A stretch of 64,000 bases of DNA from Alphaproteobacteria bacterium (lineage in GTDB: Bacteria > Pseudomonadota > Alphaproteobacteria > SMXS01), in contig JANQQJ010000005.1 in assembly GCA_028284945.1 (NCBI GenBank), positions 1 to 64,000 of the forward strand. The letters run 5' to 3'. The notes below the pieces were generated by a model. It saw only the letters and a program-made list of their open reading frames with translations, did no database searches and was not told the origin of the DNA. This document shows, in pieces, positions 1 to 64,000 of the stretch (the first letter of the stretch is position 1; each line of letters starts with the position of its first letter). The translations under genes were made by a program, and so were the position numbers.

Positions 1-101
1 AGTTCGAGAACGGTATTGGCGCCTTCTTCGAATATCAGGGTGCCTTCGGCTCAGGTTATGATGCCCACTCGCTGCAACTCGGCGCACGCGTCAAGTTCTA
101 A
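1..101 (+). CDS. C-terminal end of an outer-membrane beta-barrel protein (partial)
   Basis: An open frame enters from the left edge (codons begin at base 3) and ends with TAA at 99-101. The 32 visible residues alternate polar and hydrophobic positions and finish in LGARVKF, with a terminal phenylalanine. This is the typical last strand and BAM-recognition signature of Gram-negative outer-membrane barrels such as autotransporters. A strong terminator follows 27 bases later. The N-terminal part is outside the window, so the passenger domain and exact family cannot be given. Confidence 0.6.
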   Translation, partial: FENGIGAFFEYQGAFGSGYDAHSLQLGARVKF

Positions 102-128
102 ACCAAGAATACGAGCACGTATCAAGAG

Positions 129-165
129 CACCGCCTCTCCTTCGGGAGGGCGGTGTTTTCGTTTT
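129..165 (+). terminator. Rho-independent terminator after the barrel gene
   Basis: CACCGCC (129-135) pairs with GGCGGTG (149-155), and CTCC pairs with GGAG around a TTCG tetraloop (141-144), with a single bulged T. The run TTTTCGTTTT follows. This is a classic intrinsic terminator for the gene ending at 101. Confidence 0.85.
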
Positions 166-193
166 GTAGTGCAAACTTTTGGTCAGATGAGCT

Positions 194-715
194 TTAAGGG
201 CAGATAATTGGGTGGCTGGTGGGGCAGGCCGTTCCACCGACCCTGATCGATCCGTGTGCCTGGCAATAGCTGATCTCGGCTGTTGTGCCGCCTGCGATGA
301 AAAGCTGGCTGTGCTGTGCCGTTGGCGCATAGACGAGGTCAGAGTGTCCAATGTCACAAGCGATCCGGATGCCGGCGGAAATTTCATAGGATACCGAGAC
401 AGACGCACCCGAGGGGATGCCGAGAGACGCCAGATCAAAGCATGTTGACTGGTTGGGTGAGACCACACGGTTTACCTGCTTGATGCGTTGCGCGCCGGGA
501 CGGCCCCAATGGATCCGGAAGTGCCGGGTCGAGCCTGTACCGCAATTTCCAAGGACCAGCTTGTTGACGAAATGGTGACCCGCGGCCTGAGCGAAAACAC
601 CTGAATTGTGCGAAGGCAGTAGCGTCAGGGCTGAAACGACAGTCGCCAGAAACGAAAATCTGCGAACACCCTGAGGTATTCGCCGTGCTGAATTATGCCA
701 TGTCTGTTTGATCAT
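194..715 (-). CDS. Hypothetical secreted protein, 173 aa
   Basis: I do not recognise a family. The first 45 or so residues have an arginine-rich n-region, then a hydrophobic stretch around FLATVVSALTLL and a possible signal-peptidase site near VFAQA-AG, so export is likely. The mature part has several cysteines (in NCGTG, TCFDL, RIACDI, SYCQA and the C-terminal tail), suggesting disulfides in the periplasm or outside the cell. There is no obvious ribosome-binding site before the ATG at 715, so the start is uncertain. It lies just downstream of the zinc peptidase gene on the same strand. Confidence 0.5.
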   Translation of the reverse strand: MIKQTWHNSARRIPQGVRRFSFLATVVSALTLLPSHNSGVFAQAAGHHFVNKLVLGNCGTGSTRHFRIHWGRPGAQRIKQVNRVVSPNQSTCFDLASLGIPSGASVSVSYEISAGIRIACDIGHSDLVYAPTAQHSQLFIAGGTTAEISYCQAHGSIRVGGTACPTSHPIICP

Positions 716-794
716 TGAAGTTGAAGTCTACTCGCCTGGAACCGTATTCGCCATTACCGCGACGGTATCATCCGGCAAGAGCTTCGCTGACCTT

Positions 795-1694
795 CTAGAG
801 AGTTGAGGCGGCAAATGTATCGCAACTCTCGATGCGGCCGGTTTCCCATCCGCGTTTGAACCACCGTTGACGTTGTGCCGAGGTGCCATGAGTAAATGAA
901 TCCGGGACAACCGTACCGCGCGACTGCCGTTGCAGCGTGTCATCACCAATAGCGTTCGCGGCACGCAGCGCCTCGTCAATGTCGCCCTCTTCAAGAACAT
1001 TGTTCAGGCGCTGGGTCTGGTTGGCCCACAGGCCGGCGAAGCAATCGGCCTGCAGTTCCTGTCGCACAGAAAGCGCATTGCCCTCGGCTCTTGATACACG
1101 GGACCGTTGGGCGTGAACCTGACGGGAAATCCCCAGCAAGGTCTGCACGTGATGGCCGATTTCATGGGCAATCACATAGGCAGCGGCAAAATCACCACCC
1201 GCACCAAAGCGTTGGCTGAGCGTCTGAAAGAACCCCAGGTCGAGATAGACCTTCTGATCGCCAGGGCAGTAGAAGGGGCCGACGGCAGAGGATGCCTGTC
1301 CACAGGCAGACCGCACAGCGTCATTGAACAAGACAAGCTTGGGCTCCTGATAAGTTTGGCCGAGCTGGTCGCGGAAAATGCGAGCCCAGATCTCTTCAGT
1401 GTCGGCCAGAACCACGGCGGTAAAGTCTCGCTGTTCGTCTGACTGCGCGCTGTTTTGTCCGGGTGTCTGAACCGAGTGTGGGCCGGATTGTTGACTTAAG
1501 CCCGATAGCAGCGTGCTGGGGTCAACGCCGAACAAGAGTGCGACAACAATAATAACGATCAGGCCGATGCCGCCGACACCTGCACGTTTGCCTCTGCGGC
1601 CGGCGCCCATGGGGATGCGAAACCCGCCTGGAGCACCACGGGCACCGCGCCTGTCTTCGATATTGGTGCTCTGTCTACGTCCGCGCCATTTCAT
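795..1694 (-). CDS. ypfJ: YpfJ-family neutral zinc metallopeptidase
   Basis: The 299-residue protein has a charged, glycine-rich N-terminus (MKWRGRRQSTNIEDRRGARG) typical of YpfJ/PF04228 proteins. One transmembrane segment follows at about residues 41-58 (GGIGLIVIIVVALLFGV), then the zinc site HEIGHHVQ with its HExxH motif. The conserved downstream QADCFAGLWA supplies a further family signature. It is predicted to be anchored in the inner membrane with the catalytic domain in the periplasm. Its physiological substrate is not known. Length fits the family. Confidence 0.9.
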   Translation of the reverse strand: MKWRGRRQSTNIEDRRGARGAPGGFRIPMGAGRRGKRAGVGGIGLIVIIVVALLFGVDPSTLLSGLSQQSGPHSVQTPGQNSAQSDEQRDFTAVVLADTEEIWARIFRDQLGQTYQEPKLVLFNDAVRSACGQASSAVGPFYCPGDQKVYLDLGFFQTLSQRFGAGGDFAAAYVIAHEIGHHVQTLLGISRQVHAQRSRVSRAEGNALSVRQELQADCFAGLWANQTQRLNNVLEEGDIDEALRAANAIGDDTLQRQSRGTVVPDSFTHGTSAQRQRWFKRGWETGRIESCDTFAASTL

Positions 1695-1852
1695 ATCTTA
1701 CTCTTCGCGTATGTCCGGATTTGGGGCCGTTCAAGAGTGCTAGCAGGAATTCCTCGGTTAGGCACGTCCGCAATGATCTTTCAGTACAGCCTAATTTGCG
1801 TTTGCACGAATCTGAGATTACTGTTCAACTCGTTTTAAGTGATCATCAGTTC

Positions 1853-1879
1853 TTGACGATACACTTAAAGAGCTAAGTA
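1853..1879 (+). promoter_or_regulatory. Possible sigma70-like promoter for mscL
   Basis: The 282-base gap between the divergent ypfJ and mscL genes is AT-richer than its surroundings. It contains TTGACG (1853-1858) and, 15 bases later, TAAGTA (1874-1879). The spacing is shorter than the ideal 17, so this is only a candidate. Nothing else was recognised in the gap apart from the GGGAGG ribosome-binding site just before mscL. Confidence 0.25.
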
Positions 1880-1976
1880 CTCTGCGCGTTCTTCTTGATC
1901 TATTTCTCAAAGCTCACGGACAGGGTCTCCGGACCCGCAGGGTCGCTGCATACAGGTTCTCATCGGGAGGGAAGCA

Positions 1977-2372
1977 ATGCTGAAGGAATTCCAGGAATTT
2001 GCACTTAAGGGCAATGTAGTCGACATGGCCGTCGGTATCATTATTGGCGGTGCGTTTGGCACTATTGTGAAATCGCTGGTGGCTGATGTGCTTATGCCAC
2101 CGATCGGCCTGCTGATCGGCGGGATCGATTTCGCTGAATTGGTCATCGTGTTGCGGCCGGCGACGGAAACGGCCGAGGCGGTGACGATCAATTATGGGAC
2201 CTTCATTAATGCCGTCGTGGCGTTCGTGATCATGGCCTGGGCGCTGTTCATGGTGATCAAGGGCATGAACGCCATGCGCAAGAAGGAAGAAGAGGCGCCC
2301 GCCGAGCCGCCCGCACCGCCCAAGCAGGAGGTTCTACTGGAGGAAATCCGGGACTTGCTGAAAGCCCGCTAA
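1977..2372 (+). CDS. mscL: Large-conductance mechanosensitive channel MscL
   Basis: The 131-residue protein starts with the amphipathic N-terminal helix ([19 protein letters not shown]). The glycine-rich pore-lining TM1 ([25 protein letters not shown]), a periplasmic loop, TM2 ([23 protein letters not shown]) and a C-terminal bundle helix ([10 protein letters not shown]) follow. It is a homopentameric inner-membrane valve that opens under membrane tension during hypo-osmotic shock. The ribosome-binding site is GGGAGGGAAGCA. A proline/glutamate-rich linker precedes the final helix, as is usual. Confidence 0.97.
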
Positions 2373-2427
2373 TCGACTTTTTCCGTTCATGACGTAGACT
2401 GCGGACACAGTCTGCCGCGGGGAACAC

Positions 2428-3549
2428 ATGGACAGAATTGCGACAATCGCGGATTTGCGGGAGGCCTCGCGGCGTCAGTTGCCGCGGCCCATCTTCGACT
2501 TCATGGATGGTGCGGCGTTCCATGAATTAACGCTTCGCGCCAATTGTGACGACTTTGATAAGCTGCGCTTTCGCCTCAGACCCTTAAGGGATGTGGCCGA
2601 GCGCAGCCTGGCGACCACAATGCTGGGTCAGCCGGCAAGCATGCCGGCCGCCATCGCGCCCATCGGCCTTGGCGGGGTCATGTGGGGCAATGATGGCGAG
2701 AAGCTGTCGGCACGCGCGGCAAAGGCGGCGGGCATACCCTTCACCCTGGGCATGCTGTCGATTGCCACCATCGAAGAAGTTCACGCTGAGGTCGGGGAGT
2801 TCTGGTTTCAGTTTTGCATGCTCAAGGACAGGGGCTTGGTCGAGGCACTTTTGGACAAAGCCAAAGCGGCTGGATGTTCGGTGCTGGTCATGACCGTCAC
2901 ATGGTCTGCATCGGGCCTGCAAAGCCGGATGGTGCGCAATGCCATGATGCTGCCCCCGAAAATCACACCGGGCACATTATGGGACTTTGCCAAGCGGCCA
3001 GGCTGGGTGGCGCGTTACCTCAGGGGCAAAAATGTCGGCTTCAATAATTTTGAAGGACTGGTGGCAGATCCCGGCGATCTTGCAGCCATCGTCGAACAGC
3101 TGGATTCGTCAACCACCTGGAAAGACCTCGATTGGTTACGTAGTGTCTGGCCCGGAAAGATCATCATCAAAGGGATCAACAGTGCCGAGGATGCCAGCCG
3201 GGCGATGGAGCACGGCATGGATGCGGTCAGCGTGTCCAATCATGGGGGCAACCAGCTGGATCATGCAGCGTCGACCATTTCTGTACTGCCCAGTGTTGTT
3301 GAGGGAGTCGATGGCCGCGGTGAGGTGCTGCTGGATGGCGGTGTGCGGTCAGGCCAGGACATATTGAAATGTGTCGCCCTGGGCGCGACGGGCTGCCTGC
3401 TGGGCCGTGCGCATCTCTATGGTCTTGGCGCTGGGGGAGAGCGCGGTGTCGCCAAGGCGCTCGATATTATTCGGTATGAACTTGATGTTTCCGTCGCGCA
3501 GACGGGATTGAACGATGTGCGCGACGCATCGCCCAAGATCCTGGCCTGA
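2428..3549 (+). CDS. FMN-dependent alpha-hydroxy-acid oxidase family protein with altered active site
   Basis: This 373-residue protein aligns end to end with the LldD / glycolate oxidase family, a TIM barrel binding FMN that oxidises L-2-hydroxy acids. The FMN-contacting lysine (IIIKG, K248), the catalytic histidine (SNHGG, H272) and the phosphate-binding segment (LLDGGVRSG) are present. Compared with spinach glycolate oxidase recalled from memory, Tyr24 is Phe (F25), Tyr129 is Cys (C130), Asp157 is Thr (T158), Arg164 is Gln (Q165) and Arg257 is Asn (N275). The substrate-carboxylate arginine and the Asp partner of the catalytic His therefore seem lost. It may act on an uncharged substrate, or by another chemistry. 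Confidence 0.8.
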   Translation: MDRIATIADLREASRRQLPRPIFDFMDGAAFHELTLRANCDDFDKLRFRLRPLRDVAERSLATTMLGQPASMPAAIAPIGLGGVMWGNDGEKLSARAAKAAGIPFTLGMLSIATIEEVHAEVGEFWFQFCMLKDRGLVEALLDKAKAAGCSVLVMTVTWSASGLQSRMVRNAMMLPPKITPGTLWDFAKRPGWVARYLRGKNVGFNNFEGLVADPGDLAAIVEQLDSSTTWKDLDWLRSVWPGKIIIKGINSAEDASRAMEHGMDAVSVSNHGGNQLDHAASTISVLPSVVEGVDGRGEVLLDGGVRSGQDILKCVALGATGCLLGRAHLYGLGAGGERGVAKALDIIRYELDVSVAQTGLNDVRDASPKILA

Positions 3550-3650
3550 TCCAGAGCGAAGCCCGTCTTGCTGGCGTTGATCCTAATCATGGTTACAAGG
3601 CACGCTTAGTATTCATATAATCTGCGAAACTGCACTCAGGGGAGACTACG

Positions 3651-4232
3651 ATGTCGCGCGCAACCGACCACGAATCCGTATCCATCTACGCCTTCAACGA
3701 AGACGAAATCGACCAGTTGATGAGCAAGGCCGGCGAATGCGTTCTGAACTGGTGCACGAAAGACCAGTGGCCGGTTGGCGTTGTGCACTCTTTTGTTTGG
3801 GCTAAGGGCAAGATCTGGATCACCTTTGCCGCGCATCGCCACCGGGCGTCCGCGATCAAGCGGAATCCGCAGGTTTCCGTCGTCGTGACCAGCCGTGCGC
3901 ACGATGATCCTGACGGTCCGCACGGTCAGGCCTGCTGCAAAGGGACCGCCGAATTCCACGACGACCGTGAAACCTTGACCTGGATGTACCGCCTGTTGTC
4001 GAAGAAGGTCTCACCGGATGACAAGGCTGGCGAGGATGATTTCTACAGCCTGCTTGATTCACCCCTGCGCACGGTGATTTCGGTGACGCCGGTCAAGTGG
4101 ATTACCTTCAACAGCGCGAAGTCTGCCGCGCATAGGGAAGGGACCCTGGACGAAAGCGAGCTTAGCCCGCCGCTGAGCTCCGATACGGAGCGGATGCCGG
4201 CTGAACAGGCAAGGCGCGGAATCACCGCCTGA
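3651..4232 (+). CDS. Pyridoxamine 5'-phosphate oxidase-like split-barrel flavoprotein
   Basis: The 193-residue protein has the FMN-binding split-barrel pattern. A strand pair (CVLNWCTKDQWPVGVVHSFVW) is followed by the cofactor-region motif FAAHRHRASAIKRNPQVSVVV and a C-terminal strand near TPVKWITFNS. Members bind FMN, F420, haem or biliverdin and include general-stress and nitroreductase-like proteins; the cofactor here is not determined. It follows the hydroxy-acid oxidase homologue by about 100 bases on the same strand and has a GGGGAGACTACG ribosome-binding site. Confidence 0.75.
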   Translation: MSRATDHESVSIYAFNEDEIDQLMSKAGECVLNWCTKDQWPVGVVHSFVWAKGKIWITFAAHRHRASAIKRNPQVSVVVTSRAHDDPDGPHGQACCKGTAEFHDDRETLTWMYRLLSKKVSPDDKAGEDDFYSLLDSPLRTVISVTPVKWITFNSAKSAAHREGTLDESELSPPLSSDTERMPAEQARRGITA

Positions 4233-4247
4233 CCGACACCCTGGGCG

Positions 4248-5330
4248 TTATTGGGCCGGTATACGTGTCCAACGGCGATGCGAGGGGCCTTCAGGTCCCC
4301 GCTTTTCGCCTGCATGCTCGGGATAGACCGACGCGATGTAGAAGTCACCGTGGGCGTCGATCGCCATTTGATGGATGTAAATCGCGACCTTTTCCACCCG
4401 GTCAATCACCTCACCGGTCGTCGCATCCAAAATGGCGACATTACTGCGGTCGTCGGCGGCATAGATCTTGTCGCCTTTGACCATAACGCTCAGCGGTGTG
4501 ATATGCGTCCATTCGGTGATGTAGTTTCCGTCGGCATCAAGCACCTGAATGCGATGCTGGCAGTTGGCGTCGCGTGTGTTTCGATGCTTTGCAATCTGGC
4601 CCGGTATGGTCATATAGGCGTGCAGATTGCCGCCGCACAGATCGACCGCCAGAAGCCGGCCATCGGCAGTTTGCGCTAAAGAGTGGACCGTATTGAACTC
4701 CGCCGGTTCTCTGCCCCATGTGCCAACCGATTTGATGAACTCGCCATCGGCTGTGTACCAGACCAGGCGAGAATTCCAGTAACCATCAGCAACGACAATG
4801 TTGCCATTGTCTTGAACCACGACGGCGGTCGGCCCGTTCAGGTGATCAGGACCGTCGCCGGGTTCGGCAAATGTGCCAAGGGTCAAAAGCAGTGCGCCGT
4901 CGGGGCTGTACTTCTTCACCGTGTGTCCATCGCGGTCGACGACCCAGAACATGCCATCTTCTTCGATGTAAAGCGTATGCGCGCCCAGGGCGAAACCGGG
5001 CTCGTCGGACGGGCCCCATAGACCGAGATAGTTTCCATCGCGATCGAACATGGAAATCGTGCTCTTGCCCATCTTGGTCGTCATGGCCAGCGGATGGGTC
5101 GCCCAATGCTCGATGTCCCGGGTAAAGAGATAAATGATGCCCTCGCCATCAACCGCGACACCCGACCCCATTTCGAACCGCATGTCAGGCGGATATTGGG
5201 GCCAGTCTTCAACCAGGCGATAGTCGCCGCTCGGCTCATCCGCCAGTACGGGGGCGGAAGACGCGAACGCCAAAGCGGTGATGGCCACCGAAAGCGCCAT
5301 TGTTGCGGTGCGTGTCGCTGATTGCTTCAT
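4248..5330 (-). CDS. Exported NHL/beta-propeller protein (peptidyl-amidating-lyase-like)
   Basis: I placed the start at the ATG at 5330, preceded by GGGGGAGATGTC, rather than the longer frame to 5375, because it begins directly with a signal peptide (MKQSATRTATMALSV, cleaved near PVLA-DEP). The 360-residue protein contains repeated NHL-type blades (for example GNYLGLWG, GPTAVVVQDNGNIVVADG, ADGRLLAVD). This resembles the lyase domain of peptidylglycine amidating enzyme and other six-bladed propellers. It is periplasmic or extracellular. Substrate unknown. It converges on the split-barrel gene. Confidence 0.75.
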   Translation of the reverse strand: MKQSATRTATMALSVAITALAFASSAPVLADEPSGDYRLVEDWPQYPPDMRFEMGSGVAVDGEGIIYLFTRDIEHWATHPLAMTTKMGKSTISMFDRDGNYLGLWGPSDEPGFALGAHTLYIEEDGMFWVVDRDGHTVKKYSPDGALLLTLGTFAEPGDGPDHLNGPTAVVVQDNGNIVVADGYWNSRLVWYTADGEFIKSVGTWGREPAEFNTVHSLAQTADGRLLAVDLCGGNLHAYMTIPGQIAKHRNTRDANCQHRIQVLDADGNYITEWTHITPLSVMVKGDKIYAADDRSNVAILDATTGEVIDRVEKVAIYIHQMAIDAHGDFYIASVYPEHAGEKRGPEGPSHRRWTRIPAQ

Positions 5331-5383
5331 GACATCTCCCCCATCTTTTCCCATCGGAACTGTAACGGAAGTCATCGCAGATA

Positions 5384-5419
5384 CAAAAATGCCGGTCGCG
5401 ACAGCATCGCGTCCGGCAT
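5384..5419 (-). terminator. Intrinsic terminator of the cold-shock gene
   Basis: ATGCCGG (5389-5395) pairs with CCGGCAT (5413-5419), and CGCG (5397-5400) pairs with CGCG (5408-5411), around a 7-base loop with one T-T mismatch. Read on the minus strand, the hairpin is followed by a run of T. It lies between the cold-shock gene and the next minus-strand gene. Confidence 0.75.
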
Positions 5420-5468
5420 CTTGATCTGATGTCCCGCAGCAAAGATGGAGCGGGAGGGTATTTCTAGG

Positions 5469-5678
5469 TCAATCCAGCGCTTTCAGATTGGCTGCAGCGC
5501 TCTTGCCGTTGTTACCCGGTTCAAGATCGTATTCGATCTTCTGACCTTCGTTCAGGCCGGATAGGCCGGCTCGCTCAACCGCTGAGATATGGACAAAGGC
5601 GTCCGCGCCGCCACCTTCTGGCTCAATAAAGCCGTACCCTTTTGTGGCGTTGAACCACTTCACTGTTCCAACTGTCAT
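5469..5678 (-). CDS. Cold-shock domain protein (CspA family)
   Basis: Starting at the ATG at 5678 gives a 69-residue single-domain protein beginning [18 protein letters not shown], the standard CspA opening. RNP1 (KGYGFI) and RNP2 (DAFVHIS) are both intact. It is an RNA/ssDNA chaperone that melts secondary structure. The longer frame to 5729 adds an N-terminus foreign to the family. A 419-base gap containing a strong hairpin lies upstream, consistent with a long structured leader. Confidence 0.93.
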
Positions 5679-6097
5679 TCTGTATTCCCTTAAAACGTCA
5701 TGGTTAGGTCTGCGCGCCACGCAGCGCACAGGGTCTCAGTTCGCCAACATCCTGGGTGGGTTGTTCACCAGTCAGGCGGTGGATAACGTCCGGGAAATCA
5801 AAGTCCTGATGCGACATTGTTGCGGGATTTTCGCATCCGGAACAACTTTTTTCGGTTTGAAAATATTGCGCTGAAATGGAAAGCGACTGGGTAATGCCTG
5901 AACTTTGCCGCCAAAAGTGAGTCAATTTGCAGGTCCCCGCAGCGCGCCTACGCGGAGAAAAAGCGTCGCCAGCGCTGCGGGGTACCCCCAAGCCCAACCT
6001 TCTCGGATTGGAGAGGGAATAATGCGGCAGAACCGGACTCGCTGACAAATCTATTATTTTTACGGAAAGCCGACGCAAATCTGAGTCAAATTGCGGC
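5679..6097. other. 419-base gene-free stretch upstream of the cold-shock gene
   Basis: There is no convincing gene on either strand. The stretch presumably contains the cold-shock promoter and 5' leader, and the end of the amidohydrolase transcript. Its most prominent feature is the long inverted repeat at 5935-5982, listed separately. A 124-codon minus-strand frame (5704-6078) lacks a ribosome-binding site and resembles no family I know. Confidence 0.6.
5935..5982. repeat. Long imperfect hairpin upstream of the cold-shock gene
   Basis: CCCCGCAGCGC (5935-5945) is a perfect 11-base inverted repeat of GCGCTGCGGGG (5972-5982), with an inner ACGC/GCGT pairing. The right arm also forms part of a second palindrome, GGGGTACCCC (5979-5988), so two mutually exclusive folds are possible. 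There is no T-run, so it is not a standard terminator. It lies about 260-300 bases before the csp start codon on the sense strand of that gene. Confidence 0.6.
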
Positions 6098-6955
6098 TCA
6101 TTGCCATTGCAGCAAGGTTCTCAAGGTCTTACCCAGCACCCACTCTTTCTCATCGTCACTGAGGGCAGGGCTTTCCCGGACATAAAACAGCAGTTCTGCC
6201 CAGCTTTCGCCGGTCTGATTGCCACCATTGTCACTCGCCCACATGATCCGCTCTGCGCCAAAGGCGTCAACCGCACGGCGGAGGATTGGGTGCAGGGCGT
6301 CAAACGGATACCCGCTAACGCCGAACATACCCTGAGCGTGGCTCCATTTCAGCGCGACATTCTTGTGATCGGCCAGTTTCAGAACTTCATCGAAGTAGCT
6401 GATATCCGGGCCCGCGCCCGCTCCCTCAGGCGTGTCTTCATCCAAAAAGCTGACGCCGGTTTCCATCGGCATGCCGCAATGATCGACGATGAGCTGCAGA
6501 TCGGGAAACTTCGTCAGATAGCGCGGCATGAGTTCCACATGCCCAGCGATAAAAGCGAACACCGGCAGGCCGATATCGTTCGCCTCGGCGAAGATTTCGT
6601 CATAGCCGCCGTGGGCAAAGGCCTCGACCTCCTGGGCCGTGACCGCCGGTAAAATACGGATCGCGCGGGCGTGGGGGGCGTCTCGCGTCATACGGATCAG
6701 GCTGTGGACTTCCGGATCGTTGCGGTCGACCCGCAACACATAGGAAAACCGGTCGGGGTGTTGCCATGCCGCCAGCTCGGCCGTTGGACTGGTGACCCGC
6801 AGGACATCGTTGTTCAGGCGGTATCCTGGCCCCCAACTGTCCAGCCCCCAGAACTCGTCCGCCAGAACGGCGGAAATGCCGAGCGCATCCATACCGGCCA
6901 GGGTTTCGTCAATGCCGCCCGGGCCAAAATGTATCTGTGCGTCGACGATTTCCAT
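6098..6955 (-). CDS. Amidohydrolase family metal-dependent hydrolase
   Basis: The 285-residue protein fits the amidohydrolase_2 (PF04909) TIM barrel. It has an N-terminal metal motif region (VDAQIHFGPG), a mid-barrel VDHCGMP histidine, NVALKWSH, and the C-terminal RIMWASDNGGN aspartate strand. Relatives hydrolyse or decarboxylate small ring carboxylates and lactones. The first motif is QIH rather than the more common HxH, so metal occupancy may differ. It is followed 7 bases upstream in coordinates by an FKBP gene on the same strand, suggesting co-transcription. Confidence 0.78.
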   Translation of the reverse strand: MEIVDAQIHFGPGGIDETLAGMDALGISAVLADEFWGLDSWGPGYRLNNDVLRVTSPTAELAAWQHPDRFSYVLRVDRNDPEVHSLIRMTRDAPHARAIRILPAVTAQEVEAFAHGGYDEIFAEANDIGLPVFAFIAGHVELMPRYLTKFPDLQLIVDHCGMPMETGVSFLDEDTPEGAGAGPDISYFDEVLKLADHKNVALKWSHAQGMFGVSGYPFDALHPILRRAVDAFGAERIMWASDNGGNQTGESWAELLFYVRESPALSDDEKEWVLGKTLRTLLQWQ

Positions 6956-6962
6956 GGCTACC

Positions 6963-7391
6963 TCAGTTGATGGATACCAACTCCAGATCGAAGGTCAGGG
7001 CTTGGCCCGCCAGGGGGTGGTTGGCGTCTAGGGTCACGCTGGCGTCGTCGAACGAGACGATGGTTAAGACCGTGGGCTGTTCACCGGGCCGGCTGGCCTG
7101 CAGCTGCGCGCCGACAGCGAGTTCGATGTGGTCAGGAATCTGGTCGCGTTCGACCTGCTGCACCATTTCGGGGCGATGCGGGCCATAGGCTTCTTCTGCG
7201 GGAAATGTGACCTGCTTTTTGTCGCCGACGCCCATCCCGGATACCGCGCTATCGAAACCACCAATCACCATGCCGCTGCCCAGGGTAAATTCGAGGGGGT
7301 CGCGGCCATGGGAAGAGTCAAATTCAGACCCGTCATCTAGTGTTCCACGATAGTGTACGGCGACCTTGTCGCCGTCTTTTGCCGTCGTCAT
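6963..7391 (-). CDS. FKBP-type peptidyl-prolyl isomerase, SlyD/SlpA-like
   Basis: The 142-residue protein has the FKBP core split by an insert-in-flap domain as in SlyD/SlpA. The N-terminal strand KVAVHYRGTLDDGSEFDSS and GSGMVIGGFDSAVSGM are followed by the IF insert (about residues 65-120) and the closing strand FDLELVSIN. It catalyses proline isomerisation and acts as a cytoplasmic folding chaperone. It lacks the His-rich metal-binding tail of E. coli SlyD. Confidence 0.9.
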   Translation of the reverse strand: MTTAKDGDKVAVHYRGTLDDGSEFDSSHGRDPLEFTLGSGMVIGGFDSAVSGMGVGDKKQVTFPAEEAYGPHRPEMVQQVERDQIPDHIELAVGAQLQASRPGEQPTVLTIVSFDDASVTLDANHPLAGQALTFDLELVSIN

Positions 7392-7534
7392 GTGCGCTGC
7401 TCCGGAAAGAAAAGCCCGGACAATTTGCCGGACGTGGTGTTACACCCTAACGACGCAGGACTTCAGGGGCAATGTCGCGATGTTGACTTGGTTGCCGCCT
7501 ACTTGATGAGTTGAGACGCCAATTGCTAATTCGG

Positions 7535-7882
7535 CTATGGAGCAGCAGACGAACAAATCTCCGAACCCAAATCCGATACCGGGCCAGATGCTGTCCTTCG
7601 GCTGCCCTCCGACGCGCCGTATTGGCCGACAAAGTCACTCAGCGCATCCAGAAAAGCCTGTGCCTGGGGGGCAGGCAATAAATCGACGACCCGCCCGATA
7701 TTTGCACTAAAGCCATCCCCCCAAGGCCCTTTCGGGCACTCAACACTGCCACCGATAATTTCGTTCTGTTCGGTTACGTCCGTCGTGACGTTGACCATTC
7801 CCATAGCAGATGCGGGACTTGCGACGGTAAAGCCGAGGCCTGCAGCAACTGTCGCACCGATCAGATGTTTCCGAAATTTCAT
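7535..7882 (-). CDS. Hypothetical small secreted protein, 115 aa
   Basis: The ATG at 7882, preceded by AAGAGTGAG, gives a clean signal peptide (MKFRKHLIGATVAAGLGFTV, cleavage near SPASA-MG). The mature region is about 90 residues with two cysteines (VECPKG and SEICSS) that may form a disulfide. I do not recognise the family. The longer frame to 7948 would bury the signal peptide and is not favoured. Confidence 0.55.
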   Translation of the reverse strand: MKFRKHLIGATVAAGLGFTVASPASAMGMVNVTTDVTEQNEIIGGSVECPKGPWGDGFSANIGRVVDLLPAPQAQAFLDALSDFVGQYGASEGSRRTASGPVSDLGSEICSSAAP

Positions 7883-8004
7883 GGCACTCACTCTTGTTGA
7901 ATTTCTCGAACAGAATGTAGGGCTAGTATAGCGGCCGCGCCAGACCACAATCGACAGCAGCCTTTGCTACTGGTCTAGATAACTGAGAGTCTTCGAAAGA
8001 GGGG

Positions 8005-8517
8005 TTAGACGAGCGCGTCTTTCGCGATCCAGGAGCCCTGTAGGAACAACAGCACGGAGATAATGGTGAAGTTGGCCGTCACCCAGAACAACATGGAGGC
8101 GCTCTTGTCGGCCTTTTCACGCCGCTGATACTCTTCGTTGCCCAGATTGCGCCAGGTTTCGATCAGGTTAAGCGTCGCGCTTTGAACTACGGAGCGCTGC
8201 ATCATAAATGCCGCGAAATTGGCGACCGTCGCCGCACCCAGGCCGATCAAGCAAAGTTCCACGCCGTTTCCCAGAATAGCTGCCGTCGCCGGGTCAGAAA
8301 CGGTGAGGCCTGCCCCCAGGAAGATAAGCGCGCCTGCCGCATTGATGATCATGATAGAAAACATGATTCCGCGGCCCATATCGAGCGCCGTATGCCCCGA
8401 TTTCTGCCAGTTTTCGAGTTTTGTGGTCATCCAGGATTCAGCTTCTTCTGAGGGGGCTTCGTCCCGGACGGTTATCGGGTCGTCCTCGGCGGGGATGATA
8501 TCTGCCATCTGGTTCAT
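8005..8517 (-). CDS. Hypothetical membrane protein, 170 aa
   Basis: After an acidic cytoplasmic N-terminus (about 45 residues), hydrophobic segments are visible at roughly residues 50-72 (GIMFSIMIINAAGALIFLGAG), 82-108 (ILGNGVELCLIGLGAATVAN) and 143-162 (LFWVTANFTIISVLLFLQG). A charged loop (NEEYQRREKADKSAS) separates the last two. Family and function not recognised. The region upstream (8518-8753) is AT-rich and probably carries the divergent promoters for this gene and the next. Confidence 0.6.
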   Translation of the reverse strand: MNQMADIIPAEDDPITVRDEAPSEEAESWMTTKLENWQKSGHTALDMGRGIMFSIMIINAAGALIFLGAGLTVSDPATAAILGNGVELCLIGLGAATVANFAAFMMQRSVVQSATLNLIETWRNLGNEEYQRREKADKSASMLFWVTANFTIISVLLFLQGSWIAKDALV

Positions 8518-8753
8518 TACTGTTACTACCGGCTGTTGCCCATGCGAAAAAAACTTCGCGGCCCCTCGAAGCGAAGCAACTATAACGTTTCTTTACATTA
8601 TGCGCACCAATTTTGTTTTTCGGATACAACTAAAATTCGAATTATTTCAAAGGCTTAATAAGGGTTTCTATGGTGTGAATTTAGATAAAATTTGGTGTTC
8701 TTGACCGACCCTAAACCTCTGTGCGAGCGTCATTATCTGAAATGGAGAGAGCG

Positions 8754-9251
8754 ATGAGCCATCCAACAATCGATATTGAAGGCGGTAGCGAACGGGTAAA
8801 AGGCGGGCCGGGCGCCGCGCCAATGAGCAAGGGTGTGATGAAAATCTTCACCCGCGTTAACGTCTGGGTCTACAAATTGACCGGTGGCCGTATGATGAAT
8901 GAGATGAATGGCACGCCGGTTTGCCTGATCACCATGACTGGCCGCAAAAGCGGAAAAAAGCGCACCATTCCCCTGATGTATAACCCGTGCGGGGACGATG
9001 TGGTGCTGGTGGCGTCCATGGGTGGGGCACCAAAACACCCAATTTGGTACCACAACCTGGTCGCAAACCCGGATATTGAGGTCCAGGTCAAAGGCAAGGG
9101 GAAGCGATCGATGCGCGCCCGGCAGGCCTCTGACGAAGAAAAAGCAGCGCTTTGGCCAAGCTTGGTCGAGAATTTCCCGAATTTTTCGATCTATGCCGAA
9201 CGCACGGATCGGAATATCCCGATGATGATCTGCTCGCCGGTTGAGGCCTGA
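8754..9251 (+). CDS. Nitroreductase / deazaflavin-dependent (Ddn-like) family protein
   Basis: The third ATG (8754) is preceded by GGAGAGAGCG and was chosen over 8721. The 165-residue protein shows the Ddn/FDOR-A split-barrel pattern: LITMTGRKSGKKRTIPLMY, VLVASMGGAPKHPIWYHNL and the ANPDIEVQVKGK strand. Characterised members use the deazaflavin F420 in mycobacteria. Whether this organism makes F420 cannot be seen here, although an LLM-type gene of a commonly F420-dependent subfamily lies nearby (11591-12481). Confidence 0.82.
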   Translation: MSHPTIDIEGGSERVKGGPGAAPMSKGVMKIFTRVNVWVYKLTGGRMMNEMNGTPVCLITMTGRKSGKKRTIPLMYNPCGDDVVLVASMGGAPKHPIWYHNLVANPDIEVQVKGKGKRSMRARQASDEEKAALWPSLVENFPNFSIYAERTDRNIPMMICSPVEA

Positions 9252-9255
9252 TCCA

Positions 9256-10101
9256 GTGGCGCTGATCGAGATCGAACCGCTGGGTGCGGCTGCGGGAGCC
9301 CGCCTGCACGGCGTCGACCTGTCGCAGCCAATGGGCGACAATCTGTTCGGCGAGGTGCGGCAGGCATTGCTTGATCATCTGGTTATCGTCTTTCCGGATC
9401 AGCACATTTCGCCAGATCAGCAGAAGGCCTTTGGTCAGCGGTTTGGGTCTTTGAATATTCATCCGCATGTCGAGCCGTTGCCTGGCCACCCTGAAATTCT
9501 CAATATCGTCAAAGAACCGGACGAGAAGCTCAATTTTGGTGGGGGCTGGCACTCGGACATGACGTTTCTGCCCGAGCCGGTCCTGGGGTCAATTCTCTAT
9601 GCCAAAGACATTCCGGCACGGGGCGGTGATACCATGTGGGCGAATGCCTATCTGGCCTATGACTGCATGTCCCAGGCGATGAAGGATATGCTGGGGCCGC
9701 TCAAGGCTGTCCATACCGCTAATGAGATTTATGGCGCTGATGGGATCTATGTTGATCCCCGTCACCCGGCCTCCGACAAATCCCTTGAAGTCGAGGCAGC
9801 GGTTGCTGAGACGGAACACCCGATTATCCGCACCCATCCTGAATCCGGCCGAAAACTTGTCTTTGTAAACCCGGCTTTTACGACCCGAATTGCCGGCATG
9901 TCGAAGCCGGAGAGCAAGCCGATTCTCTCCTATCTTTATGACCAAATCACACGGCCCGAACACGTGTTTCGCCACCGCTGGTCAGCGAATGACGTGGTGA
10001 TGTGGGACAATCGCTGCACACAGCACTATGCGCTTAATGACTACCACGGCCAGCGCCGCGAGATGCACCGGGTGACGGTCAATGGGGATAGGCCTTTTTG
10101 A
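9256..10101 (+). CDS. TauD/TfdA-family 2-oxoglutarate and Fe(II)-dependent dioxygenase
   Basis: This is a jelly-roll dioxygenase of about 281 residues. The iron ligands are the HSD of GGGWHSDMTF and a C-terminal histidine near EMHRVTV, with the 2-oxoglutarate-binding arginine region close by; DNRCTQHYA is a family hallmark. TauD relatives hydroxylate sulfonates, aryloxyalkanoates or other acids; the substrate here is unknown. I prefer GTG at 9256, preceded by GAGG, which gives the usual N-terminus (ALIEIEPLGAAAGARLHGVD). A TTG at 9241 would overlap the upstream gene. Confidence 0.85.
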   Translation: MALIEIEPLGAAAGARLHGVDLSQPMGDNLFGEVRQALLDHLVIVFPDQHISPDQQKAFGQRFGSLNIHPHVEPLPGHPEILNIVKEPDEKLNFGGGWHSDMTFLPEPVLGSILYAKDIPARGGDTMWANAYLAYDCMSQAMKDMLGPLKAVHTANEIYGADGIYVDPRHPASDKSLEVEAAVAETEHPIIRTHPESGRKLVFVNPAFTTRIAGMSKPESKPILSYLYDQITRPEHVFRHRWSANDVVMWDNRCTQHYALNDYHGQRREMHRVTVNGDRPF

Positions 10102-10108
10102 GTTGGCC

Positions 10109-10218
10109 GTTCATGCTTCGAGACGCGGCGTTTGCCGCTCCTCAGCACGAACGGTTTTGGTAACAGGCGAGAGTATCCCGTTCGCACTGAGGAGCCCGGA
10201 ACGGGCGTCTCGAAGTGC
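10109..10218. repeat. Palindromic intergenic repeat (MITE/REP-like) with two covarying hairpins
   Basis: Left arm 10109-10154 and right arm about 10178-10218 are inverted copies of one another. Each has a core of CTTCGAGACGC, a small internal hairpin, and GCTCCTCAG, and ends in CGAACGG. The internal hairpins differ in sequence but both pair (GCGGC/GCCGC on the left, GCCCG/CGGGC on the right). The core resembles short repeats widespread between alphaproteobacterial genes, from memory. It sits between the dioxygenase and hydrolase 3' ends. Confidence 0.75.
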
Positions 10219-10233
10219 AGCGGGGGCTTTATT

Positions 10234-10968
10234 TCACCCGTTCTTCAACTGCCGGTCATACATCGCAAAAACCTTGTCCCAGACGATCTCGGCGCGATCT
10301 TCCACATAGGCCGGGCGTTGCGGGAAGCAGAAGCCATGTTCGGTCGCCGGATGGATTTCCAGTTCGAAATTGACGCCGGCTTCTTCCAGATGGGCCTGCA
10401 GGTCGGGGATGACATTGTCTTCGACCCAGGGGTCTTCCTCAGCGAATCCCAGGTAAAGCTCTCCTTTTACGCCAGCGGCCTTTATGTGCGGTGAATCCGG
10501 CTGGTCGGTTACGATCTGCACGCCATAGAGCGAGGCGGTCGCGACAATATCGTCAGGAAACTCACCCGCCGCCATCACGACATATTGCCCGCTCATGCAG
10601 TAGCCGATGCAGCCATAGGGGCCACGCACGGTATCATTGGCGTCCAGATAGTCGATCATGCCCTGGGTATCGCGCTTGATCTTTTCCAGGTTGATCGTCT
10701 CCATAGTCTTCAGCATCAACGGGAACGTGGCTTCCGGGTCGGTTACCATGTCGAACCGCAGTGTACCGGCCCGCCAGTACATGTCCGGCAGCAGGCAGAA
10801 ATACCCTTCCCCGGCAATGCGCCGTGCAAAATCCCGCAGCTCTTCACGGATGCCCGGCGCATCCATATAGAGAATCACGGCCGGGAAGGGGCCTTCGCCA
10901 TCCGGATGCGCGGCAAAGCAGGCCATATTGCCGTCCGCGGTTTTGATATCGACGTGAAATTCAGTCAT
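10234..10968 (-). CDS. Dienelactone hydrolase family alpha/beta hydrolase
   Basis: The start at 10968 follows AGGAGAACAAC and gives 244 residues of the alpha/beta-hydrolase fold. The nucleophile elbow is GYCMSG, with cysteine in the position used by dienelactone hydrolase. EEDPW probably supplies the acid, and ATEHGF carries the catalytic histidine. Such enzymes open lactone rings or cleave esters in aromatic and terpenoid catabolism. The longer frame to 11409 overlaps the divergent ASCH gene and is spurious. Confidence 0.88.
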   Translation of the reverse strand: MTEFHVDIKTADGNMACFAAHPDGEGPFPAVILYMDAPGIREELRDFARRIAGEGYFCLLPDMYWRAGTLRFDMVTDPEATFPLMLKTMETINLEKIKRDTQGMIDYLDANDTVRGPYGCIGYCMSGQYVVMAAGEFPDDIVATASLYGVQIVTDQPDSPHIKAAGVKGELYLGFAEEDPWVEDNVIPDLQAHLEEAGVNFELEIHPATEHGFCFPQRPAYVEDRAEIVWDKVFAMYDRQLKNG

Positions 10969-11043
10969 GTTGTTCTCCTGCATAAGGTTCGTGTGCAGTG
11001 TAAGGACGCATGGTTGCGTGTCCCAAGAGATTTGAAGAGTTTC

Positions 11044-11517
11044 ATGGAAAAGACACCGGAGATTCTTGCCTACGAAGTTGAAGTGCGTGCCGCCATGGAC
11101 ATCGGCCTCAACACGTCCATTGTTCCGTTCAGCTTTGGAGATAATCCCGGAATCGGCGATGAATTGGCGGCGCTCGTTGTGAACGGACCAAAACGGGCGA
11201 CGGCGGGCTGGGTCGTGGAATCCGAAGCGGATGGCGAACCAATTCCGAAGGTTGGTGATGTCTGGATTGTTACGAACGGCAAGGAAGTACCCGTTTGCGC
11301 GATCAGAACAGTTGAAGTTCGGACTGGTCCATTGGTTTCCGTCGACGAGGCATTTGCCTTTGATGAAGGGGAAGGGGACCGAACGGTCGATTGGTGGATG
11401 AAGGCCCACCTCGACTATTTCGAGAGGCGGTCAGTGGAAATGGGTGTGCCCTTCGATCCTGAAACCAGCGAAATTATTTTTGAACGCTTTGAACTTGTCC
11501 ATGTTAGGGGGCAGTAA
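11044..11517 (+). CDS. ASCH domain protein
   Basis: The ATG at 11044 (preceded by GAAGAG) gives 157 residues. The ASCH hallmark runs through FSFGDNPGIGDELAALVVNG, KRATAGW, the PKVGDVWIV loop and a final FELVH strand. ASCH domains have a PUA-like beta-barrel and are thought to bind RNA; some members are N4-acetylcytidine amidohydrolases. Which activity applies is not clear. It is divergent from the hydrolase gene with about 75 bases between starts. Confidence 0.82.
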   Translation: MEKTPEILAYEVEVRAAMDIGLNTSIVPFSFGDNPGIGDELAALVVNGPKRATAGWVVESEADGEPIPKVGDVWIVTNGKEVPVCAIRTVEVRTGPLVSVDEAFAFDEGEGDRTVDWWMKAHLDYFERRSVEMGVPFDPETSEIIFERFELVHVRGQ

Positions 11518-11590
11518 TGTGATTCATTGATGCGCCGCTGCCGCGCTTGCCTTAGCTTACGGTGTACATGAATTCAGGGGAGACTTAATC

Positions 11591-12481
11591 ATGCAACTTG
11601 GCGCCATGTTTCCAACCACCGAGATCGGTAACGATCCGGCCGCCATCAAAGACTATGCGCAGGGCATCGAAGACCTCGGCTTCGATTACATCGTTACCAT
11701 CGAACATGTGTTGCAGGTCGATCCCAAGGGCGACCCTGACGTGTTCGCGCCTTATACGTTGGAGGATTCGTTTCACGAACCCTTCGTGCTGCACGGGTTT
11801 TTGGCGGCGTGCACGGAGAAGGTTGGTCTGTCGACGGCTATTCTGATCCTGCCGCAACGGCAGACGGTGCTGGCGGCGAAACAGGCGGCCGAAGTCGACG
11901 GCCTGTCCGGTGGCCGGCTGCGGCTGGGCATCGGGATTGGCTGGCAGGAGCTGGAATACACCGCCCTTGGCGAAGAGTGGACCAATCGCGGCAAGCGCTG
12001 TGAGGAACAGGTTGACCTGATGCGCAAGCTCTGGACCAATAAAGAAGTCGACTATAAGGGCGAATACCACACGGTGCCGGAATCAGGGTTCAACCCGAAT
12101 TCCGTCCAGAAACCGATCCCGATCTGGTTCGGCGGCATGGCCAAACAGGTTGCTGAACGCGTCGGCCGGATCGGCGATGGCTGGATTCCGATCGGCACGC
12201 CGCAGGATATGGCCGAACAGCTCGATATCATGCACGAGGCGGCTGAAAAAGCCGGGCGCGATCCCAAGGCGATTGGGATCGAGTCCATCACTGGACTTGC
12301 CAGCGCCATGACGCGGGACAACCCTGGCACCATGGACCAGGCGGTCGGCATGTCGAAGCTCTGGAAGGACGCCGGCGCCAGTCACTTCGCCTTTGGTAGC
12401 TCGATGATCGGCCTCAATGACGATATTGACGGCCATTTGAAGCTGGCCGCTGAATACAAGGAACGCATGGAAGCGCTTTAA
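11591..12481 (+). CDS. LLM-class luciferase-like oxidoreductase, probably F420-dependent subfamily
   Basis: The 296-residue (beta/alpha)8 protein has the luciferase-like monooxygenase pattern: a start at MQLGAMFPTT, FDYIVTIEHVL, LSTAILILPQRQTVLAAKQAAEVD, GRLRLGIGIGWQELEY, and a C-terminal PIWFGGMAKQVAERV. The organisation matches the TIGR03619-type subfamily annotated as F420-dependent; FMN use cannot be excluded. The ribosome-binding site is GGGGAGACTTAATC. An enoyl-CoA hydratase gene follows after 11 bases, indicating an operon. Confidence 0.85.
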   Translation: MQLGAMFPTTEIGNDPAAIKDYAQGIEDLGFDYIVTIEHVLQVDPKGDPDVFAPYTLEDSFHEPFVLHGFLAACTEKVGLSTAILILPQRQTVLAAKQAAEVDGLSGGRLRLGIGIGWQELEYTALGEEWTNRGKRCEEQVDLMRKLWTNKEVDYKGEYHTVPESGFNPNSVQKPIPIWFGGMAKQVAERVGRIGDGWIPIGTPQDMAEQLDIMHEAAEKAGRDPKAIGIESITGLASAMTRDNPGTMDQAVGMSKLWKDAGASHFAFGSSMIGLNDDIDGHLKLAAEYKERMEAL

Positions 12482-12492
12482 GAACAGGACCT

Positions 12493-13302
12493 ATGACCAT
12501 GACTTACAAAAACATGACCATCGAAAAGGACGGCCCGGTCGACTGGGTCACCTTCAATCGCCCGGACAGCCTTAACGCGCTGAGCCGCGAATTCGTCCGC
12601 GAACTTAACGACTATTTCGGCAAGCTCGAGACCGACTACGAGACGCGCGTCGTCGTGCTGAAAGGGTCGGGGCGGATGTTCTGCGCCGGACTGGACATGA
12701 AGGATGAAGAGCGTCCGACCAGTCCGCCTGAAAGCGGGCCGACTGACAATGGGATGATCGGGCAACGGAATTTCTCCGGCATCGTGATGCGGATGCGCCG
12801 TTGCCCACAGCCGATTATTGCCCTCGTGCATGGCTATGCGGCTGGCGGTGGTTTCTCAATTGCCCTGGGTGCTGATGTGCGTATTGCCGCGGAAGGCACC
12901 AAGATGAACTGCGCCTTCATCAAGATCGGCCTGTCTGGCTGTGAGATGGGGTCGAGCTATCATCTCCCGCGGCTGATCGGCACCTCGAACGCCGCCGAAC
13001 TTCTCTATACAGGCCGCTTCATTGATGCCGACCGGGCGCTGCGCATCGGCATGGTGTCAGACGTTGTGCCCGAGGCCGACCTGGTCGCCACGGGTAAAGC
13101 GCTGGCCGATGATATGGTGGCGACCGCACCGCTGGGCCTGCGCCTCACCAAGGAAGCATTCTGGGCCAATGTCGATGCCAATGATCTCAACAGCGCGATT
13201 GCATTGGAAGACCGCAACCAGATTCTCACCTCAGCCAATGGTGATGTAGCCGAAGGGATCAGCGCCTTCCTGGAGAAGCGGAAACCAAAATATGCGGCTT
13301 AG
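12493..13302 (+). CDS. Enoyl-CoA hydratase/isomerase family protein
   Basis: This 269-residue crotonase-fold protein has the oxyanion-hole segments GRMFCAGLDMKDE and HGYAAGGGFSIALGADVRIA, and the C-terminal trimerisation region. It probably hydrates or isomerises an enoyl-CoA intermediate of a beta-oxidation-like pathway. The usual first catalytic glutamate position falls in a segment reading GCEMGSS, consistent with a hydratase. It is co-directional with the LLM gene, and its stop overlaps the stop of the convergent lactonase gene (TTAG at 13299-13302). Confidence 0.87.
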   Translation: MTMTYKNMTIEKDGPVDWVTFNRPDSLNALSREFVRELNDYFGKLETDYETRVVVLKGSGRMFCAGLDMKDEERPTSPPESGPTDNGMIGQRNFSGIVMRMRRCPQPIIALVHGYAAGGGFSIALGADVRIAAEGTKMNCAFIKIGLSGCEMGSSYHLPRLIGTSNAAELLYTGRFIDADRALRIGMVSDVVPEADLVATGKALADDMVATAPLGLRLTKEAFWANVDANDLNSAIALEDRNQILTSANGDVAEGISAFLEKRKPKYAA

Positions 13303-14363
13303 TCCTGAAGCGTACAATCCAGAAAGTGCGTATCGAGGAATGAGCCGATCAGCAGGCGGTCGCCGTAACGCGCCGCTACGCTGAGGCCTGAGATTTCGAT
13401 CCCGTCCGTTGCGAACAGGGTCTCGACGACGGGACCGTTATCCGTCCATTTGACCTCCAGCACCTTGCCGGGTGAGGGGACACCAGGGTTCGACATATAG
13501 CGGAAGAGCTGCAGGATGTTCGGGTGGACGCCGAGCAACAGGGTGCCATCGGCTTGACGTTCGATGTTGTCGACGCCGGCGCCGGTGTCGATCTTCTGCA
13601 CTTCCGTCAACGCACCGGTGTCCGCATGCCGGTCATAGACATAGACCGCATCTCCCAGTGTTGACCCAACATAGATCTGGCTGGCATCGGCACTGGCGTT
13701 GATCCCGTTGGCAAGGTCATGGCCGCTAGTCGATATCTTGAACTCGGCCCCGTCGTAAAACGCAACGGACGACCGGGCGAGCGCGAAAACATCCTCGATC
13801 ATCTTGGCATTGTCGGTTTGCCCGGCGTGGTCATTAGTGACGTAGAATGCACCCGGACTGATCGCAACCAGATCGTTCGGATTCTGCAGAAATTGCGGGG
13901 CCTCAGGTGTTGGGTCGACAATGGTCTTCACCTGGCGCAGCGCCATCCCCAATGCTTCATAAACGATAACCTCATGCTCAACCCGCCCGTTACGGAATGG
14001 ATGGTTGATGACCATGAGACGGCCGGGGCCGCCGGGAGTCGACCAAAGGCTGATGCCATGCGGCTGGAATGTTTCCTCGGCGAATTCTGTTAAATTGATC
14101 GGTCGGGCGTCGGGCGAATTGAGATCATATCCAAAAATTCCCCCAGGCTGGCCACCATTGCGCCGGTCGACGCTGGAGATATAGGCCACACCGGTATTCT
14201 GATCGATCGTAATGTCTTCTGACCCGGGAATGCCTTCGATGCGTTCACACGTGCCGGCAAATTCGGACTCGACGCTGGTGAAGGCGTTAAATCGCATCGA
14301 AAGCAAGACGAGGCCAACGATGACGATCAAGGCGATGCCTATTAGGATTTTCTTCACCTGCAT
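13299..14363 (-). CDS. Paraoxonase/arylesterase-like six-bladed propeller hydrolase, membrane-anchored
   Basis: Starting at the ATG at 14363 (preceded by AAGGGGGGA), the protein opens with a hydrophobic anchor (KKILIGIALIVIVGLVLL) and then a six-bladed propeller. The calcium-site segments recall serum paraoxonase: GSEDITID early, QPHGIS (histidine), LQNPNDLVA, NDHAGQTDN, and GVDNIERQADGTLLLGVHPN. Known members are lactonases and arylesterases. It is likely periplasmic and tethered to the inner membrane. It is divergent from the acyl-CoA dehydrogenase gene. Confidence 0.8.
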   Translation of the reverse strand: MQVKKILIGIALIVIVGLVLLSMRFNAFTSVESEFAGTCERIEGIPGSEDITIDQNTGVAYISSVDRRNGGQPGGIFGYDLNSPDARPINLTEFAEETFQPHGISLWSTPGGPGRLMVINHPFRNGRVEHEVIVYEALGMALRQVKTIVDPTPEAPQFLQNPNDLVAISPGAFYVTNDHAGQTDNAKMIEDVFALARSSVAFYDGAEFKISTSGHDLANGINASADASQIYVGSTLGDAVYVYDRHADTGALTEVQKIDTGAGVDNIERQADGTLLLGVHPNILQLFRYMSNPGVPSPGKVLEVKWTDNGPVVETLFATDGIEISGLSVAARYGDRLLIGSFLDTHFLDCTLQD

Positions 14364-14424
14364 TCCCCCCTTGTGCTGCGGTATGATCCCCGCCGGTTGA
14401 GCGCGAACAGTATAGGCAGTCAGC

Positions 14425-15591
14425 ATGGACTTTTCACCGACCCAGGACCAACAGGACATCCGCCGCGCGATAGAACGCCTCTGCGAACCCTATGACGACG
14501 CCTATTGGCTGGAACGGGACCGCGACGGTCAGTTTCCAGAAGATTTTGTCAAATCTGTGGTCGAGGGCGGTTGGCTGGGAATCGCCATGCCTGAAGAAGT
14601 GGGGGGCAGCGGTCTGGGGATCACCGAAGCCGTGATTATGATGCATACGATCAGCCGCTCCGGGGCAGGGTTTTCCGGCGCTTCGGCAGTCCATATGAAC
14701 ATTTTTGGGCTGAACCCTATCGTTGTTTTTGGTACCGAAGAGCAAAGACAGCGGATGCTACCGCCCATTATCGATGGGACTGACCGCGCGTGTTTTGCGG
14801 TTACCGAGCCGGATTCCGGATTGAACACGACGGCAATCACCACCTTCGCCAAGCGTGACGGCAATGGTTATCTGATCAACGGCAAGAAGGTCTGGACGTC
14901 GACCGCACAGACCGCCAACAGGGTGCTGATGCTGGTGCGCACGACCCCGCGTGACGAGTGCGCGAAATCCACTGATGGGATCAGCCTGTTCTATACCGAC
15001 CTCAATCGCGACTATGTCGACGTGCGCGAGATCGAAAAAATGGGCCGCAAGGCCGTTGATTCCAACGAGCTATTTATCGACGGACTGCCTGTCCCGGCCG
15101 ACGATTTGATCGGCGAAGAAGGCCGCGGATTCTATTATTTGCTGCATGGCCTGAACCCCGAACGCATGTTGTTAGGCGCTGAAGCTGTGGGGCTGGGGCA
15201 AGCGGCGCTTGCCAAGGCCGCCCACTACGCCCAGGAACGTGAGGTTTTTGAGCGCCCCATTGGCCAGAATCAGGGCATCCAGCATCCGTTGGCTGCGGAT
15301 TGGATGCATCTGGAGGCTGCCTTCCTGATGGTGATGAAAGCGGCCAACCTTTACGACAGGGGTGAGCCGTGCGCGCCTGAAGCCAATGCTGCCAAATACC
15401 TAGGTGGAGAGGCCGGGTTCCAGGCTTGCCAGAACGCGGTCATGACTCATGGGGGCTATGGTTATGCCAAGGAGTTTCATGTTGAGCGCTATTTGCGCGA
15501 AAGTATGATCGGCCGGATTGCCCCAATCAGCCCACATTTGATCCTTAATTTCATCGGCGAGCGGGTGCTCGACCTGCCAAAATCTTATTAG
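14425..15591 (+). CDS. Acyl-CoA dehydrogenase
   Basis: This is a 388-residue FAD flavoprotein. The N-terminal helical domain is MDFSPTQDQQDIRRAIERLC. The middle beta-domain carries FAVTEPDSGLNTTAITT and NGKKVWTSTA, and the C-terminal helices include THGGYGYAKEFHVERYLRES. The terminal segment (GRIAPISPHLILNFIGERVL) is the form found in a subgroup lacking the usual YEGT glutamate, so the base lies elsewhere. It oxidises an acyl-CoA to an enoyl-CoA, feeding an electron-transfer flavoprotein. Confidence 0.9.
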   Translation: MDFSPTQDQQDIRRAIERLCEPYDDAYWLERDRDGQFPEDFVKSVVEGGWLGIAMPEEVGGSGLGITEAVIMMHTISRSGAGFSGASAVHMNIFGLNPIVVFGTEEQRQRMLPPIIDGTDRACFAVTEPDSGLNTTAITTFAKRDGNGYLINGKKVWTSTAQTANRVLMLVRTTPRDECAKSTDGISLFYTDLNRDYVDVREIEKMGRKAVDSNELFIDGLPVPADDLIGEEGRGFYYLLHGLNPERMLLGAEAVGLGQAALAKAAHYAQEREVFERPIGQNQGIQHPLAADWMHLEAAFLMVMKAANLYDRGEPCAPEANAAKYLGGEAGFQACQNAVMTHGGYGYAKEFHVERYLRESMIGRIAPISPHLILNFIGERVLDLPKSY

Positions 15592-15625
15592 CGGTATCAA
15601 ACCGGTCAAAGCACTGAGAAAGGAT

Positions 15626-15713
15626 GTCATTGCGAGGAGGCATGCCGACGAAGCAATCCAGAAATCGAGGCTGTTGAGAAACCTCTGGATTGCTTCGCTA
15701 TGCTCGCAATGAC
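15626..15713. repeat. Palindromic intergenic repeat, family A copy 1
   Basis: GTCATTGCGAG at the left (15626-15636) is the inverted repeat of CTCGCAATGAC at the right (15703-15713). Inside, GAAGCAATCCAG and CTGGATTGCTTC pair again. Two more copies occur at 31519-31612 and 32887-32987. It carries no ORF and sits between the acyl-CoA dehydrogenase and the solute-binding protein gene. Confidence 0.85.
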
Positions 15714-15761
15714 GCTAGTATCGGTGTCGATCTGGATGCACAGCACTGAAGGGAGATTGAA

Positions 15762-16934
15762 ATGGGATCGAAGGACAAACTTTTCGGCTTTCTCCTTACC
15801 TTGGGCCTAGCCGCCTGCGGAACCGAGTCCGAACCAGGGGCACCTGACGTTGGATCATCAGCCGATTCGATCCTGATTGGTGCGGTTTACAACACCAGCG
15901 GATACCAGGCAGTGGTGGACGACCCGTCCCTCAAAGGTGCGAAGCTGGCCGCCGCCCAGATTAACGACGCTGGTGGCGTTTTGGACCGACGCCTGGATCT
16001 TATCACCATAACCGGTGACAGCGACGCCCAGACGCTGGCTGACAAAACAGGCCAGGCGATTGTTGACCATCCTGCCATGGCCGCGTTGATGGGATTGTCC
16101 GATACCGATATGGCACTGGCTGTCGCGCCGGTGGCCGTTGAGCGCGACAAGGTTTTTGTCACCAGCGGAGCCACATCGCCACAACTGCCGGGACAGGTCT
16201 CAGGGGGTCTGTTTCTGGCCTGCTTTGGTGACAATGTTCAGGCGGCCGCGGCAGCGGAATGGTCATATAACAGTTTGGGTGCCCGCACGGCGCTGGTGCT
16301 GTTTGACCCGTCGGAATCCTATACACGGTTGCTGCAGGGTTATTTTGTCGAGCGCTTCGGTGAACTCGGCGGCACCATTTCTGACACGATCAGTCTCGAT
16401 CCGGGTGGCGAAGTTCCAGCGCCAGGGGAGGTCGACATGGTCTTTTTGAGCGTGGAAACGGCCGAAGACGCCGCGCCTTTAGCCGCAAAATTGCGTGCGG
16501 GTGGCTACACAGGGCCAATCGTCGGCGGTGATGGTTATGATGCAGCCTCCATATGGGCTGGCCAGCCGGATATCACGAATGTCTATTTCACGACCCATGC
16601 CTATATGGGCGCGGACAACCCCAACCCCGAGGTTGGGGCGTTTGTTAAAGCCTATCAGGCAGCCAATGACGGTGAGGAACCTAGTTCTTTCGCGGCCCTT
16701 GGGTATGACACGATTGGACTACTTGCCGCAGCCATAGAAAAACAAGGAAACGCCGAAAGCGCGACCCTGGGCGACGCGCTGATGGCGGTTAACGACTATC
16801 CCGGCATCACAGGCACAATCAGCTTCGCAGGCGGCAGCCATATCCCGACAAAGGGTGTTTCAATTCTCAAGGTCGAAGGCGGCAAGCAACTTTTTGTCAG
16901 CGAAGTGGTTCCGGCCAGCGTTCCAGCGCCCTGA
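15762..16934 (+). CDS. Leucine-binding-type periplasmic solute-binding lipoprotein
   Basis: The 390-residue protein has a lipoprotein signal (LLTLGLAACG, with the lipobox cysteine at residue 20). A type I periplasmic fold of the branched-chain amino acid/amide receptor family (PF13458) follows, with ILIGAVYNTSGYQAVVDDPSLKGAKLAAAQINDAGG and GLSDTDMALAVAPVA as hallmarks. It should deliver a small polar ligand to an ABC permease, but no permease or ATPase gene lies nearby. The ligand is unknown. Confidence 0.85.
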   Translation: MGSKDKLFGFLLTLGLAACGTESEPGAPDVGSSADSILIGAVYNTSGYQAVVDDPSLKGAKLAAAQINDAGGVLDRRLDLITITGDSDAQTLADKTGQAIVDHPAMAALMGLSDTDMALAVAPVAVERDKVFVTSGATSPQLPGQVSGGLFLACFGDNVQAAAAAEWSYNSLGARTALVLFDPSESYTRLLQGYFVERFGELGGTISDTISLDPGGEVPAPGEVDMVFLSVETAEDAAPLAAKLRAGGYTGPIVGGDGYDAASIWAGQPDITNVYFTTHAYMGADNPNPEVGAFVKAYQAANDGEEPSSFAALGYDTIGLLAAAIEKQGNAESATLGDALMAVNDYPGITGTISFAGGSHIPTKGVSILKVEGGKQLFVSEVVPASVPAP

Positions 16935-17012
16935 CGGGCCGCAGCGGTTGCGCTGATGATGCCCTTGGATTAGCGTTCTCACACAGCAAGCAGGTGCCTA
17001 AAGGGGGAGACC

Positions 17013-17906
17013 ATGGCAGACGAAGAAGTTCCCGATTATCACGATACCAGCAGCCGGGCGACGCCGACCGGTGCGACCTATTGGCAGGACGATAAGAAGA
17101 AGGTTCTGTTGGTCACCCGCGGTCACCCATTCGCGCGCGATCCCTTCTACCAGATCTTCGAGGCCAACGAGCACATCGAATATGCGGCGGTAGAACACCC
17201 GGCGGCGCAGTATATGTTTAACCCGGAGTTCGCCAGCAACTTCGATTGTTATGTCATGTATGACATGCCGGGCATTCAGTTCAATCCGGGCGGTCCACCC
17301 AGTTTTATTGACCCGCCGCAGTTCTACAAAGACGGTGTCATGGCGATGCTGGAAGCCGGCTTCCCGCTGGTGATTATGCATCACACCTGTGCGGCGTGGC
17401 CCGCCTGGCCCGAATGGTCGGAAATAGTCGGTAGCCACTTCCTTTATAAGCCGATGAAGTCGCGCGGAATCGACAAGCCGGATTCAGGATACATCATCGA
17501 TGTGCCGCACACCGTATCGCCGGCCATCGACCACCCCATCACGGCGGGCATCGAGCCGTTCGAGCTGGTGGATGAGGTCTATCTGGCCGAAGTGTTCGAA
17601 GATTCGGTCACACCGCTGTTCACCAGCAATTACGAGTTCACCAAGGAAAATTTCTATTCGGCGGATCTGGCGCTGAAGGGCCAGATGAACTCGAATGAGG
17701 GTTGGGAGCACGATCCGGGCTCGAATCTCGTGGGCTGGATCAAGACCTATAAGAACAGCCCGATTGTCTATCTGCAGTTTGGCGACGGCCCAGCCACCTA
17801 TGGCAACCCGATCTTCCGCAAAATTCTACAGCAGGCGATCGACTGGGCGTGCTCAGATGAAGCCAAGGCCTGGGCGCAGGAGCAGGCAAAGCAAGCCGCC
17901 GAGTAG
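17013..17906 (+). CDS. ThuA domain protein
   Basis: The 297-residue protein has a ThuA-like glutamine-amidotransferase-type fold. KVLLVTRGHPFARDPFYQIF is the first strand and helix, DCYVMYDMPG the second, and VIMHHTCAAWPAWPEWSEIVG the ThuA signature. ITAGIEPFELVDEVYL lies in the C-terminal half. ThuA proteins were first linked to trehalose and sugar catabolism; the reaction is not settled for most members. The ribosome-binding site is AAGGGGGAGACC. A second, divergent ThuA paralogue lies at 30743-31504. Confidence 0.85.
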   Translation: MADEEVPDYHDTSSRATPTGATYWQDDKKKVLLVTRGHPFARDPFYQIFEANEHIEYAAVEHPAAQYMFNPEFASNFDCYVMYDMPGIQFNPGGPPSFIDPPQFYKDGVMAMLEAGFPLVIMHHTCAAWPAWPEWSEIVGSHFLYKPMKSRGIDKPDSGYIIDVPHTVSPAIDHPITAGIEPFELVDEVYLAEVFEDSVTPLFTSNYEFTKENFYSADLALKGQMNSNEGWEHDPGSNLVGWIKTYKNSPIVYLQFGDGPATYGNPIFRKILQQAIDWACSDEAKAWAQEQAKQAAE

Positions 17907-17916
17907 CGGTCGCTGT

Positions 17917-18738
17917 TCAGACAAGCGGCGGTTCATAATTGAATTGGTCAATTATGAACCGCTCTTCACGTTGAACCAGGGCGCAGCTTTTGGTGTCATA
18001 GTAGTCTTGCCACCGCCGGTGTTGTGACGGGTTGGTTCTTTCCAAAGATTTAAGGTCTGGCAAACCTGGTGTAATCCTCACCTCCTTTAGAAACTCCCTT
18101 AGGTCCTCGTTGAGCGTTTCGGTGAAGATCGTTCTGTCCAGGATTGAGGACTCCTGCCAATAGGCCAGCAGGCGATCATAGTTTGCAATTCGCCGTCGTG
18201 CAGACCGCCACCTGTCATGTGCCGTGTAAAGCTTGAGAAATCGGTAGGTCATCAAGCCGCAAACTTTTTGGATCGATGACGATCCGTAGCCGTCGGGAAG
18301 TTCCCGCTTCCCATTTTTGCTGAGCACTCGGTCCAACCAACGGCGAAACAGATCGATGTCGTTCGTATCTCCGTAAAGAGATCGCCACATTTCCTGCTTC
18401 GGGTTTTTCGAAATCAACCAGTCACGGAGAGCATCGGCGACGACCGCGGGTTTCGTGATCCCCTTTTTGAGCGTGGCCAAGGTTTGGCGGTGCTTGTTTC
18501 TGAACGTCAGATCGGCATAGAGCGCACCTTTGCCGGCGCTGCCATAGGCCCAGAGCGAGACATACCATGCCCATGGATTGCGGACCGACCCGACGACCGT
18601 CCGGCCGCCAAGGTCACCTATCCACGGGTTATGCAGGCCCAGCTTGTGGCCGGATGTAGCATCCTCAAGCACCCTAACAATGTGCGACGAGCCCGTTTTC
18701 TGCATCTCCAGGTAAACAAACTGGTCGCTTACAAACAT
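17917..18738 (-). CDS. Sulfotransferase family protein
   Basis: The 273-residue protein shows the PAPS-binding signatures of carbohydrate-type sulfotransferases: a 5'-phosphosulfate loop (EMQKTGSSHIVRVL) and a 3'-phosphate motif (GSVRNPWAWYVSLWAYG). Bacterial members of this group usually sulfate a glycan or lipid. No polysaccharide gene lies beside it, so it is an orphan in this context. It converges with the ThuA gene, with 10 bases between stops. Confidence 0.8.
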   Translation of the reverse strand: MFVSDQFVYLEMQKTGSSHIVRVLEDATSGHKLGLHNPWIGDLGGRTVVGSVRNPWAWYVSLWAYGSAGKGALYADLTFRNKHRQTLATLKKGITKPAVVADALRDWLISKNPKQEMWRSLYGDTNDIDLFRRWLDRVLSKNGKRELPDGYGSSSIQKVCGLMTYRFLKLYTAHDRWRSARRRIANYDRLLAYWQESSILDRTIFTETLNEDLREFLKEVRITPGLPDLKSLERTNPSQHRRWQDYYDTKSCALVQREERFIIDQFNYEPPLV

Positions 18739-18752
18739 GTTTAGGGACGGCT

Positions 18753-19517
18753 TTATTGCGTCGTCATGCCGCCATCGACGGTGAATTCGGCGCCGGTGAC
18801 ATATTTTGATTCATCCGAGGACAGGTAGAGCACGCAATTGGCGATGTCGGCCGCCTCACCAACCTTGCCCATCGGCACGCGCTCTGGTCCAACGGCAACG
18901 CCTGACGGATCGGCCTGGCCGGTGGCTTCTGCTTGCATGTTGGTCCAGATGACCCCCGGATGGACTGAGTTGCAGCGGATATTGTCCTTGGCGCCCTCGA
19001 CAGCAATGGACTTCGACATGATCCGCACGCCGCCCTTGGCTGCGCCATAGGCAATGCAGGTGGCCATGCCAACAAGGCCCGCCACGGACGATAGGTTAAT
19101 GATGGAACCACCGCCGGCGTCCTTCATGGCGGGCATGGCGTATTTGCAGCCTAGGAAGACGCTGGTCAGATTGACATCGATCTGTTTGTTCCAGTCGGCC
19201 AGAGTCATTTCGTCGATCGGCATCAGAACGGCGATACCGGCATTGTTCACCAGTACGTCCAGCTTGCCGTAGGTTTCGACGGTCTTGGCGATGACGCCCT
19301 TCCAGACGTCCTCCGACGTTACATCCTGCTTCATGGAAATCGCTTCGCCACCCGCATCCCGGATGGTTTGCGCGCAGTCTTCGGACCCTGCTTCGTCGAC
19401 ATCTGTCACCACCAGCTTGGCACCTTCGCGCGCCAGCGTAAGCGCGGTTGTGCGCCCCAATCCTGGATTAGAGGCTGCTCCAGTGACCAGCGCAACTTTG
19501 CCATCCATGCGTCCCAT
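18753..19517 (-). CDS. Short-chain dehydrogenase/reductase
   Basis: The ATG at 19517 (preceded by AGGGGAACAAT) gives a 254-residue classical SDR. The NAD(P) loop is TGAASNPGLGRTTA, with NNAG, the catalytic serine in NLSSVAG, and YGAAK carrying Tyr and Lys. D in VVTDVDEAG suggests NAD preference. It probably oxidises a secondary alcohol of a catabolic intermediate. The nucleotide loop has an Asn-Pro insertion relative to the usual TGxxxGxG, as seen in some SDR subfamilies. The longer frame to 19733 is a shadow. Confidence 0.9.
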   Translation of the reverse strand: MGRMDGKVALVTGAASNPGLGRTTALTLAREGAKLVVTDVDEAGSEDCAQTIRDAGGEAISMKQDVTSEDVWKGVIAKTVETYGKLDVLVNNAGIAVLMPIDEMTLADWNKQIDVNLTSVFLGCKYAMPAMKDAGGGSIINLSSVAGLVGMATCIAYGAAKGGVRIMSKSIAVEGAKDNIRCNSVHPGVIWTNMQAEATGQADPSGVAVGPERVPMGKVGEAADIANCVLYLSSDESKYVTGAEFTVDGGMTTQ

Positions 19518-19659
19518 TATTGTTCCCCTGTTTTTCTGTAAGTGTGCGGGCGCGGAGTATGGCAATCGGCGCGGCAGATTAAAAGCCGTGTCTTGATGTT
19601 GTGAGCCCCTAACCCTAGGGTCCGGCTCAGATATACAGCGTATATGAATGGAGAGTTCG

Positions 19660-20685
19660 ATGACGGATGGCGTAAACCGACAGTTCCTGCTTGCAGCACG
19701 GCCTGAGGGCCTGATTAAAGTCTCTGACTTCACCTACAATGAAGCAGAAATTCCCACACCCGGTGAGGGTGAGGTGCTGGTCCGCAACATGGTTGTGGGC
19801 GTCGAACCGGCGCTGCGCGGACAGATGGAAGGCCTGACCAATTATACGACCGGTCTTCAATTGGGCGAGGTGATGCGCGCCGGTGGTGCCGGACAGGTGA
19901 TTGCGTCCAACAATCCAAACTTTCAGGTTGGTGATATGGTCCAGGGGATGTTCGGTTTTCAGGACTATGCGTGTATCGGTGGCGAGGGGATGATGCCGTT
20001 GGCCAAGATCCCCGAGGGGACGCCACTTGAGGCTGCGCTTTATGTTTTCGGCGGCACGGGATTTACCGCTTATTACGGCATGACCGAGATTGGCCTGCCC
20101 AAAGCAGGTGACGCGGTTCTGGTCTCCGGCGCGGCGGGTGCCGTGGGGTCATTGGCTGGTCAGATTGCCCGCATAAAAGGCGCGACAAATGTCGTCGGTA
20201 TTGCCGGGTCTGAAGAGAAATGCAAATGGCTGGTCGAGGAAATGGGCTTTACCGGCGCCATCAATTACAAGACCGATGACATTGATGCCCGGGTCAAGGA
20301 GCTGATGCCGAATGGCTGTGACATCTTCTTCGACAATGTTGGTGGCGAAATCCTCGATATTGCGCTCGATAATCTGGCGATGAATGCCCGTGTCGTCATC
20401 TGTGGCGGTATTTCCCGGTATGAAGACCGCGAGGGCGCTGCAGGTCCGAAGAACTATTTCAGCCTGGTTTACAAACGGGCCCGTATGGAGGGCTTTATCA
20501 TTATCGACAATATGCACCGGGCGGCAGAGTTCACTGAAGTCCTCGCCGGGTGGATCAATGACGGCAGCCTGAAATACAAGGTCGATGTGCTGGAGGGGTT
20601 TGAGAATTTGCCTCAAGGTCTGATCAACCTGTTTACCGGCGGCAATATCGGCAAACAGCTGATCCGGATTAACGATCCGGCTTAG
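19660..20685 (+). CDS. Zinc-independent MDR oxidoreductase (CurA / prostaglandin reductase-like)
   Basis: The ATG at 19660 is preceded by GGAGAGTTCG and is preferred over 19648. The 341-residue protein lacks zinc ligands. It has the MDR cofactor loop (SGAAGAVGSLAGQIARIKGA), INYKTDD, and DIFFDNVGGEILD, characteristic of the leukotriene B4 / prostaglandin reductase branch. It likely reduces the C=C bond of an enone with NADPH. A cytochrome P450 gene follows 59 bases downstream. Confidence 0.88.
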   Translation: MTDGVNRQFLLAARPEGLIKVSDFTYNEAEIPTPGEGEVLVRNMVVGVEPALRGQMEGLTNYTTGLQLGEVMRAGGAGQVIASNNPNFQVGDMVQGMFGFQDYACIGGEGMMPLAKIPEGTPLEAALYVFGGTGFTAYYGMTEIGLPKAGDAVLVSGAAGAVGSLAGQIARIKGATNVVGIAGSEEKCKWLVEEMGFTGAINYKTDDIDARVKELMPNGCDIFFDNVGGEILDIALDNLAMNARVVICGGISRYEDREGAAGPKNYFSLVYKRARMEGFIIIDNMHRAAEFTEVLAGWINDGSLKYKVDVLEGFENLPQGLINLFTGGNIGKQLIRINDPA

Positions 20686-20744
20686 ACTTTTGTTCGTAGA
20701 CTTGCTAACAATTCCGCCGTTTTGGCGCCAACTGGAGACACCTG

Positions 20745-21977
20745 ATGAACAAAGAACTTGAGGAATTTAACTTCTTCGATCCCGAGGTGATGAAGTTCCC
20801 ATTCGAGTTCTATGAGAAGGCCCGCAAGGAAGCGCCGGTCTATCAGTTGCCCGGCACCGATATTTTTTTCGTCACCCGGTATGAAGACGTGAAAATGGTC
20901 GCGCGCAAGGCCAAGCTCTATTCCAGCGAATTCGACACCATGATGGCGCCGCAGGAACCGGACCCGAGGATTGAAGAGGTTTTAAAAGAGGGCTACCCCG
21001 GCGTTGCCACCATGCTGACCCGCGATGCCCCCGCCCATAACCGCTATCGGGCTTTGGTCAATCCTGCGTTTAGCGACAAACGCGTCCGCGATCTGAAGCC
21101 GCACATGGAACGGATCGTTGACGAACTGATCGCTGATCTGCCCGAGTCAGGCCGGGTTGATTTCATGCACGAATTCTGTGTGCCGCTGCCGGTCTGGGTG
21201 ATTGCCGATGCACTGGGTGTGCCGCGCGAGGACCTACCCAAGTTCAAGCACTGGTCCGATCAGGCGGTGGCCCGATTCTCAGGCGTGACGACCCCGGACG
21301 AAGATGTTGAAATCGCAAAGAGTATTGTCGAGTTCCAACATTATTTTGCGGCCAAGATCGACGAGCGCCGCGAGAACCCCGGCGATGACGTCGTGTCCCG
21401 CCTCGTGCACGCAGAAGTCGAAGGAGAACTGCCCCTCGATACGCCGGAAATGCTGTCGATCATTCAACAGATTCTGGTGGCGGGGAACGAGACAACGACA
21501 GCAACGCTGGCGGCAGGCATGGTTCACCTTATTCAGCGGCCCGATGTGCTGGCCGAGCTGCGGGAAGACCGCTCGAAGGTCACGCAGTTCGTTGAAGAGA
21601 TCCTGCGCCTTGAAACCCCGTCCGCCGGCATGTGGCGGGTCGCTCTTGAAGACTCTGAAATTCAGGGGGTCAAAATTCCCAAGGGCTCGAAACTGCTGAT
21701 CCGGTGGGCGTCTGCCAATCGCGATGAGGAACGGTTTGAAGACCCTGATGAAATCGACCTGAAGCGTGAAAATACCATGGATCACATGGCGTTCGGCTAC
21801 GGCATTCACATCTGTCTCGGGCACTTCCTGTCGCGGCAGGAACTGAACGTTGCCTTCAACAAGCTGCTGGACGCCCTGAAGAGTTGGAAACTGGCCGACG
21901 GTCACGAACTGACTTACGTACCCAATCTGCTATTGCGCGGCCTCGGTGAGCTCGAACTGGAAATCGAGAAGGCCTAA
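20745..21977 (+). CDS. Cytochrome P450, soluble bacterial class I type
   Basis: The 410-residue protein has the I-helix oxygen-binding motif (AGNETTT), the K-helix ExxR (EILR) and the haem loop FGYGIHICLG with the thiolate ligand at about C357. Having no membrane anchor, it needs an external ferredoxin and reductase; the nearest candidate is the Rieske ferredoxin at 30325, which is not a usual P450 partner. It probably hydroxylates a hydrophobic substrate such as a fatty acid, terpene or steroid. Confidence 0.95.
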   Translation: MNKELEEFNFFDPEVMKFPFEFYEKARKEAPVYQLPGTDIFFVTRYEDVKMVARKAKLYSSEFDTMMAPQEPDPRIEEVLKEGYPGVATMLTRDAPAHNRYRALVNPAFSDKRVRDLKPHMERIVDELIADLPESGRVDFMHEFCVPLPVWVIADALGVPREDLPKFKHWSDQAVARFSGVTTPDEDVEIAKSIVEFQHYFAAKIDERRENPGDDVVSRLVHAEVEGELPLDTPEMLSIIQQILVAGNETTTATLAAGMVHLIQRPDVLAELREDRSKVTQFVEEILRLETPSAGMWRVALEDSEIQGVKIPKGSKLLIRWASANRDEERFEDPDEIDLKRENTMDHMAFGYGIHICLGHFLSRQELNVAFNKLLDALKSWKLADGHELTYVPNLLLRGLGELELEIEKA

Positions 21978-21979
21978 AT

Positions 21980-22369
21980 CTACCAGATACGCTCTACGTC
22001 ATAGGCGTCGAACGCTTTGTCGTTCGAAATGATGGGCAGTTGTTCGACCAACGCTTGGGCGATCAAGAGCCGGTCGAACGGGTCGCGATGGTGGAGTGGG
22101 AGGCTCGCCGTCCGGTAGATGTGGTTCAACTCAATAGCAAGGGCTGCAAAGCCATTCTTGGAAAGAGCGCCACTTACGAAGATGTCCAATGGGCGGGCGA
22201 GGGCGAGCTTACCGATGCTCTGTTTGATTGCCATTTCCCAAGGTGAGACGAGGCTGATGAAGACTGAGTCTATCGACGAACCCAGATAGCTTCGCGCTCT
22301 ATGTCCCAATCGGTCAGCATCACCATTCACCCACCACAGCAACGCCTGCGTATCGAGTAGCGCTGCCAC
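21980..22369 (-). CDS. PIN-domain toxin (VapC family)
   Basis: The 129-residue PIN nuclease has the acidic tetrad in the expected places: LLDTQALLWW (Asp6), SPWEMAIK (Glu), and HHRDPFDRLLIAQA (two Asp). It is predicted to cut RNA, often tRNA or rRNA, when freed of its antitoxin. The start is GTG at 22369, overlapping the antitoxin stop by one base (TAGTG), the standard translational coupling of such pairs. Confidence 0.88.
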   Translation of the reverse strand: MAALLDTQALLWWVNGDADRLGHRARSYLGSSIDSVFISLVSPWEMAIKQSIGKLALARPLDIFVSGALSKNGFAALAIELNHIYRTASLPLHHRDPFDRLLIAQALVEQLPIISNDKAFDAYDVERIW

Positions 22370-22593
22370 TACATGTATTCTTTGAAGTCATCTAGGGGTT
22401 CGTTGAAATCATCGGCCATCCAGACTTGGCCCTTGGCGCTACCAGGCTTGCGGATAGCAGGCTTGGACGGGATCGCGACGAGTTTTGCAACGGGTTCATT
22501 GTTCTTCGCAATCACGACTTCCTCGCCCGCGGCAGCACGCTGCAACAGTTTGGAGAGGTTGGTTTTTGCCTCGTGGATATTGACCTGAACCAT
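22369..22593 (-). CDS. Phd/YefM-type antitoxin partner of the PIN toxin
   Basis: The ATG at 22593, preceded by AAGGTG, gives 74 residues starting MVQVNIHEAKTNLSKLL, the usual Phd/YefM DNA-binding domain opening, followed by GEEVVIAKNNEPVAKLV. The C-terminal acidic tail (DDFNEPLDDFKEYM) should wrap the toxin. The alternative GTG at 22602 adds three residues. The protein is expected to repress its own operon through the palindrome just upstream. Confidence 0.87.
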   Translation of the reverse strand: MVQVNIHEAKTNLSKLLQRAAAGEEVVIAKNNEPVAKLVAIPSKPAIRKPGSAKGQVWMADDFNEPLDDFKEYM

Positions 22594-22600
22594 AATAGAC

Positions 22601-22627
22601 ACCTTAGCTAATCTACTTAGCTAAGGT
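22601..22627. promoter_or_regulatory. Perfect operator palindrome of the toxin-antitoxin operon
   Basis: ACCTTAGCTAA (22601-22611) and TTAGCTAAGGT (22617-22627) are perfect 11-base inverted repeats with a 5-base spacer, immediately before the antitoxin start. The proximal arm, read on the minus strand, supplies the AAGGT of the ribosome-binding site. Repressor binding would therefore cover the translation start region of the DNA. Confidence 0.75.
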
Positions 22628-22652
22628 AGGTATCGAAGGTCATTTTGACAAG

Positions 22653-22961
22653 TCAGAACTTCTCGGCACGGACGACTTCAACCGTCGACACATAGATGAT
22701 GCAGGAATAGCGTTCGAGCTGGCTGGACAGCCGCTCGATCAGCGCCTCCGCGCGGCTTTCGCCAATGATAATTTTGATAAGCACCTTCTGTTGGGTGCCG
22801 GTGAGCTGGTCTTCGCGCCATGACCCGTCATGCCCCCGGCCTCCGACGCTGCGAAACACGGTGTAGCCTGTGGCGCCAATCTGATCGATCTCGCGGGTAA
22901 TGCGGTTGACCAATGGCGCATCGACAATAATCTCGATTTTTTTTCGGGTATGGGTCTCCAT
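22653..22961 (-). CDS. sbtB: PII-like regulator SbtB
   Basis: The 102-residue ferredoxin-like fold has the SbtB hallmark GATGYTVF, preceded by a beta-strand/helix (KIEIIVDAPLVNRITREIDQ), a T-loop region rich in Gly/Arg (SVGGRGHDGSW), and the final strand IIYVSTVEVVRAEKF. In cyanobacteria SbtB binds adenine nucleotides and cAMP and controls the bicarbonate transporter SbtA. There is no C-terminal Cys-containing loop. It begins one base after the sbtA stop, so the two are co-translated. Confidence 0.85.
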   Translation of the reverse strand: METHTRKKIEIIVDAPLVNRITREIDQIGATGYTVFRSVGGRGHDGSWREDQLTGTQQKVLIKIIIGESRAEALIERLSSQLERYSCIIYVSTVEVVRAEKF

Positions 22962-22962
22962 A

Positions 22963-23949
22963 TCACCCTCCGGTCAGATACTGCGCTACGGCAAGATAGA
23001 GTGGAATACCGACGGTTAGATTAAACGGGAACGTAATGGCGAGCGACAGGGTCAGATAGACGGCCGGATTCGCCTCCGGCAGTGCAAGCCGCATCGCGGC
23101 GGGAACAGCGATGTAAGATGCACTGGCTGCCAACACCGCCATCAGCGTGACGCCACCGGTGCTCAATCCCACCAACAGGCCAGCGGCCGTACCAAGCGCG
23201 GCACCGATCAGCGGCATGAGTAGACCGAACCCGATCAGGCCGGGTGAGATGACCCGCGCTTCGCGCAGCCGCGACGCGGCAATCAGCCCCATATCAAGCA
23301 GGAAGAAACACAAGATGCCCTTGAACGGCGCATCGATGAAGGGGGCGACAGTCTCCATGCCTTTTGTGCCGGTCGCCAAGCCGATCACAAATGCGCCGAT
23401 TAGCAGAACGACACTGCCGTTGAGGAACACCTCCCGCAGCAATTCGTTTTGCCCGTTCGAGGTGTTGTCTGATCGATCGAGATAACGGCTGGCCAGCCAA
23501 AGGCCCGAAATAATGGCCGGCGTTTCCATCAAGGCCATGACGGCGACCAGATAGCCTTCATAGGTGACGCCCATCAGGCTGAGGAATTCTGCCCCGCTGA
23601 CAAAGGTCACGATGCTGATCGAGCCGTAATGGGCAGAAACAGCGGCTGCATCGACGCCGCTCAACTTCGACATCCGCTTCAACAGCGTAAAGGCGACGAA
23701 CGGCATCAGAAAGCTTAGGGCAATCCCGGCGATGGCCGTCAAAACCAGGGTCGCGTCGATGCCATGCGCGGCCACCCCAGCGCCGCCTTTGAACCCGATG
23801 GCCAGCATCAGGTATAGCGACAGGGCCTTGGCGATGGCTTCGGGAATGCTTAGGTCCGAGCGCGCAAGGGCCGCGACAAACCCCAAGGCGAAAAACAACA
23901 CCATGGGTGACAGCAGATTGCTGAGGGCAATGGAAAACAGGTCCGACAT
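22963..23949 (-). CDS. sbtA: SbtA-type sodium-dependent bicarbonate transporter
   Basis: The 328-residue inner-membrane protein has about ten hydrophobic segments and the SbtA family (DUF897) pattern: LLSPMVLFFALGF, LYLMLAIGFKGG, SAHYGSISIVTF, EGYLVAVMALMETPAI, and GASASYIA-like ASASYIAVPAAMR. Family members import bicarbonate with sodium and are best known from the cyanobacterial CO2-concentrating mechanism; other anions are possible in heterotrophs. It is paired with sbtB just downstream. No carbonic anhydrase or RuBisCO gene is in view. Confidence 0.85.
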   Translation of the reverse strand: MSDLFSIALSNLLSPMVLFFALGFVAALARSDLSIPEAIAKALSLYLMLAIGFKGGAGVAAHGIDATLVLTAIAGIALSFLMPFVAFTLLKRMSKLSGVDAAAVSAHYGSISIVTFVSGAEFLSLMGVTYEGYLVAVMALMETPAIISGLWLASRYLDRSDNTSNGQNELLREVFLNGSVVLLIGAFVIGLATGTKGMETVAPFIDAPFKGILCFFLLDMGLIAASRLREARVISPGLIGFGLLMPLIGAALGTAAGLLVGLSTGGVTLMAVLAASASYIAVPAAMRLALPEANPAVYLTLSLAITFPFNLTVGIPLYLAVAQYLTGG

Positions 23950-24087
23950 CGGCGGGACTATAGTTTGCGGAACCGTTATGGCCAGAACAAAACGGATTGG
24001 CGACTCGCCAGTTGCCGCTTCGCCGCAGACGGCCTAGGTTTCTGAAAAACGTGTACTGTCAGCGCGTAAATTCGGGGAGCGCAATTC

Positions 24088-25656
24088 ATGCCGATATACG
24101 ACTTTGGAACCCTGGCCGATACCATCCGTCATTGGGCGGGCGAAAGGCCGGATACAACGGCGACGGTTTTTGAAGGCCGCACGACCAGCTATGGCGAGTT
24201 CGACCGCCACGCCAGTCAGATCGCGAACGGCATCATTGCCGCGGGCGTCAAACCGCAATCCCGGATCGGCTATTTGGGCAAGAATTCCGACCACTATTTT
24301 GAACTGTTGTTCGGCGCTGCCAAAGCCAATGCAGTCGTGGTGGGGATCAACTGGCGTCTGGCGCCGCCCGAAGTCGACTACATCGCCAATGACGCCGAAG
24401 TCGAAATGCTCTTCGTCGATCAGGAGTTCTTCGGCCTCGTTGAGCAAATTAAGGACAGCCTGAAAGGGGTGAAGGTCTTTATCTCCATGTCCGGACGGCA
24501 TGATGGGTGGGCGGACTTCGTCGCCTGGCGTGACAATCAGGACGACACGGATCCCATGGTGCCGGTCGCCAGCGACGACGTCTGTGTACAGATGTACACG
24601 TCCGGCACGACAGGCAGGCCGAAGGGTGTTCAGATGACCAATTTCGGCTTCTTCTCTCTTAGAGAGTCAGAGAGCCGGGCAGGGGATTGGGCGCGGTTCG
24701 CCGAAGACGATGTCATCATGGTGCCGATGCCCGTGTTCCATATCGGCGGAACAGGCTGGGGCTTCTACGGCTTCTACCACGGGGTCACCGTCGTGATTCT
24801 GGCACAGGCCGATCCCGGCCTGATCATCGAAGCCATCCAGGACCACCGGGTCACCAAGGTCTTTGTCGTACCTGCGGTGCTTCAATTCATGCTGCAGCAC
24901 GAGGCCTCGAAGAACGCCGACTTCTCGCATGTGCGTGTTGTGCTCTATGGCGCTTCGCCGATCCCGGAAGATACGCTGGTCAAGGCGATGGAGACGTTCA
25001 AATGTCCGTTCGTTCAGATGTACGGTATGACCGAGACCAACGGCACCATCGTCTACTTACCGTTTGAAGAGCATAAGATCGGCTCGGAGCGCCTGAAGTC
25101 TGCCGGCAAACCCTACGACGTGGTTGAGGCCCGGATCGTCGATACCGAGGGCAACGAAGTGCCAACCCGCGAGGTCGGCGAAATCTGGCTGAAGACGCCC
25201 TCCATTATGAAGGGATACTGGAACCTGCCCGAGGCCACGGCCGAGGCGACGGAAGGAGGCTGGTATCATTCCGGGGATGCCGGCTATGTCGATGAAGAAG
25301 GCTATATCTATGTCTTCGACCGGGTGAAGGACATGATCGTCTCCGGCGGTGAGAACATTTATCCGGCCGAGGTCGAAAGCGCGCTATCACGCCATGATGC
25401 GGTCGCGGATATTGCCGTTATTGGCGTGCCGTCAGAACGCTGGGGCGAAGAGGTTAAGGCCATCATCGTCAAAGCGCCGGGAAGTGATATCACTGGGGAC
25501 GACGTGATCGAATTCGCCCGGACCCAGATCGCGGGATACAAGTGCCCGAAATCCGTCGATTTTGTCGACGAACTGCCGCGTAATCCGTCGGGCAAATTGC
25601 TTAAAAAAGATCTGCGCGAACCCTATTGGGAGGGAGTCGACCGCCGGGTGGGTTAA
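24088..25656 (+). CDS. AMP-forming fatty-acid/aryl-CoA ligase
   Basis: The 522-residue ANL-superfamily enzyme has the P-loop YTSGTTGRPKGV, the A5 motif QMYGMTETNG, the hinge/A8 motif YHSGDAGYVDEEGYIYVFDR..KD and the A10 lysine in PSGKLLKKDLR. It activates a carboxylic acid to its CoA thioester via an acyl-AMP, starting degradation of a fatty or ring-derived acid. The ribosome-binding site is GGGGAGCGCAATTC. A small membrane protein gene follows. Confidence 0.93.
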   Translation: MPIYDFGTLADTIRHWAGERPDTTATVFEGRTTSYGEFDRHASQIANGIIAAGVKPQSRIGYLGKNSDHYFELLFGAAKANAVVVGINWRLAPPEVDYIANDAEVEMLFVDQEFFGLVEQIKDSLKGVKVFISMSGRHDGWADFVAWRDNQDDTDPMVPVASDDVCVQMYTSGTTGRPKGVQMTNFGFFSLRESESRAGDWARFAEDDVIMVPMPVFHIGGTGWGFYGFYHGVTVVILAQADPGLIIEAIQDHRVTKVFVVPAVLQFMLQHEASKNADFSHVRVVLYGASPIPEDTLVKAMETFKCPFVQMYGMTETNGTIVYLPFEEHKIGSERLKSAGKPYDVVEARIVDTEGNEVPTREVGEIWLKTPSIMKGYWNLPEATAEATEGGWYHSGDAGYVDEEGYIYVFDRVKDMIVSGGENIYPAEVESALSRHDAVADIAVIGVPSERWGEEVKAIIVKAPGSDITGDDVIEFARTQIAGYKCPKSVDFVDELPRNPSGKLLKKDLREPYWEGVDRRVG

Positions 25657-25734
25657 ACCATTCCCTCCAAGGGAAGGGCTTTCAGACTTGGAACCGGATA
25701 GAACCGGCGCGTCTTTCAACATAGGAGCGCGCCC

Positions 25735-26049
25735 ATGTTTCGTTTCATCCTGTCAGCCACAGCCCTGATCGCGTTTGCCGTTTATACATTTATTGTTCTC
25801 GCCGATCAGAACATCATCACCTATATCCTCGCGCTCGAATTCTGGTCGTGGGGCATGCAGGTGTTTATCGATTTGATCATCGCCTGCACGCTCGTCCTCA
25901 TATTTATCTGGCACGACGCGAGACGGCAGGGATGGGGGCTGCCCATGATCCTGCCGTTCTACGTTCTGACCCTCGGCTTGGGGTCGATTGGACTGCTGGC
26001 CTATTTCACCGTCCGCAATTTCAGGCTGATGAAATCAGCCACCGCCTAG
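25735..26049 (+). CDS. Small membrane protein, DUF2834-like
   Basis: The 104-residue protein has three transmembrane segments at about residues 3-23, 37-60 and 71-91. The sequence FWSWGMQVFIDLIIACTLV and the C-terminal LTLGLGSIGLLAYF resemble the DUF2834 family. Function unknown. It follows the CoA ligase with 78 bases between and may share its transcript. Confidence 0.65.
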   Translation: MFRFILSATALIAFAVYTFIVLADQNIITYILALEFWSWGMQVFIDLIIACTLVLIFIWHDARRQGWGLPMILPFYVLTLGLGSIGLLAYFTVRNFRLMKSATA

Positions 26050-26056
26050 ATCACGA

Positions 26057-26084
26057 TTGGTTTAGGTACCATTACCTAAACCAA
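26057..26084. repeat. Perfect 12-bp hairpin between convergent genes
   Basis: TTGGTTTAGGTA (26057-26068) and TACCTAAACCAA (26073-26084) are perfect inverted repeats with a 4-base loop. The site lies between the stops of the DUF2834-like gene and the RidA gene. There is no strong T-run on either side, so it could be a bidirectional 3'-end hairpin rather than a classic terminator. Confidence 0.6.
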
Positions 26085-26091
26085 CCCTAGT

Positions 26092-26484
26092 CTAGTCGCG
26101 CAGCATAGCCGTGGCCCTGATCTCTACCGCCGCACCGGGAACTGCCAATTCGACGATGCCAATGGCGGTCCAGGAGGAGAAGGGTTCCTTGATGAAGTTC
26201 GACTTCACTTTCATGAAGGTCTCCAGGTGGCTCTGCAGGCCGACATGGAAGGTGAACAGGTCGACAACGTCTTCGAAACCAAGGCCTGCTTCGGCCAAAA
26301 TCTCGCCAACACTTTCGAAAGCGCGGGTAAACTGCGCCTCCAGATCGGCAATGGCCTTGCCATCCTCGCCAATGCCAAGCTGGCCCGACAAAATTAGTTG
26401 ATCGCCAACTTTTGTGGCCGGGGCAAATTGGAACGCGGCGTAGCTGGCTTGCATGCTTTTGGGGATTACGGGCGTACCGGGCAT
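26092..26484 (-). CDS. RidA (YjgF/YER057c) family protein
   Basis: The ATG at 26484 (preceded by AGGAGACGACAA) gives a 130-residue protein of the RidA trimer fold: FAPATKVGDQLILSGQLGIGEDGK, the ARAFES-like TRAFESVGEIL, and VELAVPGAAVEIRATAML at the C-terminus. The arginine needed for imine deamination in true RidA corresponds to the R in EIRATA. It may hydrolyse enamine/imine intermediates, or act in a degradative pathway as many paralogues do. Confidence 0.88.
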   Translation of the reverse strand: MPGTPVIPKSMQASYAAFQFAPATKVGDQLILSGQLGIGEDGKAIADLEAQFTRAFESVGEILAEAGLGFEDVVDLFTFHVGLQSHLETFMKVKSNFIKEPFSSWTAIGIVELAVPGAAVEIRATAMLRD

Positions 26485-26667
26485 TTTGTCGTCTCCTATA
26501 ATTTTATTCACGGTTGACTTTTTTTGGTGTGCGTCTAGTTTCCACACCAACGAAGCGCAACAGTACGAGACTTCCGCAGCGCCGATAAGGATGGAATTTC
26601 CCCGGGCAGGTCCCTAGACTTCCCAGCGGAATTCTGGCGACCGTCGGCTGCGGGGAAGGAACACTGA

Positions 26668-27525
26668 ATGAAAAAAGAATTCGAGACGGCGACCTATGAG
26701 CTGGTGGCGCCGCATATCGTCAAGATCATGCAGAACCGGCCCGATGCCCGGAACGCGCAGAATGCACAACTGACCTATGATCTGAACGAATGCTTCGACA
26801 TGGCGGCGCAGGATGAAGACGTCAAAGTCGTGCTGTTTGGCGGTGAGGGGCCGCATTTTTCTGCCGGTCATGACCTGCGTGGCTTCGGCCCGAAGTACCC
26901 GCAGAAGGATTTCGATCTGGTTGGTACATGGGGCATGAGCCGCGAAGGCGGTGTTCACAGCCGGTATTCCTTTGAGCAGGAAGTCTTTCTGGGTATGTGC
27001 CGCCGCTGGCGGGACTTTCCCAAACCGACCATTGCGATGGTGCAGGGCAAATGCATCGCCGGCGGGCTAATGCTCGCCTGGGTTTGCGACATCATCGTTG
27101 CCAGTGATGATGCGACCTTTGTCGATCCGGTGGTTGCCATGGGCGTCTGTGGCGTGGAGTTCTTCAACCATCCCTATGAACTGGGCGTGCGCAAGGCCAA
27201 GGAACTGCTGTTCACATCCGATTGGTGGGACGCTGAAGAGGCGCACCGGTTGGGTATGGTCAATCAGGTGGTGGCCCGCGACGACCTGGAAAGCTATAGC
27301 CTGGAAATGGCCAAACGGATCGCCGACAAGCCCACCTTCGCGTTGAAGCTGACCAAGCAGGCGGTCAATACGGCTCAGGACAATATGGGACAGCGCAGCA
27401 CAATGGATACGGTGCTGGCGTTGCATCACATGTGCCACGCGCATAATTCTGAGATAGAGATGCGTGCCGTGCGCGCAGAAGGAGTGCCGGAGAAGTTCCG
27501 GGAAGGCATTAAGGCAGCCGAGTAG
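26668..27525 (+). CDS. Enoyl-CoA hydratase/isomerase family protein
   Basis: This 285-residue crotonase has the oxyanion-hole motifs GPHFSAGHDLRGF and QGKCIAGGLMLAWVCDIIVAS. An insert of about 30 residues (FGPKYPQKDFDLVGTWGMSR) follows the first motif, as in a subgroup often found with steroid or terpenoid genes. The C-terminal LKLTKQAVN is conserved. It starts the co-directional run of Rieske genes, 43 bases before the first oxygenase. Confidence 0.87.
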   Translation: MKKEFETATYELVAPHIVKIMQNRPDARNAQNAQLTYDLNECFDMAAQDEDVKVVLFGGEGPHFSAGHDLRGFGPKYPQKDFDLVGTWGMSREGGVHSRYSFEQEVFLGMCRRWRDFPKPTIAMVQGKCIAGGLMLAWVCDIIVASDDATFVDPVVAMGVCGVEFFNHPYELGVRKAKELLFTSDWWDAEEAHRLGMVNQVVARDDLESYSLEMAKRIADKPTFALKLTKQAVNTAQDNMGQRSTMDTVLALHHMCHAHNSEIEMRAVRAEGVPEKFREGIKAAE

Positions 27526-27568
27526 GCTGTTGATCTAAAAGGGTTAAGGGAAGAACAAGGAGACAACG

Positions 27569-28873
27569 ATGGTTGCGATCACCCGCGTTAAGGAAAGCGT
27601 CAAGACGCCCGCAGAGAAGGCGCCCGAACCCAATATGGGATCGGAGATTATCCCGAAAGAGCGCTATATCTCGGAAGATTTCATGAAGCTCGAATGGGAG
27701 CGCATGTGGTCCAAGGTCTGGCTGATCGGCTGCCGCGAGGAAGAAATCCCTGAAGTCGGTGATTATGTGACAACCGAAATCGGTAATGAATCGCTGCTGA
27801 TCGTGCGCGGCGAGGATATGGTGCCGCGGGTGTTCTACAATGTCTGTAACCACCGTGGGAACCAGGTGAAATTCGACGAATGCGGTAACTCCAAGACGCT
27901 GCAATGCGCGTATCACTTCTGGGAATATGCGCTCGACGGCACCCTGATCAACGTCCCGGACGAAGAGGATTTCACCCAGGGATGCCCGAAGGATAAACTC
28001 AGCCTTAAGGAAATCAATTCAGGGACTTGGGCCGGTTTTGTGTGGTTCAACCTGAATCCGGACGCCGAACCGCTGATGGATTTCCTGGGTGTCTTGCCGG
28101 AGCATCTCGACCCCTATCACTTCGAGACCATGGCCATGACGATGAACGTCACCATGGAGTGGGACTGCAACTGGAAAACCTCGGTCGATGCGTTCAACGA
28201 GGTCTATCACGTTCAGTGCATTCACCCTGAGCTATCCTACACCATCGACGATGTCGATGTTCAGATCGATCTCTATGACAAGCACAATCGCTACCTGGTG
28301 CCGTTCAAGACCTATAGCCCCCGTTTGGGTGAAGAACTGGACGAGGTACCCGAAGGCCTGAAGCAGGAACTGCTTCAGATCGGTATGGATCCAAAGGACT
28401 TCCACGGCCGGGTCGATGAAATCCGCCGCGCGGTTCAGGTCTATAAGCGGGAAAATCAGGACAAGCTGGGCTTTGACTATTCCGACTTTAACGATGACCA
28501 ATTGTCTGACGATTATCACTACATGATGTTCCCGAACATCACGATGAACATCCATGCCGAAAGCATGATGATGTTCCGTCAGCGGCCGCATGCGACCGAT
28601 CCGAACAAGATGCTGTTCGATGTTCAGATGTTCGTGCAGATGCCCGAGGGCGCGGAGAAGCCGCCGCTTCCGGATCATGAGCAGCACAAGCACGGCGAAC
28701 GGTCGCTGGGTCTTGTGCTCGATCAGGACTCCGTCAATTTGCCGCATGTGCAGAAGGGCATGTCGTCGGAGGCGTATCAGGGCCTGTGGATCAGCAGTCA
28801 GGAGCGTCGAATCCGCCACATGCACAAGACGTTGATGGACTATATCAACGGCGAGCATGCGAATGATGCCTAG
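27569..28873 (+). CDS. Rieske non-haem iron oxygenase, catalytic (alpha) subunit, copy 1
   Basis: This is a 434-residue oxygenase. The Rieske [2Fe-2S] ligands are C93, H95, C113 and H116 (CNH, then CAYH). The mononuclear iron site has H214 and H219 in EVYHVQCIH, with D387 in LDQDSVN as the likely third ligand. The bridging position that is Asp205 in naphthalene dioxygenase is Glu (E211), as in carnitine monooxygenase CntA. Probably a homotrimer without a beta subunit, since none is encoded here. Substrate unknown. A close paralogue follows 141 bases downstream. Confidence 0.93.
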   Translation: MVAITRVKESVKTPAEKAPEPNMGSEIIPKERYISEDFMKLEWERMWSKVWLIGCREEEIPEVGDYVTTEIGNESLLIVRGEDMVPRVFYNVCNHRGNQVKFDECGNSKTLQCAYHFWEYALDGTLINVPDEEDFTQGCPKDKLSLKEINSGTWAGFVWFNLNPDAEPLMDFLGVLPEHLDPYHFETMAMTMNVTMEWDCNWKTSVDAFNEVYHVQCIHPELSYTIDDVDVQIDLYDKHNRYLVPFKTYSPRLGEELDEVPEGLKQELLQIGMDPKDFHGRVDEIRRAVQVYKRENQDKLGFDYSDFNDDQLSDDYHYMMFPNITMNIHAESMMMFRQRPHATDPNKMLFDVQMFVQMPEGAEKPPLPDHEQHKHGERSLGLVLDQDSVNLPHVQKGMSSEAYQGLWISSQERRIRHMHKTLMDYINGEHANDA

Positions 28874-28891
28874 GGTTTCTTAAACCTTGCC

Positions 28892-28948
28892 GGCGCGGCT
28901 TGCCGCGCCACATGAATACTGAACGGTCGGCTTTCACGCCGGCCGTTC
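28892..28948 (+). terminator. Double hairpin between the two Rieske oxygenase genes
   Basis: GGCGCGGC (28892-28899) pairs with GCCGCGCC (28902-28909) around a 2-base loop. GAACGGTCGGC (28921-28931) then pairs with GCCGGCCGTTC (28938-28948) around TTTCAC with one G-T pair. The run after it (TAATGTTAGAC) is only weakly T-rich, so it may be an attenuator or processing site rather than a full terminator. Confidence 0.5.
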
Positions 28949-29014
28949 TAATGTTAGACAGTGTGCTCTGAGAGCGACCAGAGCGACCGCCCCAATCTGA
29001 GCAGGAGATCGATA

Positions 29015-30316
29015 ATGGCAATTACCCGGGTCAAAGAAAGTGTCATGACACCGGCAGAAAAGGGGCCCGAGCCCGAATTGGGTTCGGAGTTGATTCCGAA
29101 AGAACGCTATACGTCGCCCGAATTCATGCAGCTCGAATGGGACAAGGTCTGGAGCAAAAGCTGGTTGCTCGGTTGCCGTGAGGAAGAAATCCCCGAGGTC
29201 GGCGACTATGTCACGACCGAGATCGGCAATGAGTCACTGTTGATTGTCCGTGGCGAGGACATGAAGGCGCGGGTTTTCTACAATGTCTGTAATCACCGCG
29301 GTAATCAGGTGAAGTTCGACAAGGGCGGTAATTCCAAGACCCTGCAATGCGCCTATCACTTCTGGGAATATGATCTGACCGGTACGCTGGTGAACGTGCC
29401 TGATGAGGAAGATTTCACCCAAGGGTGCCCGAAGGACAAGCTCAGCCTTAAAGAAATCCCCTCGGGAACCTGGGGTGGCTTCGTGTTCTTCAACCTCGAC
29501 CAGAATGCGGGCCCGATGGAAGACTTCCTGGGCATCGTCCCTGAACACCTGGACGCGTATCACTTCGAGAAGATGCGCATGACCATGGATGTCACCATCG
29601 AATGGGACTGTAACTGGAAAACCTCAGTCGATGCATTCAACGAGGTCTATCACGTTCAGTGCATTCATCCTGAACTGCTCTATGACAATGATGACGTCAA
29701 CGTGCAGATTGACCTGTATGAACGCCACAATCGCTACCTGGTGCCGTTTCATACGGTCAGCCCGCGGGTGGACGAACAGCCCGAGGAAGTGCCACCGATC
29801 ATCGCTTATCAGATGCAGGCGATCGGCATGGACCCCGAAGAATTTACCGGCCGGGTGCCTGAAATCCGCCTCGCCATGCAGAAATACAAGCGCGAGAACC
29901 AGGAGCAGCTGGGCTTCGACTATAGCGATCTGAACGACGACCAACTGGTCGACGATTACCACTACTATATCTATCCGAATCTGACGCTGAATACCTTTGC
30001 AGACCGGATGATGCTGTTTCGTCAGCGGCCGCATGAGACGGATCCGAACAAGATGTATTATGACGTCAAGATGTTCACCATGATCCCCAAGGGCCAGCCG
30101 GTTCCTGAGTTGCCTGACCACAATCAGGTCAAGCACGGTGAGATCTCGCTTGGTCTCGTGCTTGATCAGGATTCAGTCAATCTGCCGCATGTTCAGAAGG
30201 GGATGAATTCTGAAGCCTATGAAGGTTTGTGGATCAGCCATCAGGAACGCCGTATCCGTCACATGCACAAAACGCTGATGGATGACATCAATGGCGAGCA
30301 CGCCAACGACGCTTAG
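29015..30316 (+). CDS. Rieske non-haem iron oxygenase, catalytic (alpha) subunit, copy 2
   Basis: The ATG at 29015 follows GCAGGAGATCGATA; the longer frame from 28961 is not used. The 433-residue product matches copy 1 along its whole length, including the shared N-terminus (AITRVKESV, TPAEK, GSE.IPKERY). All metal ligands are kept: C92, H94, C112, H115, the bridging E210, H213 and H218. Differences cluster in the C-terminal substrate-pocket half (for example LLYDNDDVN and YYIYPNLTLNTFADRM). The pair is a tandem duplication with probable divergence in substrate range. Confidence 0.93.
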   Translation: MAITRVKESVMTPAEKGPEPELGSELIPKERYTSPEFMQLEWDKVWSKSWLLGCREEEIPEVGDYVTTEIGNESLLIVRGEDMKARVFYNVCNHRGNQVKFDKGGNSKTLQCAYHFWEYDLTGTLVNVPDEEDFTQGCPKDKLSLKEIPSGTWGGFVFFNLDQNAGPMEDFLGIVPEHLDAYHFEKMRMTMDVTIEWDCNWKTSVDAFNEVYHVQCIHPELLYDNDDVNVQIDLYERHNRYLVPFHTVSPRVDEQPEEVPPIIAYQMQAIGMDPEEFTGRVPEIRLAMQKYKRENQEQLGFDYSDLNDDQLVDDYHYYIYPNLTLNTFADRMMLFRQRPHETDPNKMYYDVKMFTMIPKGQPVPELPDHNQVKHGEISLGLVLDQDSVNLPHVQKGMNSEAYEGLWISHQERRIRHMHKTLMDDINGEHANDA

Positions 30317-30324
30317 GCTCTTCA

Positions 30325-30714
30325 ATGGCTGACATACCTTTCGTTTTGGTTGCCAAGGTTGAGGATGTCCCCTCGGCCGGGATGAAGTGCTTCGACGTCG
30401 AAGGGCGGGGCGTCCTTGTCATGAACACCGGCGAGGGGGCCTATAAAGCCGTCGAGAACGCCTGTAGCCATGAGAAAAAGCCGCTTGAAGGCGGGCGTGT
30501 GCGGGGTGGCAAAAAAATCGTCTGTCCGCATCACGGCGCCAATTTCGACCTCGACACCGGTAAGGCGCTCAGCCCGCCTGCGGTGCTGCCGATAACGGTA
30601 TTTCCGACTAAGGTCGAGGACGGCAGTATCTATGTTCAACTGGTTGAGGCGATGAAGCCGCCAGCCAACCCATTTGCCGTTCCCGGTGCCGGGGGGATGC
30701 CGGGCGGTCTATAA
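30325..30714 (+). CDS. Rieske-type [2Fe-2S] ferredoxin
   Basis: This 129-residue protein binds one Rieske cluster through C47, H49, C67 and H70 (ACSHE, then CPHHGANFDLDTG). It is expected to carry electrons to the adjacent oxygenases. A C-terminal tail of about 25 residues is rich in Pro and Gly (ANPFAVPGAGGMPGG), beyond the usual NDO-ferredoxin end. It starts 8 bases after the second oxygenase stop. No dedicated reductase gene is next to it. Confidence 0.92.
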   Translation: MADIPFVLVAKVEDVPSAGMKCFDVEGRGVLVMNTGEGAYKAVENACSHEKKPLEGGRVRGGKKIVCPHHGANFDLDTGKALSPPAVLPITVFPTKVEDGSIYVQLVEAMKPPANPFAVPGAGGMPGGL

Positions 30715-30742
30715 ACGAGACTCTCAGGGGAGGGACACATCT

Positions 30743-31504
30743 ATGGATAAGAAACCGCCGTTTCGCTTCTATCTGGTCGCGGCAGGCAAGTATCACGACA
30801 TTGACCATGCGCGCCTCGAGCTGCTCAAGCTGCTCCAGGAAGACGAGCGTATTCGCGTTCAAGTGGGTGACGATTACAGCAATATCGAAGCCATTCAGGC
30901 TTGCGATGTGCTGGTCACCTATACCTGCGACGTAACGCCCACCGATGAGCAGATTGAGGGCATTCACCAATGGCTGTCAAATGGTGGCAAGTGGTTTGCG
31001 CTGCACGGTACCAACTCAATCCTGCGCTTCCGGGACGACGGCAAGGTCGACAGTCCCGATCTGGCGCCGAAATTCATGGAGATGCTGGGCAGTCAGTTCA
31101 TCGCCCATCCACCCCTTATGCCGTACAAAGTAGAAGTCAGCCAGGGGGCGGATAGTCACCCGCTGCTCGAGGGGATCGAGGGCTTTGAAGTCGAACAGGA
31201 AGAGCTTTATTGCTCACACTATCATGGCGAGCTTACGCCTTTGCTGGAAACCCGCTGGTCGGGAAAATGTGAAGGCTTTGTCGAGGAAGACTGGACCGAC
31301 AGTGATCGTCACCTGGTGATGTACACGCGCAAGCATGGTGACGGCGAGGTGCTGTACAACACCCTCGGACACTACCGCAGCAAGTATGACATGGTGCCCA
31401 TGGTCGACGAGTATCCGGTCATTGAGCGCGGTGCCTGGACCCAGCCGGTCTATTACGAACTGCTTCGCCGCGGCATCAAATACTGCCTGGGTGAGTTGAA
31501 TTAG
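30743..31504 (+). CDS. ThuA domain protein, second copy
   Basis: The ATG at 30743 (preceded by AGGGGAGGGACACATCT) gives 253 residues with the ThuA fold. The features are FYLVAAGKYHDIDHARLELL, CDVLVTYTCDVTP, GKWFALHGTNSILRF, FEVEQEELYCSHYHGEL, and the typical LGHYRSKYD. It is co-directional with the Rieske ferredoxin, 28 bases downstream, so probably in the same operon. What it does alongside oxygenases is not known. Confidence 0.85.
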   Translation: MDKKPPFRFYLVAAGKYHDIDHARLELLKLLQEDERIRVQVGDDYSNIEAIQACDVLVTYTCDVTPTDEQIEGIHQWLSNGGKWFALHGTNSILRFRDDGKVDSPDLAPKFMEMLGSQFIAHPPLMPYKVEVSQGADSHPLLEGIEGFEVEQEELYCSHYHGELTPLLETRWSGKCEGFVEEDWTDSDRHLVMYTRKHGDGEVLYNTLGHYRSKYDMVPMVDEYPVIERGAWTQPVYYELLRRGIKYCLGELN

Positions 31505-31518
31505 CAGATACTTTCCGA

Positions 31519-31612
31519 CGTCATTGCGAGCAACGCGAAGCAATCCACAACTGACCCCACGGGCCGCGACTCTGGATTGCTTCGTCGCCCGATGGAGCTC
31601 CTCGCAATGACG
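31519..31612. repeat. Palindromic intergenic repeat, family A copy 2
   Basis: CGTCATTGCGAG (31519-31530) is a perfect inverted repeat of CTCGCAATGACG (31601-31612), with the inner pair GAAGCAATCCA/TGGATTGCTTC. It shares termini and inner arms with copies at 15626 and 32887. Its right terminus contains the ATG at 31607, used as the likely start of the following kinase gene. Confidence 0.9.
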
Positions 31613-32407
31613 GTGTTCAACTCCCTAAACAAGTGGATACGTGCCTGGTCACTCACGCCAGCTGACGAGCCGATTGAGACTGTTACCAGCCGGCTTGTGA
31701 AAGTCGATGCAGACGGCAAGAGTGCCTTCTTGAAGGTCCACAAGCCGGAAAGTGACGAGCACGAGACCGGGGCTTACCTGTCGTGGCGCGACGGCGAAGG
31801 GGCTGTGCGTGCCCTCAAAGCGACCCGGGACGCCGTGCTGCTTGAATTTGTACCGGGGCCGCCACTGTCCGATCTGGTCCGTGATGGCCGCGATGAGGAA
31901 GCAGCAGCCATTCTCGCGAGCGTCGTATCCAAACTCCATGTCACCAGGCCTGATCCGCCGGAAACGTTACGGCGACTGGAGGACCGGTTCGCGCCTCTGT
32001 TAGCGCTTACCGAAGGGCCCGACGGGGAGATTGCTGCCCTTACTGCCGATCTATTGGGGACCACTCGGCAACACATCCCGCTGCACGGCGATATTCACCA
32101 CGACAATATCCTGCATTCCGACCGAGGTTGGCTCGCAATCGATCCGAAGGGATTGATCGGTGATCCCCATTACGATCTGGCCAACACGCTCTTCAACCCC
32201 ATCGATATGCCCGAACTCGTCTGGAGTGCGGGGCGGCTGGGCAATCTGGTGAGTGTGCTGGCTGAGCACACGGGTCATGACCGCCGGCGGATTCTCGAAT
32301 GGGCGTTGTGCCATGCTCGTGTGTCGGCCATCTGGCTGGAGCAGGATGGCATGGACCCCCAGCCTGCGCTCAATACGCTGGCTCCCATTTTAGCGGAAAT
32401 CGGCTAG
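31607..32407 (+). CDS. Aminoglycoside/streptomycin 6-kinase-like phosphotransferase (APH(6)/hydroxyurea kinase family)
   Basis: This is a 266-residue APH-fold kinase if it starts at 31607. LHGDIHHDNILH is the Brenner motif with catalytic Asp and Asn. WLAIDPKGLIGDPHYDLANTLFNP carries the metal-binding Asp of the PF04655 family. Characterised relatives phosphorylate streptomycin or hydroxyurea, but chromosomal members may have other substrates. The start codon lies inside the right arm of a palindromic repeat, with no obvious ribosome-binding site beyond the GGAGCTCC of that repeat. An in-frame ATG at 31592 and TTG at 31577 are also inside it. Confidence 0.82.
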   Translation: MTVFNSLNKWIRAWSLTPADEPIETVTSRLVKVDADGKSAFLKVHKPESDEHETGAYLSWRDGEGAVRALKATRDAVLLEFVPGPPLSDLVRDGRDEEAAAILASVVSKLHVTRPDPPETLRRLEDRFAPLLALTEGPDGEIAALTADLLGTTRQHIPLHGDIHHDNILHSDRGWLAIDPKGLIGDPHYDLANTLFNPIDMPELVWSAGRLGNLVSVLAEHTGHDRRRILEWALCHARVSAIWLEQDGMDPQPALNTLAPILAEIG

Positions 32408-32429
32408 CGCCTGCTCGGGACGTCGGGGC

Positions 32430-32798
32430 TTAACCCGCCATCTGGCGTTGGAAATCTCCCAGGTCGAAATAGTCCTTCCACTCGACGATTTCGCCGTTCT
32501 TGACCTTGAAAATACCCATCAGCGGAATGGCAATTTTCTTGCCACCTTTGAACGTGAAGCCGTCGACCCGCTCGGTCATGACAATGTCGCCATTTTCGGC
32601 GATGGCGGTGGTTTCCCAGTTGATATCTTCCAGGTCGCCCATGCCTTTCAGCATCGCGCGGGCGGCTTCACGCCCATTGATCGGCTCCATCGGGATGTTG
32701 TGATAGAAAACGTCCTCGGCCAGCATATCGCAGGCCTTGTCGATATCGTTTTCGTTCCAGGCATCCAGAAAAGCTTGGACGATTTGCATGCTGCTCAT
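32430..32798 (-). CDS. Limonene-1,2-epoxide hydrolase-like protein
   Basis: The 122-residue SnoaL/NTF2-like protein has the complete catalytic set of limonene-1,2-epoxide hydrolase: Tyr32 and Asn34 (FYHNIPM), Arg77 and Asp79 (TERVDGF), and Asp109 (WKDYFDL). These line up with Tyr53, Asn55, Arg99, Asp101 and Asp132 of the Rhodococcus enzyme, recalled from memory. It would add water across an epoxide of a terpenoid or similar substrate. It is divergent from the following ADH, with a palindromic repeat between. Confidence 0.87.
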   Translation of the reverse strand: MSSMQIVQAFLDAWNENDIDKACDMLAEDVFYHNIPMEPINGREAARAMLKGMGDLEDINWETTAIAENGDIVMTERVDGFTFKGGKKIAIPLMGIFKVKNGEIVEWKDYFDLGDFQRQMAG

Positions 32799-32886
32799 GG
32801 TTTTCTCCCCATTTCTAATGATTCATTCTCGGACCAATTGATAACACGGAACCGGCGTTGCTGCCGCCGGATTATCGTGCCCAGTT

Positions 32887-32987
32887 CGTCATTGCGAGCG
32901 CAGCGAAGCAATCCATGCCGCTTAAGTTTTCGCATTTAGCAGATGAATGGATTGCCGCGTCGACCTCGCGGTCTCCTCGCAATGACG
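32887..32987. repeat. Palindromic intergenic repeat, family A copy 3
   Basis: CGTCATTGCGAG (32887-32898) and CTCGCAATGACG (32976-32987) are perfect inverted repeats. Inner arms GAAGCAATCCAT and ATGGATTGC pair imperfectly. It is the same element family as at 15626 and 31519. Confidence 0.87.
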
Positions 32988-33003
32988 AGTGCAGTTGTCA
33001 CTC

Positions 33004-34104
33004 CTAATCTAAGGGCATCCTTAGTACCGCCTTAACGATTTTTCCGTTGGCGTTATCCACGTCGGCCTGATTGATATCGTCCAGATCATAGAAGCTGACC
33101 AACTTGTCGAACGGGAACAAACCGTCCATGTAGAGGTCCAGCAGGTGAGGGATGAAGTCGTCGACAATGGCTTCCCCTTCAATCATGCCAACAAGGCGCA
33201 AGCCCTTATTGAGCAGCGCCCCCATATCAACAGCAGCTTCCGCGCCGGGTGCAGGGACACCGACCTGGCCGAGTGTCCCTCGCGGTGCCAGACAGTCAAC
33301 CGCCTGTTTGAATACAGCGGCCGACCCGGTGCATTCCAGCGCATAGAGCGCCCCGGCGCCGGTGATGCCCTGGATCTCCGCCACCACATCAGAACTGCCG
33401 GGGTTGATGACATGGGTTGCCCCCATGTCTTTCGCGATGTCCAGCCGGCTGTCCATCAGATCGACAGCGATAATCGGCCGGCAGCCGATTAGCTTGGCAG
33501 CCATGATGGCGGCGAGCCCAACAGACCCAACGCCAAAGATGGTTATGGCCTCGTCGGGCAGGGGCTCCAGCCCGTTCATCACCGAGCCCGCGCCGGTCTG
33601 AATGCCACAGCCCAGCGGCCCTAGCAGTTCCAGCGGCGCATCCTTGCGAACCTTGACCGTGTTCACCTCTGTCGCGAGGGCGTGGGTAGCAAAGGACGAT
33701 TGGGTAAAGAAATGTGCGAACAGGGGCTGGCCGTTTTGGGTGATGGTGGGCGTGCCGTCCGGGCGGAACCCGCCAATGTTCTGCGGAATGAAGCTATGAC
33801 AATAGAACGGCGCTTCATTGTCGCAACTTGGGCAGGCGCCACAAGACCCATAGGACAGAACAACGTGATCGCCCGGTGCAACTTTGGTAACGGCACTGCC
33901 TACCGCTTCAACGATGCCCGCGCCTTCATGGCCCAATACGGCGGGCAACGGTAACGCGGCGTCTCGAAGCACGATATCCGTGTGGCACAGGCCAGTTGCG
34001 ACGAGCTTGACCAGAATTTCGTCGTCCCTAGGCGTATCCAGATCGACCTCTTCAAGTGTAAATGGCTTGCCCGGCCCGTGCGCGACCGCCGCTTTGATCC
34101 TCAT
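33004..34104 (-). CDS. Zinc-dependent alcohol dehydrogenase, aryl/allylic-alcohol type
   Basis: This 366-residue MDR has the catalytic zinc ligands C40, H59 and E60 (GLCHTD, GHEGAG). Structural-zinc cysteines are C88, C91, C94 and C102 (CGACPSC...YC). The NAD loop reads FGVGSVGLAAIMAAK, with Asp in AVDLMDSR pointing to NAD. It resembles benzyl/geraniol-alcohol dehydrogenases and should oxidise a primary or allylic alcohol. Its start overlaps the stop of the upstream SDR gene by four bases (ATGA). Confidence 0.9.
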   Translation of the reverse strand: MRIKAAVAHGPGKPFTLEEVDLDTPRDDEILVKLVATGLCHTDIVLRDAALPLPAVLGHEGAGIVEAVGSAVTKVAPGDHVVLSYGSCGACPSCDNEAPFYCHSFIPQNIGGFRPDGTPTITQNGQPLFAHFFTQSSFATHALATEVNTVKVRKDAPLELLGPLGCGIQTGAGSVMNGLEPLPDEAITIFGVGSVGLAAIMAAKLIGCRPIIAVDLMDSRLDIAKDMGATHVINPGSSDVVAEIQGITGAGALYALECTGSAAVFKQAVDCLAPRGTLGQVGVPAPGAEAAVDMGALLNKGLRLVGMIEGEAIVDDFIPHLLDLYMDGLFPFDKLVSFYDLDDINQADVDNANGKIVKAVLRMPLD

Positions 34105-34862
34105 GCCAACAGGCCGCCATCCACCGGCACGGCTGCACCGGTGGTGAAAGACGAATCATCAGAGGCCAAGAACAAGACGGCTTTGGCGACCTCATCTGGC
34201 TGGCCAACACGGTTCATCGGGTGGGCAGACCCAAAAAAGGCCAGCGCTTCCTCCCGATCCGGCATTGCCGCTAGATAGGATTCAAGCATGGGCGTATGAA
34301 TGGCCCCCGGCTGGATCGCATTGACCCGAATGGGGTCGCCCTGTTCAGCGCAGTACTTGCCAATCGCTTTTGCCATGCCGAGGACACCGGCCTTGCTGGC
34401 CGCATAGGCCACATGATTGGACATCGGCGAGGACGCTTGCGTTGAGGAAATAAACACAATGGAAGAGGGCTTGCCGCTGGCTTTCATTGCCGGCAGTGCG
34501 TTCTTGCACCCCAGCATTGAACCTTTGAGATTGATATCGATGTGCTTCTGCCACAGGTCGAGGTCCATGTCGTCGATGGGCGTGGGCATGCTAATGCCTG
34601 CGCTCGTTACCAACACTGTCAATTCCCCAAATACGTCTTGGGTCGCGCTGATTGCCTCTGCCCAGGAGTCGTCGCTGGATACGTCAAGCGTCACAAAAGC
34701 CGCGCCCTCACCGATATCGTCTGCAACCTGGCGTCCGCGGTCGGCATCAATATCAGCCACGACGACCTTGGCCCCTTCACTATGAAGCTTGCGGGCAATC
34801 GCTTCACCCAAGCCGCTAGCAGCACCAGTGACCAGCGCAACTTTTCCATCAACACGTCCCAT
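34101..34862 (-). CDS. Short-chain dehydrogenase/reductase
   Basis: This classical SDR of 253 residues has TGAASGLGEAIA as the cofactor loop, an Asp after beta-2 (VADIDADR) indicating NAD(H), SAG, the catalytic Ser in FISSTQASS, and YAASK. It is translationally coupled to the zinc ADH gene. Upstream it faces the P450 gene divergently across 130 bases. The substrate is probably a secondary alcohol in the same pathway. Confidence 0.9.
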   Translation of the reverse strand: MGRVDGKVALVTGAASGLGEAIARKLHSEGAKVVVADIDADRGRQVADDIGEGAAFVTLDVSSDDSWAEAISATQDVFGELTVLVTSAGISMPTPIDDMDLDLWQKHIDINLKGSMLGCKNALPAMKASGKPSSIVFISSTQASSPMSNHVAYAASKAGVLGMAKAIGKYCAEQGDPIRVNAIQPGAIHTPMLESYLAAMPDREEALAFFGSAHPMNRVGQPDEVAKAVLFLASDDSSFTTGAAVPVDGGLLA

Positions 34863-34992
34863 TTTTATCCCTCATTTCAATATAGTGGTGCCGCACTAGA
34901 TAGCATGAGGCCGGGCCATGCTTGACTGGTTTTTTGGGTGCGCCTAGCGTGCAGACTGAAAAACGTGCGAAGCGCGTCAGGGGAGACGATTG

Positions 34993-36243
34993 ATGGATAA
35001 CCAAATTCGCTCGCCAGAGGATGAAACCCTGGCGAATATCGAGATTCAGGAAGACCCATACGCCTATTACGATGTGCTGCGGGAGCAGGCGCCAGTCTAT
35101 TTCGATCCCAACCTGAACATCTACATTGTCACGCGTTATGACCTGCTGTTGCAGGCGATCCGAAATACCGATGTGTTTTCCAATATCGGCAGCCAGGCGC
35201 CTGCGGAGATGCGCGAGCCGCCGGCGCGCGTGCGCGAAATCCAGGCAACCATGTATCCACCGGTCAACACCATGGTGACCAATGACCCGCCCAGCCATAC
35301 GCGCTACCGCAAGTTGGTCGACTATGCGTTCACGCCCAAACGGGTGCGCGCGATGAAGCCCTATATGGATGAAATCGTGAACACGCTGATCGACGGCTTT
35401 ATCGATCAGGGCGAGGTGGAGCTGATCACCCGGTTCGGAGTGCCGTTGCCGCTCTATGTCATTGGCGATCAGCTCGGGGTGCCGCGCGAGGACGCGCCAA
35501 AGTTCAAGACCTGGTCAGATGCATCGGTGGCACCGCTGGGGTTGATGATAACCGATGAGGAATGGATCGATAGCGCGACCAAGGTAAAGCAGTTCCAAGA
35601 CTACTTCGCCGCCGCGCTGGAAGACCGGCGCAAGGAGCCGCGTGACGATCTGCTCACAGCGCTGCTCGAAGCGCGCGTTGAAGGCGAAGAACCGCTCAAC
35701 ACCTCTGAGCTGCTGTCAATCATTTCCCAGGTACTGGTCGCAGGCAACGAGACGACGACCAACTCCATCGCGGCAGGTATGACGCTGCTGATCGACAATC
35801 CCGATCAGCAACGGGCGTTGCGCGACGACCCGGAGAAAATTCCCAATTTTGTCGAGGAAGTGCTACGCATGGAATCGGCGGTTCAGGGCCTCTTCCGTAT
35901 CGTGAAGGAAGACACTGAACTGGGCGGCGTAAAACTGGCCAAGGGATCACGGTTGCTACTGCGCTACGCGGCGGCCAATCGCGATGCGGCGAAGTTTGAC
36001 AATCCGGACAAGCTGGACGTGTGCCGGCCTAACGCGGGCGCCCATCTAGCGTTCGGTGCCGGCATTCATCATTGCCTGGGGGCGCAGCTTGCGCGCTATG
36101 AGATGCTCGCAGCGTTCCAGGCAATTGTCGCGCGGATGGAAAACCTAGCCTATTCGCCGGGACGCAACACCTTCGAGCATCACCCGCATCTGTGCCTCCG
36201 GGGCCTGAAAGAACTCTGGATCACCTTCGACAAGGCCAACTAA
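34993..36243 (+). CDS. Cytochrome P450, soluble bacterial class I type
   Basis: This is a 416-residue P450 from the ATG at 34993 (preceded by GGGGAGACGA), with I-helix AGNETTT, K-helix EEVLR and haem loop FGAGIHHCLG (Cys361). Length and general pattern match the P450 at 20745, but the two are clearly different in sequence, especially in the substrate-recognition regions. It begins a three-gene operon with an ADH and an HpcH/HpaI-type aldolase. Confidence 0.95.
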   Translation: MDNQIRSPEDETLANIEIQEDPYAYYDVLREQAPVYFDPNLNIYIVTRYDLLLQAIRNTDVFSNIGSQAPAEMREPPARVREIQATMYPPVNTMVTNDPPSHTRYRKLVDYAFTPKRVRAMKPYMDEIVNTLIDGFIDQGEVELITRFGVPLPLYVIGDQLGVPREDAPKFKTWSDASVAPLGLMITDEEWIDSATKVKQFQDYFAAALEDRRKEPRDDLLTALLEARVEGEEPLNTSELLSIISQVLVAGNETTTNSIAAGMTLLIDNPDQQRALRDDPEKIPNFVEEVLRMESAVQGLFRIVKEDTELGGVKLAKGSRLLLRYAAANRDAAKFDNPDKLDVCRPNAGAHLAFGAGIHHCLGAQLARYEMLAAFQAIVARMENLAYSPGRNTFEHHPHLCLRGLKELWITFDKAN

Positions 36244-36253
36244 GGAAAGCTCC

Positions 36254-37273
36254 ATGAAAGCAGCCGTGTTCCATAAACCTGGTGAGCCGCTCGCCATCGA
36301 GACCGTAGACGATCCTAAGCCCGGCAAGGGCCAGGCGATTATCAAGGTCAAACATTGCGGGATTTGCGGTACTGATCTGCATGCAACGGAAGAACATTCC
36401 ACCGCGGCCGACGGCACAGTCATGGGCCATGAATTCACCGGCGAAATCGTCGACTTTGGCACACACAAGCCAGAGGGCTGGAAAGAGGGTGACCGGCTGG
36501 TTTCCATCCCCTTCCTGGGCTGCGGTGAGTGTATTCATTGTCACATGGGGCGGCCCTGGAACTGCGCGACCAAGAAGATCATCGGCAGCGATGTGCCCGG
36601 CGGCTATGCCGAATACACCCAGGTCCACCTGAACGAAGCCATCAAGCTGCCGGACTCGGTCAGCTGGCAGGAAGGTGCATTGGTCGAGCCTCTGGCCGTT
36701 GGCATTCACGGGGTTCGTGCTGCGAGTTCCGTCGAGGGGAAAAACGTCCTGATTATCGGTGCCGGGCCCATCGGACTGGCAACCGCGCTGTGGTGCAATT
36801 TCTTCGGCGCGCGCCATGTGGTGATCAGTGAGCTCGATCAGGGCCGTGCTGACATGGCCATGCGGTTTGGCGCGACCGCGATGGTCAATGCCAAGGGCGA
36901 TGTGGCGGCCCAGTTCGAGCAGATTGCCGGGGCCGGTCCGGACGTCATCTTCGAATGCGTTGGCATCCCTGGCATGATCGGCCAATGCGTGATGATGGCG
37001 CCCTATGGTTGTGAGGTTGTCGTGGTCGGTTTCTGTACCCACCCGGATACGTTCATGCCCGCCGTTGCCATGGCGCAGGAAGTGACGATGAAATTTGTCA
37101 TCGCCTACACCAAGGACGACTTTCAGTTTGTCGTCGATATGATCGCGTCCGACCGGATCAATATCGATCATATGGTGACGGACATTGTCGGCTTCGAAGA
37201 GTTCCCGGACTCCTTCGAGGCGCTGCGTAACCCTAGCGACCAGTGCAAGGTGCTGCTGGATCCCTTTTCGTAA
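36254..37273 (+). CDS. Zinc-dependent medium-chain dehydrogenase (threonine/sorbitol dehydrogenase-like)
   Basis: This is a 339-residue MDR. Catalytic zinc ligands are C38 (CGICGTD), H59 and E60 (GHEFTGE). Structural cysteines are C90, C93, C96 and C104 (CGECIHC...NC). The NAD(P) loop is IGAGPIGLATALWCNFFGA. It likely oxidises the alcohol produced by the upstream P450, 10 bases away. Its TAA stop overlaps the ATG of the aldolase gene by one base (TAATG). Confidence 0.9.
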   Translation: MKAAVFHKPGEPLAIETVDDPKPGKGQAIIKVKHCGICGTDLHATEEHSTAADGTVMGHEFTGEIVDFGTHKPEGWKEGDRLVSIPFLGCGECIHCHMGRPWNCATKKIIGSDVPGGYAEYTQVHLNEAIKLPDSVSWQEGALVEPLAVGIHGVRAASSVEGKNVLIIGAGPIGLATALWCNFFGARHVVISELDQGRADMAMRFGATAMVNAKGDVAAQFEQIAGAGPDVIFECVGIPGMIGQCVMMAPYGCEVVVVGFCTHPDTFMPAVAMAQEVTMKFVIAYTKDDFQFVVDMIASDRINIDHMVTDIVGFEEFPDSFEALRNPSDQCKVLLDPFS

Positions 37274-38028
37274 TGCGCGAAAACCGACTGAGGGCGATCT
37301 GGGGTGAGGGCAAGGCGGCCACGAACTGCTGGCTGACCATTCCCAGTCACTATGTGGCCGAAGCCATGGCCGGCCAGGGTTGGGACAGCGCCACAATCGA
37401 CATACAACACGGCATGATCGGGATTTCCGACGCCTATCCGATGCTGACAGCCCTTTCGACCACCGACTGCGTGCCGCTTGTGCGGGTGCCCTGGAACGAG
37501 CCGGGCATTATCATGAAATCGCTCGATGCCGGCGCCTACGGGATCATCTGCCCGATGATCAATTCCCGTGAGGAGTGCGAGCGCTTCGTCGACGCCTGCC
37601 GGTACGCACCTGACGGCTACCGCAGTGTCGGGCCCAACCGGGCGATGCTCTATGGCGGGCCGGACTACATGGCCAAGGCCAATGAGACAGTGCTCACCAT
37701 GGCGATGATCGAGACCAAACAGGCGCTCGGTAATCTGGACGAAATCTGCGCGACCCAGGGCCTCGACGTGATCCTTATTGGCCCTGCAGACCTGGGCCTG
37801 TCGCTTGGCCGCGAAGCGCGCGGCGACCAGACCGACCCTATCGTCGTGGACGCGATCGATCATATTCTGAGCACCGCCAAGAGCTACAATCGCCGCACCG
37901 CCATCGTCAACGGCTCGGTCGACTACTCCAAGCAGATGATCGAGAAGGGATTCGATCTGGTAACCGTTACGTCCGATATGGGGCTGCTGCGCGGCGGCGC
38001 GGCGCTGCAGAAGGCAATGTCGGACTAA
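37273..38028 (+). CDS. HpcH/HpaI-family class II aldolase
   Basis: The ATG at 37273 gives 251 residues of the phosphoenolpyruvate/pyruvate-domain TIM barrel. IDIQHG carries the catalytic His46, GIICPMINS and GPNRAMLYGG form the loop, and MAMIETKQAL (Glu) with IGPADLG (Asp) bind a divalent metal. Family members cleave 2-keto-4-hydroxy acids to pyruvate or a related ketoacid and an aldehyde. It is the last gene of the P450-ADH-aldolase operon and shares its stop with the convergent TauE-like gene. Confidence 0.9.
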   Translation: MRENRLRAIWGEGKAATNCWLTIPSHYVAEAMAGQGWDSATIDIQHGMIGISDAYPMLTALSTTDCVPLVRVPWNEPGIIMKSLDAGAYGIICPMINSREECERFVDACRYAPDGYRSVGPNRAMLYGGPDYMAKANETVLTMAMIETKQALGNLDEICATQGLDVILIGPADLGLSLGREARGDQTDPIVVDAIDHILSTAKSYNRRTAIVNGSVDYSKQMIEKGFDLVTVTSDMGLLRGGAALQKAMSD

Positions 38029-38786
38029 ATCAGTCCCGCTATGCCATCATAAATGAGCTTCCCGCCGATTAGCACCAGCGAGGCGTAGACCACGCGTAGA
38101 AATAACAGGTCGGAAATCTTGTGGTGCAGCCAGACGCCGGCCAGTGTTCCGAAGACGACCACCGGCGCGAGTACAGCCGACGTCGTCAAGTTATCGGCAT
38201 TGAGCATGCCAAGCAGGGCATAGGGGATGATCTTCACATAGTTGATGGTGGCGAATAGGAGCACATTGGTTGCCTGATAGACCGTACGCGTCTGATTGAG
38301 CGGCAGCATGTACATGGCAATTGGCGGCTGCCCGGCATGGGCGACCGTGCTTGTGAAGCCGGCTACGGTCGAGAAGAGACTGCCGCGCCTCGTACTGGGT
38401 TGTTTGGCCGGGGCATAGGCGTCGACCTTGCGGCGGATGAAAGCGTTGGCGATGAAGCCGAACACAATCACGCCCAGGATCAGCCGGATGACATCCTGAT
38501 TGACGATATCGATCGTGAGGCCACCCAGCGCAATGCCGATGATCGCGCCCGGCACCATCGTCTTATAGACGTTGAGGTCCCAGTGCTTGCGGTAGGACCA
38601 AACGCTGATCGCATCGATGACGATCAGGAGCGGCAGCATAATCGCCGCCGCCTGCACCGGGTCGATCGCGATGGTCATGATCGGCACGCCGGCGATCGCG
38701 CCGCCGCCAGCAAACCCGCCCTTTGAAAAGGCGACAATCAGGATCGCCGGAATGGCGACAATCCAGAATAGCGGGTCAGTGGGCAC
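38025..38786 (-). CDS. TauE/SafE-family anion exporter
   Basis: The 253-residue inner-membrane protein has about seven to eight hydrophobic segments. The family sequence FSKGGFAGGGAIAGVPIM appears near the N-terminus, with FTSTVAHAGQPPIAMYMLP midway. TauE/SafE proteins move sulfite, sulfonate-derived anions or organic acids. It is a single gene with no sulfur-metabolism neighbours; it converges with the aldolase gene, sharing the CTAA at 38025-38028. Confidence 0.87.
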   Translation of the reverse strand: MPTDPLFWIVAIPAILIVAFSKGGFAGGGAIAGVPIMTIAIDPVQAAAIMLPLLIVIDAISVWSYRKHWDLNVYKTMVPGAIIGIALGGLTIDIVNQDVIRLILGVIVFGFIANAFIRRKVDAYAPAKQPSTRRGSLFSTVAGFTSTVAHAGQPPIAMYMLPLNQTRTVYQATNVLLFATINYVKIIPYALLGMLNADNLTTSAVLAPVVVFGTLAGVWLHHKISDLLFLRVVYASLVLIGGKLIYDGIAGLI

Positions 38787-38795
38787 AGCTGACCG

Positions 38796-39959
38796 CTAGT
38801 CCGCTAGTCTGAATTCGAGTCGCACCTGGAGCCCGTCTTGACGAACAAATCGGCCATCCCTTGCGGCCGGCATGAAGATCCATGTCCCTACACATTCTAT
38901 TGCTGCCTGGTCGAGAAGGGGATGCGCGCTCTCTTCAATGGTGATGTCAGTTGTTCGACCAATTGGGTCGACGCTATACCGAACCTGAACTTCGCCTACG
39001 ATTTCTTGTTCGCGTGCTTCACGCGGGTAATGCGGCCCTGAGCGGGCGAGAAAATACGCGTGGAAATCCTCTGTTGGCCGAGCTGACGTCAAGTAGTCCT
39101 GAAGAATGGAAAAATGTGCTGAAGCGTTTCCAAGCCAGCCCAGTAAAATTGCCGCCTGTGCGGCATTGCCCTGCGCAAGAGGTATCAGGTCGTCATTTGC
39201 CGGCGTCGACTTCTGCTGCCATTTGATCGCTTTAACGTAGTTCTCATAGGCTGATTTGACAAAGCCAGCGTCCATGTAGCCGTCCCCAATTCCGAGCAAA
39301 ATCTCAATGTAGAATCGTGGGTCCTCCTTGCGATACTGACGCGCGAGTTTATTGGCTCTCTCGAGAGATACTTTTGTTTCTCTCCGGAGATCGAGAGATG
39401 GAACCAACTTTCCGCGCTCAAGCCATAGGGTGGCGACCTCTTTGCTATTTTCACCAAAGTGGATTTTGGCGACTTCAAAGGCACTCCTGAAAGCATGTAA
39501 TCCAGCTTTGACGTTCCGCTGTTCATATCGCCAATAGGCTTTGCCCATTGCAACAAAGATCGGAATAAGTTCCGGCGCACGGTCACCAAATTGGAGTCTC
39601 TGATTCAGTAGTAACTGATCGAGAATTCGAAGGGATTTTTCGGTTTTACCGGCCATCGTGTAGGCATCGGCGATGTCCAGCCATAGTTCTCTGACATAGG
39701 GCGATTTTGCGCCAAAAGCGGCCTCAGCATGCCGTATGGCGTCGAGTGCGAACGGCGCGGCGCTGGCGACAGGCCGCGGCTGTCTCGCGTCCATCTTCCT
39801 GGCGCTCCAAAGTGCCTTGCGCTTGTAGGCTTGGTAGGACCCTTCGAACCACGCGCGGTTTTCTTCAGGCGTGGAGCCTACTGGCACCTCGTGGCCAAAC
39901 GCGGTCACCGTGGCCAAAAAAAGAGGAACAGCAACTGCAATCCGTGAGAACCGTTTCAT
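38796..39959 (-). CDS. Exported TPR-like protein with TonB C-terminal domain
   Basis: The 387-residue protein begins with a signal peptide (MKRFSRIAVAVPLFLATVTA). About 250 residues of helical, TPR-like repeats follow (RHAEAAFGAKSPYVRELWLDIADAYTMAGKTEKSL, cut here). It ends with a TonB_C domain: YPREAREQEIVGEVQVRYSV, GRTTDITIEES and a WIFMPAARDG strand. There is no classic N-terminal membrane anchor with a Pro-rich linker as in TonB, and no ExbB/ExbD genes nearby. It is probably periplasmic, with a role in envelope interactions. Confidence 0.75.
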   Translation of the reverse strand: MKRFSRIAVAVPLFLATVTAFGHEVPVGSTPEENRAWFEGSYQAYKRKALWSARKMDARQPRPVASAAPFALDAIRHAEAAFGAKSPYVRELWLDIADAYTMAGKTEKSLRILDQLLLNQRLQFGDRAPELIPIFVAMGKAYWRYEQRNVKAGLHAFRSAFEVAKIHFGENSKEVATLWLERGKLVPSLDLRRETKVSLERANKLARQYRKEDPRFYIEILLGIGDGYMDAGFVKSAYENYVKAIKWQQKSTPANDDLIPLAQGNAAQAAILLGWLGNASAHFSILQDYLTSARPTEDFHAYFLARSGPHYPREAREQEIVGEVQVRYSVDPIGRTTDITIEESAHPLLDQAAIECVGTWIFMPAARDGRFVRQDGLQVRLEFRLAD

Positions 39960-39987
39960 AACGTTTCTTACGGGCAGATCGGGTGGG

Positions 39988-41184
39988 TCAGATGCTCAGC
40001 AGCACCTTGGCCATCACGTCGCGCTGGATCTCGTTCGAGCCGCCATAAATCGTCGCCGCCCGGCCATAGAGGTGGTCAGCCATCGCACCCTGGGCACCAT
40101 CGGGAATGACCGACGGTTCATTGGACCCGGTCAGATCCTGGAAGCCGTCATAGGGCATGCCGTAATAGCCCGCGACCTCAATAAACAACTCTGAGAGCGT
40201 CTGCTGAAGCTGGGTCGCGGCCACTTTCATCATATTGGCCTCAGTGCCAGGCGCGTGGTCGAGTTTTTGGCCGCTCAGGAAGCGCAGTTCGGAATATTCC
40301 AGCGCCATCAGCGCGATTTCCGCGTCAGTGATTTTCTGGCGATAGCTGGGAGCCTCGGCGAGCAATCCGCCGGCCATTTCAGACGTCGCAGCCAGATTCT
40401 TGATGCGCGAGAGCTGGCGCTTCTTACCACCGACCTGGGCGATGCCGTTGCGTTCATTGACCAGTAGGAACTTGGCATAGGTCCAACCCATGTTCTCTTC
40501 GCCGATACGGTTCGCCTTGGGCACCCGCACATCGGTAAAGAACACCTGGTTCACGCTATGCTCACCGCCAATGGTGATAATGGGGCTGACTTCGATGCCG
40601 GGCAGGTCCATCGGGAATAGCAGGAACGAGATGCCTTCCTGCTTCTTGCCGGAATCGTCGGTGCGGACCAGACAGAAAATCCAGTCCGCTTCATGCGCAC
40701 CGGTGGTCCAGATTTTGGTGCCGTTAATGATGTAATCGTCACCGTCGCTGACGGCTTTGGTCTTTAGCGACGCCAGATCAGAGCCTGACCCCGGTTCCGA
40801 ATAGCCCTGACACCACCAAACATCGCCATTCAGAATACCTGGCAGGTGCTGCGCCTTTTGCTCTTCACTGCCATAGGTAAAGATAACGGGCCCGACCATT
40901 TTCAGGCTGAAACCCAGCAGTTCCGGCGCGCCTGCGCGGGTAAGCTCCTCGGCAAAGATGTATTTTTGAACGGCGGACCAACCGGTGCCGCCATATTCTT
41001 CCGGCCAGGCGGGGGCAACCCAGCCTTTTTCGAACAGGATTTTGTGCCAGCGCTTTAGGTCCGACTTGGTGACCTTGCCGCCACCAAGGACCTTTTCACT
41101 GATATCGACAGGCAGGTTGGCGCCGACCCATTCACGGACCTCCTGCTGGAAGGCGAGTTCTTCTGGTGAGAATGATAGGTCCAT
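39988..41184 (-). CDS. Acyl-CoA dehydrogenase, partner 1 of a pair
   Basis: The 398-residue flavoprotein has CQGYSEPGSGSDLASLKTKA and NGTKIWTTGAHEA in the middle domain, and the C-terminal RAATIYGGSNEIQRDVMAKV. The YEGT glutamate of medium-chain enzymes is Gly, as in the FadE26/ChsE4-like subgroup, where the base is in another helix (here near NERNG). Such proteins form heterotetramers with a neighbouring ACAD. The gene lies 26 bases after the second ACAD gene on the same strand, so the two likely form one enzyme. Confidence 0.9.
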   Translation of the reverse strand: MDLSFSPEELAFQQEVREWVGANLPVDISEKVLGGGKVTKSDLKRWHKILFEKGWVAPAWPEEYGGTGWSAVQKYIFAEELTRAGAPELLGFSLKMVGPVIFTYGSEEQKAQHLPGILNGDVWWCQGYSEPGSGSDLASLKTKAVSDGDDYIINGTKIWTTGAHEADWIFCLVRTDDSGKKQEGISFLLFPMDLPGIEVSPIITIGGEHSVNQVFFTDVRVPKANRIGEENMGWTYAKFLLVNERNGIAQVGGKKRQLSRIKNLAATSEMAGGLLAEAPSYRQKITDAEIALMALEYSELRFLSGQKLDHAPGTEANMMKVAATQLQQTLSELFIEVAGYYGMPYDGFQDLTGSNEPSVIPDGAQGAMADHLYGRAATIYGGSNEIQRDVMAKVLLSI

Positions 41185-41210
41185 GGGACGTGCTCCTGTT
41201 TGCGTTGCCC

Positions 41211-42344
41211 TTACGCTGCGGCGCTAAACTGCTTCAGATGATGGTCTACGTTGCCGAACAGCACGTCGATCATCGTCAAACGCTTGAAGTAATGGCCGAC
41301 CGAGAGTTCATCGGTCATGCCCATGCCGCCATGAAGCTGAACCGCCTGTTGGCCGACAAACTTGCCTGATTTGCCAATCTGTACCTTGGCGCCGGAAATC
41401 GCCTTGCGGCGTTCTTCAGCATCGTCACTGTCGACCTTAAGGGCGGCTACGAGCGCCATCGACTTGGCCTGTTCGTATTCCATCATCATGTCGGCCATGC
41501 GGTGCCGCAAAACCTGAAAGCGCGAGATCGGCTGACCAAACTGTTCGCGAGTCTTGGTGTATTCGACCGTGGTGTCGAGCAGGACCTTCATCGCGCCAAC
41601 CGCTTCAGCGCATAGTGCAGCGATGGCGTGATCGACAGCCTTTTCGAGCGGAGCGAGGCCCTGTCCCTCGGTCCCGATCAGCGCATCCGCTCCGACCTTG
41701 ACGTTGTCGAGCATGATTTCAGCAGCGCGCGATCCATCCACGGTGGGGTAGGGGCGCTTGTCGAGGCCAGATGCATCGCTATCGACAATGAATAAGCTGA
41801 TACCATCCTTGTCGCGGCGGTTGCCGGACGTGCGGGCGCTGATGATGATCTTATCTGCCGTTGCGCCGTGAATAACGACAGCCTTGTGACCGTTGAGGAC
41901 ATAGCCATCACCGTCCTTGGCCGCCGTAGTGGCGACATCAAACAGATCGAAACGTGCCTGCGGTTCTGCATATCCAACCGCAAGCAGCAAATTGCCTTCG
42001 ATTATCGGCTCGACCATGCTTTCGATCTGAGCGGCGCTGCCGGCGGCCTGAAGAACGCCACCACCCAGGATGACGGTCGGCAGGTAAGGCTCGACAACGA
42101 GTCCGCGCCCGAAGGCTTCCATCAGAACCAACGTGTCGACCGGGGTGCCGTCGAGCCCGCCATTGTCCTCGGCGAAGGGCAGGGCGAGCCAGCCCAGTTC
42201 CGCCATGGTCTTCCAGTGGTCTCGGCTGAAACCGTCTTCGGTATCGCGCAGGCCCCGGAGATATTCGGTGCCACAGTTCTGATCGACGAACCGTTCCGCG
42301 CTATCGCGCAGCAGTTGTTGCTCCTCGGAGAAGGACAAATCCAT
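41211..42344 (-). CDS. Acyl-CoA dehydrogenase, partner 2 of a pair
   Basis: This shorter ACAD of 377 residues has the N-terminal helical domain (MDLSFSEEQQLLRDSAERFV) and QPISRFQVLRHRMADMMMEYEQAKSM (cut here) in the C-terminal helices. The C-terminal end is LHGGMGMTDELSVGHYFKRL. The middle domain motif is weakened (AVGYAEPQARFDLFDV) and the standard catalytic glutamate is missing, as expected for the non-catalytic partner of a heteromeric FadE26/FadE27-type pair. Partner 1 follows on the same strand. Confidence 0.88.
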   Translation of the reverse strand: MDLSFSEEQQLLRDSAERFVDQNCGTEYLRGLRDTEDGFSRDHWKTMAELGWLALPFAEDNGGLDGTPVDTLVLMEAFGRGLVVEPYLPTVILGGGVLQAAGSAAQIESMVEPIIEGNLLLAVGYAEPQARFDLFDVATTAAKDGDGYVLNGHKAVVIHGATADKIIISARTSGNRRDKDGISLFIVDSDASGLDKRPYPTVDGSRAAEIMLDNVKVGADALIGTEGQGLAPLEKAVDHAIAALCAEAVGAMKVLLDTTVEYTKTREQFGQPISRFQVLRHRMADMMMEYEQAKSMALVAALKVDSDDAEERRKAISGAKVQIGKSGKFVGQQAVQLHGGMGMTDELSVGHYFKRLTMIDVLFGNVDHHLKQFSAAA

Positions 42345-42483
42345 CTGTCTCGCCTCTTAATTTTTTGCTTTGGACCGTTGATCGGCCTTGGGACCGCTTT
42401 TTTGCGGCAAATCGGGGGTACAGGCAAGGGGTACTCTGTCTCAAAGTCAGGCTTTTTGTTGACTCAGACCTTGCAGACTCTCG

Positions 42484-43866
42484 ATGAAGGGACCCTCGAA
42501 AAGAGATCGAATCGTGACACCTCAGGAAAAACGCCAAAACAAGAAGTGGTTCAGGGCCGCGATCGGCCTGCCTGTCGCGGTCGTCCTGGCGCTGGTTGCT
42601 GCCGATGTGCTTGAGCTTTGGTTTGGTTTGATCGTGCTGCTTGCATCTGCGCCCGCGTGGGTTTTGATCTGGTCCCGGTTGATCGCAGCAGATGTCGTCC
42701 GGGAGCCCCGCACGCGGTCGTCTAATGCCCGCGTGTCCTTATTGACGCCCTATGCCCAATCGATTCTGGACATCCTTCCGGACGCTATTGTGCTGGTCGA
42801 TTCGGACCTGAAAGTTGAAGAAGCGAACAACGCCGCCCGTGACCTTTTCAGGGTCCGCTTGATGGGGCGGGACTTCTCCCAGATCCTACGCCATCCGGGT
42901 GCTGTCGACGCGATGGAACTTGCATTGGAAACAGGCACGGCGCAGACCGCCGAAGTGTCTTTGCTGAGTCCCGTGGCGCGGGACTTTGAACTGATCGCTC
43001 TGCCCATGAAGCCGGATGCATATGGCAGCAAAGAACCGTCAGACGGACCCGAAGATCCAAGGCATGCGATGACCATTGCACTGCATGAAGTTACGGCGCT
43101 GAAACGGGCGGAACAGCTTCGGGCCGACTTTGTTGCCAATGCCAGCCATGAGTTGCGTACACCATTGGCCAGCCTGATTGGCTTTATCGAAACACTTCAG
43201 GGGCCAGCGCAGGATGATTCCGAGGCACGCGACAGGTTCCTGTCCATCATGGGTGAAGAATCAGCGCGGATGGCACGGCTGATCGATGATCTTTTGTCAC
43301 TGTCACGAATCGAACTGGATGAGCACTTGTCCCCGTCGGAGGCTGTCGACATCGCGCATGTTGTCGAGGCGTCGGCAGAAAGCCTGATCCTTAAGGCAAC
43401 GCAGCGAAATATGAAGGTGGATGTTGATCTGGGCACCGCCCCGCCCGACGTCATCGGTGATACCGATCAGCTCACACAGGTCTTCCAAAATCTTATCGAC
43501 AACGCGATCAAATATGGACGGGAAGGCACAGATGTCACCGTCCGTACCGAGCATGTGGAGCGTCTTGCCACGACGGGCGGGCCTGCGCTTTCACTGACAG
43601 TGCATAATGAAGGTGACGCCATTGACCGTGAGCATCTGCCGCGTCTGACCGACCGGTTTTACCGTGTGGATGCCGCGCGCTCCCGTGCCATGGGGGGCAC
43701 AGGGTTGGGCCTCGCCATTGTCAAACACATTATCAACCGTCACAGAGGACACTTGGCGTTTTCCAGCGCGCCGGGAATCGGTACCGATGTCACCGTATCC
43801 ATTCCACTTGCCATACCGGAAGAAGGGCTCAAAACACCTTCCGAACAAGGGCCTAGCGGGCCGTAA
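42484..43866 (+). CDS. phoR: Phosphate-sensing histidine kinase PhoR
   Basis: The 460-residue kinase has two transmembrane segments at about residues 26-64 and a PAS domain (LDILPDAIVLVDSDLKVEEANNAA, cut here). HisKA follows with the phosphorylated His in NASHELRTPLAS, then HATPase with NLIDNAIKYG (N box) and GGTGLGLAIVKHI (G box). It phosphorylates PhoB when phosphate is low. The first ATG (42484) has a poor ribosome-binding site; a GTG at 42514 preceded by AAGAGA is a possible alternative. It is the first gene of the phosphate operon. Confidence 0.93.
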   Translation: MKGPSKRDRIVTPQEKRQNKKWFRAAIGLPVAVVLALVAADVLELWFGLIVLLASAPAWVLIWSRLIAADVVREPRTRSSNARVSLLTPYAQSILDILPDAIVLVDSDLKVEEANNAARDLFRVRLMGRDFSQILRHPGAVDAMELALETGTAQTAEVSLLSPVARDFELIALPMKPDAYGSKEPSDGPEDPRHAMTIALHEVTALKRAEQLRADFVANASHELRTPLASLIGFIETLQGPAQDDSEARDRFLSIMGEESARMARLIDDLLSLSRIELDEHLSPSEAVDIAHVVEASAESLILKATQRNMKVDVDLGTAPPDVIGDTDQLTQVFQNLIDNAIKYGREGTDVTVRTEHVERLATTGGPALSLTVHNEGDAIDREHLPRLTDRFYRVDAARSRAMGGTGLGLAIVKHIINRHRGHLAFSSAPGIGTDVTVSIPLAIPEEGLKTPSEQGPSGP

Positions 43867-43987
43867 TAATAGTGTCACATATACGACTTATTTGAGTCAC
43901 TGAGCCTCCGTAGGTTCCGCTCACGGGCAGCGTTTGGACCGCGCCCAAAGTGTGGCTAACTATGGCAAAGATGATCGGAGATAGATC

Positions 43988-45037
43988 GTGTTGAAGAAAC
44001 CCCTTGTTGCCCTTGCGACCGTTGCTGTTGCGGGGTCCCTAGCGGCTGGCAGTGCCCATGCACGCGACCAGATTCGGATCGTCGGCTCATCGACGGTTTT
44101 CCCGTTTTCAACCGCGGTGGCCGAAGAATTCGGTAAGACCAGTTCCTACAAGACCCCGATTGTAGAAAGCACGGGTTCGGGCGGTGGCTTGAAGCTTTTC
44201 TGCGCCGGTGTCGGCACAGACCACCCCGACATCACTAACGCCTCTCGGCGTATTAAGTCGTCCGAAATTGAGAAGTGCGCCGAAAACGGTATTGACGCCA
44301 CCGAGGTAAAGATCGGCTTCGATGGCATCGTGATGGCGAATGCCAAGAGTGCGCCGCAGCTTGAGCTGACCTTGCAACAGATTTTCCTCGCCCTGGGTAA
44401 GCAGATTCTGGGCCCGGACGGAGAGTTGATCGATAACCCGCACCAGAAATGGAGCGATATCGATCCGAGCCTGCCCGACACCAAGATCGAGGTTCTCGGA
44501 CCGCCGCCGACCTCTGGGACGCGCGACGCCTTTAACGAACTCGCGATCGAAGGTGGCTGCAAGACCTTCCCAGCGCTGAAGGCGATCAAGAAGGAAGATA
44601 AGAGCCGCTACAAAGGGATCTGCCGCGCGATTCGCGAAGACGGCGCCTATGTTGAAGCGGGTGAGAACGATAATCTGATCGTTCAGAAGCTTCAGGCCAA
44701 TCCCAATGCTTTCGGTGTGTTCGGCTACAGCTTCCTGGCTGAAAACAGCGACACGGTGCAAGGCAGCAAGGTTAACGGCATGGCGCCGACCTTCGATGCG
44801 ATCTCTTCAGGTGACTATCCGATTTCCCGGTCGCTCTACTTCTATGTGAAGAACCAGCATGTTGGTGCGATCCCCGGCATTCAGGATTATGTCGGTGAAT
44901 TCACCAGCGATAAGGCTATTGGCGACTTCGGTTACCTTTCCGACAAGGGGCTTATTCCGCTTCCCGAAGACGAGCGTGCCAGCCTGCGTGAGGGTGTGTC
45001 GGGTCTCAAGCCGATCACGAAAGCAGACCTAGAGTAG
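43988..45037 (+). CDS. pstS: Periplasmic phosphate-binding protein PstS
   Basis: A GTG start at 43988 (preceded by CGGAGATAGATC) gives 349 residues with a signal peptide (KKPLVALATVAVAGSLAAGS, cut near AHA-RD). The mature protein opens with the phosphate-binding loop IRIVGSSTVFPFS and has VESTGSGGG and GPPPTSGTRDAFNELA, the usual ligand-coordinating segments. It delivers phosphate to PstCA. The gap before it (121 bases) has a weak Pho-box-like half-site only. Confidence 0.93.
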   Translation: MLKKPLVALATVAVAGSLAAGSAHARDQIRIVGSSTVFPFSTAVAEEFGKTSSYKTPIVESTGSGGGLKLFCAGVGTDHPDITNASRRIKSSEIEKCAENGIDATEVKIGFDGIVMANAKSAPQLELTLQQIFLALGKQILGPDGELIDNPHQKWSDIDPSLPDTKIEVLGPPPTSGTRDAFNELAIEGGCKTFPALKAIKKEDKSRYKGICRAIREDGAYVEAGENDNLIVQKLQANPNAFGVFGYSFLAENSDTVQGSKVNGMAPTFDAISSGDYPISRSLYFYVKNQHVGAIPGIQDYVGEFTSDKAIGDFGYLSDKGLIPLPEDERASLREGVSGLKPITKADLE

Positions 45038-45064
45038 ACTGATCAAGTTGACGGTTCTAACCGG

Positions 45065-45103
45065 GGCCAGGCAGACGCTATGTTTCTAGTCTGCCTGGCC
45101 TTT
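45065..45103 (+). terminator. Stem-loop between pstS and pstC
   Basis: GGCCAGGCAGAC (45065-45076) is a perfect 12-base inverted repeat of GTCTGCCTGGCC (45089-45100), with a 12-base loop and a short TTT after it. It lies 27 bases after the pstS stop and 30 before pstC. Such an intra-operon hairpin could be a partial terminator or stabilise the pstS 3' end. Confidence 0.7.
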
Positions 45104-45129
45104 ATCGTTTCAAGCAGGGAAAGTGGCCA

Positions 45130-46515
45130 ATGACTGCGCTGACCGTCGCACTCACCCTAATCCTCGCGATCACTGCCGTTTCTTTCGTCGCCGGCCGCCA
45201 AAAGTCTCTCTCGCTGGTCAACGGGCAGTTGTCGACACTGCATTCGCTTCCAGGCCATTACGGCAGCTATGTTCTTTTATGGTGCCTAATACCCGGGTTG
45301 CTGGTGGTTCTGTTGTGGACCGCCATAGGCCCCGGCTGGATTGAATCCATCATTGCCGGTCAGTTGATGGCGGAAAATCCTGATCTCACCAAGGCGCAGC
45401 TCGATCTGTTGCTGAACGACCTTCGGAATCAGATGGCGGGCGATGTGATCAGCCGCGACGTCGATTCCGGGTTTCAGGATCATGCCAAAGCCTATGCCTC
45501 GATGATCGGGCAGGGGCAGATCTACACCGCAGCGATCGCCATTCTTGTGACGCTTGTCGGCGGCTTTGTCGCCTATGGGCAGATCAATCCCCGCCTGCGG
45601 GCCCGCAACCGTGTTGAAGGGGTTATCCGTCTGGTCATGATCATCAGTTCGACGGTCGCGGTTCTTGGCACCGCGGGGATCGTTCTGTCACTGATCTTCG
45701 AAACGGGGCGGTTCTTCGAGCAGGTTTCCTTTATCGAATTCCTGTTCGGGCTTCACTGGAGTCCGCAGATCGCCCTTCGGGCCGATCAGGTCGCCAGCGC
45801 TGGCGCATTTGGCGCAGTGCCGCTTTTTGCCGGTACCCTGCTGATTACCTTTATTGCCATGCTGGTCGCCGTGCCGATTGGATTGATGTCAGCGATTTAC
45901 ATGACCCAATATGCGGACGATCGCATGCGCTCCTTGATCAAGCCGGTGCTTGAGGTTCTGGCTGGTGTTCCGACTGTGGTGTACGGGTTCTTCGCCGCCC
46001 TTGTGGTCGCACCGTTCTTCCGCGAAGCCGGTGAGGCGATAGGGCTTACGGTCGCGTCCGAAAGTGCCTTGGCTGCAGGCCTGGTCATGGGGATTATGAT
46101 CATTCCGTTCATGTCCTCCCTATCCGATGACGCCCTGACGGCTGTTCCGCAATCCATGCGAGACGGTGCCTATGCGCTGGGGGCGACGAAAGCCGAAACC
46201 ATCCGTAACGTGCTAATCCCGGCCGCATTGCCGGGGATCGTTGGCGCCTTTCTGTTGTCTGTATCGCGGGCGATTGGCGAAACCATGATCGTGGTGATGG
46301 CGGCGGGCCTTGCTGCCAATCTGACAGCAAATCCGCTTGAAGCGGTGACGACCGTCACAGTGCAGATCGTTACCCTGCTGACGGGTGACCAGGAGTTTGA
46401 CAGTGCCAAAACCCTCGCTGCTTTTGCCCTGGGACTGGTCCTGTTCGCGGTCACTCTTGCGCTCAATGTGGTCGCACTGAGGGTGGTTCAGAAATATCGA
46501 GAGCAATATGAGTAA
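45130..46515 (+). CDS. pstC: Phosphate ABC transporter permease PstC
   Basis: The 461-residue inner-membrane protein is longer than the E. coli form because of an N-terminal extension with an extra hydrophobic pair and a long periplasmic loop, typical of alphaproteobacteria. The permease core has the EAA-type loop ALGATKAETIRNVLIPAALPG and six transmembrane segments. It forms the channel with PstA. Its stop overlaps the pstA start by eight bases. Confidence 0.93.
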   Translation: MTALTVALTLILAITAVSFVAGRQKSLSLVNGQLSTLHSLPGHYGSYVLLWCLIPGLLVVLLWTAIGPGWIESIIAGQLMAENPDLTKAQLDLLLNDLRNQMAGDVISRDVDSGFQDHAKAYASMIGQGQIYTAAIAILVTLVGGFVAYGQINPRLRARNRVEGVIRLVMIISSTVAVLGTAGIVLSLIFETGRFFEQVSFIEFLFGLHWSPQIALRADQVASAGAFGAVPLFAGTLLITFIAMLVAVPIGLMSAIYMTQYADDRMRSLIKPVLEVLAGVPTVVYGFFAALVVAPFFREAGEAIGLTVASESALAAGLVMGIMIIPFMSSLSDDALTAVPQSMRDGAYALGATKAETIRNVLIPAALPGIVGAFLLSVSRAIGETMIVVMAAGLAANLTANPLEAVTTVTVQIVTLLTGDQEFDSAKTLAAFALGLVLFAVTLALNVVALRVVQKYREQYE

Positions 46516-47827
46516 TCCCGCCGCACAGCAGCCCACCAACTGGATGTCCGACGACATGCAGCGTCGGATCAAACGCCGCTATGCCGCAGATACGCGGTTC
46601 AAATTCTACGGCATTGGTGCCATTGGACTCGCCATGGTGATCCTTGTGCTTTTGCTGGGCAGCATTATCGTTCGCGGGATCCCTGGTTTCATGCAGACCC
46701 AGATCAATCTGGACGTTTACATCAATCCGGCCAAGTTCAGCGGCATTGAACAGGCGGCCACGCCAGAAGACGCGGAAAAAATTATCATGAGCGCGGATTA
46801 TACCGCGCTCTATAGAGATACGCTGAGAGAGCGTTTTCCGGAAGTGAGCGGCCGTAGCGACATCGTTGCTCTGTCCCGCTTAATCAGCTCCGGCGGACGC
46901 GAAACCCTGCGCAATTTGGTGCTGGCCGACCAATCAGTCATTGGCACCACCCAGGACGTCTGGCTTCCTGCGGCGGGTGACGTTCACTCCCTCGCTACAG
47001 GGTCGATGTCGAGAGAAACGCCGGAGGGTGAACGCCGTCTGAAAGACAACGAAATCTCATGGGTCGATCAACTTGAGGCGGATGGTGACGTCAGAACCGT
47101 CCTCAGCAATGACTTCTTTACCAAGGGGGCGTCGCGAGAGCCGGAACTCGCAGGCATTTGGGGCGCTGTTGTCGGCTCTTTCCTGACGCTGATCGTGACC
47201 CTTTTGATTTCATTCCCCATTGGCGTCGCCACCGCAGTTTACCTGGAAGAATTTGCCCCCAAAAATCGCTGGAGTGACCTGATTGAGGTCAACATCAACA
47301 ATCTAGCGGCAGTGCCGTCGATTGTTTATGGATTGCTGGGATTGGCGATCTTTTTGAACGTATTTCACCTGCCCAGATCGGCGCCCTTGGTCGGCGGCAT
47401 GACGCTCGCGCTGATGACGCTGCCGACGATCATTATCGCCGCGCGTGCGGCGCTGAAGGCAGTGCCGCCGTCGATCCGTGATGCCGCAACCGGGCTGGGG
47501 GCCTCAAAAGTACAGGTCACGTTCCATCATGTGCTGCCCTTGGCGATGCCGGGCGTCCTGACCGGTACAATCATCGGCATGGCGCAAGCGCTTGGCGAAA
47601 CGGCGCCCCTGCTGATGATCGGCATGGTCGCCTTTGTCGTGGATATTCCCGGGGGCATCATGGATGCCTCCACGGTCTTACCGGTCCAGATTTTTCTTTG
47701 GGCCGACTTCCCTGAAAAAGGGTTCGAAGAGAAGACAGCAGCAGCTATCCTGATCCTGCTGACATTTCTTATTTTGATGAACGCGATCGCAGTCTTTCTG
47801 CGTAGCCGCTTTGAGCGGAAATGGTGA
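46508..47827 (+). CDS. pstA: Phosphate ABC transporter permease PstA
   Basis: The 439-residue inner-membrane protein also carries an N-terminal extension (a TM segment and about 170 periplasmic residues). The permease core includes IGVATAVYLEEFAPKNRW, NNLAAVPSIVYGLLGLAIF and the coupling loop ATGLGASKVQVTFHHVLPLAMPG. It pairs with PstC. Its TGA is immediately followed by the pstB ATG. Confidence 0.93.
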   Translation: MSNPAAQQPTNWMSDDMQRRIKRRYAADTRFKFYGIGAIGLAMVILVLLLGSIIVRGIPGFMQTQINLDVYINPAKFSGIEQAATPEDAEKIIMSADYTALYRDTLRERFPEVSGRSDIVALSRLISSGGRETLRNLVLADQSVIGTTQDVWLPAAGDVHSLATGSMSRETPEGERRLKDNEISWVDQLEADGDVRTVLSNDFFTKGASREPELAGIWGAVVGSFLTLIVTLLISFPIGVATAVYLEEFAPKNRWSDLIEVNINNLAAVPSIVYGLLGLAIFLNVFHLPRSAPLVGGMTLALMTLPTIIIAARAALKAVPPSIRDAATGLGASKVQVTFHHVLPLAMPGVLTGTIIGMAQALGETAPLLMIGMVAFVVDIPGGIMDASTVLPVQIFLWADFPEKGFEEKTAAAILILLTFLILMNAIAVFLRSRFERKW

Positions 47828-48646
47828 ATGGACATGGAAATGACGGAAACCGAGATTGACGCTAGACTGGAACCTGTGGAAACCGAGCCGCAGATAAAGT
47901 TCTCAACCAGTGACGTCCATGTCTTTTATGGCGACAATGAAGCCATCAAGGGCGTCGACCTCGATATCAACCAGAATGAAGTCACGGCGCTGATCGGCCC
48001 CTCGGGGTGTGGCAAGTCCACCTACCTACGCTGTCTGAACCGAATGAATGACACGGTCGATACCTGCCGGGTAACCGGGTCCATCCTGCTTGATGATCAG
48101 GATATCTATCACAAGGATGTCGATGTCGTGCAACTACGCGCACGGGTCGGCATGGTCTTTCAAAAGCCCAATCCTTTTCCCAAGTCGATCTATGAGAACA
48201 TCGCCTATGGCCCGAAAATTCATGGCCTGGTGTCACAGAAGGACGATTTGGACGGAGTGGTTGAGACCAGCCTGCGAAAAGCCGGCCTTTGGGATGAGGT
48301 TTCAGACCGTCTCGATACGCCGGGCACAGCCTTGTCCGGCGGCCAGCAGCAGCGGCTGTGCATTGCGCGGGCCATCGCGGTCAGCCCCGAAGTCATCCTG
48401 ATGGATGAACCTTGTTCGGCGCTTGACCCGATTGCGACGGCACGGATCGAGGAATTGATCGATGAGCTGCGTGACAACTACGCCATCGTGATCGTGACGC
48501 ACTCGATGCAACAGGCGGCTCGCGTGTCGCAACGGACGGCATTTTTCCATCTGGGAGATTTGGTTGAGCAGGGCGAAACCGAACAGATATTTACCAATCC
48601 CGAAGAAGAGCGCACGCGCGACTACATCACCGGTCGCTTTGGTTAA
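47828..48646 (+). CDS. pstB: Phosphate ABC transporter ATPase PstB
   Basis: The 272-residue ATPase has Walker [10 protein letters not shown], the Q-loop VFQKPNPFP, the signature [14 protein letters not shown], Walker [14 protein letters not shown] and the switch histidine in VTHSM. It drives phosphate import. The N-terminus carries a 24-residue acidic extension ([18 protein letters not shown]) before the usual core. Confidence 0.96.
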
Positions 48647-48668
48647 CTGAACAGTTAGGGCGGACACC

Positions 48669-49385
48669 ATGTCCAAAGACCATACAGTTGCCGCATATGA
48701 CAAAGAGCTAGAGGTTCTGCGCTCGGCCATCGCACGCATGGGCGGGTTGGCTGAAGCACAGATCGCCGGATCGATTGACGCGCTCTATAAGCGCAGTGAG
48801 GAGGCTGCGTCGCAGATCGTTCGCGCGGATGATGAGTTGGACAAGATCGAACTCAGCATCGAGAAGGATGCCATTACGCTGCTCGCCAAACGGCAGCCCA
48901 TGGCCAGTGATCTGCGAGAAGTCGTCTCGGCGCTTAAAATGTCGAGCATCCTGGAACGGATCGGCGACTATGCCAAGAATGTCGCCAAGCGGGTATCGGC
49001 GATTACCGAAGGCGACAATATGCGCATTGTCCGCACCGTAGGGGACATGGCGCATATTGTGCAGAAAATGCTGAAGGATGTGCTCGACGCCTATATCGAC
49101 CTTGACGATGCCAAGGCGCTGGATGTGTGGGAACGGGATGAAGCCGTCGATGAGCTTTACAACAGCCTGTTCCGTGAGTTGCTGACCTATATGATGGAAG
49201 ACCCGCGGGTGATCACCCCCTGCACCCATCTTCTATTCGTCGCCAAAAACGTGGAACGCATGGGCGATCACGTCACCAACCTGGCAGAGATCGTCTATTA
49301 CCTGGTTAAGGGCGAAATCCTTGAGGATTCACGGCCAAAGGGCGACCGCACCAGCTTTACGGTGGTTTCGCCCGAAACGGTCTAG
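48669..49385 (+). CDS. phoU: Phosphate transport regulator PhoU
   Basis: The 238-residue protein has two PhoU three-helix repeats, with DDELDKIELSIEKDAITLLAKRQPMASDLR and CTHLLFVAKNVERMGDHVTNLAE as metal-binding ExxxD-type motifs (each part shortened here). It links Pst activity to PhoR, keeping PhoR in the phosphatase state when phosphate is plentiful. Confidence 0.95.
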   Translation: MSKDHTVAAYDKELEVLRSAIARMGGLAEAQIAGSIDALYKRSEEAASQIVRADDELDKIELSIEKDAITLLAKRQPMASDLREVVSALKMSSILERIGDYAKNVAKRVSAITEGDNMRIVRTVGDMAHIVQKMLKDVLDAYIDLDDAKALDVWERDEAVDELYNSLFRELLTYMMEDPRVITPCTHLLFVAKNVERMGDHVTNLAEIVYYLVKGEILEDSRPKGDRTSFTVVSPETV

Positions 49386-49410
49386 AACGGATTAGCGAAC
49401 GAGGATCGAC

Positions 49411-50103
49411 ATGCAGCCAACAATCCTGCTGATAGAAGATGACCTCAGTCTGGTTGAACTCGTCAAATACAACCTTGAAAAAGAAGGGTTCACCGTATTC
49501 CACGCCGCCGACGGGGAAGAGGGTCTGGTCATGGCCCGCGAACGTACCCCGGATCTGATCCTGTTGGACTGGATGCTACCGTTCGTGCCGGGCATTGAGG
49601 TATGCCGCCGCCTGCGTAAGGCACCGGATACGGCGAATATTCCGATCATCATGCTGACAGCACGCACGGAAGAGGGGGATCGGATTCGCGGACTTGATAC
49701 CGGCGCTGATGACTACATCACCAAGCCCTATTCACCGCGCGAACTGATTTCCCGCATTCATGCGGTGCTGCGGCGGGTGCGCCCGGCTTATTCCGGCCAG
49801 GTGCTGACCTATGATGACATCAGCCTGGATGCGACGTCGCACAAGGTTACGCGTGGCGGCCGATCGATACGCTTAGGGCCAACTGAATTCAGGCTCTTAC
49901 GTCATTTTCTTGAGAATCCAGATCGGGTTTTCTCACGCGAGCAACTACTTGATGCCGTCTGGGGGCATGACGTCTATGTCGAGCCACGGACCGTCGACGT
50001 ACACATAAGGCGGCTTCGTAAAGTCCTCAACGAAGGCGACGCCCAGGATGTTATCCGGACTGTCCGATCCGCCGGCTATGCGCTGGATGTAGACGCCGCG
50101 TGA
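49411..50103 (+). CDS. phoB: Phosphate regulon response regulator PhoB
   Basis: The 230-residue OmpR/PhoB-type regulator has the receiver acidic pair IEDD, the phospho-acceptor Asp in LILLDWMLP, the conserved Thr (MLTA) and Lys (TKPYSP). A winged-helix DNA-binding domain follows (LRHFLENPDRVFSREQLLD, EPRTVDVHIRRLRK). It activates the Pho regulon. It ends the phoR-pstSCAB-phoU-phoB operon. Confidence 0.95.
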   Translation: MQPTILLIEDDLSLVELVKYNLEKEGFTVFHAADGEEGLVMARERTPDLILLDWMLPFVPGIEVCRRLRKAPDTANIPIIMLTARTEEGDRIRGLDTGADDYITKPYSPRELISRIHAVLRRVRPAYSGQVLTYDDISLDATSHKVTRGGRSIRLGPTEFRLLRHFLENPDRVFSREQLLDAVWGHDVYVEPRTVDVHIRRLRKVLNEGDAQDVIRTVRSAGYALDVDAA

Positions 50104-50123
50104 TTTTCGGCTAGGCTGCAGAC

Positions 50124-50489
50124 ATGAGCAAAGCCGGAAAAGAAGCCCACCATATTACGATCGAAGCCGAACCGGCCGCGGTGCGTGTCACTCACGGCGG
50201 CGAGACCATCGCGGATACCACGAACGCACTGGTATTGCGCGAAGGCTCGATCCCACCGGTCTATTACATCCCTCGTTCGGATGTGAATTTGACCCTGCTC
50301 ACCGCGACAGACCGGCTGACCCACTGTCCCTTCAAGGGTGATGCATCCTACTGGACGATCAATGTCAGCGGCGAGCCGGCTGAGAACGTCATTTGGTCTT
50401 ATGAAGACCCTTTCGATCAAGTCGCGCCGATCAAAGGCCATATGGCGTTCTATACGGACCGGGTCGACGAGTTCATTGTCGGCGGGTAG
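50124..50489 (+). CDS. DUF427 domain protein
   Basis: The 121-residue single-domain protein has the DUF427 pattern: PAAVRVTHGGETIADTTNAL, PPVYYIPRSDVN, THCPFKGDASYWTI and SYEDPFDQVAPIKGHMAFY. Function is not established; the fold is a beta-tent with conserved aromatic residues. It starts 20 bases after phoB and may be expressed with it. Confidence 0.87.
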   Translation: MSKAGKEAHHITIEAEPAAVRVTHGGETIADTTNALVLREGSIPPVYYIPRSDVNLTLLTATDRLTHCPFKGDASYWTINVSGEPAENVIWSYEDPFDQVAPIKGHMAFYTDRVDEFIVGG

Positions 50490-50507
50490 GGCTTCGGCAA
50501 CACTTTT

Positions 50508-51269
50508 CTAGATTTTCGTGATGGAGTTACCGCCATCAACCAGCATGGCGGAGCCCGTCACAAAGCTCGCGGCATCCGTTGCAAGAAACAGGGCTGCCTC
50601 AGCGATTTCTTCAGGGTCCGCCATTCGTTTGAGCGCATGCATGGATGCTATTGCGTCACTCGCTTCAGGTGCGTCGGAGAAATCTCCGGCCATATTGGTC
50701 TTGGTTCCGCCGGGCAGGAGGGCGTTAACCCGTATGCCTTGAGCGCCATATTCGGCAGCAAGGCATTGGGTCAAGCCAATCAGTCCAGCCTTGCTGGCGG
50801 CATAAGCTGACATGCCTGGCAAACCCACCGTATGCCCGACGAAACTCGAGACGAAAATGATGGATCCTTTACCGTTACGGCGCATCGGCGGTAGCTGGTG
50901 CTTTGCGGCGTAGAACCCGGATGTCAGGTTTGTGTCAAGAACCGTTTGCCAGCTTTGGGCGGTCATTGCGCAAATGTCGCCGGTCTCACCCAAGATTCCG
51001 GCGTTATTGAGGGCGATATCAAGGCGGCCGAATTTCGAAAGAGCTTCCTCGACCAATTCGCCTGCAAAGGATTCTTCTCTAACGTCTCCGGCAACGTAGG
51101 TCGCGACCCCTCCGGTGGTTTGGATGGTTTCAGTAACTTGCTCGAGCAGGTCGGCGCGCCGTGCGCCTAAAACCACATGCGCACCGTGTTTCGCGAAGAG
51201 CTTCGCTGCTGCCGCGCCGATTCCGCTGCTGGCACCGGTGATAATTGCTGTCTTGCCTTCAATGGACAT
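50508..51269 (-). CDS. Short-chain dehydrogenase/reductase
   Basis: The ATG at 51269 (preceded by CGGAGTACGGC) gives a 253-residue SDR with TGASSGIGAAAA, an Arg after beta-2 (GARRAD) indicating NADP preference, NNAG, the catalytic Ser in VSSFVG, and YAASK. The N-terminal extension of the longer frame to 51344 is not supported. The substrate is unknown. Confidence 0.9.
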   Translation of the reverse strand: MSIEGKTAIITGASSGIGAAAAKLFAKHGAHVVLGARRADLLEQVTETIQTTGGVATYVAGDVREESFAGELVEEALSKFGRLDIALNNAGILGETGDICAMTAQSWQTVLDTNLTSGFYAAKHQLPPMRRNGKGSIIFVSSFVGHTVGLPGMSAYAASKAGLIGLTQCLAAEYGAQGIRVNALLPGGTKTNMAGDFSDAPEASDAIASMHALKRMADPEEIAEAALFLATDAASFVTGSAMLVDGGNSITKI

Positions 51270-51406
51270 GCCGTACTCCGTTTGATTGAGCACGAAGCAT
51301 GTAAGGCCACGAAGACGGCCGCGCATTCCGATTCCTGCGATCACGCAAGTACCGAAGATTGACGAGAGCGGGCAGTCCCGCCTTAGCGGGATTTCAGAAC
51401 AGGCCG

Positions 51407-52090
51407 CTAGTTGGCCTGTTCGTCGGCGCCTTTGGTGTCTTTCTCCGGCAGATCGGGGAAGGGAGCCAAGGGGAACAGCGCGTCATTGCTCTTGTAGCTG
51501 ATGTAATCCAGCAGCTGATGGATATAGATCGCCAGGCGCTCGTTGAAGTCGGCAGCTGCGTCCAGTTCTTCCTTTGTCAGCATCGCGAAAACCCACTGGG
51601 CAAACGCGATCAGGAACAGCAGGTAGACGGCAATGACGGCGGCAAAACCGGCCAGAACCATCCAGATGCCGCGGACGAACTGGTTCCCGCGATAGGCCCA
51701 ATCAACTTCTTCCAGCTTTTCCTTGGTTTTGGCCGCGGCGGCAGATGCCGCAGCCGCTGCTTTGGCAGAGGCCGTCGGTTCAGCAGGGCCTTCGGCTGGT
51801 TTTTCAGCGGCTGCCTCAGATTCGGTTTTCGCTGCGTCATCGCCGGGGGCTGCCGGTTCCGATTCGGTCTCCGCAGCTTTTTCAGCTGCAGGTTCCGGTG
51901 TTTCAGCGGGCGTCGGCTCCGTGGCCTCGGCCTCTTGAGCTGATTCCCCACCGGTATCGCTGTCGGCTTCGGCCGGCGCTTCCTTTGCGGCTTCTTCTTT
52001 CTTAGCAGGCTTTTTGGCTGTGGAACGGCGCTTGGCCGGTTTTTTGGGTGTTTCTTCTTCCGGTGCGTCTTTTTCGGCGTCGTCAGCCAT
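51407..52090 (-). CDS. Membrane protein with low-complexity N-terminus and DUF4389-like domain
   Basis: The first 130 or so of 227 residues are almost only Ala, Glu, Lys, Pro, Ser and Thr, with a lysine-rich patch (KKPAKRRSTAKKPAKK); this part is likely disordered and cytoplasmic. A single transmembrane segment (GIWMVLAGFAAVIAVYLLFL) and a DUF4389-type tail (QWVFAMLTKEELDAAADFNERLAIYIHQLLDYI, in parts) follow. Function unknown. It precedes nothing obvious on its strand. Confidence 0.7.
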   Translation of the reverse strand: MADDAEKDAPEEETPKKPAKRRSTAKKPAKKEEAAKEAPAEADSDTGGESAQEAEATEPTPAETPEPAAEKAAETESEPAAPGDDAAKTESEAAAEKPAEGPAEPTASAKAAAAASAAAAKTKEKLEEVDWAYRGNQFVRGIWMVLAGFAAVIAVYLLFLIAFAQWVFAMLTKEELDAAADFNERLAIYIHQLLDYISYKSNDALFPLAPFPDLPEKDTKGADEQAN

Positions 52091-52099
52091 GAAATCCTC

Positions 52100-52522
52100 C
52101 TACTCGGGCGTCGGGGGTTTGCTCGGTCTGGTCACTATATAGGTAGCCACCAGCAGGTGGATAACCCCCAAACCGACAGGCAATTCCCACGATTCGGCGA
52201 CGAAGATTGTCACAAATGCCCAGCCGCCGGTCATCATCACCAGCGACAGAACCTTCGCTGACATCGGAATCACACCATATTTGTCCCAGGCGACCAGATA
52301 GGGGCCATAGTGCGGGTGGCTGTAAAGCCAATGGTGCCAGCGTTTCGAGCTCTTGGCGAACGCCCACGCGGCCACGAGAAGGAAAGGGACGGTCGGAATA
52401 ACCGGCAGAAATGCCCCGATCGCGCCCAGGCCGACAAACACCCAGCCCAGCGCGAACAGGGCATGGCGTGCCAAGGGTGACAGGTTTAGCTCGTCTGGAT
52501 CAGGGTCTTTGGCGTCCGGCAT
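52100..52522 (-). CDS. YbaN/DUF454 family membrane protein
   Basis: The 140-residue protein has two transmembrane hairpins. It shows the DUF454 pattern: LGWVFVGLGAIGAFLPVIPT, then PFLLVAAWAFAKSSKRWHHWL and HPHYGPYLVAW. Function is not known. It is nine bases upstream of the DUF4389-like gene on the same strand, so probably the same transcript. Confidence 0.88.
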   Translation of the reverse strand: MPDAKDPDPDELNLSPLARHALFALGWVFVGLGAIGAFLPVIPTVPFLLVAAWAFAKSSKRWHHWLYSHPHYGPYLVAWDKYGVIPMSAKVLSLVMMTGGWAFVTIFVAESWELPVGLGVIHLLVATYIVTRPSKPPTPE

Positions 52523-52572
52523 GGCCGCGACTATACGCGCGCACCGGTTTTTTTTGCTAACGGTGTTTCAGC

Positions 52573-52616
52573 GAAAAAAAGAGGCGCGCCGAGGGTCAGG
52601 GGGATGGCGCGCCTCT
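52573..52616 (-). terminator. Intrinsic terminator of nrdJ
   Basis: AGAGGCGCGCC (52580-52590) and GGCGCGCCTCT (52606-52616) form an 11-bp stem. Read on the minus strand it follows the nrdJ stop by about 20 bases and is itself followed by a run of seven T. Confidence 0.9.
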
Positions 52617-52636
52617 CAGGTTAAGGCGACGATAGG

Positions 52637-55600
52637 TCAGGAGCACCCGCTCGTCGCCCCGCAGGTATCGCATTTCAAGCAAGTGCCGTTGCGAACGAGC
52701 GTGAAGTTGCCGCATTCGCCACAGGCATCGCCTTCAAATCCTTTCATCCGGGCCTCCTGGACCCGATCCATAACCGTCACTTCGTGACTTTCGGTGTGGG
52801 TGGCCGCTATGACCGTGCCGTCACCGGTTTGGCCGACCGCAATGTCACTGACGGTTTCGACATGCGTCCGCGACACAATCTCCTCAACCGGGTCGGCCGC
52901 CCCGCCGTCCAGAACGGTCAGCTTGCTGCGGACAAAACCGTTGGAGGTTGCTTCCCGCAGCGCCTCGATCGTCGATGCGCCGGGCTGACGTCCTTCATCG
53001 GCACCGCTGCCCAATGTGTCAAAACGGGTATCCGAGGGCTCGACATGGGCCAGGTCATAGCGCCCGAGATAGGACACCGCCAACTCGCGGAACACGTAAT
53101 CCAGCAGTGAGGTCGACATCTTGATGGTGTCGTTGCCTTCCACCATGCCCGACGGCTCGAACCGGGTGAAAGTGTAGGCATCGACGAATTCTTCCAGCGG
53201 CACGCCATATTGCAGGCCGATGGAGATCGCGATGGCGAAATTGTTCATCAAGGACCGGAACGCCGCACCTTCCTTGTGCATGTCGATGAAGATCTCGCCG
53301 ACAGACCCGTCGTCATATTCACCGGTGCGGAGATAGACTTTATGCCCCCCTACAGTGGCTTTTTGGGTGTAACCCTTGCGGCGATGGGGTAAGCGTCCGC
53401 GGCCCGATGCCCGTTCGACAATCTTTTCGACGATACGCTCGACGGGGGCCGCAACAGCTTCCTCCTCCAACTCCTCATCATCGATGAGCGAGGTGCTCAT
53501 GGGCTGGCTGAGTTTTGAGCCGTCGCGATAGAGCGCGTTGGCCTTGAGCCCCAGTTTCCAGGAGAGCTCATAGGCGGACTGGCAATCGCCGACCGTAGCG
53601 GTGCTCGGCATGTTGATCGTCTTTGAAATCGCGCCGGAAATAAACGGCTGCGCGGCAGCCAGCATGCGGATATGGCTGTCGACAGAGAGATAACGCTTGC
53701 CGATACGGCCGCAGGGATTGGCGCAGTCGAAGACGGGCAGATGCTCTTCCTTCAGGTGCGGTGCACCTTCCAGTGTCATCGCGCCACAGCAATAGAGATT
53801 GGCGCTTTCGATATCTGCGGCGCTGAAGCCGATCTCGGTAAGCAGGTCGACGGCGGGGTCATCCAGTCTTGCCGGATCGAGCCCTAGGACTTCAGTGCAG
53901 AACGCTTCACCCAAGGTCCATTTGTTAAAGGCGAACTTGATGTCAAAGGCAGCGGATAATGACTCTTCGATCGCATTGAGCTGATCGTCGCCGAAGCCTT
54001 TAGCACGTAACGTGTCGTGATTGACGCCGGGGGCACCGTTAAGCGTATCGCGGCCAACGGCATAGTTAACAATCTCGGCAATCTGCATCTCGCCATAGCC
54101 GAGTTTGGCCAAGGCTGTCGGCACCATCCGGTTGATGATCTTGAAGTAACCGCCACCGGCGAGCTTCTTGAATTTGACCAGGGCGAAGTCTGGTTCGATG
54201 CCGGTGGTATCACAGTCCATAACCAGGCCGATGGTGCCGGTCGGTGCAATCACTGTGGCTTGAGCGTTGCGGTAGCCATGGGCTTCACCCAGCTCCAGCG
54301 CGTTATCCCAGGCGCGTTGCGCAGCACCTGCAATCGGCGCATCCGGACAATTGGCAATGTCGAGCGCGACGGGCAGGGTGTTCAGGTCTTCATAGCCTGT
54401 AGTTTCGCCATAGGCTGCGCGGCGATGATTACGCATCACCCGCAACATCGCAGCGCTGTTCTTGGCGTAGCCGGGGAAGGGGCCCAGTTCACCGGCCATC
54501 TCTGCCGATGTGGCATAGGACCGGCCGGTCATCAGCGCTGAAATAGCACCGCCCAGGGCGCGGCCTTCATCACTGTCATAGGACAGGCCGGACGCCATCA
54601 ACAGCCCGCCGATATTGGCGAAGCCGAGGCCCAGCGTGCGGTATTTGTAGCTGAGTTCGGCGATCTCTTTCGATGGGAATTGCGCCATCAGGACCGAGAT
54701 TTCGAGCACGATGGTCCACAAACGGACACCGTGTTCGAAACTGCCGACATCGAACGTCCCGTCATCACGCAGGAACGTCATCAGGTTGAGCGATGCCAGA
54801 TTACAGGCCGTGTCGTCCAGGAACATATATTCCGAACACGGGTTACTGGCGCGGATCGGGCCTGATTCAGGGCAGGTGTGCCAATCATTGATCGTTGTGT
54901 GGAACTGCAGACCGGGATCGGCACAGCCCCAGGCGGCAAAGCCGATCTTTTCCCAAAGCTCGCGGGCATCAACCGTGCGCACCGGCGAGCCATCTGTGCG
55001 GCTGGTCAGTGTCCATTCCCCGCCATCAACAACGGCCTGCATGAATTCGTCGGTGACACGGACACTGTTGTTCGAGTTCTGGCCAGAGACGGTCAGATAG
55101 GCATCCGAATCCCAGTCGGTGTCATAGGTCTTGAATTCAATGCCGGTGTAGCCCTGACGCGCGAACTCGATCACCCGCTGAACATAATTTTCCGGGATCA
55201 TGGATTTGCGGGCGCCGATGACCGCTTTTTTCAGCTGCGGATTCGCCCGTGGCTGGAAGCGTTCGTCGTCTGTCAGGTTGTCATGCGGCGCACAGGCCTC
55301 AATGATTTCGTTGAGGTGCTTTTCGGCCAGTTTGGAGCCAGCCACCAGCGCTGCAACCTTTTGTTCTTCAATCACTTTCCAGTCGACGAACTGTTCGACG
55401 TCCGGATGGTCGACGTCGACGACAACCATTTTGGCGGCGCGGCGGGTCGTGCCCCCGGATTTGATCGCGCCGGCGGCCCGATCGCCGATTTTCAGGAAGC
55501 TCATCAAGCCGGACGATGTGCCGCCACCCGACAGGGGTTCGCCTTCACCGCGAATGTAAGAGAAGTTGCTGCCGGTTCCCGAGCCATATTTGAACAGGCG

Positions 55601-56251
55601 CGCTTCACGGACCCACAGGTCCATGATGCCGCCCTCATTGACCAGATCATCGGAAATGCTCTGGATGAAGCAGGCATGCGGCTGGGGATGCTCATAGGAG
55701 CTTTTTGATTTTGTCAGCTTGCCGGTTTCGAAATCGACATAGTGGTGGCCCTGGGCCGGTCCGTCGATGCCATAGGCCCAGTGCAGCCCGGTGTTGAACC
55801 ACTGAGGCGAGTTCGGGGCGCACATTTGCTTGGCCAGCATGTGGCACAGCTCGTCAAAGAAGGCACGGGCATCTTCCTCACCGTCAAAATAGCCGCCTTT
55901 CCAGCCCCAATAGGTCCAGGTGCCGGCCAAACGCTCAAAAACCTGCTTTGCGCTGGTCTCGCCCGTGTAATCACGGTCATCTGATGTATCAGCCGACTCC
56001 CGGCGCCACAGCCATGCAGGGATGCCGTCTTCCTCAACCGGCTTCAACGCGGCGGGCACGCCTTTCTTACGGAAGTATTTCTGGGCGATGATGTCGGTGG
56101 CGACCTGGCTCCAGCCGCTGGGAACCTCTACATCGTCGAGCTTGAAAACAATGGAGCCATCCGGATTGCGAATCTCGCTGGTCGCGGTCTTAAACTCAAT
56201 TCCCTCATAGGCCGACTTGCCTGCTTCCGTATAATGCCGCGTAATTCGCAT
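52637..56251 (-). CDS. nrdJ: Adenosylcobalamin-dependent (class II) ribonucleotide reductase
   Basis: The 1204-residue enzyme has the class II/NrdJ layout. Active-site motifs include [32 protein letters not shown], and the [20 protein letters not shown] loop; [11 protein letters not shown] is in the C-terminal barrel half. The C-terminus is a Cys-rich zinc-ribbon-like tail ([19 protein letters not shown]). It makes deoxyribonucleotides from NDP/NTP using B12, independent of oxygen. Length is normal for alphaproteobacteria. Two NrdR-box-like sites lie upstream. Confidence 0.96.
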
Positions 56252-56689
56252 ACTGATCTAAAGCCCCTCTCGCCCGTAACTAGATTGCTGAGTTTGTCCT
56301 CCTCGCGTCCCAAGATGTTGTGCCCTCGTTTGACGCGGACACAAATGCTAGGGGCAACATTCGGTGATGCACAAGGGCAAAAATCGCAATATCTGGAAAT
56401 AATTTTCTTGCAACGTCTAAATATTGTGTCGGGCAAGGGCTTAGCCGGTGTTGTTGATGTATGTCGGGGCGGTGAGTGGCTGGAAACCGCACAAGACCAA
56501 GTTCCTTAATCAAACCAAGCCTTTGCCACCTCATAATCACAATTGACGTAAAATAATCTGGTGAATGCGGTCGCTTGAAAACGCCATCTGCGTGACTCAC
56601 ATGATGGCCAGTACGAGTCGCCTTTGTGGTTGCACTGGACGGCGGCAACCGCCTTTGTCATAGTCGCGCCGCGTCAACAGGAGCATGCA
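56252..56689. other. Divergent intergenic region between nrdJ and the NDUFA12 gene
   Basis: This 438-base stretch separates the two divergent genes. It contains the tandem NrdR-box-like sites described separately and presumably both promoters. I saw no cobalamin riboswitch B12-box pattern, no RNA gene and no credible ORF. Frames on both strands here lack family resemblance. Confidence 0.6.
56383..56429 (-). promoter_or_regulatory. Tandem NrdR-box-like operator of nrdJ
   Basis: On the minus strand, ACACAATATTTAGAC (56415-56429) matches the NrdR box consensus ACACWATATNTNGNT except at the last base. A weaker second site, TCCAGATATTGCGAT (56383-56397), starts 32 bases further downstream, about three helical turns, the usual spacing for tandem NrdR boxes. 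NrdR would repress nrdJ when dATP is high. The boxes lie 130-180 bases before the start codon. Confidence 0.6.
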
Positions 56690-57070
56690 ATGTCCCTTCT
56701 TCGGGCGATTTTCATTTGGTGGCAGGATCAGACCATCGGCACGTGGTTTCATACGCTGCGGCGCGGGTCCAAGGTCGGCACCGATGATGATGGCAATACC
56801 TACTATGAGGACCGCAAGACCGGCCGCCGCTGGGTCATCTATGACGGTGACATTGAGGCGTCCCGTGTTCCGCCGGAATGGCATCGCTGGCTGCACTACA
56901 CCACCGATGTGCCGCCGAGCGAGGCACCGCCACTGGTGAAGGCTTGGGAAAAACCGCATGTGCCGAACCTGACCGGGTCTGTCGCCGCTTATGTTCCGCC
57001 TGGAAGCCTGAGTGATTCGCGGGAGCGGGCACGAGCCACAGGCGATTATGAGGCGTGGCAGCCGGAATGA
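56690..57070 (+). CDS. NADH:ubiquinone oxidoreductase accessory subunit NDUFA12
   Basis: The ATG at 56690 (preceded by CAGGAG) gives 126 residues with the NDUFA12 pattern: WWQDQTIGTWFHTLRRGSKVG, GNTYYEDR, GRRWVIYDG, and PPEWHRWLHYTTDVPPSEAP. This supernumerary complex I subunit is found in alphaproteobacteria and mitochondria. It is placed ahead of mlaD and a DUF2155 gene, an order common in alphaproteobacteria. Confidence 0.94.
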   Translation: MSLLRAIFIWWQDQTIGTWFHTLRRGSKVGTDDDGNTYYEDRKTGRRWVIYDGDIEASRVPPEWHRWLHYTTDVPPSEAPPLVKAWEKPHVPNLTGSVAAYVPPGSLSDSRERARATGDYEAWQPE

Positions 57071-57101
57071 ACGGTCTGGCCGCCTTGCATAGGGATCGAT
57101 A

Positions 57102-57563
57102 ATGCGCGGCACCGTTGTTGAAACACTGATCGGTGCTGTCGTTTTGGCCGTCGCGGCTGGCTTCTTTTATGTGGGCTATTCCAGGACCGAGCTGACGCCG
57201 GCATCCGGCTATGAACTCTCCGCTAATTTTGACCGGGTGAGTGGCTTAAGCATCGGCTCAGACGTGCGGGTCAGCGGCATAAAGGTTGGTTCCGTCCTGT
57301 CACAGGACCTGGACCCAGACACATTTGAAGCCGTGCTGGTGATGGGCATCCGCCCCGGCATCGAACTGCCGGAGGATACCTCGGCCAAGATAGGTCAGGA
57401 CGGTTTGCTGGGCGGCAGTTTTGTTGACCTTGTGCCTGGCGGCTCTCCGGACATGCTTGAAGATGGCGATCAGGTTGAATTTACCCAGGGCGCGATTGAC
57501 TTGATCGGCCTTGTCGGACGGCTGGTCTACGGCTCGACTGAGGGTTCGGAAGACGAGCAGTGA
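57102..57563 (+). CDS. mlaD: MlaD-type lipid-binding protein (MCE domain)
   Basis: The 153-residue protein has an N-terminal anchor (LIGAVVLAVAAGFFYVGYS) followed by one MCE domain (LSANFDRVSGLSIGSDVRVSGIKVG, in parts). MlaD forms a hexameric ring in the inner-membrane Mla complex that moves phospholipids to keep outer-membrane asymmetry. The other mla genes are not in the window. The stop overlaps the next gene start (GTGA). Confidence 0.93.
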   Translation: MRGTVVETLIGAVVLAVAAGFFYVGYSRTELTPASGYELSANFDRVSGLSIGSDVRVSGIKVGSVLSQDLDPDTFEAVLVMGIRPGIELPEDTSAKIGQDGLLGGSFVDLVPGGSPDMLEDGDQVEFTQGAIDLIGLVGRLVYGSTEGSEDEQ

Positions 57564-58024
57564 GAGTCCCTGGTCGGTTTGCCGCCGGACTGGTCGGCGT
57601 AAGTCTTTTGACAATGTCTGGTGTTTCGGCCGTTCGGGCCGAAGACCCAGTCGAGGACATGGCGATCCTGGAACGGCTAGATGCGCTGCGCCGCATTGCG
57701 GTTTTGCGCGCGGTCGACAAGATCACGGCGAAACGCACCGACATTGAGATCGAAACCGGCGAGGTTGTCGAGTACGGCACCCTGGAGATCGTCGTGCAGA
57801 CCTGTCACAAGCGCCCGCCCGAGGAAACACCGGAGGTGACTGCTTATCTGGAGGTGACGGATATCCCGCCGCAAGATGAAGCCCGGCAAATCTTCAGCGG
57901 CTGGATGTTTGCGTCGAGCCCGGCCGTCTCCGCGCTCGAGCATGCGGTCTATGACGTCTGGGTGATCGATTGCAAAGCCTTTGCGCCGGTTACGTCCGAC
58001 CCCAAGGCGGAAAAGTCACCCTGA
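57560..58024 (+). CDS. DUF2155 domain protein, exported
   Basis: Starting at GTG 57560 gives 154 residues with an N-terminal signal peptide ([18 protein letters not shown]). The DUF2155 core has the pattern [62 protein letters not shown]. This family is confined mainly to alphaproteobacteria; function unknown. Its 3' end overlaps the convergent aat gene by 76 bases. Confidence 0.9.
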
Positions 58025-58599
58025 ACCGAAAGAGCCTGGCCAAGAAGCCGGTGATAGGCCGTCCTTGATATTTCAATCGCGCCGAACTGCGACAGATGGG
58101 CGGTGACAAACTGCGAATCGAGCAGGCTGTAACCGCCAGCCATCAGCCGCGCCACCAGATGCACCAAAGCAACTTTGCTGGCGTCCCGCTCACGCGAAAA
58201 CATGCTCTCGCCGAAGAACGCACCGCCGAGTGCGACTCCATAGAGGCCGCCGACGAGACGGTCTTCGAGCCAGCATTCTACGGTGTGTGCCGCGCCGCGA
58301 TTGAACAGATCCGTGAACAGGGCGATGATTTTGTCGTTGATCCAGGTCGATGGCCGGCCCGTGGTCGATTCCCGGCATCCATCCAGAACCCGGTTAAAGC
58401 TCTGATCGATGCGAACTGAGTACCGGTCGGATCGAACAGTGCGCGCCAGCCGTTTTGGCACATGAAACGATTCCAAAGGGATGATGCCTCGTCGTTCAGG
58501 ATCGACCCAGAACAGTGATGTGGAGTCCGCGCTTTCCGCCATCGGGAAAACGCCCGATGCATAGGCTGACAATACAATTTCCGGTGTGAGTTCGCTCAC
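57949..58599 (-). CDS. aat: Leucyl/phenylalanyl-tRNA--protein transferase
   Basis: The 216-residue enzyme of the N-end rule pathway adds Leu or Phe to proteins with N-terminal Arg or Lys. It has the motifs [56 protein letters not shown] and [19 protein letters not shown] (in parts). The N-terminus is short but intact. Its last 25 codons overlap DUF2155 coding sequence on the other strand. Confidence 0.95.
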
Positions 58600-58628
58600 A
58601 AGGTCCCTGGCTGTCCGTTGCCGCGCGG

Positions 58629-59978
58629 CTACTCGCTATCGGACGCGGCGAGGTATTCCTCAAGCCAGTGTATATTATAAACGCCATCCAGGAAGTCCGG
58701 GTTTTCGATCAGTTCGGCGTGCAGCGGAATGGTTGTTGAAACACCGTCGACGACAAACTCTTCCAGCGCCCGGCGCAGCCGCATCAGGCAGCCATTGCGT
58801 GACTTGCCATGGACGATCAGTTTGGCGATCAAACTGTCATAGTAGGGGGGCACGGAATAACCGGCATAAAGCGCCGAATCGACCCGCACGTCCAGCCCAC
58901 CTGGCGGGTGGTAGTCGGTGACAAGACCGGGTGTCGGCACGAAGGTCCGGGGATCTTCCGCATTGATCCGGCATTCGATCGAATGGCCCGAAAACGTAAT
59001 TTCATCCTGCAAATACTCGACCGGCAGGCCTGCGGCGACGCGAATCTGCTGTCGGACCAGATCGATCCCGGTGATCATTTCCGTTACCGGGTGTTCGACC
59101 TGGATGCGGGTGTTCATTTCAATGAAATAGAACTCGCCGTTCTCATAGAGAAACTCGACGGTACCGACACCTTCATAGCCCATCTCGCCGATTGCTTTGC
59201 TAACGATCGCGCCGATTCGCTCCCGGTCCTGGTCGTTAAGGGCCGGCGAGGGGGCCTCTTCCAGAACCTTTTGGTGCCGGCGTTGCAGCGAACAGTCGCG
59301 CTCGCCAAGATGCAGCACATTGCCATGGGTGTCGGCCAGCACCTGCACTTCGATATGACGCGGCGTACCGAGATATTTTTCCAGATAGACTGTGTCATCG
59401 CCAAAGGCAGCCTTGGCTTCAGAGCGTACGGTCGAGAATGCCTCGGCCATATCTTCCTGGGCCTCGACCACTTTCATCCCTCTGCCGCCGCCGCCAGAGG
59501 CGGCTTTCAACAGCACGGGATAGCCGATGCTCTCTGCAAAGGCCTCGGCTTGCTCAGCACTTTCCAGGTCCCCGTCCGAGCCAGGCACCACGGGAATACC
59601 CAATTTTTGCGCTGTGTCGCGGGCAGCGATCTTGTCGCCCATCAGGCGGATGTGATCGGCCGAGGGGCCGATGAATTTGATGCCGTGGTCAGTGACGATC
59701 TCTGCGAAATTGGCATTCTCTGACAGAAAGCCATAGCCGGGATGGATCGCATCAACGCCACTGATTTCCGCCGCGGACAGAATCGCTGGAACGTTCAAAT
59801 AGCTTTGGGCGGCCGACGGCGGCCCGATGCAGATGGCTTCATCTGCAAGCCGCACATGCATGGCCAGTTCATCGGCCTGGGAATGGATCGCGACCGTCCG
59901 GATACCCATTTCCCGGCAGGCCCGGTGAATGCGCAGCGCAATTTCGCCACGATTGGCGATCAGGACTTTGTCAAACAT
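58629..59978 (-). CDS. accC: Acetyl-CoA carboxylase biotin carboxylase subunit
   Basis: The 449-residue ATP-grasp enzyme has the N-terminal Rossmann part ([20 protein letters not shown]), the ATP-binding Gly-rich loop [14 protein letters not shown], and [16 protein letters not shown] at the catalytic site. It carboxylates biotin on AccB, starting fatty acid synthesis. It is downstream of accB with a 3-base gap, the standard accBC operon. Confidence 0.97.
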
Positions 59979-59981
59979 CGG

Positions 59982-60443
59982 CTATTCGAGAATCAGCAGG
60001 GGTTCGCCGAATTCGACGGGTTGCTCATTTTCCACCAGAATCTGCTTCACGACGCCACTGCGCGGTGCAACGACGGGATTCATGGTCTTCATGGCCTCAA
60101 TAATCAGAAGTGTCTGACCCTCGGTGACGGAATCGCCGGGCTTCACAAATGCTGGTTGGCCCGGTTCAGCCGCCACATAGATTGTGCCGACCATAGGTGA
60201 CGTAACGGCCCCCGGATGGGACCGCATGTCAGCGGGCGCATCATCAGGAGGCGTATCGCTTGCAGGCGCGGGCGAAGCTGCCGGTGGCGGTGCGCTGACG
60301 GCAACCGCCGGCGCCGAACCGCCGCCCCGGCCAATACGGATGCGAACGTCATCGTCTTCAATTTCGATTTCGGTCAGACCGGTTTCATCGAGAAGAGCCG
60401 CGAGTTCGCGGATGAGGTCTTTGTCGAAGGAGAATTTAGCCAT
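59982..60443 (-). CDS. accB: Acetyl-CoA carboxylase biotin carboxyl carrier protein
   Basis: The 153-residue protein has an N-terminal domain (FDKDLIRELAALLDETGLTEIEI, in parts), an Ala/Pro linker and the biotinyl domain with IIEAMKTMN, in which Lys is biotinylated. It carries carboxybiotin between AccC and the carboxyltransferase. It sits between aroQ and accC, an order common to many bacteria. Confidence 0.96.
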   Translation of the reverse strand: MAKFSFDKDLIRELAALLDETGLTEIEIEDDDVRIRIGRGGGSAPAVAVSAPPPAASPAPASDTPPDDAPADMRSHPGAVTSPMVGTIYVAAEPGQPAFVKPGDSVTEGQTLLIIEAMKTMNPVVAPRSGVVKQILVENEQPVEFGEPLLILE

Positions 60444-60460
60444 GAAGCCTGCGCCACAAT

Positions 60461-60916
60461 TCAGGAAGCGGCGACTTTATCCGCAAGCGCATCCAGCGCC
60501 AAGAGATACCCTTTCGCACCCAGCCCGCATATCACCCCGTCAGCAGCCTGGCTGACATAGGAATGATGCCTGAATGCCTCGCGCTGAAAGATGTTGGATA
60601 GGTGAACCTCGATAACCGGGCCTTCGAAGGCCAGCAGGGCATCGAGAATGGCAACCGAGCTATGCGTATATGCCGCGCCATTGATGATGATCGCATCCAT
60701 GTCAGCCCGGGCATTCTGGATCCAAGTGACCAGTTCACCTTCATCGTTGGACTGGCGGAAATCCACGGAAAGGCCGAGGTCTGCGGCCTTGGCGTGCACC
60801 ATATCTTCAACGTCAGACAGGGTCTGGCTGCCATAGATTTCAGGCTCACGGGTCCCCAGTAAATTCAAGTTGGGGCCGTTCAGCACCAGTATCCGGGCGC
60901 CCGGTGCGCTTGCCAT
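60461..60916 (-). CDS. aroQ: 3-dehydroquinate dehydratase, type II
   Basis: The 151-residue dodecameric enzyme of the shikimate pathway has the flexible active-site loop [18 protein letters not shown] (with the catalytic Tyr), [16 protein letters not shown] and [17 protein letters not shown] with the catalytic His. The gene begins the aroQ-accB-accC operon. Confidence 0.96.
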
Positions 60917-60990
60917 GCTGAAATCCTCTCTATATTAGGGTGAGACCTTGTAAATCCCTGCAACGCCCAAGTCAAAATAACGGAAATCGC

Positions 60991-61974
60991 GTGATTCACG
61001 TAACCATCAATGGCGAGGAACGGCAGTTCGAGCAGCCGCTCGATGTCGTGAGCCTGTTAACGGCACTTGAAATCGATTCGGAAAAGGTCGCGCTGGAGCG
61101 CAATCTGGAGATCGTCCCCCGGTCAGCCTATGACGCGACAATGGTCGCAGACGGCGACAAGTTGGAAATTGTCCACTTTATTGGTGGCGGCAAAGACGAG
61201 CCGCAGGATGATGGGTTTGAGGTGGCCGGAAAGCGGTTTTCGTCGCGTTTGATCGTCGGGACCGGCAAGTACAAGGACTTCGATGAGACACGTGATGCCA
61301 TTGCAGCATCTGGTGCAGAAATCGTTACCGTCGCCGTGCGGCGGGTAAATATCGCCGATCCCGGACAGCCCATGCTGGTCGATTATGTCGACCCCAAGAC
61401 CTACACCTACCTGCCGAATACGGCTGGGTGCTACACCGCCGATGAGGCCGTGCGGACGCTGCGTCTGGCCCGTGAGGCGGGGGGCTGGTCGCTGGTAAAG
61501 CTGGAGGTGCTGGGCGACCAAAAAACGCTTTATCCGGACATGGTAGAGACGCTCGCTGCCGCAAAGGCGCTGATCGCCGACGGGTTTGAGGTGATGGTCT
61601 ATTGCTCTGACGACCCGATCATGGCCAAACAGCTTGAAGACATTGGCTGCTGCGCGATCATGCCGCTTGCTGCACCGATTGGATCAGGGCTTGGTGTCCA
61701 AAACCCGGTCAATCTGCGGATCATTATCGAGAATGCGAATGTTCCCGTATTGGTCGACGCGGGTGTGGGGACGGCCTCTGACGCGGCCGTTGCCATGGAG
61801 TTGGGCTGCGACGGCGTCTTGATGAATACCGCCATCGCCGAAGCAAAGCATCCGATCCTGATGGCCCAGGCGATGAAACTGGCGATCCAGTCGGGCAGGC
61901 TTTCTTATCTGGCGGGACGGATGCCGAAGAAAATGTATGCCGATCCGTCCTCGCCGCTCGCAGGGCTGATCTAG
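60991..61974 (+). CDS. thiG: Fused sulfur carrier ThiS and thiazole synthase ThiG
   Basis: The start is probably GTG at 60991, preceded by CGGA, because the ThiS fold begins there ([19 protein letters not shown]). Residues 1-67 are ThiS, ending IVHFIGGG. Residues from about 75 onward are ThiG, with [19 protein letters not shown] and the Schiff-base Lys in [16 protein letters not shown]. ThiG makes the thiazole of thiamine using sulfur from ThiS thiocarboxylate. In the fusion the ThiS Gly-Gly is internal, so either a cleavage releases it or another carrier is used. The upstream ATG at 60940 is less likely. Confidence 0.9.
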
Positions 61975-62726
61975 CTTTCGTCAGCCTTCCGGGCCTCGCC
62001 GACCAGTTCGACCATCGCTGAATAGGGAATGGCCCCTGGTATTACGTCCTCGCCAATGACGAAATTGGGCGTTCCATTGATACCGAGGGCACGGGCCAAT
62101 TCGATATTGGCGCCGAGTTTTTCAGCGACGTCGTCCGACTCCATGTCCTTTTTCATGCGCTCGACATCGAGACCAATCTGTCCAGCCACCATAAAGATCG
62201 ACTCTTCGGTGATTGCCTGATCAAGTGACATCAGCGCCCAGTGAAACTCGACATATTTTCCCTGCATGCCAGCAGCAATCGCGGCCTGCGACGCCTGAAG
62301 CGAGGCGGGCCCTAGTACGGGGTACTCCTTCAACACCAGTCGGACATTCGGGTCCTCGTCGAGCAGTTTCTGCAGGTCGACCACCGCGCCCCGGCAGTAT
62401 CCACAGCGGTAATCGAAGAACTCCACGATCGTTACATCGCCATTCGGATTTCCTGCGATGTAGATCGGCTCGGGATTGAACAATGCCTCGCCGTGTTCCT
62501 TGATCCCTTTCGCAGCAAGCTCCGCAGCCTCTTCCTGTTGTTTTTCCTCAAGAGCGACGATCATCTCCTGTAGGACTTCCGGATTAGACGTCAGATAGTC
62601 GCGAACGATCTCGCCAATCTCTTCTTTCTGGCTGTCACTGAACGCTTCGCTTTGGCCCGCCGGTGCAGCGCCGCACCCAATCAGGGTTATGGCGGCAATT
62701 GCCAATGTGGTTTTGCGTAAACTCAA
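61971..62726 (-). CDS. DsbA-family thiol-disulfide lipoprotein
   Basis: The 251-residue protein has a lipobox (ITLIGCG, Cys at residue 18). A helical stretch ([25 protein letters not shown], in parts) and a thioredoxin domain with the CGYC active site ([13 protein letters not shown]) follow, with the cis-Pro in GTPNFVIG. It is predicted to oxidise or isomerise disulfides in the periplasm, anchored to the membrane. It overlaps the downstream end of the M48 protease gene by 4 bases and shares its stop with thiSG. Confidence 0.9.
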
Positions 62727-64000
62727 CCTCGTTCTCCTGTTTGTTCGGTCCCGTCGTCAGGCTCTTCGTTTTCTTCACTGTCCGGGTCATCCGGGTCCGG
62801 CGGCGGCTTTTTGCCGCGCCGGCGATAGTCGTCTTCGATAGCATTGCGGGCGAGCAGGTAAAGGTCCTGCGCGCGGTACCACTCGGGTGTTTCAGGCGGC
62901 AGTTCCATGGTCGCGAACTTGGCCTGGCGCGCGGCCTCGCGGGCCCGTCCCGCAATCGCAAAACGCTCGGCCGATGCCAGTGCCGCGCGGGCCTCGTCTC
63001 CCTGCAAATTGTAGGCCAGCGCCAATTGATGCCAGGCGAACCCGTTATTGGCTTCCATGCGATTGGCCGCGAGCAGGTTCCCAATCGCTTCATCAACGGT
63101 TTCCGGGTCCTCGGTCGACAGGATCGCCTGTGCCAGAGCGACGCGGATGAGAGGTTCATAGGGCGCGATACGAACCGCATTGCGGTAGGGTTCGATCGCG
63201 TCTTCCATCCGGCCGCTTTCGAACAGGATTTGCCCCTTGAGTTCCCAGTAGTAGGGATCACGCGGTGATTCTTCGAGCAGGTGATCCATTTCTTCAAGAG
63301 CCTGCTCAATAAGGGCCTGCCGGTGATAGGCCACCGCCCGTGCATAACGCGCATAGGAGCTTGTGTCCTCGAGCGGGTACTTGCGCAATACTTGTGGCGG
63401 ATAAGTCAGAAAGCCATGCAGCTTGGCCTGGATGCGCTTCAGCATATCGACATATTCCGGCCGGGCAGGGCGCATCCAATATGGCGATTGCTGCGCCGAG
63501 TCCCTGAGCTGCGCGACGCGATCCTGTGTCAGTGGGTGCGACCGGACATAGGGATCTTTGTTAGTGGTGAGCAGGGCTTCCTGATCGCCGAGATACTCGA
63601 AAAAACTGATCAGTCCATGCGCTGACTGGCCCGAGGCCGTCAGGAATTGCAATGCCGCCTGATCGGCCGAGGCCTCTTGCGTGCGGCTATAGGTCAGGAA
63701 TGAGCGGGTCGCGAATTCGCCGCTGCTGCCCAGGATCGCCGCGCCGGCATCACCTGCGCCGGCAGCAATGGCAGCAGCTCCTAGGATCAGACTGATAATG
63801 GAGATCGTCGAGGCGCCCTTCAGGCCATCACGGAACCGGGTGAGGTGGCCAGCAGAGATATGGCCGGTCTCATGCGCCAACACGCCGATGACTTCAAGCG
63901 GATCGGATGCCGCGGTCAGAAGGCCTGTAAAGACAAATATGCGCTGCCCGCTGGCTACGAAAGCGTTCAGGCTGTCATTGTTAACGAGGTGGATTTCGAC
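62723..64000 (-). CDS. M48 metalloprotease with TPR region (BepA-like), 5' end outside window
   Basis: The gene runs off the right edge. In frame from 64000 the visible part is about 425 residues. NNDSLNAFV and TGLLTAASDPLEVIGVLAHETGHISAGHL carry the HExxH zinc site (as HETGH), followed by a helical segment with hydrophobic stretches. TPR-like repeats (RDPYYWELKGQILFESGRMEDAIEPYRNA, in parts) and an acidic C-terminal tail complete it. BepA-type proteases act on outer-membrane protein assembly in the periplasm. It is coupled to the DsbA-like gene by a 4-base overlap. Confidence 0.92.
   Translation of the reverse strand, partial: VEIHLVNNDSLNAFVASGQRIFVFTGLLTAASDPLEVIGVLAHETGHISAGHLTRFRDGLKGASTISIISLILGAAAIAAGAGDAGAAILGSSGEFATRSFLTYSRTQEASADQAALQFLTASGQSAHGLISFFEYLGDQEALLTTNKDPYVRSHPLTQDRVAQLRDSAQQSPYWMRPARPEYVDMLKRIQAKLHGFLTYPPQVLRKYPLEDTSSYARYARAVAYHRQALIEQALEEMDHLLEESPRDPYYWELKGQILFESGRMEDAIEPYRNAVRIAPYEPLIRVALAQAILSTEDPETVDEAIGNLLAANRMEANNGFAWHQLALAYNLQGDEARAALASAERFAIAGRAREAARQAKFATMELPPETPEWYRAQDLYLLARNAIEDDYRRRGKKPPPDPDDPDSEENEEPDDGTEQTGERG

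Follow-up and report, generated by a model that had tools for sequence, protein, structure and literature searches.

A lineage-restricted clade of FMN-dependent alpha-hydroxyacid oxidase/dehydrogenase homologues with a divergent active site

INTRODUCTION

The textbook view of the FMN-dependent alpha-hydroxyacid oxidases and dehydrogenases counts an Asp–His dyad, a pair of arginines and a pair of tyrosines among the near-obligatory parts of the active site. The seven active-site residues, which we take to be Tyr24, Tyr129, Asp157, Arg164, Lys230, His254 and Arg257 of glycolate oxidase, supply the numbering used below. A gene at positions 2428–3549 of the window (the whole 64 000-nt stretch of alphaproteobacterial DNA analysed here) encodes a member of this family that appears to have kept only two of them. 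This raises the question of whether the gene is decaying, whether its catalytic residues are merely displaced in the alignment, or whether it belongs to a remodelled branch of the family, and in that case what kind of molecule it might act on.

RESULTS

An intact FMN_dh gene with a complete predicted fold

The open reading frame starts with an ATG at 2428, ends with a TGA at 3549 on the + strand and is open throughout its 373 codons; a putative Shine-Dalgarno-like GGGGA (2419–2423, + strand) lies 4 bases upstream of the ATG. Pfam FMN_dh (PF01070) matches residues 15–372 with 386.8 bits (cut-off 24.9), and the frame, profile, homologues, clade and structural model together identify the gene as a member of the FMN-dependent alpha-hydroxyacid oxidase/dehydrogenase family. 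No narrower family model claims it: the best NCBIfam match is the L-lactate dehydrogenase model PRK11197, at 331.7 bits under a cut-off of 376, and the LldD model NF033901 and the MftD model TIGR03966 give 286.9 bits (cut-off 550) and 258.6 bits (cut-off 470.85), respectively.

An AlphaFold2 model of the protein (pLDDT 88.4, pTM 0.90) predicts the beta8-alpha8 FMN barrel fold, with a low-confidence stretch near residues 161–180 in loop 4 (pLDDT 55–61). Its best solved match is the monotopic (S)-mandelate dehydrogenase MdlB (6bfg; Z 51.7, rmsd 1.7, 368 residues), and glycolate oxidases are also among the nearest (1gox; Z 48.4, rmsd 1.7, 344 residues); no MftD structure was among the solved-structure matches listed. 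MdlB and the window protein have a long loop 4 in common, but MdlB carries the full catalytic set Y, Y, D, R, K, H, R. The loop-4 segment of the window protein and its close relatives (the clade, defined below) is similar in length to the membrane-binding segment of the LldD/MDH type, which tentatively suggests a membrane-bound dehydrogenase that would hand electrons to quinone.

Five of seven active-site residues are replaced in every clade member

Residues were called from an alignment of the window clade, comprising 10 sequences, with 37 outgroup members of the family. Five glycolate oxidase positions are changed in the window protein: Tyr24 to F25 (codon 2500–2502), Tyr129 to C130 (2815–2817), Asp157 to T158 (2899–2901), Arg164 to Q165 (2920–2922) and Arg257 to N275 (3250–3252), the Asp–His dyad being lost with Asp157. 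The FMN lysine (Lys230; K248, codon 3169–3171) and the catalytic histidine (His254; H272, codon 3241–3243) are kept; all of these codons, and those given below, lie on the + strand. The original prediction had named exactly these five substitutions and two retained residues, and the alignment bears it out. In the same columns, the outgroup carries Tyr24 in 95% and Tyr129 in 97% of rows, and the remaining D, R, K, H and R in 100% each. All 10 clade rows have the replacement set F/W, C/S, T, Q/M and N, with Cys at the Tyr129 position in nine and Ser in one, and K248 and H272 are constant, so that just two of the seven active-site residues of the 2-hydroxyacid oxidase/dehydrogenase signature are present across the clade.

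The changes extend beyond the seven, to positions that the original prediction did not list. Where all 37 outgroup rows have Ser, all 10 clade rows have Gly (G108, codon 2749–2751), the constant Asp168 column is M or S in all of them, and M109 and W159 are clade-specific residues, W159 (codon 2902–2904) being invariant in the clade and common to MftD. In the 37 outgroup sequences 65 columns are constant at the 90% level or above, and at eight of these every one of the 10 clade sequences has another residue: five of the seven catalytic columns against three of the 58 others, namely Ser to Gly108, Asp168 and Gly279 (Fisher P = 1.3e-4, an indicative value since the rows are related and the outgroup was picked by similarity). 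With the same caution about related rows, four of six catalytic columns are replaced at a 95% constancy threshold (P = 0.0017, indicative) and three of five at 100% (P = 0.02, indicative).

Displacement of the catalytic residues was ruled out. A search of the 10 clade rows returned no Asp or Glu at 150–172 and no Arg or Lys at 262–292, indicating that the missing residues have not moved. The same searches bear on a second reading, that of an ordinary L-2-hydroxyacid dehydrogenase whose carboxylate site has been rebuilt from other residues. The clade is nested among canonical LldD-like enzymes, PRK11197 is the best NCBIfam match of the window protein even if below cut-off (331.7 against 376 bits), and Arg167 and Arg170 of loop 4 are present in all clade rows. 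However, no Arg or Lys is among the residues that are fixed in the clade but missing from the outgroup, Asp157 is gone too, and the 262–292 region is empty of Arg and Lys; we consider this reading very improbable.

Tyr24 helps the active-site arginines to hold the substrate carboxylate. In mandelate oxidase these arginines are Arg163 and Arg255, and activity on mandelate is reported lost in the R163A, R255A and H252F mutants (PMC6677016). Conserved active-site residues of FMN_dh proteins number seven in a published screen, in which eight of 10 inactive proteins are reported to be without at least one of them (PMC8491902). The expectation in the original prediction that the substitutions should stop normal 2-hydroxy-acid oxidation fits both the reported R163A and R255A losses and the inactive proteins of the screen.

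Two further mutants of p-hydroxymandelate oxidase (Hmo) are altered at the Arg164 and Tyr129 positions, both of which are changed in the clade. R163L accepts the amide mandelamide, which it oxidises to the ketoamide (PMC6677016), and Y128C turns mandelate into benzoate (PMC6778850). Each mutant carries one engineered substitution and is otherwise canonical at its active site, in contrast to five natural changes in the clade. Because Cys130 is the equivalent of Y128C, an oxygenase-like outcome is a real rival to simple oxidation: oxygen or flavin chemistry could be altered such that the first product is kept on the flavin for a four-electron oxygenase-like step, as with Y128F/Y128C, or the protein could act as a reductase or isomerase. 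Cys at this position in nine of 10 clade rows and the uniform replacement of the outgroup Ser by Gly are consistent with such chemistry. On the other hand, one clade row has Ser instead of Cys, the Y128C precedent covers one of the five changes, and no neighbouring gene demands an activity of this type. Altered oxygen or flavin chemistry is in our judgement fairly unlikely.

The clade is monophyletic, was seen in one family and shows purifying selection in close pairs

A tree of 50 rows, built after removal of six duplicate-gene rows, unites the 10 clade rows in a single group (support 100/100) within the LldD-like part of the family. Sub-clade A contains the window copy and six others, sub-clade B three rows. 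Nearest in the tree, at 43–49% identity, are Escherichia LldD and canonical LldD-like FMN dehydrogenases from the same class (L009, L010, L011, L012 and others). They share with the clade its fold, length, FMN lysine, catalytic His and LldD/MDH-type long loop 4, but keep Tyr24, Tyr129, Asp157, Arg164, Arg257 and a Ser at 108, all six of which the clade replaces.

Whole-genome searches placed relatives 54–70% identical to the window protein only within the same GTDB family. The clade gene is present in eight of the 10 genomes of this family, as 10 genes of which three are in one genome (G005), and is absent from both genomes of the family's second genus. In a class sample of 385 genomes searched with profile A1, clade members were confined to the same family and scores dropped from 657 to 462 bits, residues being read for part of the matches below that point. 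The window's own genome alone scored as a clade member in a phylum sample of 398 genomes. A DNA pattern for NHGGNxLD matched in six of the 385 class genomes, five of them in the same family; the sixth match, antisense to a frame resembling TerC by eye, was taken as chance. Among 72 556 plasmid records 819 matched, all below 60% identity (best 48.3%), and a contig scan with exact peptide patterns, which would miss most clade members, returned one relative at 43% identity. A limited search of the open-licence literature turned up no description that we recognised as this clade.

The only other full-length FMN_dh in the 10 family genomes is a second gene in G004 (C3:78087–79097), ∼38% identical over its C-terminal part. 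It has also lost Tyr24 but keeps Asp157 and Arg257. This gene (L139) lies ∼23 kb from the clade gene of the same genome, and its Arg164 position is probably changed. FMN_dh proteins were also encountered on 27 IMG/VR 'viral' contigs (L101–L127); the 15 that were aligned have mostly canonical active sites, and since several of the genes sit at contig ends they are likely host DNA at prophage edges.

Close pairs within the clade evolve under purifying selection, with dN/dS values of 0.082 (B_G006/B_G009), 0.088–0.089 (three sub-clade A pairs) and 0.132–0.139 (B_G005c pairs); the window copy against A_G002 gave 0.099 with saturated dS. Values between sub-clades A and B were higher, at 0.30–0.59, which may reflect biased codons and an underestimated dS, or else relaxation or a functional shift between the sub-clades. 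Intact frames, the absence of internal stops and purifying selection in close pairs rule out a decaying gene. Since the substitutions are shared by a 100/100 clade whose closest outgroups are canonical, this selection points to a remodelled branch. The original prediction had proposed such a branch on the grounds of an otherwise complete fold without frameshift, and had suggested looking for the same substitutions in other genomes. The fold claim agrees with the confident full-fold model and the open 373-aa frame, the substitutions recur in 10 of 10 clade rows from eight of 10 family genomes, and the tree, the uniform replacements, the lack of internal stops, the selection and the model all uphold a branch of the family over decay. 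We conclude that a well-known active site has genuinely been rebuilt in this clade, and that the change is conserved and lineage-restricted.

Another reading is a non-catalytic FMN-binding pseudoenzyme serving as a sensor, a flavin store or the partner of another protein. That five of the seven catalytic residues are gone would fit, as would the screen in which eight of 10 inactive FMN_dh proteins reportedly miss at least one of the seven (PMC8491902). In a pseudoenzyme, however, the catalytic His and FMN Lys would be free to drift, and they are constant in 10 of 10 rows; the replacements are near-uniform and not random, and the genes of several relatives cluster with those for catabolic enzymes. 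A pseudoenzyme is distinctly unlikely on these grounds.

Comparison with MftD

At the replaced positions the clade was also compared with MftD, pre-mycofactocin synthase, an enzyme that turns the lactam AHDP into a ketoamide by oxidative deamination (PMC7491314). Asn in place of Arg257 and Trp directly after the Asp157 position are found in 10 of 10 clade rows and three of three true MftD rows; Ser268 is likewise common to the clade and the three MftD rows, both have the SVSNHGGN motif, and both have lost Tyr24. MftD differs in keeping Tyr129, Asp157 and Arg164, all replaced in the clade, in belonging to the TIGR03966 family and in sitting in mycofactocin clusters. An AU test rejected the union of clade and MftD (P = 0.020), a result that the long MftD branch leaves short of beyond doubt, and with that caution Asn275 and Trp159 look convergent.

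No gene of the window's own genome exceeded the MftD cut-off of TIGR03966, and its best score against TIGR03962, the model of the mycofactocin radical-SAM maturase MftC, was 50.7 bits (cut-off 265). MftC exceeded the cut-off in none of 31 genomes, a sample that contained no positive control, and TIGR03966 had no match at E 1e-110 in the 398 phylum genomes, which shows little as the control had no match either. Profile score, genome content and tree together rule out an MftD orthologue.

An unannotated and apparently broken MftD-like gene was seen on a Sphingopyxis macrogoltabida plasmid (L082, 7938–8936), 52% identical to MftD over 72% and with SNYGGNN replacing SNHGGNN; the stretch examined has no annotated mycofactocin gene. 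This piece was omitted from the tree and the counts.

Genomic surroundings

Upstream of the window gene, at a distance of 55 bases, lies mscL (PF01741; 1977–2372, + strand), an adjacency that was not seen at the relatives' loci and that carries no sign of a shared function. Downstream, 101 bases away, a gene for a PNPOx/PPOX-class protein (PF01243; 3651–4232, + strand) resembles the F420 PPOX model TIGR03618 weakly. Within ∼13 kb are genes for an amidohydrolase, a TauD-type dioxygenase, a dienelactone-hydrolase-family protein, an LLM-class enzyme, an enoyl-CoA hydratase and an acyl-CoA dehydrogenase.

Neighbouring genes were called by a crude codon-usage gene caller, and some calls may be wrong. 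The neighbours in sub-clade A loci, taken from Pfam scans of G002 and G004 and carried over to G005, G007 and G008 through BLAST clusters, vary among TonB-dependent receptors, SDR dehydrogenases, Rieske ring-hydroxylating oxygenase subunits, an RPE65 carotenoid/lignostilbene-type oxygenase, an AhpD-like protein, a metallo-beta-lactamase-fold protein or a GMC oxidoreductase. Sub-clade B loci have a divergent TetR gene and, downstream, genes for an OYE-like flavoenzyme and an FAD_binding_2 protein (scanned in G006); the OYE-like protein scores 452 bits against TIGR03997, under the cut-off of 793. The Rieske/SDR/TonB neighbours on one side and the OYE-like/FAD_binding_2 neighbours on the other suggest the degradation of hydrophobic or aromatic compounds.

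Several further genes were observed around the window gene and elsewhere in its genome. A deazaflavin-dependent nitroreductase-family protein (window 8721–9251) exceeds the TIGR00026 cut-off, an F420 LLM-class protein (11591–12481) exceeds that of TIGR03619, and an 815-aa frame of the genome (C23:144671–146953) exceeds the CofH cut-off and has a further radical-SAM-like part; from these three the genome probably makes coenzyme F420. A gene on the − strand (4248–5375) encodes an NHL-repeat protein with weak ScyF similarity (59 bits, cut-off 350) and an N-terminal stretch resembling a signal peptide.

DISCUSSION

Five of the seven hallmark residues are swapped in every copy, and the clade proteins thus probably act on a different, non-acid molecule. 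We give roughly an even chance to the view that they are functional FMN enzymes in which the acid pocket has been rebuilt, with His272 working without Asp157 on an uncharged CH-OH or CH-NH2 substrate, probably in catabolism. FMN would bind as usual, Lys248 being kept in all 10 rows. With both carboxylate arginines and Tyr24 gone, the substrate would be expected to lack a free alpha-carboxylate and to offer an oxidisable CH-OH or CH-NH2, as in an amide, ester, ketone, or a benzylic or terpenoid alcohol or amine, to a neutral pocket presumably lined by F25, M109, C130 and W159. His272 would take the proton without support from Asp157, a hydride or electron pair would pass to FMN, and the electrons might then go to quinone or O2; the physiological setting would probably be the breakdown of hydrophobic compounds.

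By analogy, the MftD and mandelate oxidase R163L precedents suggest an uncharged substrate. Counting against this, both keep Asp157 and each is missing one of the two arginines. We know of no characterised family member without all five residues, so that redox activity may possibly have been lost altogether in the clade. The catabolic part of the proposal is also weakened by the window copy, which stands beside mscL and the PPOX-class gene with no clear catabolic cluster, and by contexts that vary between the sub-clades.

More tentatively, and as a possibility that we find less likely than not, the oxidation of neutral alcohols or amines may have arisen in this lineage-specific clade independently of MftD, as part of catabolic clusters and by means of a lone His that lacks an Asp partner, with a Cys of the active site next to the flavin. 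To our knowledge, such chemistry occurs in no natural member of the family.

For the family as a whole, similarity alone easily gives such proteins the name lactate dehydrogenase or alpha-hydroxy acid oxidase. The clade provides a second, apparently independent case of Arg257 to Asn beside MftD, and a natural clade with five of the seven residues stably replaced would allow a test of which residues flavin reduction itself requires and which serve only to grip the carboxylate.

Follow-up and report, generated by a model that had tools for sequence, protein, structure and literature searches.

The window, a 64-kb stretch of DNA analysed as a whole, comes from a 3.56 Mb source genome (G000) that is 99% complete. 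Five genes at 26668-31504, all on the plus strand, encode in order a crotonase, two alpha-subunit copies of a Rieske oxygenase (RO1 and RO2; RO hereafter for Rieske oxygenase), a Rieske ferredoxin, and a ThuA protein; open reading frames and Pfam domains thus bear out the original prediction of five co-directional genes of these kinds. The block and its surroundings contain the following features:

17013..17906, plus strand: second ThuA-family protein (PF06283; model pLDDT 88.3)
24088..25656, plus strand: acyl-CoA ligase, kept upstream in the host's family (PF00501, synteny)
26668..27525, plus strand: crotonase-fold enzyme, subfamily PRK08290 (NF006140) (PF00378, E 8e-39)
27569..28873, plus strand: RO1, Rieske oxygenase alpha subunit copy 1 (PF00848, 7e-27; PF00355, 2e-15)
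28874..29014, plus strand: RO1-RO2 spacer with two GC hairpins at 28892-28909 and 28921-28948 (fold, inverted repeats)
29015..30316, plus strand: RO2, Rieske oxygenase alpha subunit copy 2 (PF00848, 1e-24; PF00355, 2e-17)
30325..30714, plus strand: Rieske-type ferredoxin, putative electron donor (PF00355, 4e-17)
30743..31504, plus strand: ThuA-family protein (PF06283, 1e-14)
31519..31613, no strand assigned: palindromic repetitive element (hairpin z -3.8)
32430..32798, minus strand: limonene-1,2-epoxide-hydrolase family protein (PF07858, 81.7 vs 24 bits; 5aif, E 8e-33)
34101..34862, minus strand: SDR, closest to the ThuA-adjoining SDR of sphingomonads (PF13561)
34990..38028, plus strand: P450, Zn-alcohol dehydrogenase, and HpcH/HpaI aldolase, kept in the host's family (Pfam, synteny)

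The spacings had been described as short, and the intergenic gaps of 43, 141, 8, and 28 nt, in block order, are so except for the 141 nt between the two oxygenases. This spacer has a folding energy of -55.5 kcal/mol (z -3.2); its hairpin is single copy in the window, and GC inverted repeats likewise occupy the RO1-RO2 spacer of one relative (L068). We rejected an intrinsic terminator between RO1 and RO2, as the hairpins have no T-run and a terminator scan found none there. The spacer could split expression of the block, and on sequence grounds a single transcript over all five genes is, given such a spacer, likely but not assured. The palindromic element, one arm of which occurs in 12 exact copies in the genome, is the probable 3′ edge of the unit.

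The crotonase belongs to subfamily PRK08290 (NF006140, 395.8 bits against a cut-off of 280), and its closest solved structures are 3ome and 3t3w; those of the Rieske ferredoxin are the CarAc, NDO, and toluene dioxygenase ferredoxins. RO1 and RO2 are 77% identical, and both carry Rieske and Ring_hydroxyl_A domains above cut-off, as RO alpha subunits do. In an alignment of 14 RO sequences C92/H94/C112/H115, E210, H213, H218, and D386 are invariant; from family knowledge we take these conserved residues to be the CxH...CxxH cluster ligands, the His-His-Asp iron ligands, and the bridging carboxylate. Both copies are accordingly classed here as predicted Rieske non-heme iron oxygenase alpha subunits, and in our tree RO2 clusters (100/94) with those copies in relatives that adjoin the ferredoxin.

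The source genome encodes 48 PF00848 ROs, and its relatives 27-58. As had been claimed, there is no convincing beta subunit of the kind found in alpha-beta hexameric dioxygenases, the best match in the whole source genome being a sub-cutoff fragment. A ferredoxin reductase is also missing from the operon, as stated at the outset, but this does not characterize the pathway: a single-copy PF14759 ferredoxin reductase is found elsewhere in the genome (C23:54325-55536), outside the 64-kb window. Its neighbors are a [2Fe-2S] ferredoxin, a VOC protein, two SDRs, E1 alpha, E1 beta, and E2, and the placement of the reductase beside SDR-E1-E2 genes is common to G000 and G002. With the reductase, SDR, and E1/E2 genes at a separate locus, the pathway in the host's family seems to be divided over two loci that other families hold together.

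The ThuA protein falls within PF06283 (55.7 vs 33.4 bits). Its AlphaFold model (pLDDT 95.3) is nearest to the ThuA-like folds 4e5v, 4jqs, and 1t0b (TM about 0.6), whose entry titles speak of putative or ThuA-like proteins and name no function; a sequence search of the PDB returned no ThuA relative, and we found no established enzymatic reaction for ThuA proteins, a widespread family. Across 23 ThuA sequences there is no variation at H18, R24, Y60, H88, H122, E154, H210, R212, and D216, and together these polar residues look like an active site; H88 lies within an LHGTN motif, presumably (from family knowledge) at the site of the glutamine amidotransferase catalytic Cys.

Nine relatives from the host's family could be searched, in two genera other than that of G000. 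ThuA is present in all nine (58-71% identical) and adjoins the Rieske ferredoxin and an RO in the 8 whose contigs reach far enough; in G009 it lies at a contig edge. The crotonase adjoins the ROs in 7/7 relatives' loci where this is visible. The order crotonase-RO(1-3)-Rieske ferredoxin-ThuA, with one RO copy (G001, G003), two (G000, G002), or three (G004-G007), is not unique to the source genome, a result that would have refuted the original prediction, but is kept in every checkable family relative, and because it is kept across three genera including that of G000, the block is not a product of chance. The limonene-epoxide-hydrolase family gene keeps its place beside ThuA in the host's family, and does so in some sphingomonads too. 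Of the close RO copies among the family matches listed, about half are remote from ThuA, so that spread of the RO clade has in part been independent of ThuA. Just 1/9 family loci has an SDR at most 8 kb from ThuA. The crotonase-first order, on the other hand, holds within the family and disappears beyond it (crotonase near ThuA in 8/9 family loci vs 0/29 non-family loci), and we rejected the crotonase as a core member since its linkage to RO-ThuA is restricted to the host's family.

A scan of named genomes placed ThuA relatives in the PS1/OCS116 clade, Rhodobiaceae, Sphingomonadales, and gammaproteobacterial MAGs; homologs of the second ThuA (17013..17906) occur near the first in the PS1/OCS116 clade and in sphingomonads. 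We compared neighborhoods of +/-8 kb around 29 non-family ThuA loci with 19 arbitrary control windows, mostly from the same genomes, few in number, and unmatched for catabolic islands; statistical values for such counts treat genomes as independent, although they are not. Specifically, i) an SDR lies near ThuA in 29/29 loci vs 3/19 control windows; ii) any RO is found in 20/29 vs 3/19, and one with 45% identity or more in 14/29 vs 0/19; iii) a Rieske ferredoxin is found in 14/29 vs 0/19; and iv) E1 alpha/beta genes are found in 19/29 vs 0/19. Distant ThuA paralogs have an RO nearby in 6/7 loci. In the reverse direction, 13 of 385 alphaproteobacterial genomes have the RO clade, each of them one of the 18 with the ThuA subfamily. 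By coordinates, 6/8 non-family ROs of the clade are no more than about 5 kb from ThuA, the exceptions being G158, at 38 kb, and G277, where the two are far apart on one contig. In the tree the ROs fall into a single supported clade (98/96), 34 of whose 37 entries lie within 8 kb of ThuA, most entries having been drawn from ThuA loci.

ThuA is therefore a regular partner of Rieske oxygenases, as predicted, both from the ThuA side (20/29 non-family loci) and from the oxygenase side (13/13 genomes with the RO clade). The wider core is RO, SDR, and ThuA, often accompanied by a Rieske ferredoxin and an acetoin-dehydrogenase-like E1 alpha/beta-E2. Scores of the E1 alpha proteins stay under the NCBI pyruvate dehydrogenase E1 alpha cut-offs, while those of the E1 beta proteins are high enough for a broad E1 beta subfamily model; our reading of the complex as probably acetoin-dehydrogenase-like is helped by the aco gene names in Sphingobium TomTYG65. 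A search of open-access full texts yielded no paper that connects ThuA to Rieske oxygenases, and the view that the gene set belongs to no described pathway agrees with that literature, recurrent as the set is.

The RO, SDR, and ThuA set is found in annotated isolates as well (plasmid records). Paracoccus pantotrophus carries SDR-RO-MaoC-ThuA with a second ThuA nearby; in Terrarubrum flagellatum the same four are followed by E1 alpha, E1 beta, and E2, and Niveispirillum has the same parts as Terrarubrum flagellatum; Sphingobium RAC03 has ThuA, SDR, SDR, RO, E1 alpha, E1 beta, and E2. An overlap of 1-4 nt joins the RO frame to that of ThuA in N. aromaticivorans, N. humi, N. capsulatum, N. resinovorum HR1a, Novosphingobium sp. 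ES2-1, and Croceicoccus marinus; in N. aromaticivorans DSM 12444 the ThuA gene is SARO_RS18610 and the RO gene SARO_RS18605. In several of these isolates the ThuA-adjoining ROs are 31-39% identical to RO2 and come from other RO branches, so that, judged by sequence identity, the pairing is not limited to one RO clade. Some plasmids of Sphingobium (TomTYG64/65) and Variovorax have SDR-ThuA with no annotated RO nearby; ThuA is also encoded on the TomTYG/TomMM plasmids, with about 34% identity in most cases. We rejected a link to tomatine degradation in Sphingobium, for which the part of the report considered here (PMC10653915) gives ThuA no role, and no RO is annotated beside ThuA in the two regions inspected.

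Other explanations of this co-occurrence must be weighed. A catabolic island that gathers any oxidoreductases could bring RO and ThuA together by chance, and a genome with 48 PF00848 ROs does raise the odds that an RO will be close to any other gene; but this explanation keeps almost no weight once it is considered that orthologs stand in the same order in three genera, that the set recurs in other alphaproteobacterial families as well as in gammaproteobacterial MAGs, and that none of the 19 random windows has the RO clade. It is also quite improbable that ThuA, instead of being a pathway enzyme, is an auxiliary or scaffold for the oxygenase (serving stability, Fe-S, or product channelling). 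The overlapping RO/ThuA frames do suggest coupled synthesis, and the closest solved ThuA-like structures are titled merely putative or ThuA-like, but the nine polar residues invariant in 23 sequences are active-site-like, and some ThuA loci have no RO.

A possible reading, though not the one we prefer, ties ThuA to the SDR: the two would be a ketone-processing pair of many catabolic pathways, with RO as a common companion. The SDR is more constant than RO (29/29 vs 20/29 non-family loci), and the SDR-ThuA plasmids of Sphingobium TomTYG64/65 and Variovorax, where no RO is annotated nearby, suggest that the step served by ThuA may be that of the SDR and not that of the RO. On the other side, the RO clade and the ThuA subfamily occur together in 13/13 genomes, RO-ThuA frames overlap in several strains, and in the host's family ThuA follows the ferredoxin, with the SDR so close in a single locus of nine.

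Comparison with known systems narrows the possibilities. The best named and solved relatives of RO1 and RO2 are the carnitine and glycine-betaine monooxygenases (CntA and GbcA), which are alpha-only as well (CntA vs block RO, E 6e-32). The likeness to CntA and GbcA is confined to residues about 25-235 (the match to carnitine monooxygenase, the nearest solved RO, covers residues 25-235 only), and the GbcA model NF058607 gives the block ROs 137.6 and 144.7 bits against a cut-off of 670, which leaves them outside GbcA. The block ROs have Glu at the bridging position, presumably as in CntA, but the block has a Rieske ferredoxin where the partner of CntA or GbcA is a CntB/GbcB-type reductase. Three-component aromatic dioxygenases (naphthalene, biphenyl, carbazole) have Rieske ferredoxin relatives and the RO motif in common with the block, which differs in having no beta subunit and no operon reductase gene, and in its ThuA and SDR partners; we rejected an alpha-beta aromatic dioxygenase identity given the lack of a convincing beta subunit in the genome. 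The rhizobial trehalose operon thuEFGKAB encodes a ThuA family member, and its dehydrogenase yields a keto intermediate. The block has the same ThuA family (PF06283) and would likewise have a keto intermediate from a dehydrogenase, but oxygenase and CoA genes stand in place of ThuB and the sugar ABC transporter. No ThuB, sugar ABC transporter, or glycosidase was seen among those flanking ORFs that were named by eye and Pfam, and a trehalose or glycoside role was rejected for that reason; of the glycosidic or keto product first suggested, nothing points to the former, and the latter fits because every non-family locus has an SDR at most 8 kb from ThuA. Finally, the ThuA neighbors of sphingomonads (P450, two acyl-CoA dehydrogenases, an OB_ChsH2_C protein, and a lipid-transfer-type thiolase) resemble the cholesterol side-chain system, with its P450, paired acyl-CoA dehydrogenases, OB-fold ChsH2 domain, and SCP-x thiolase; we know of no place for ThuA or E1/E2 in that scheme. 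The classical steroid (9,10-seco) pathway was rejected on a single marker, KshA_C (PF19298), which was found in 0/6 family genomes.

We favor, at a probability of roughly 0.55, a catabolic module in which RO would hydroxylate, SDR would make a ketone, and ThuA would transform the ketone before CoA-dependent cleavage; the position of the crotonase outside the wider core counts against it. The recurrent RO-ThuA pairing points to an undescribed step in the breakdown of a probably lipid-like compound. In distinction from the gene identities, linkage, co-occurrence, conserved residues, and fold class described above, we infer the step order, the substrate class, and the ThuA reaction as follows. 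The block would supply the oxygenases for an aerobic route of catabolism, in which electrons from NADH would pass through the shared ferredoxin reductase (C23) and the Rieske ferredoxin to the two alpha-only ROs; the substrate hydroxylated by these would be hydrophobic and probably alicyclic or terpenoid/steroid-like; an SDR, as the constancy of SDR-ThuA linkage suggests, would oxidize the new alcohol to a ketone; ThuA would act on the keto or hydroxy-keto intermediate; and the acetoin-dehydrogenase-like E1/E2, together with the acyl-CoA ligase, crotonase, acyl-CoA dehydrogenases, and aldolase, would carry out the final cleavage. The likeliest activity for ThuA, itself a tentative assignment, would be that of a cofactor-free C-C bond hydrolase, lyase, or isomerase that takes the keto product of RO and SDR and feeds the acetoin-dehydrogenase-like complex.

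We wish to stress that the partnership exists in genetically tractable strains (N. aromaticivorans, on pNL2, and Paracoccus pantotrophus), which makes the function of ThuA directly testable. If the assignment is true, a widespread protein family without a function would gain one, and a new route of ring or chain cleavage would come to light; the function of ThuA could also help explain why genomes in the host's family carry 27-58 oxygenases each.

The window carries a second ThuA-family gene outside the conserved block of crotonase, two Rieske oxygenases (ROs), Rieske ferredoxin and ThuA, and several other features lie around that block:

17013-17906, + strand, additional ThuA-family gene, sharing 23% identity with the ThuA of the block (the first ThuA)
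22653-23949, - strand, Sbt_1 Na+/bicarbonate transporter and adjoining small ORF
31577-32407, + strand, APH(6)-like kinase, scoring well under resistance-gene cut-offs
15686-15714, 31519-31547 and 32887-32915, palindromic repeat arm, one copy at each position

In sphingomonads and in bacteria of the PS1/OCS116 clade, the first ThuA has homologs of the second close by, and Paracoccus likewise has two ThuA genes. On the plasmids of two tomatine-degrading Sphingobium TomTYG isolates (L205 and L188), ThuA directly follows an SDR gene amid acyl-CoA genes, and no annotated RO adjoins it in either; the OCS116 cluster encodes a DUF3604 protein (L051, 13936-15867) that is also found in the PS1-type relatives L054 and L113.

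The spacer between the two ROs is long and rich in GC hairpins in two two-RO genomes, 141 nt here (28874-29014) and about 205 nt in the family relative L068 (11393-11596); among three-RO genomes, the one spacer checked (L070) is about 93 nt and lacks any inverted repeat. The kinase shows no sign of belonging to the conserved RO-ThuA block, and the repeat arm (CGTCATTGCGAGN4GCGAAGCAATCCA) occurs in 12 exact copies across the genome. The small ORF beside Sbt_1 looks like a P-II-like partner of the transporter, which sits in a heterotrophic catabolic region.

Genome-wide, the source organism and its nine family relatives encode 27 to 58 RO alpha subunits each in genomes of 2.2-4.1 Mb, and all five genomes tested among them have only one copy of the PF14759 ferredoxin reductase. 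This RO expansion is unusual.
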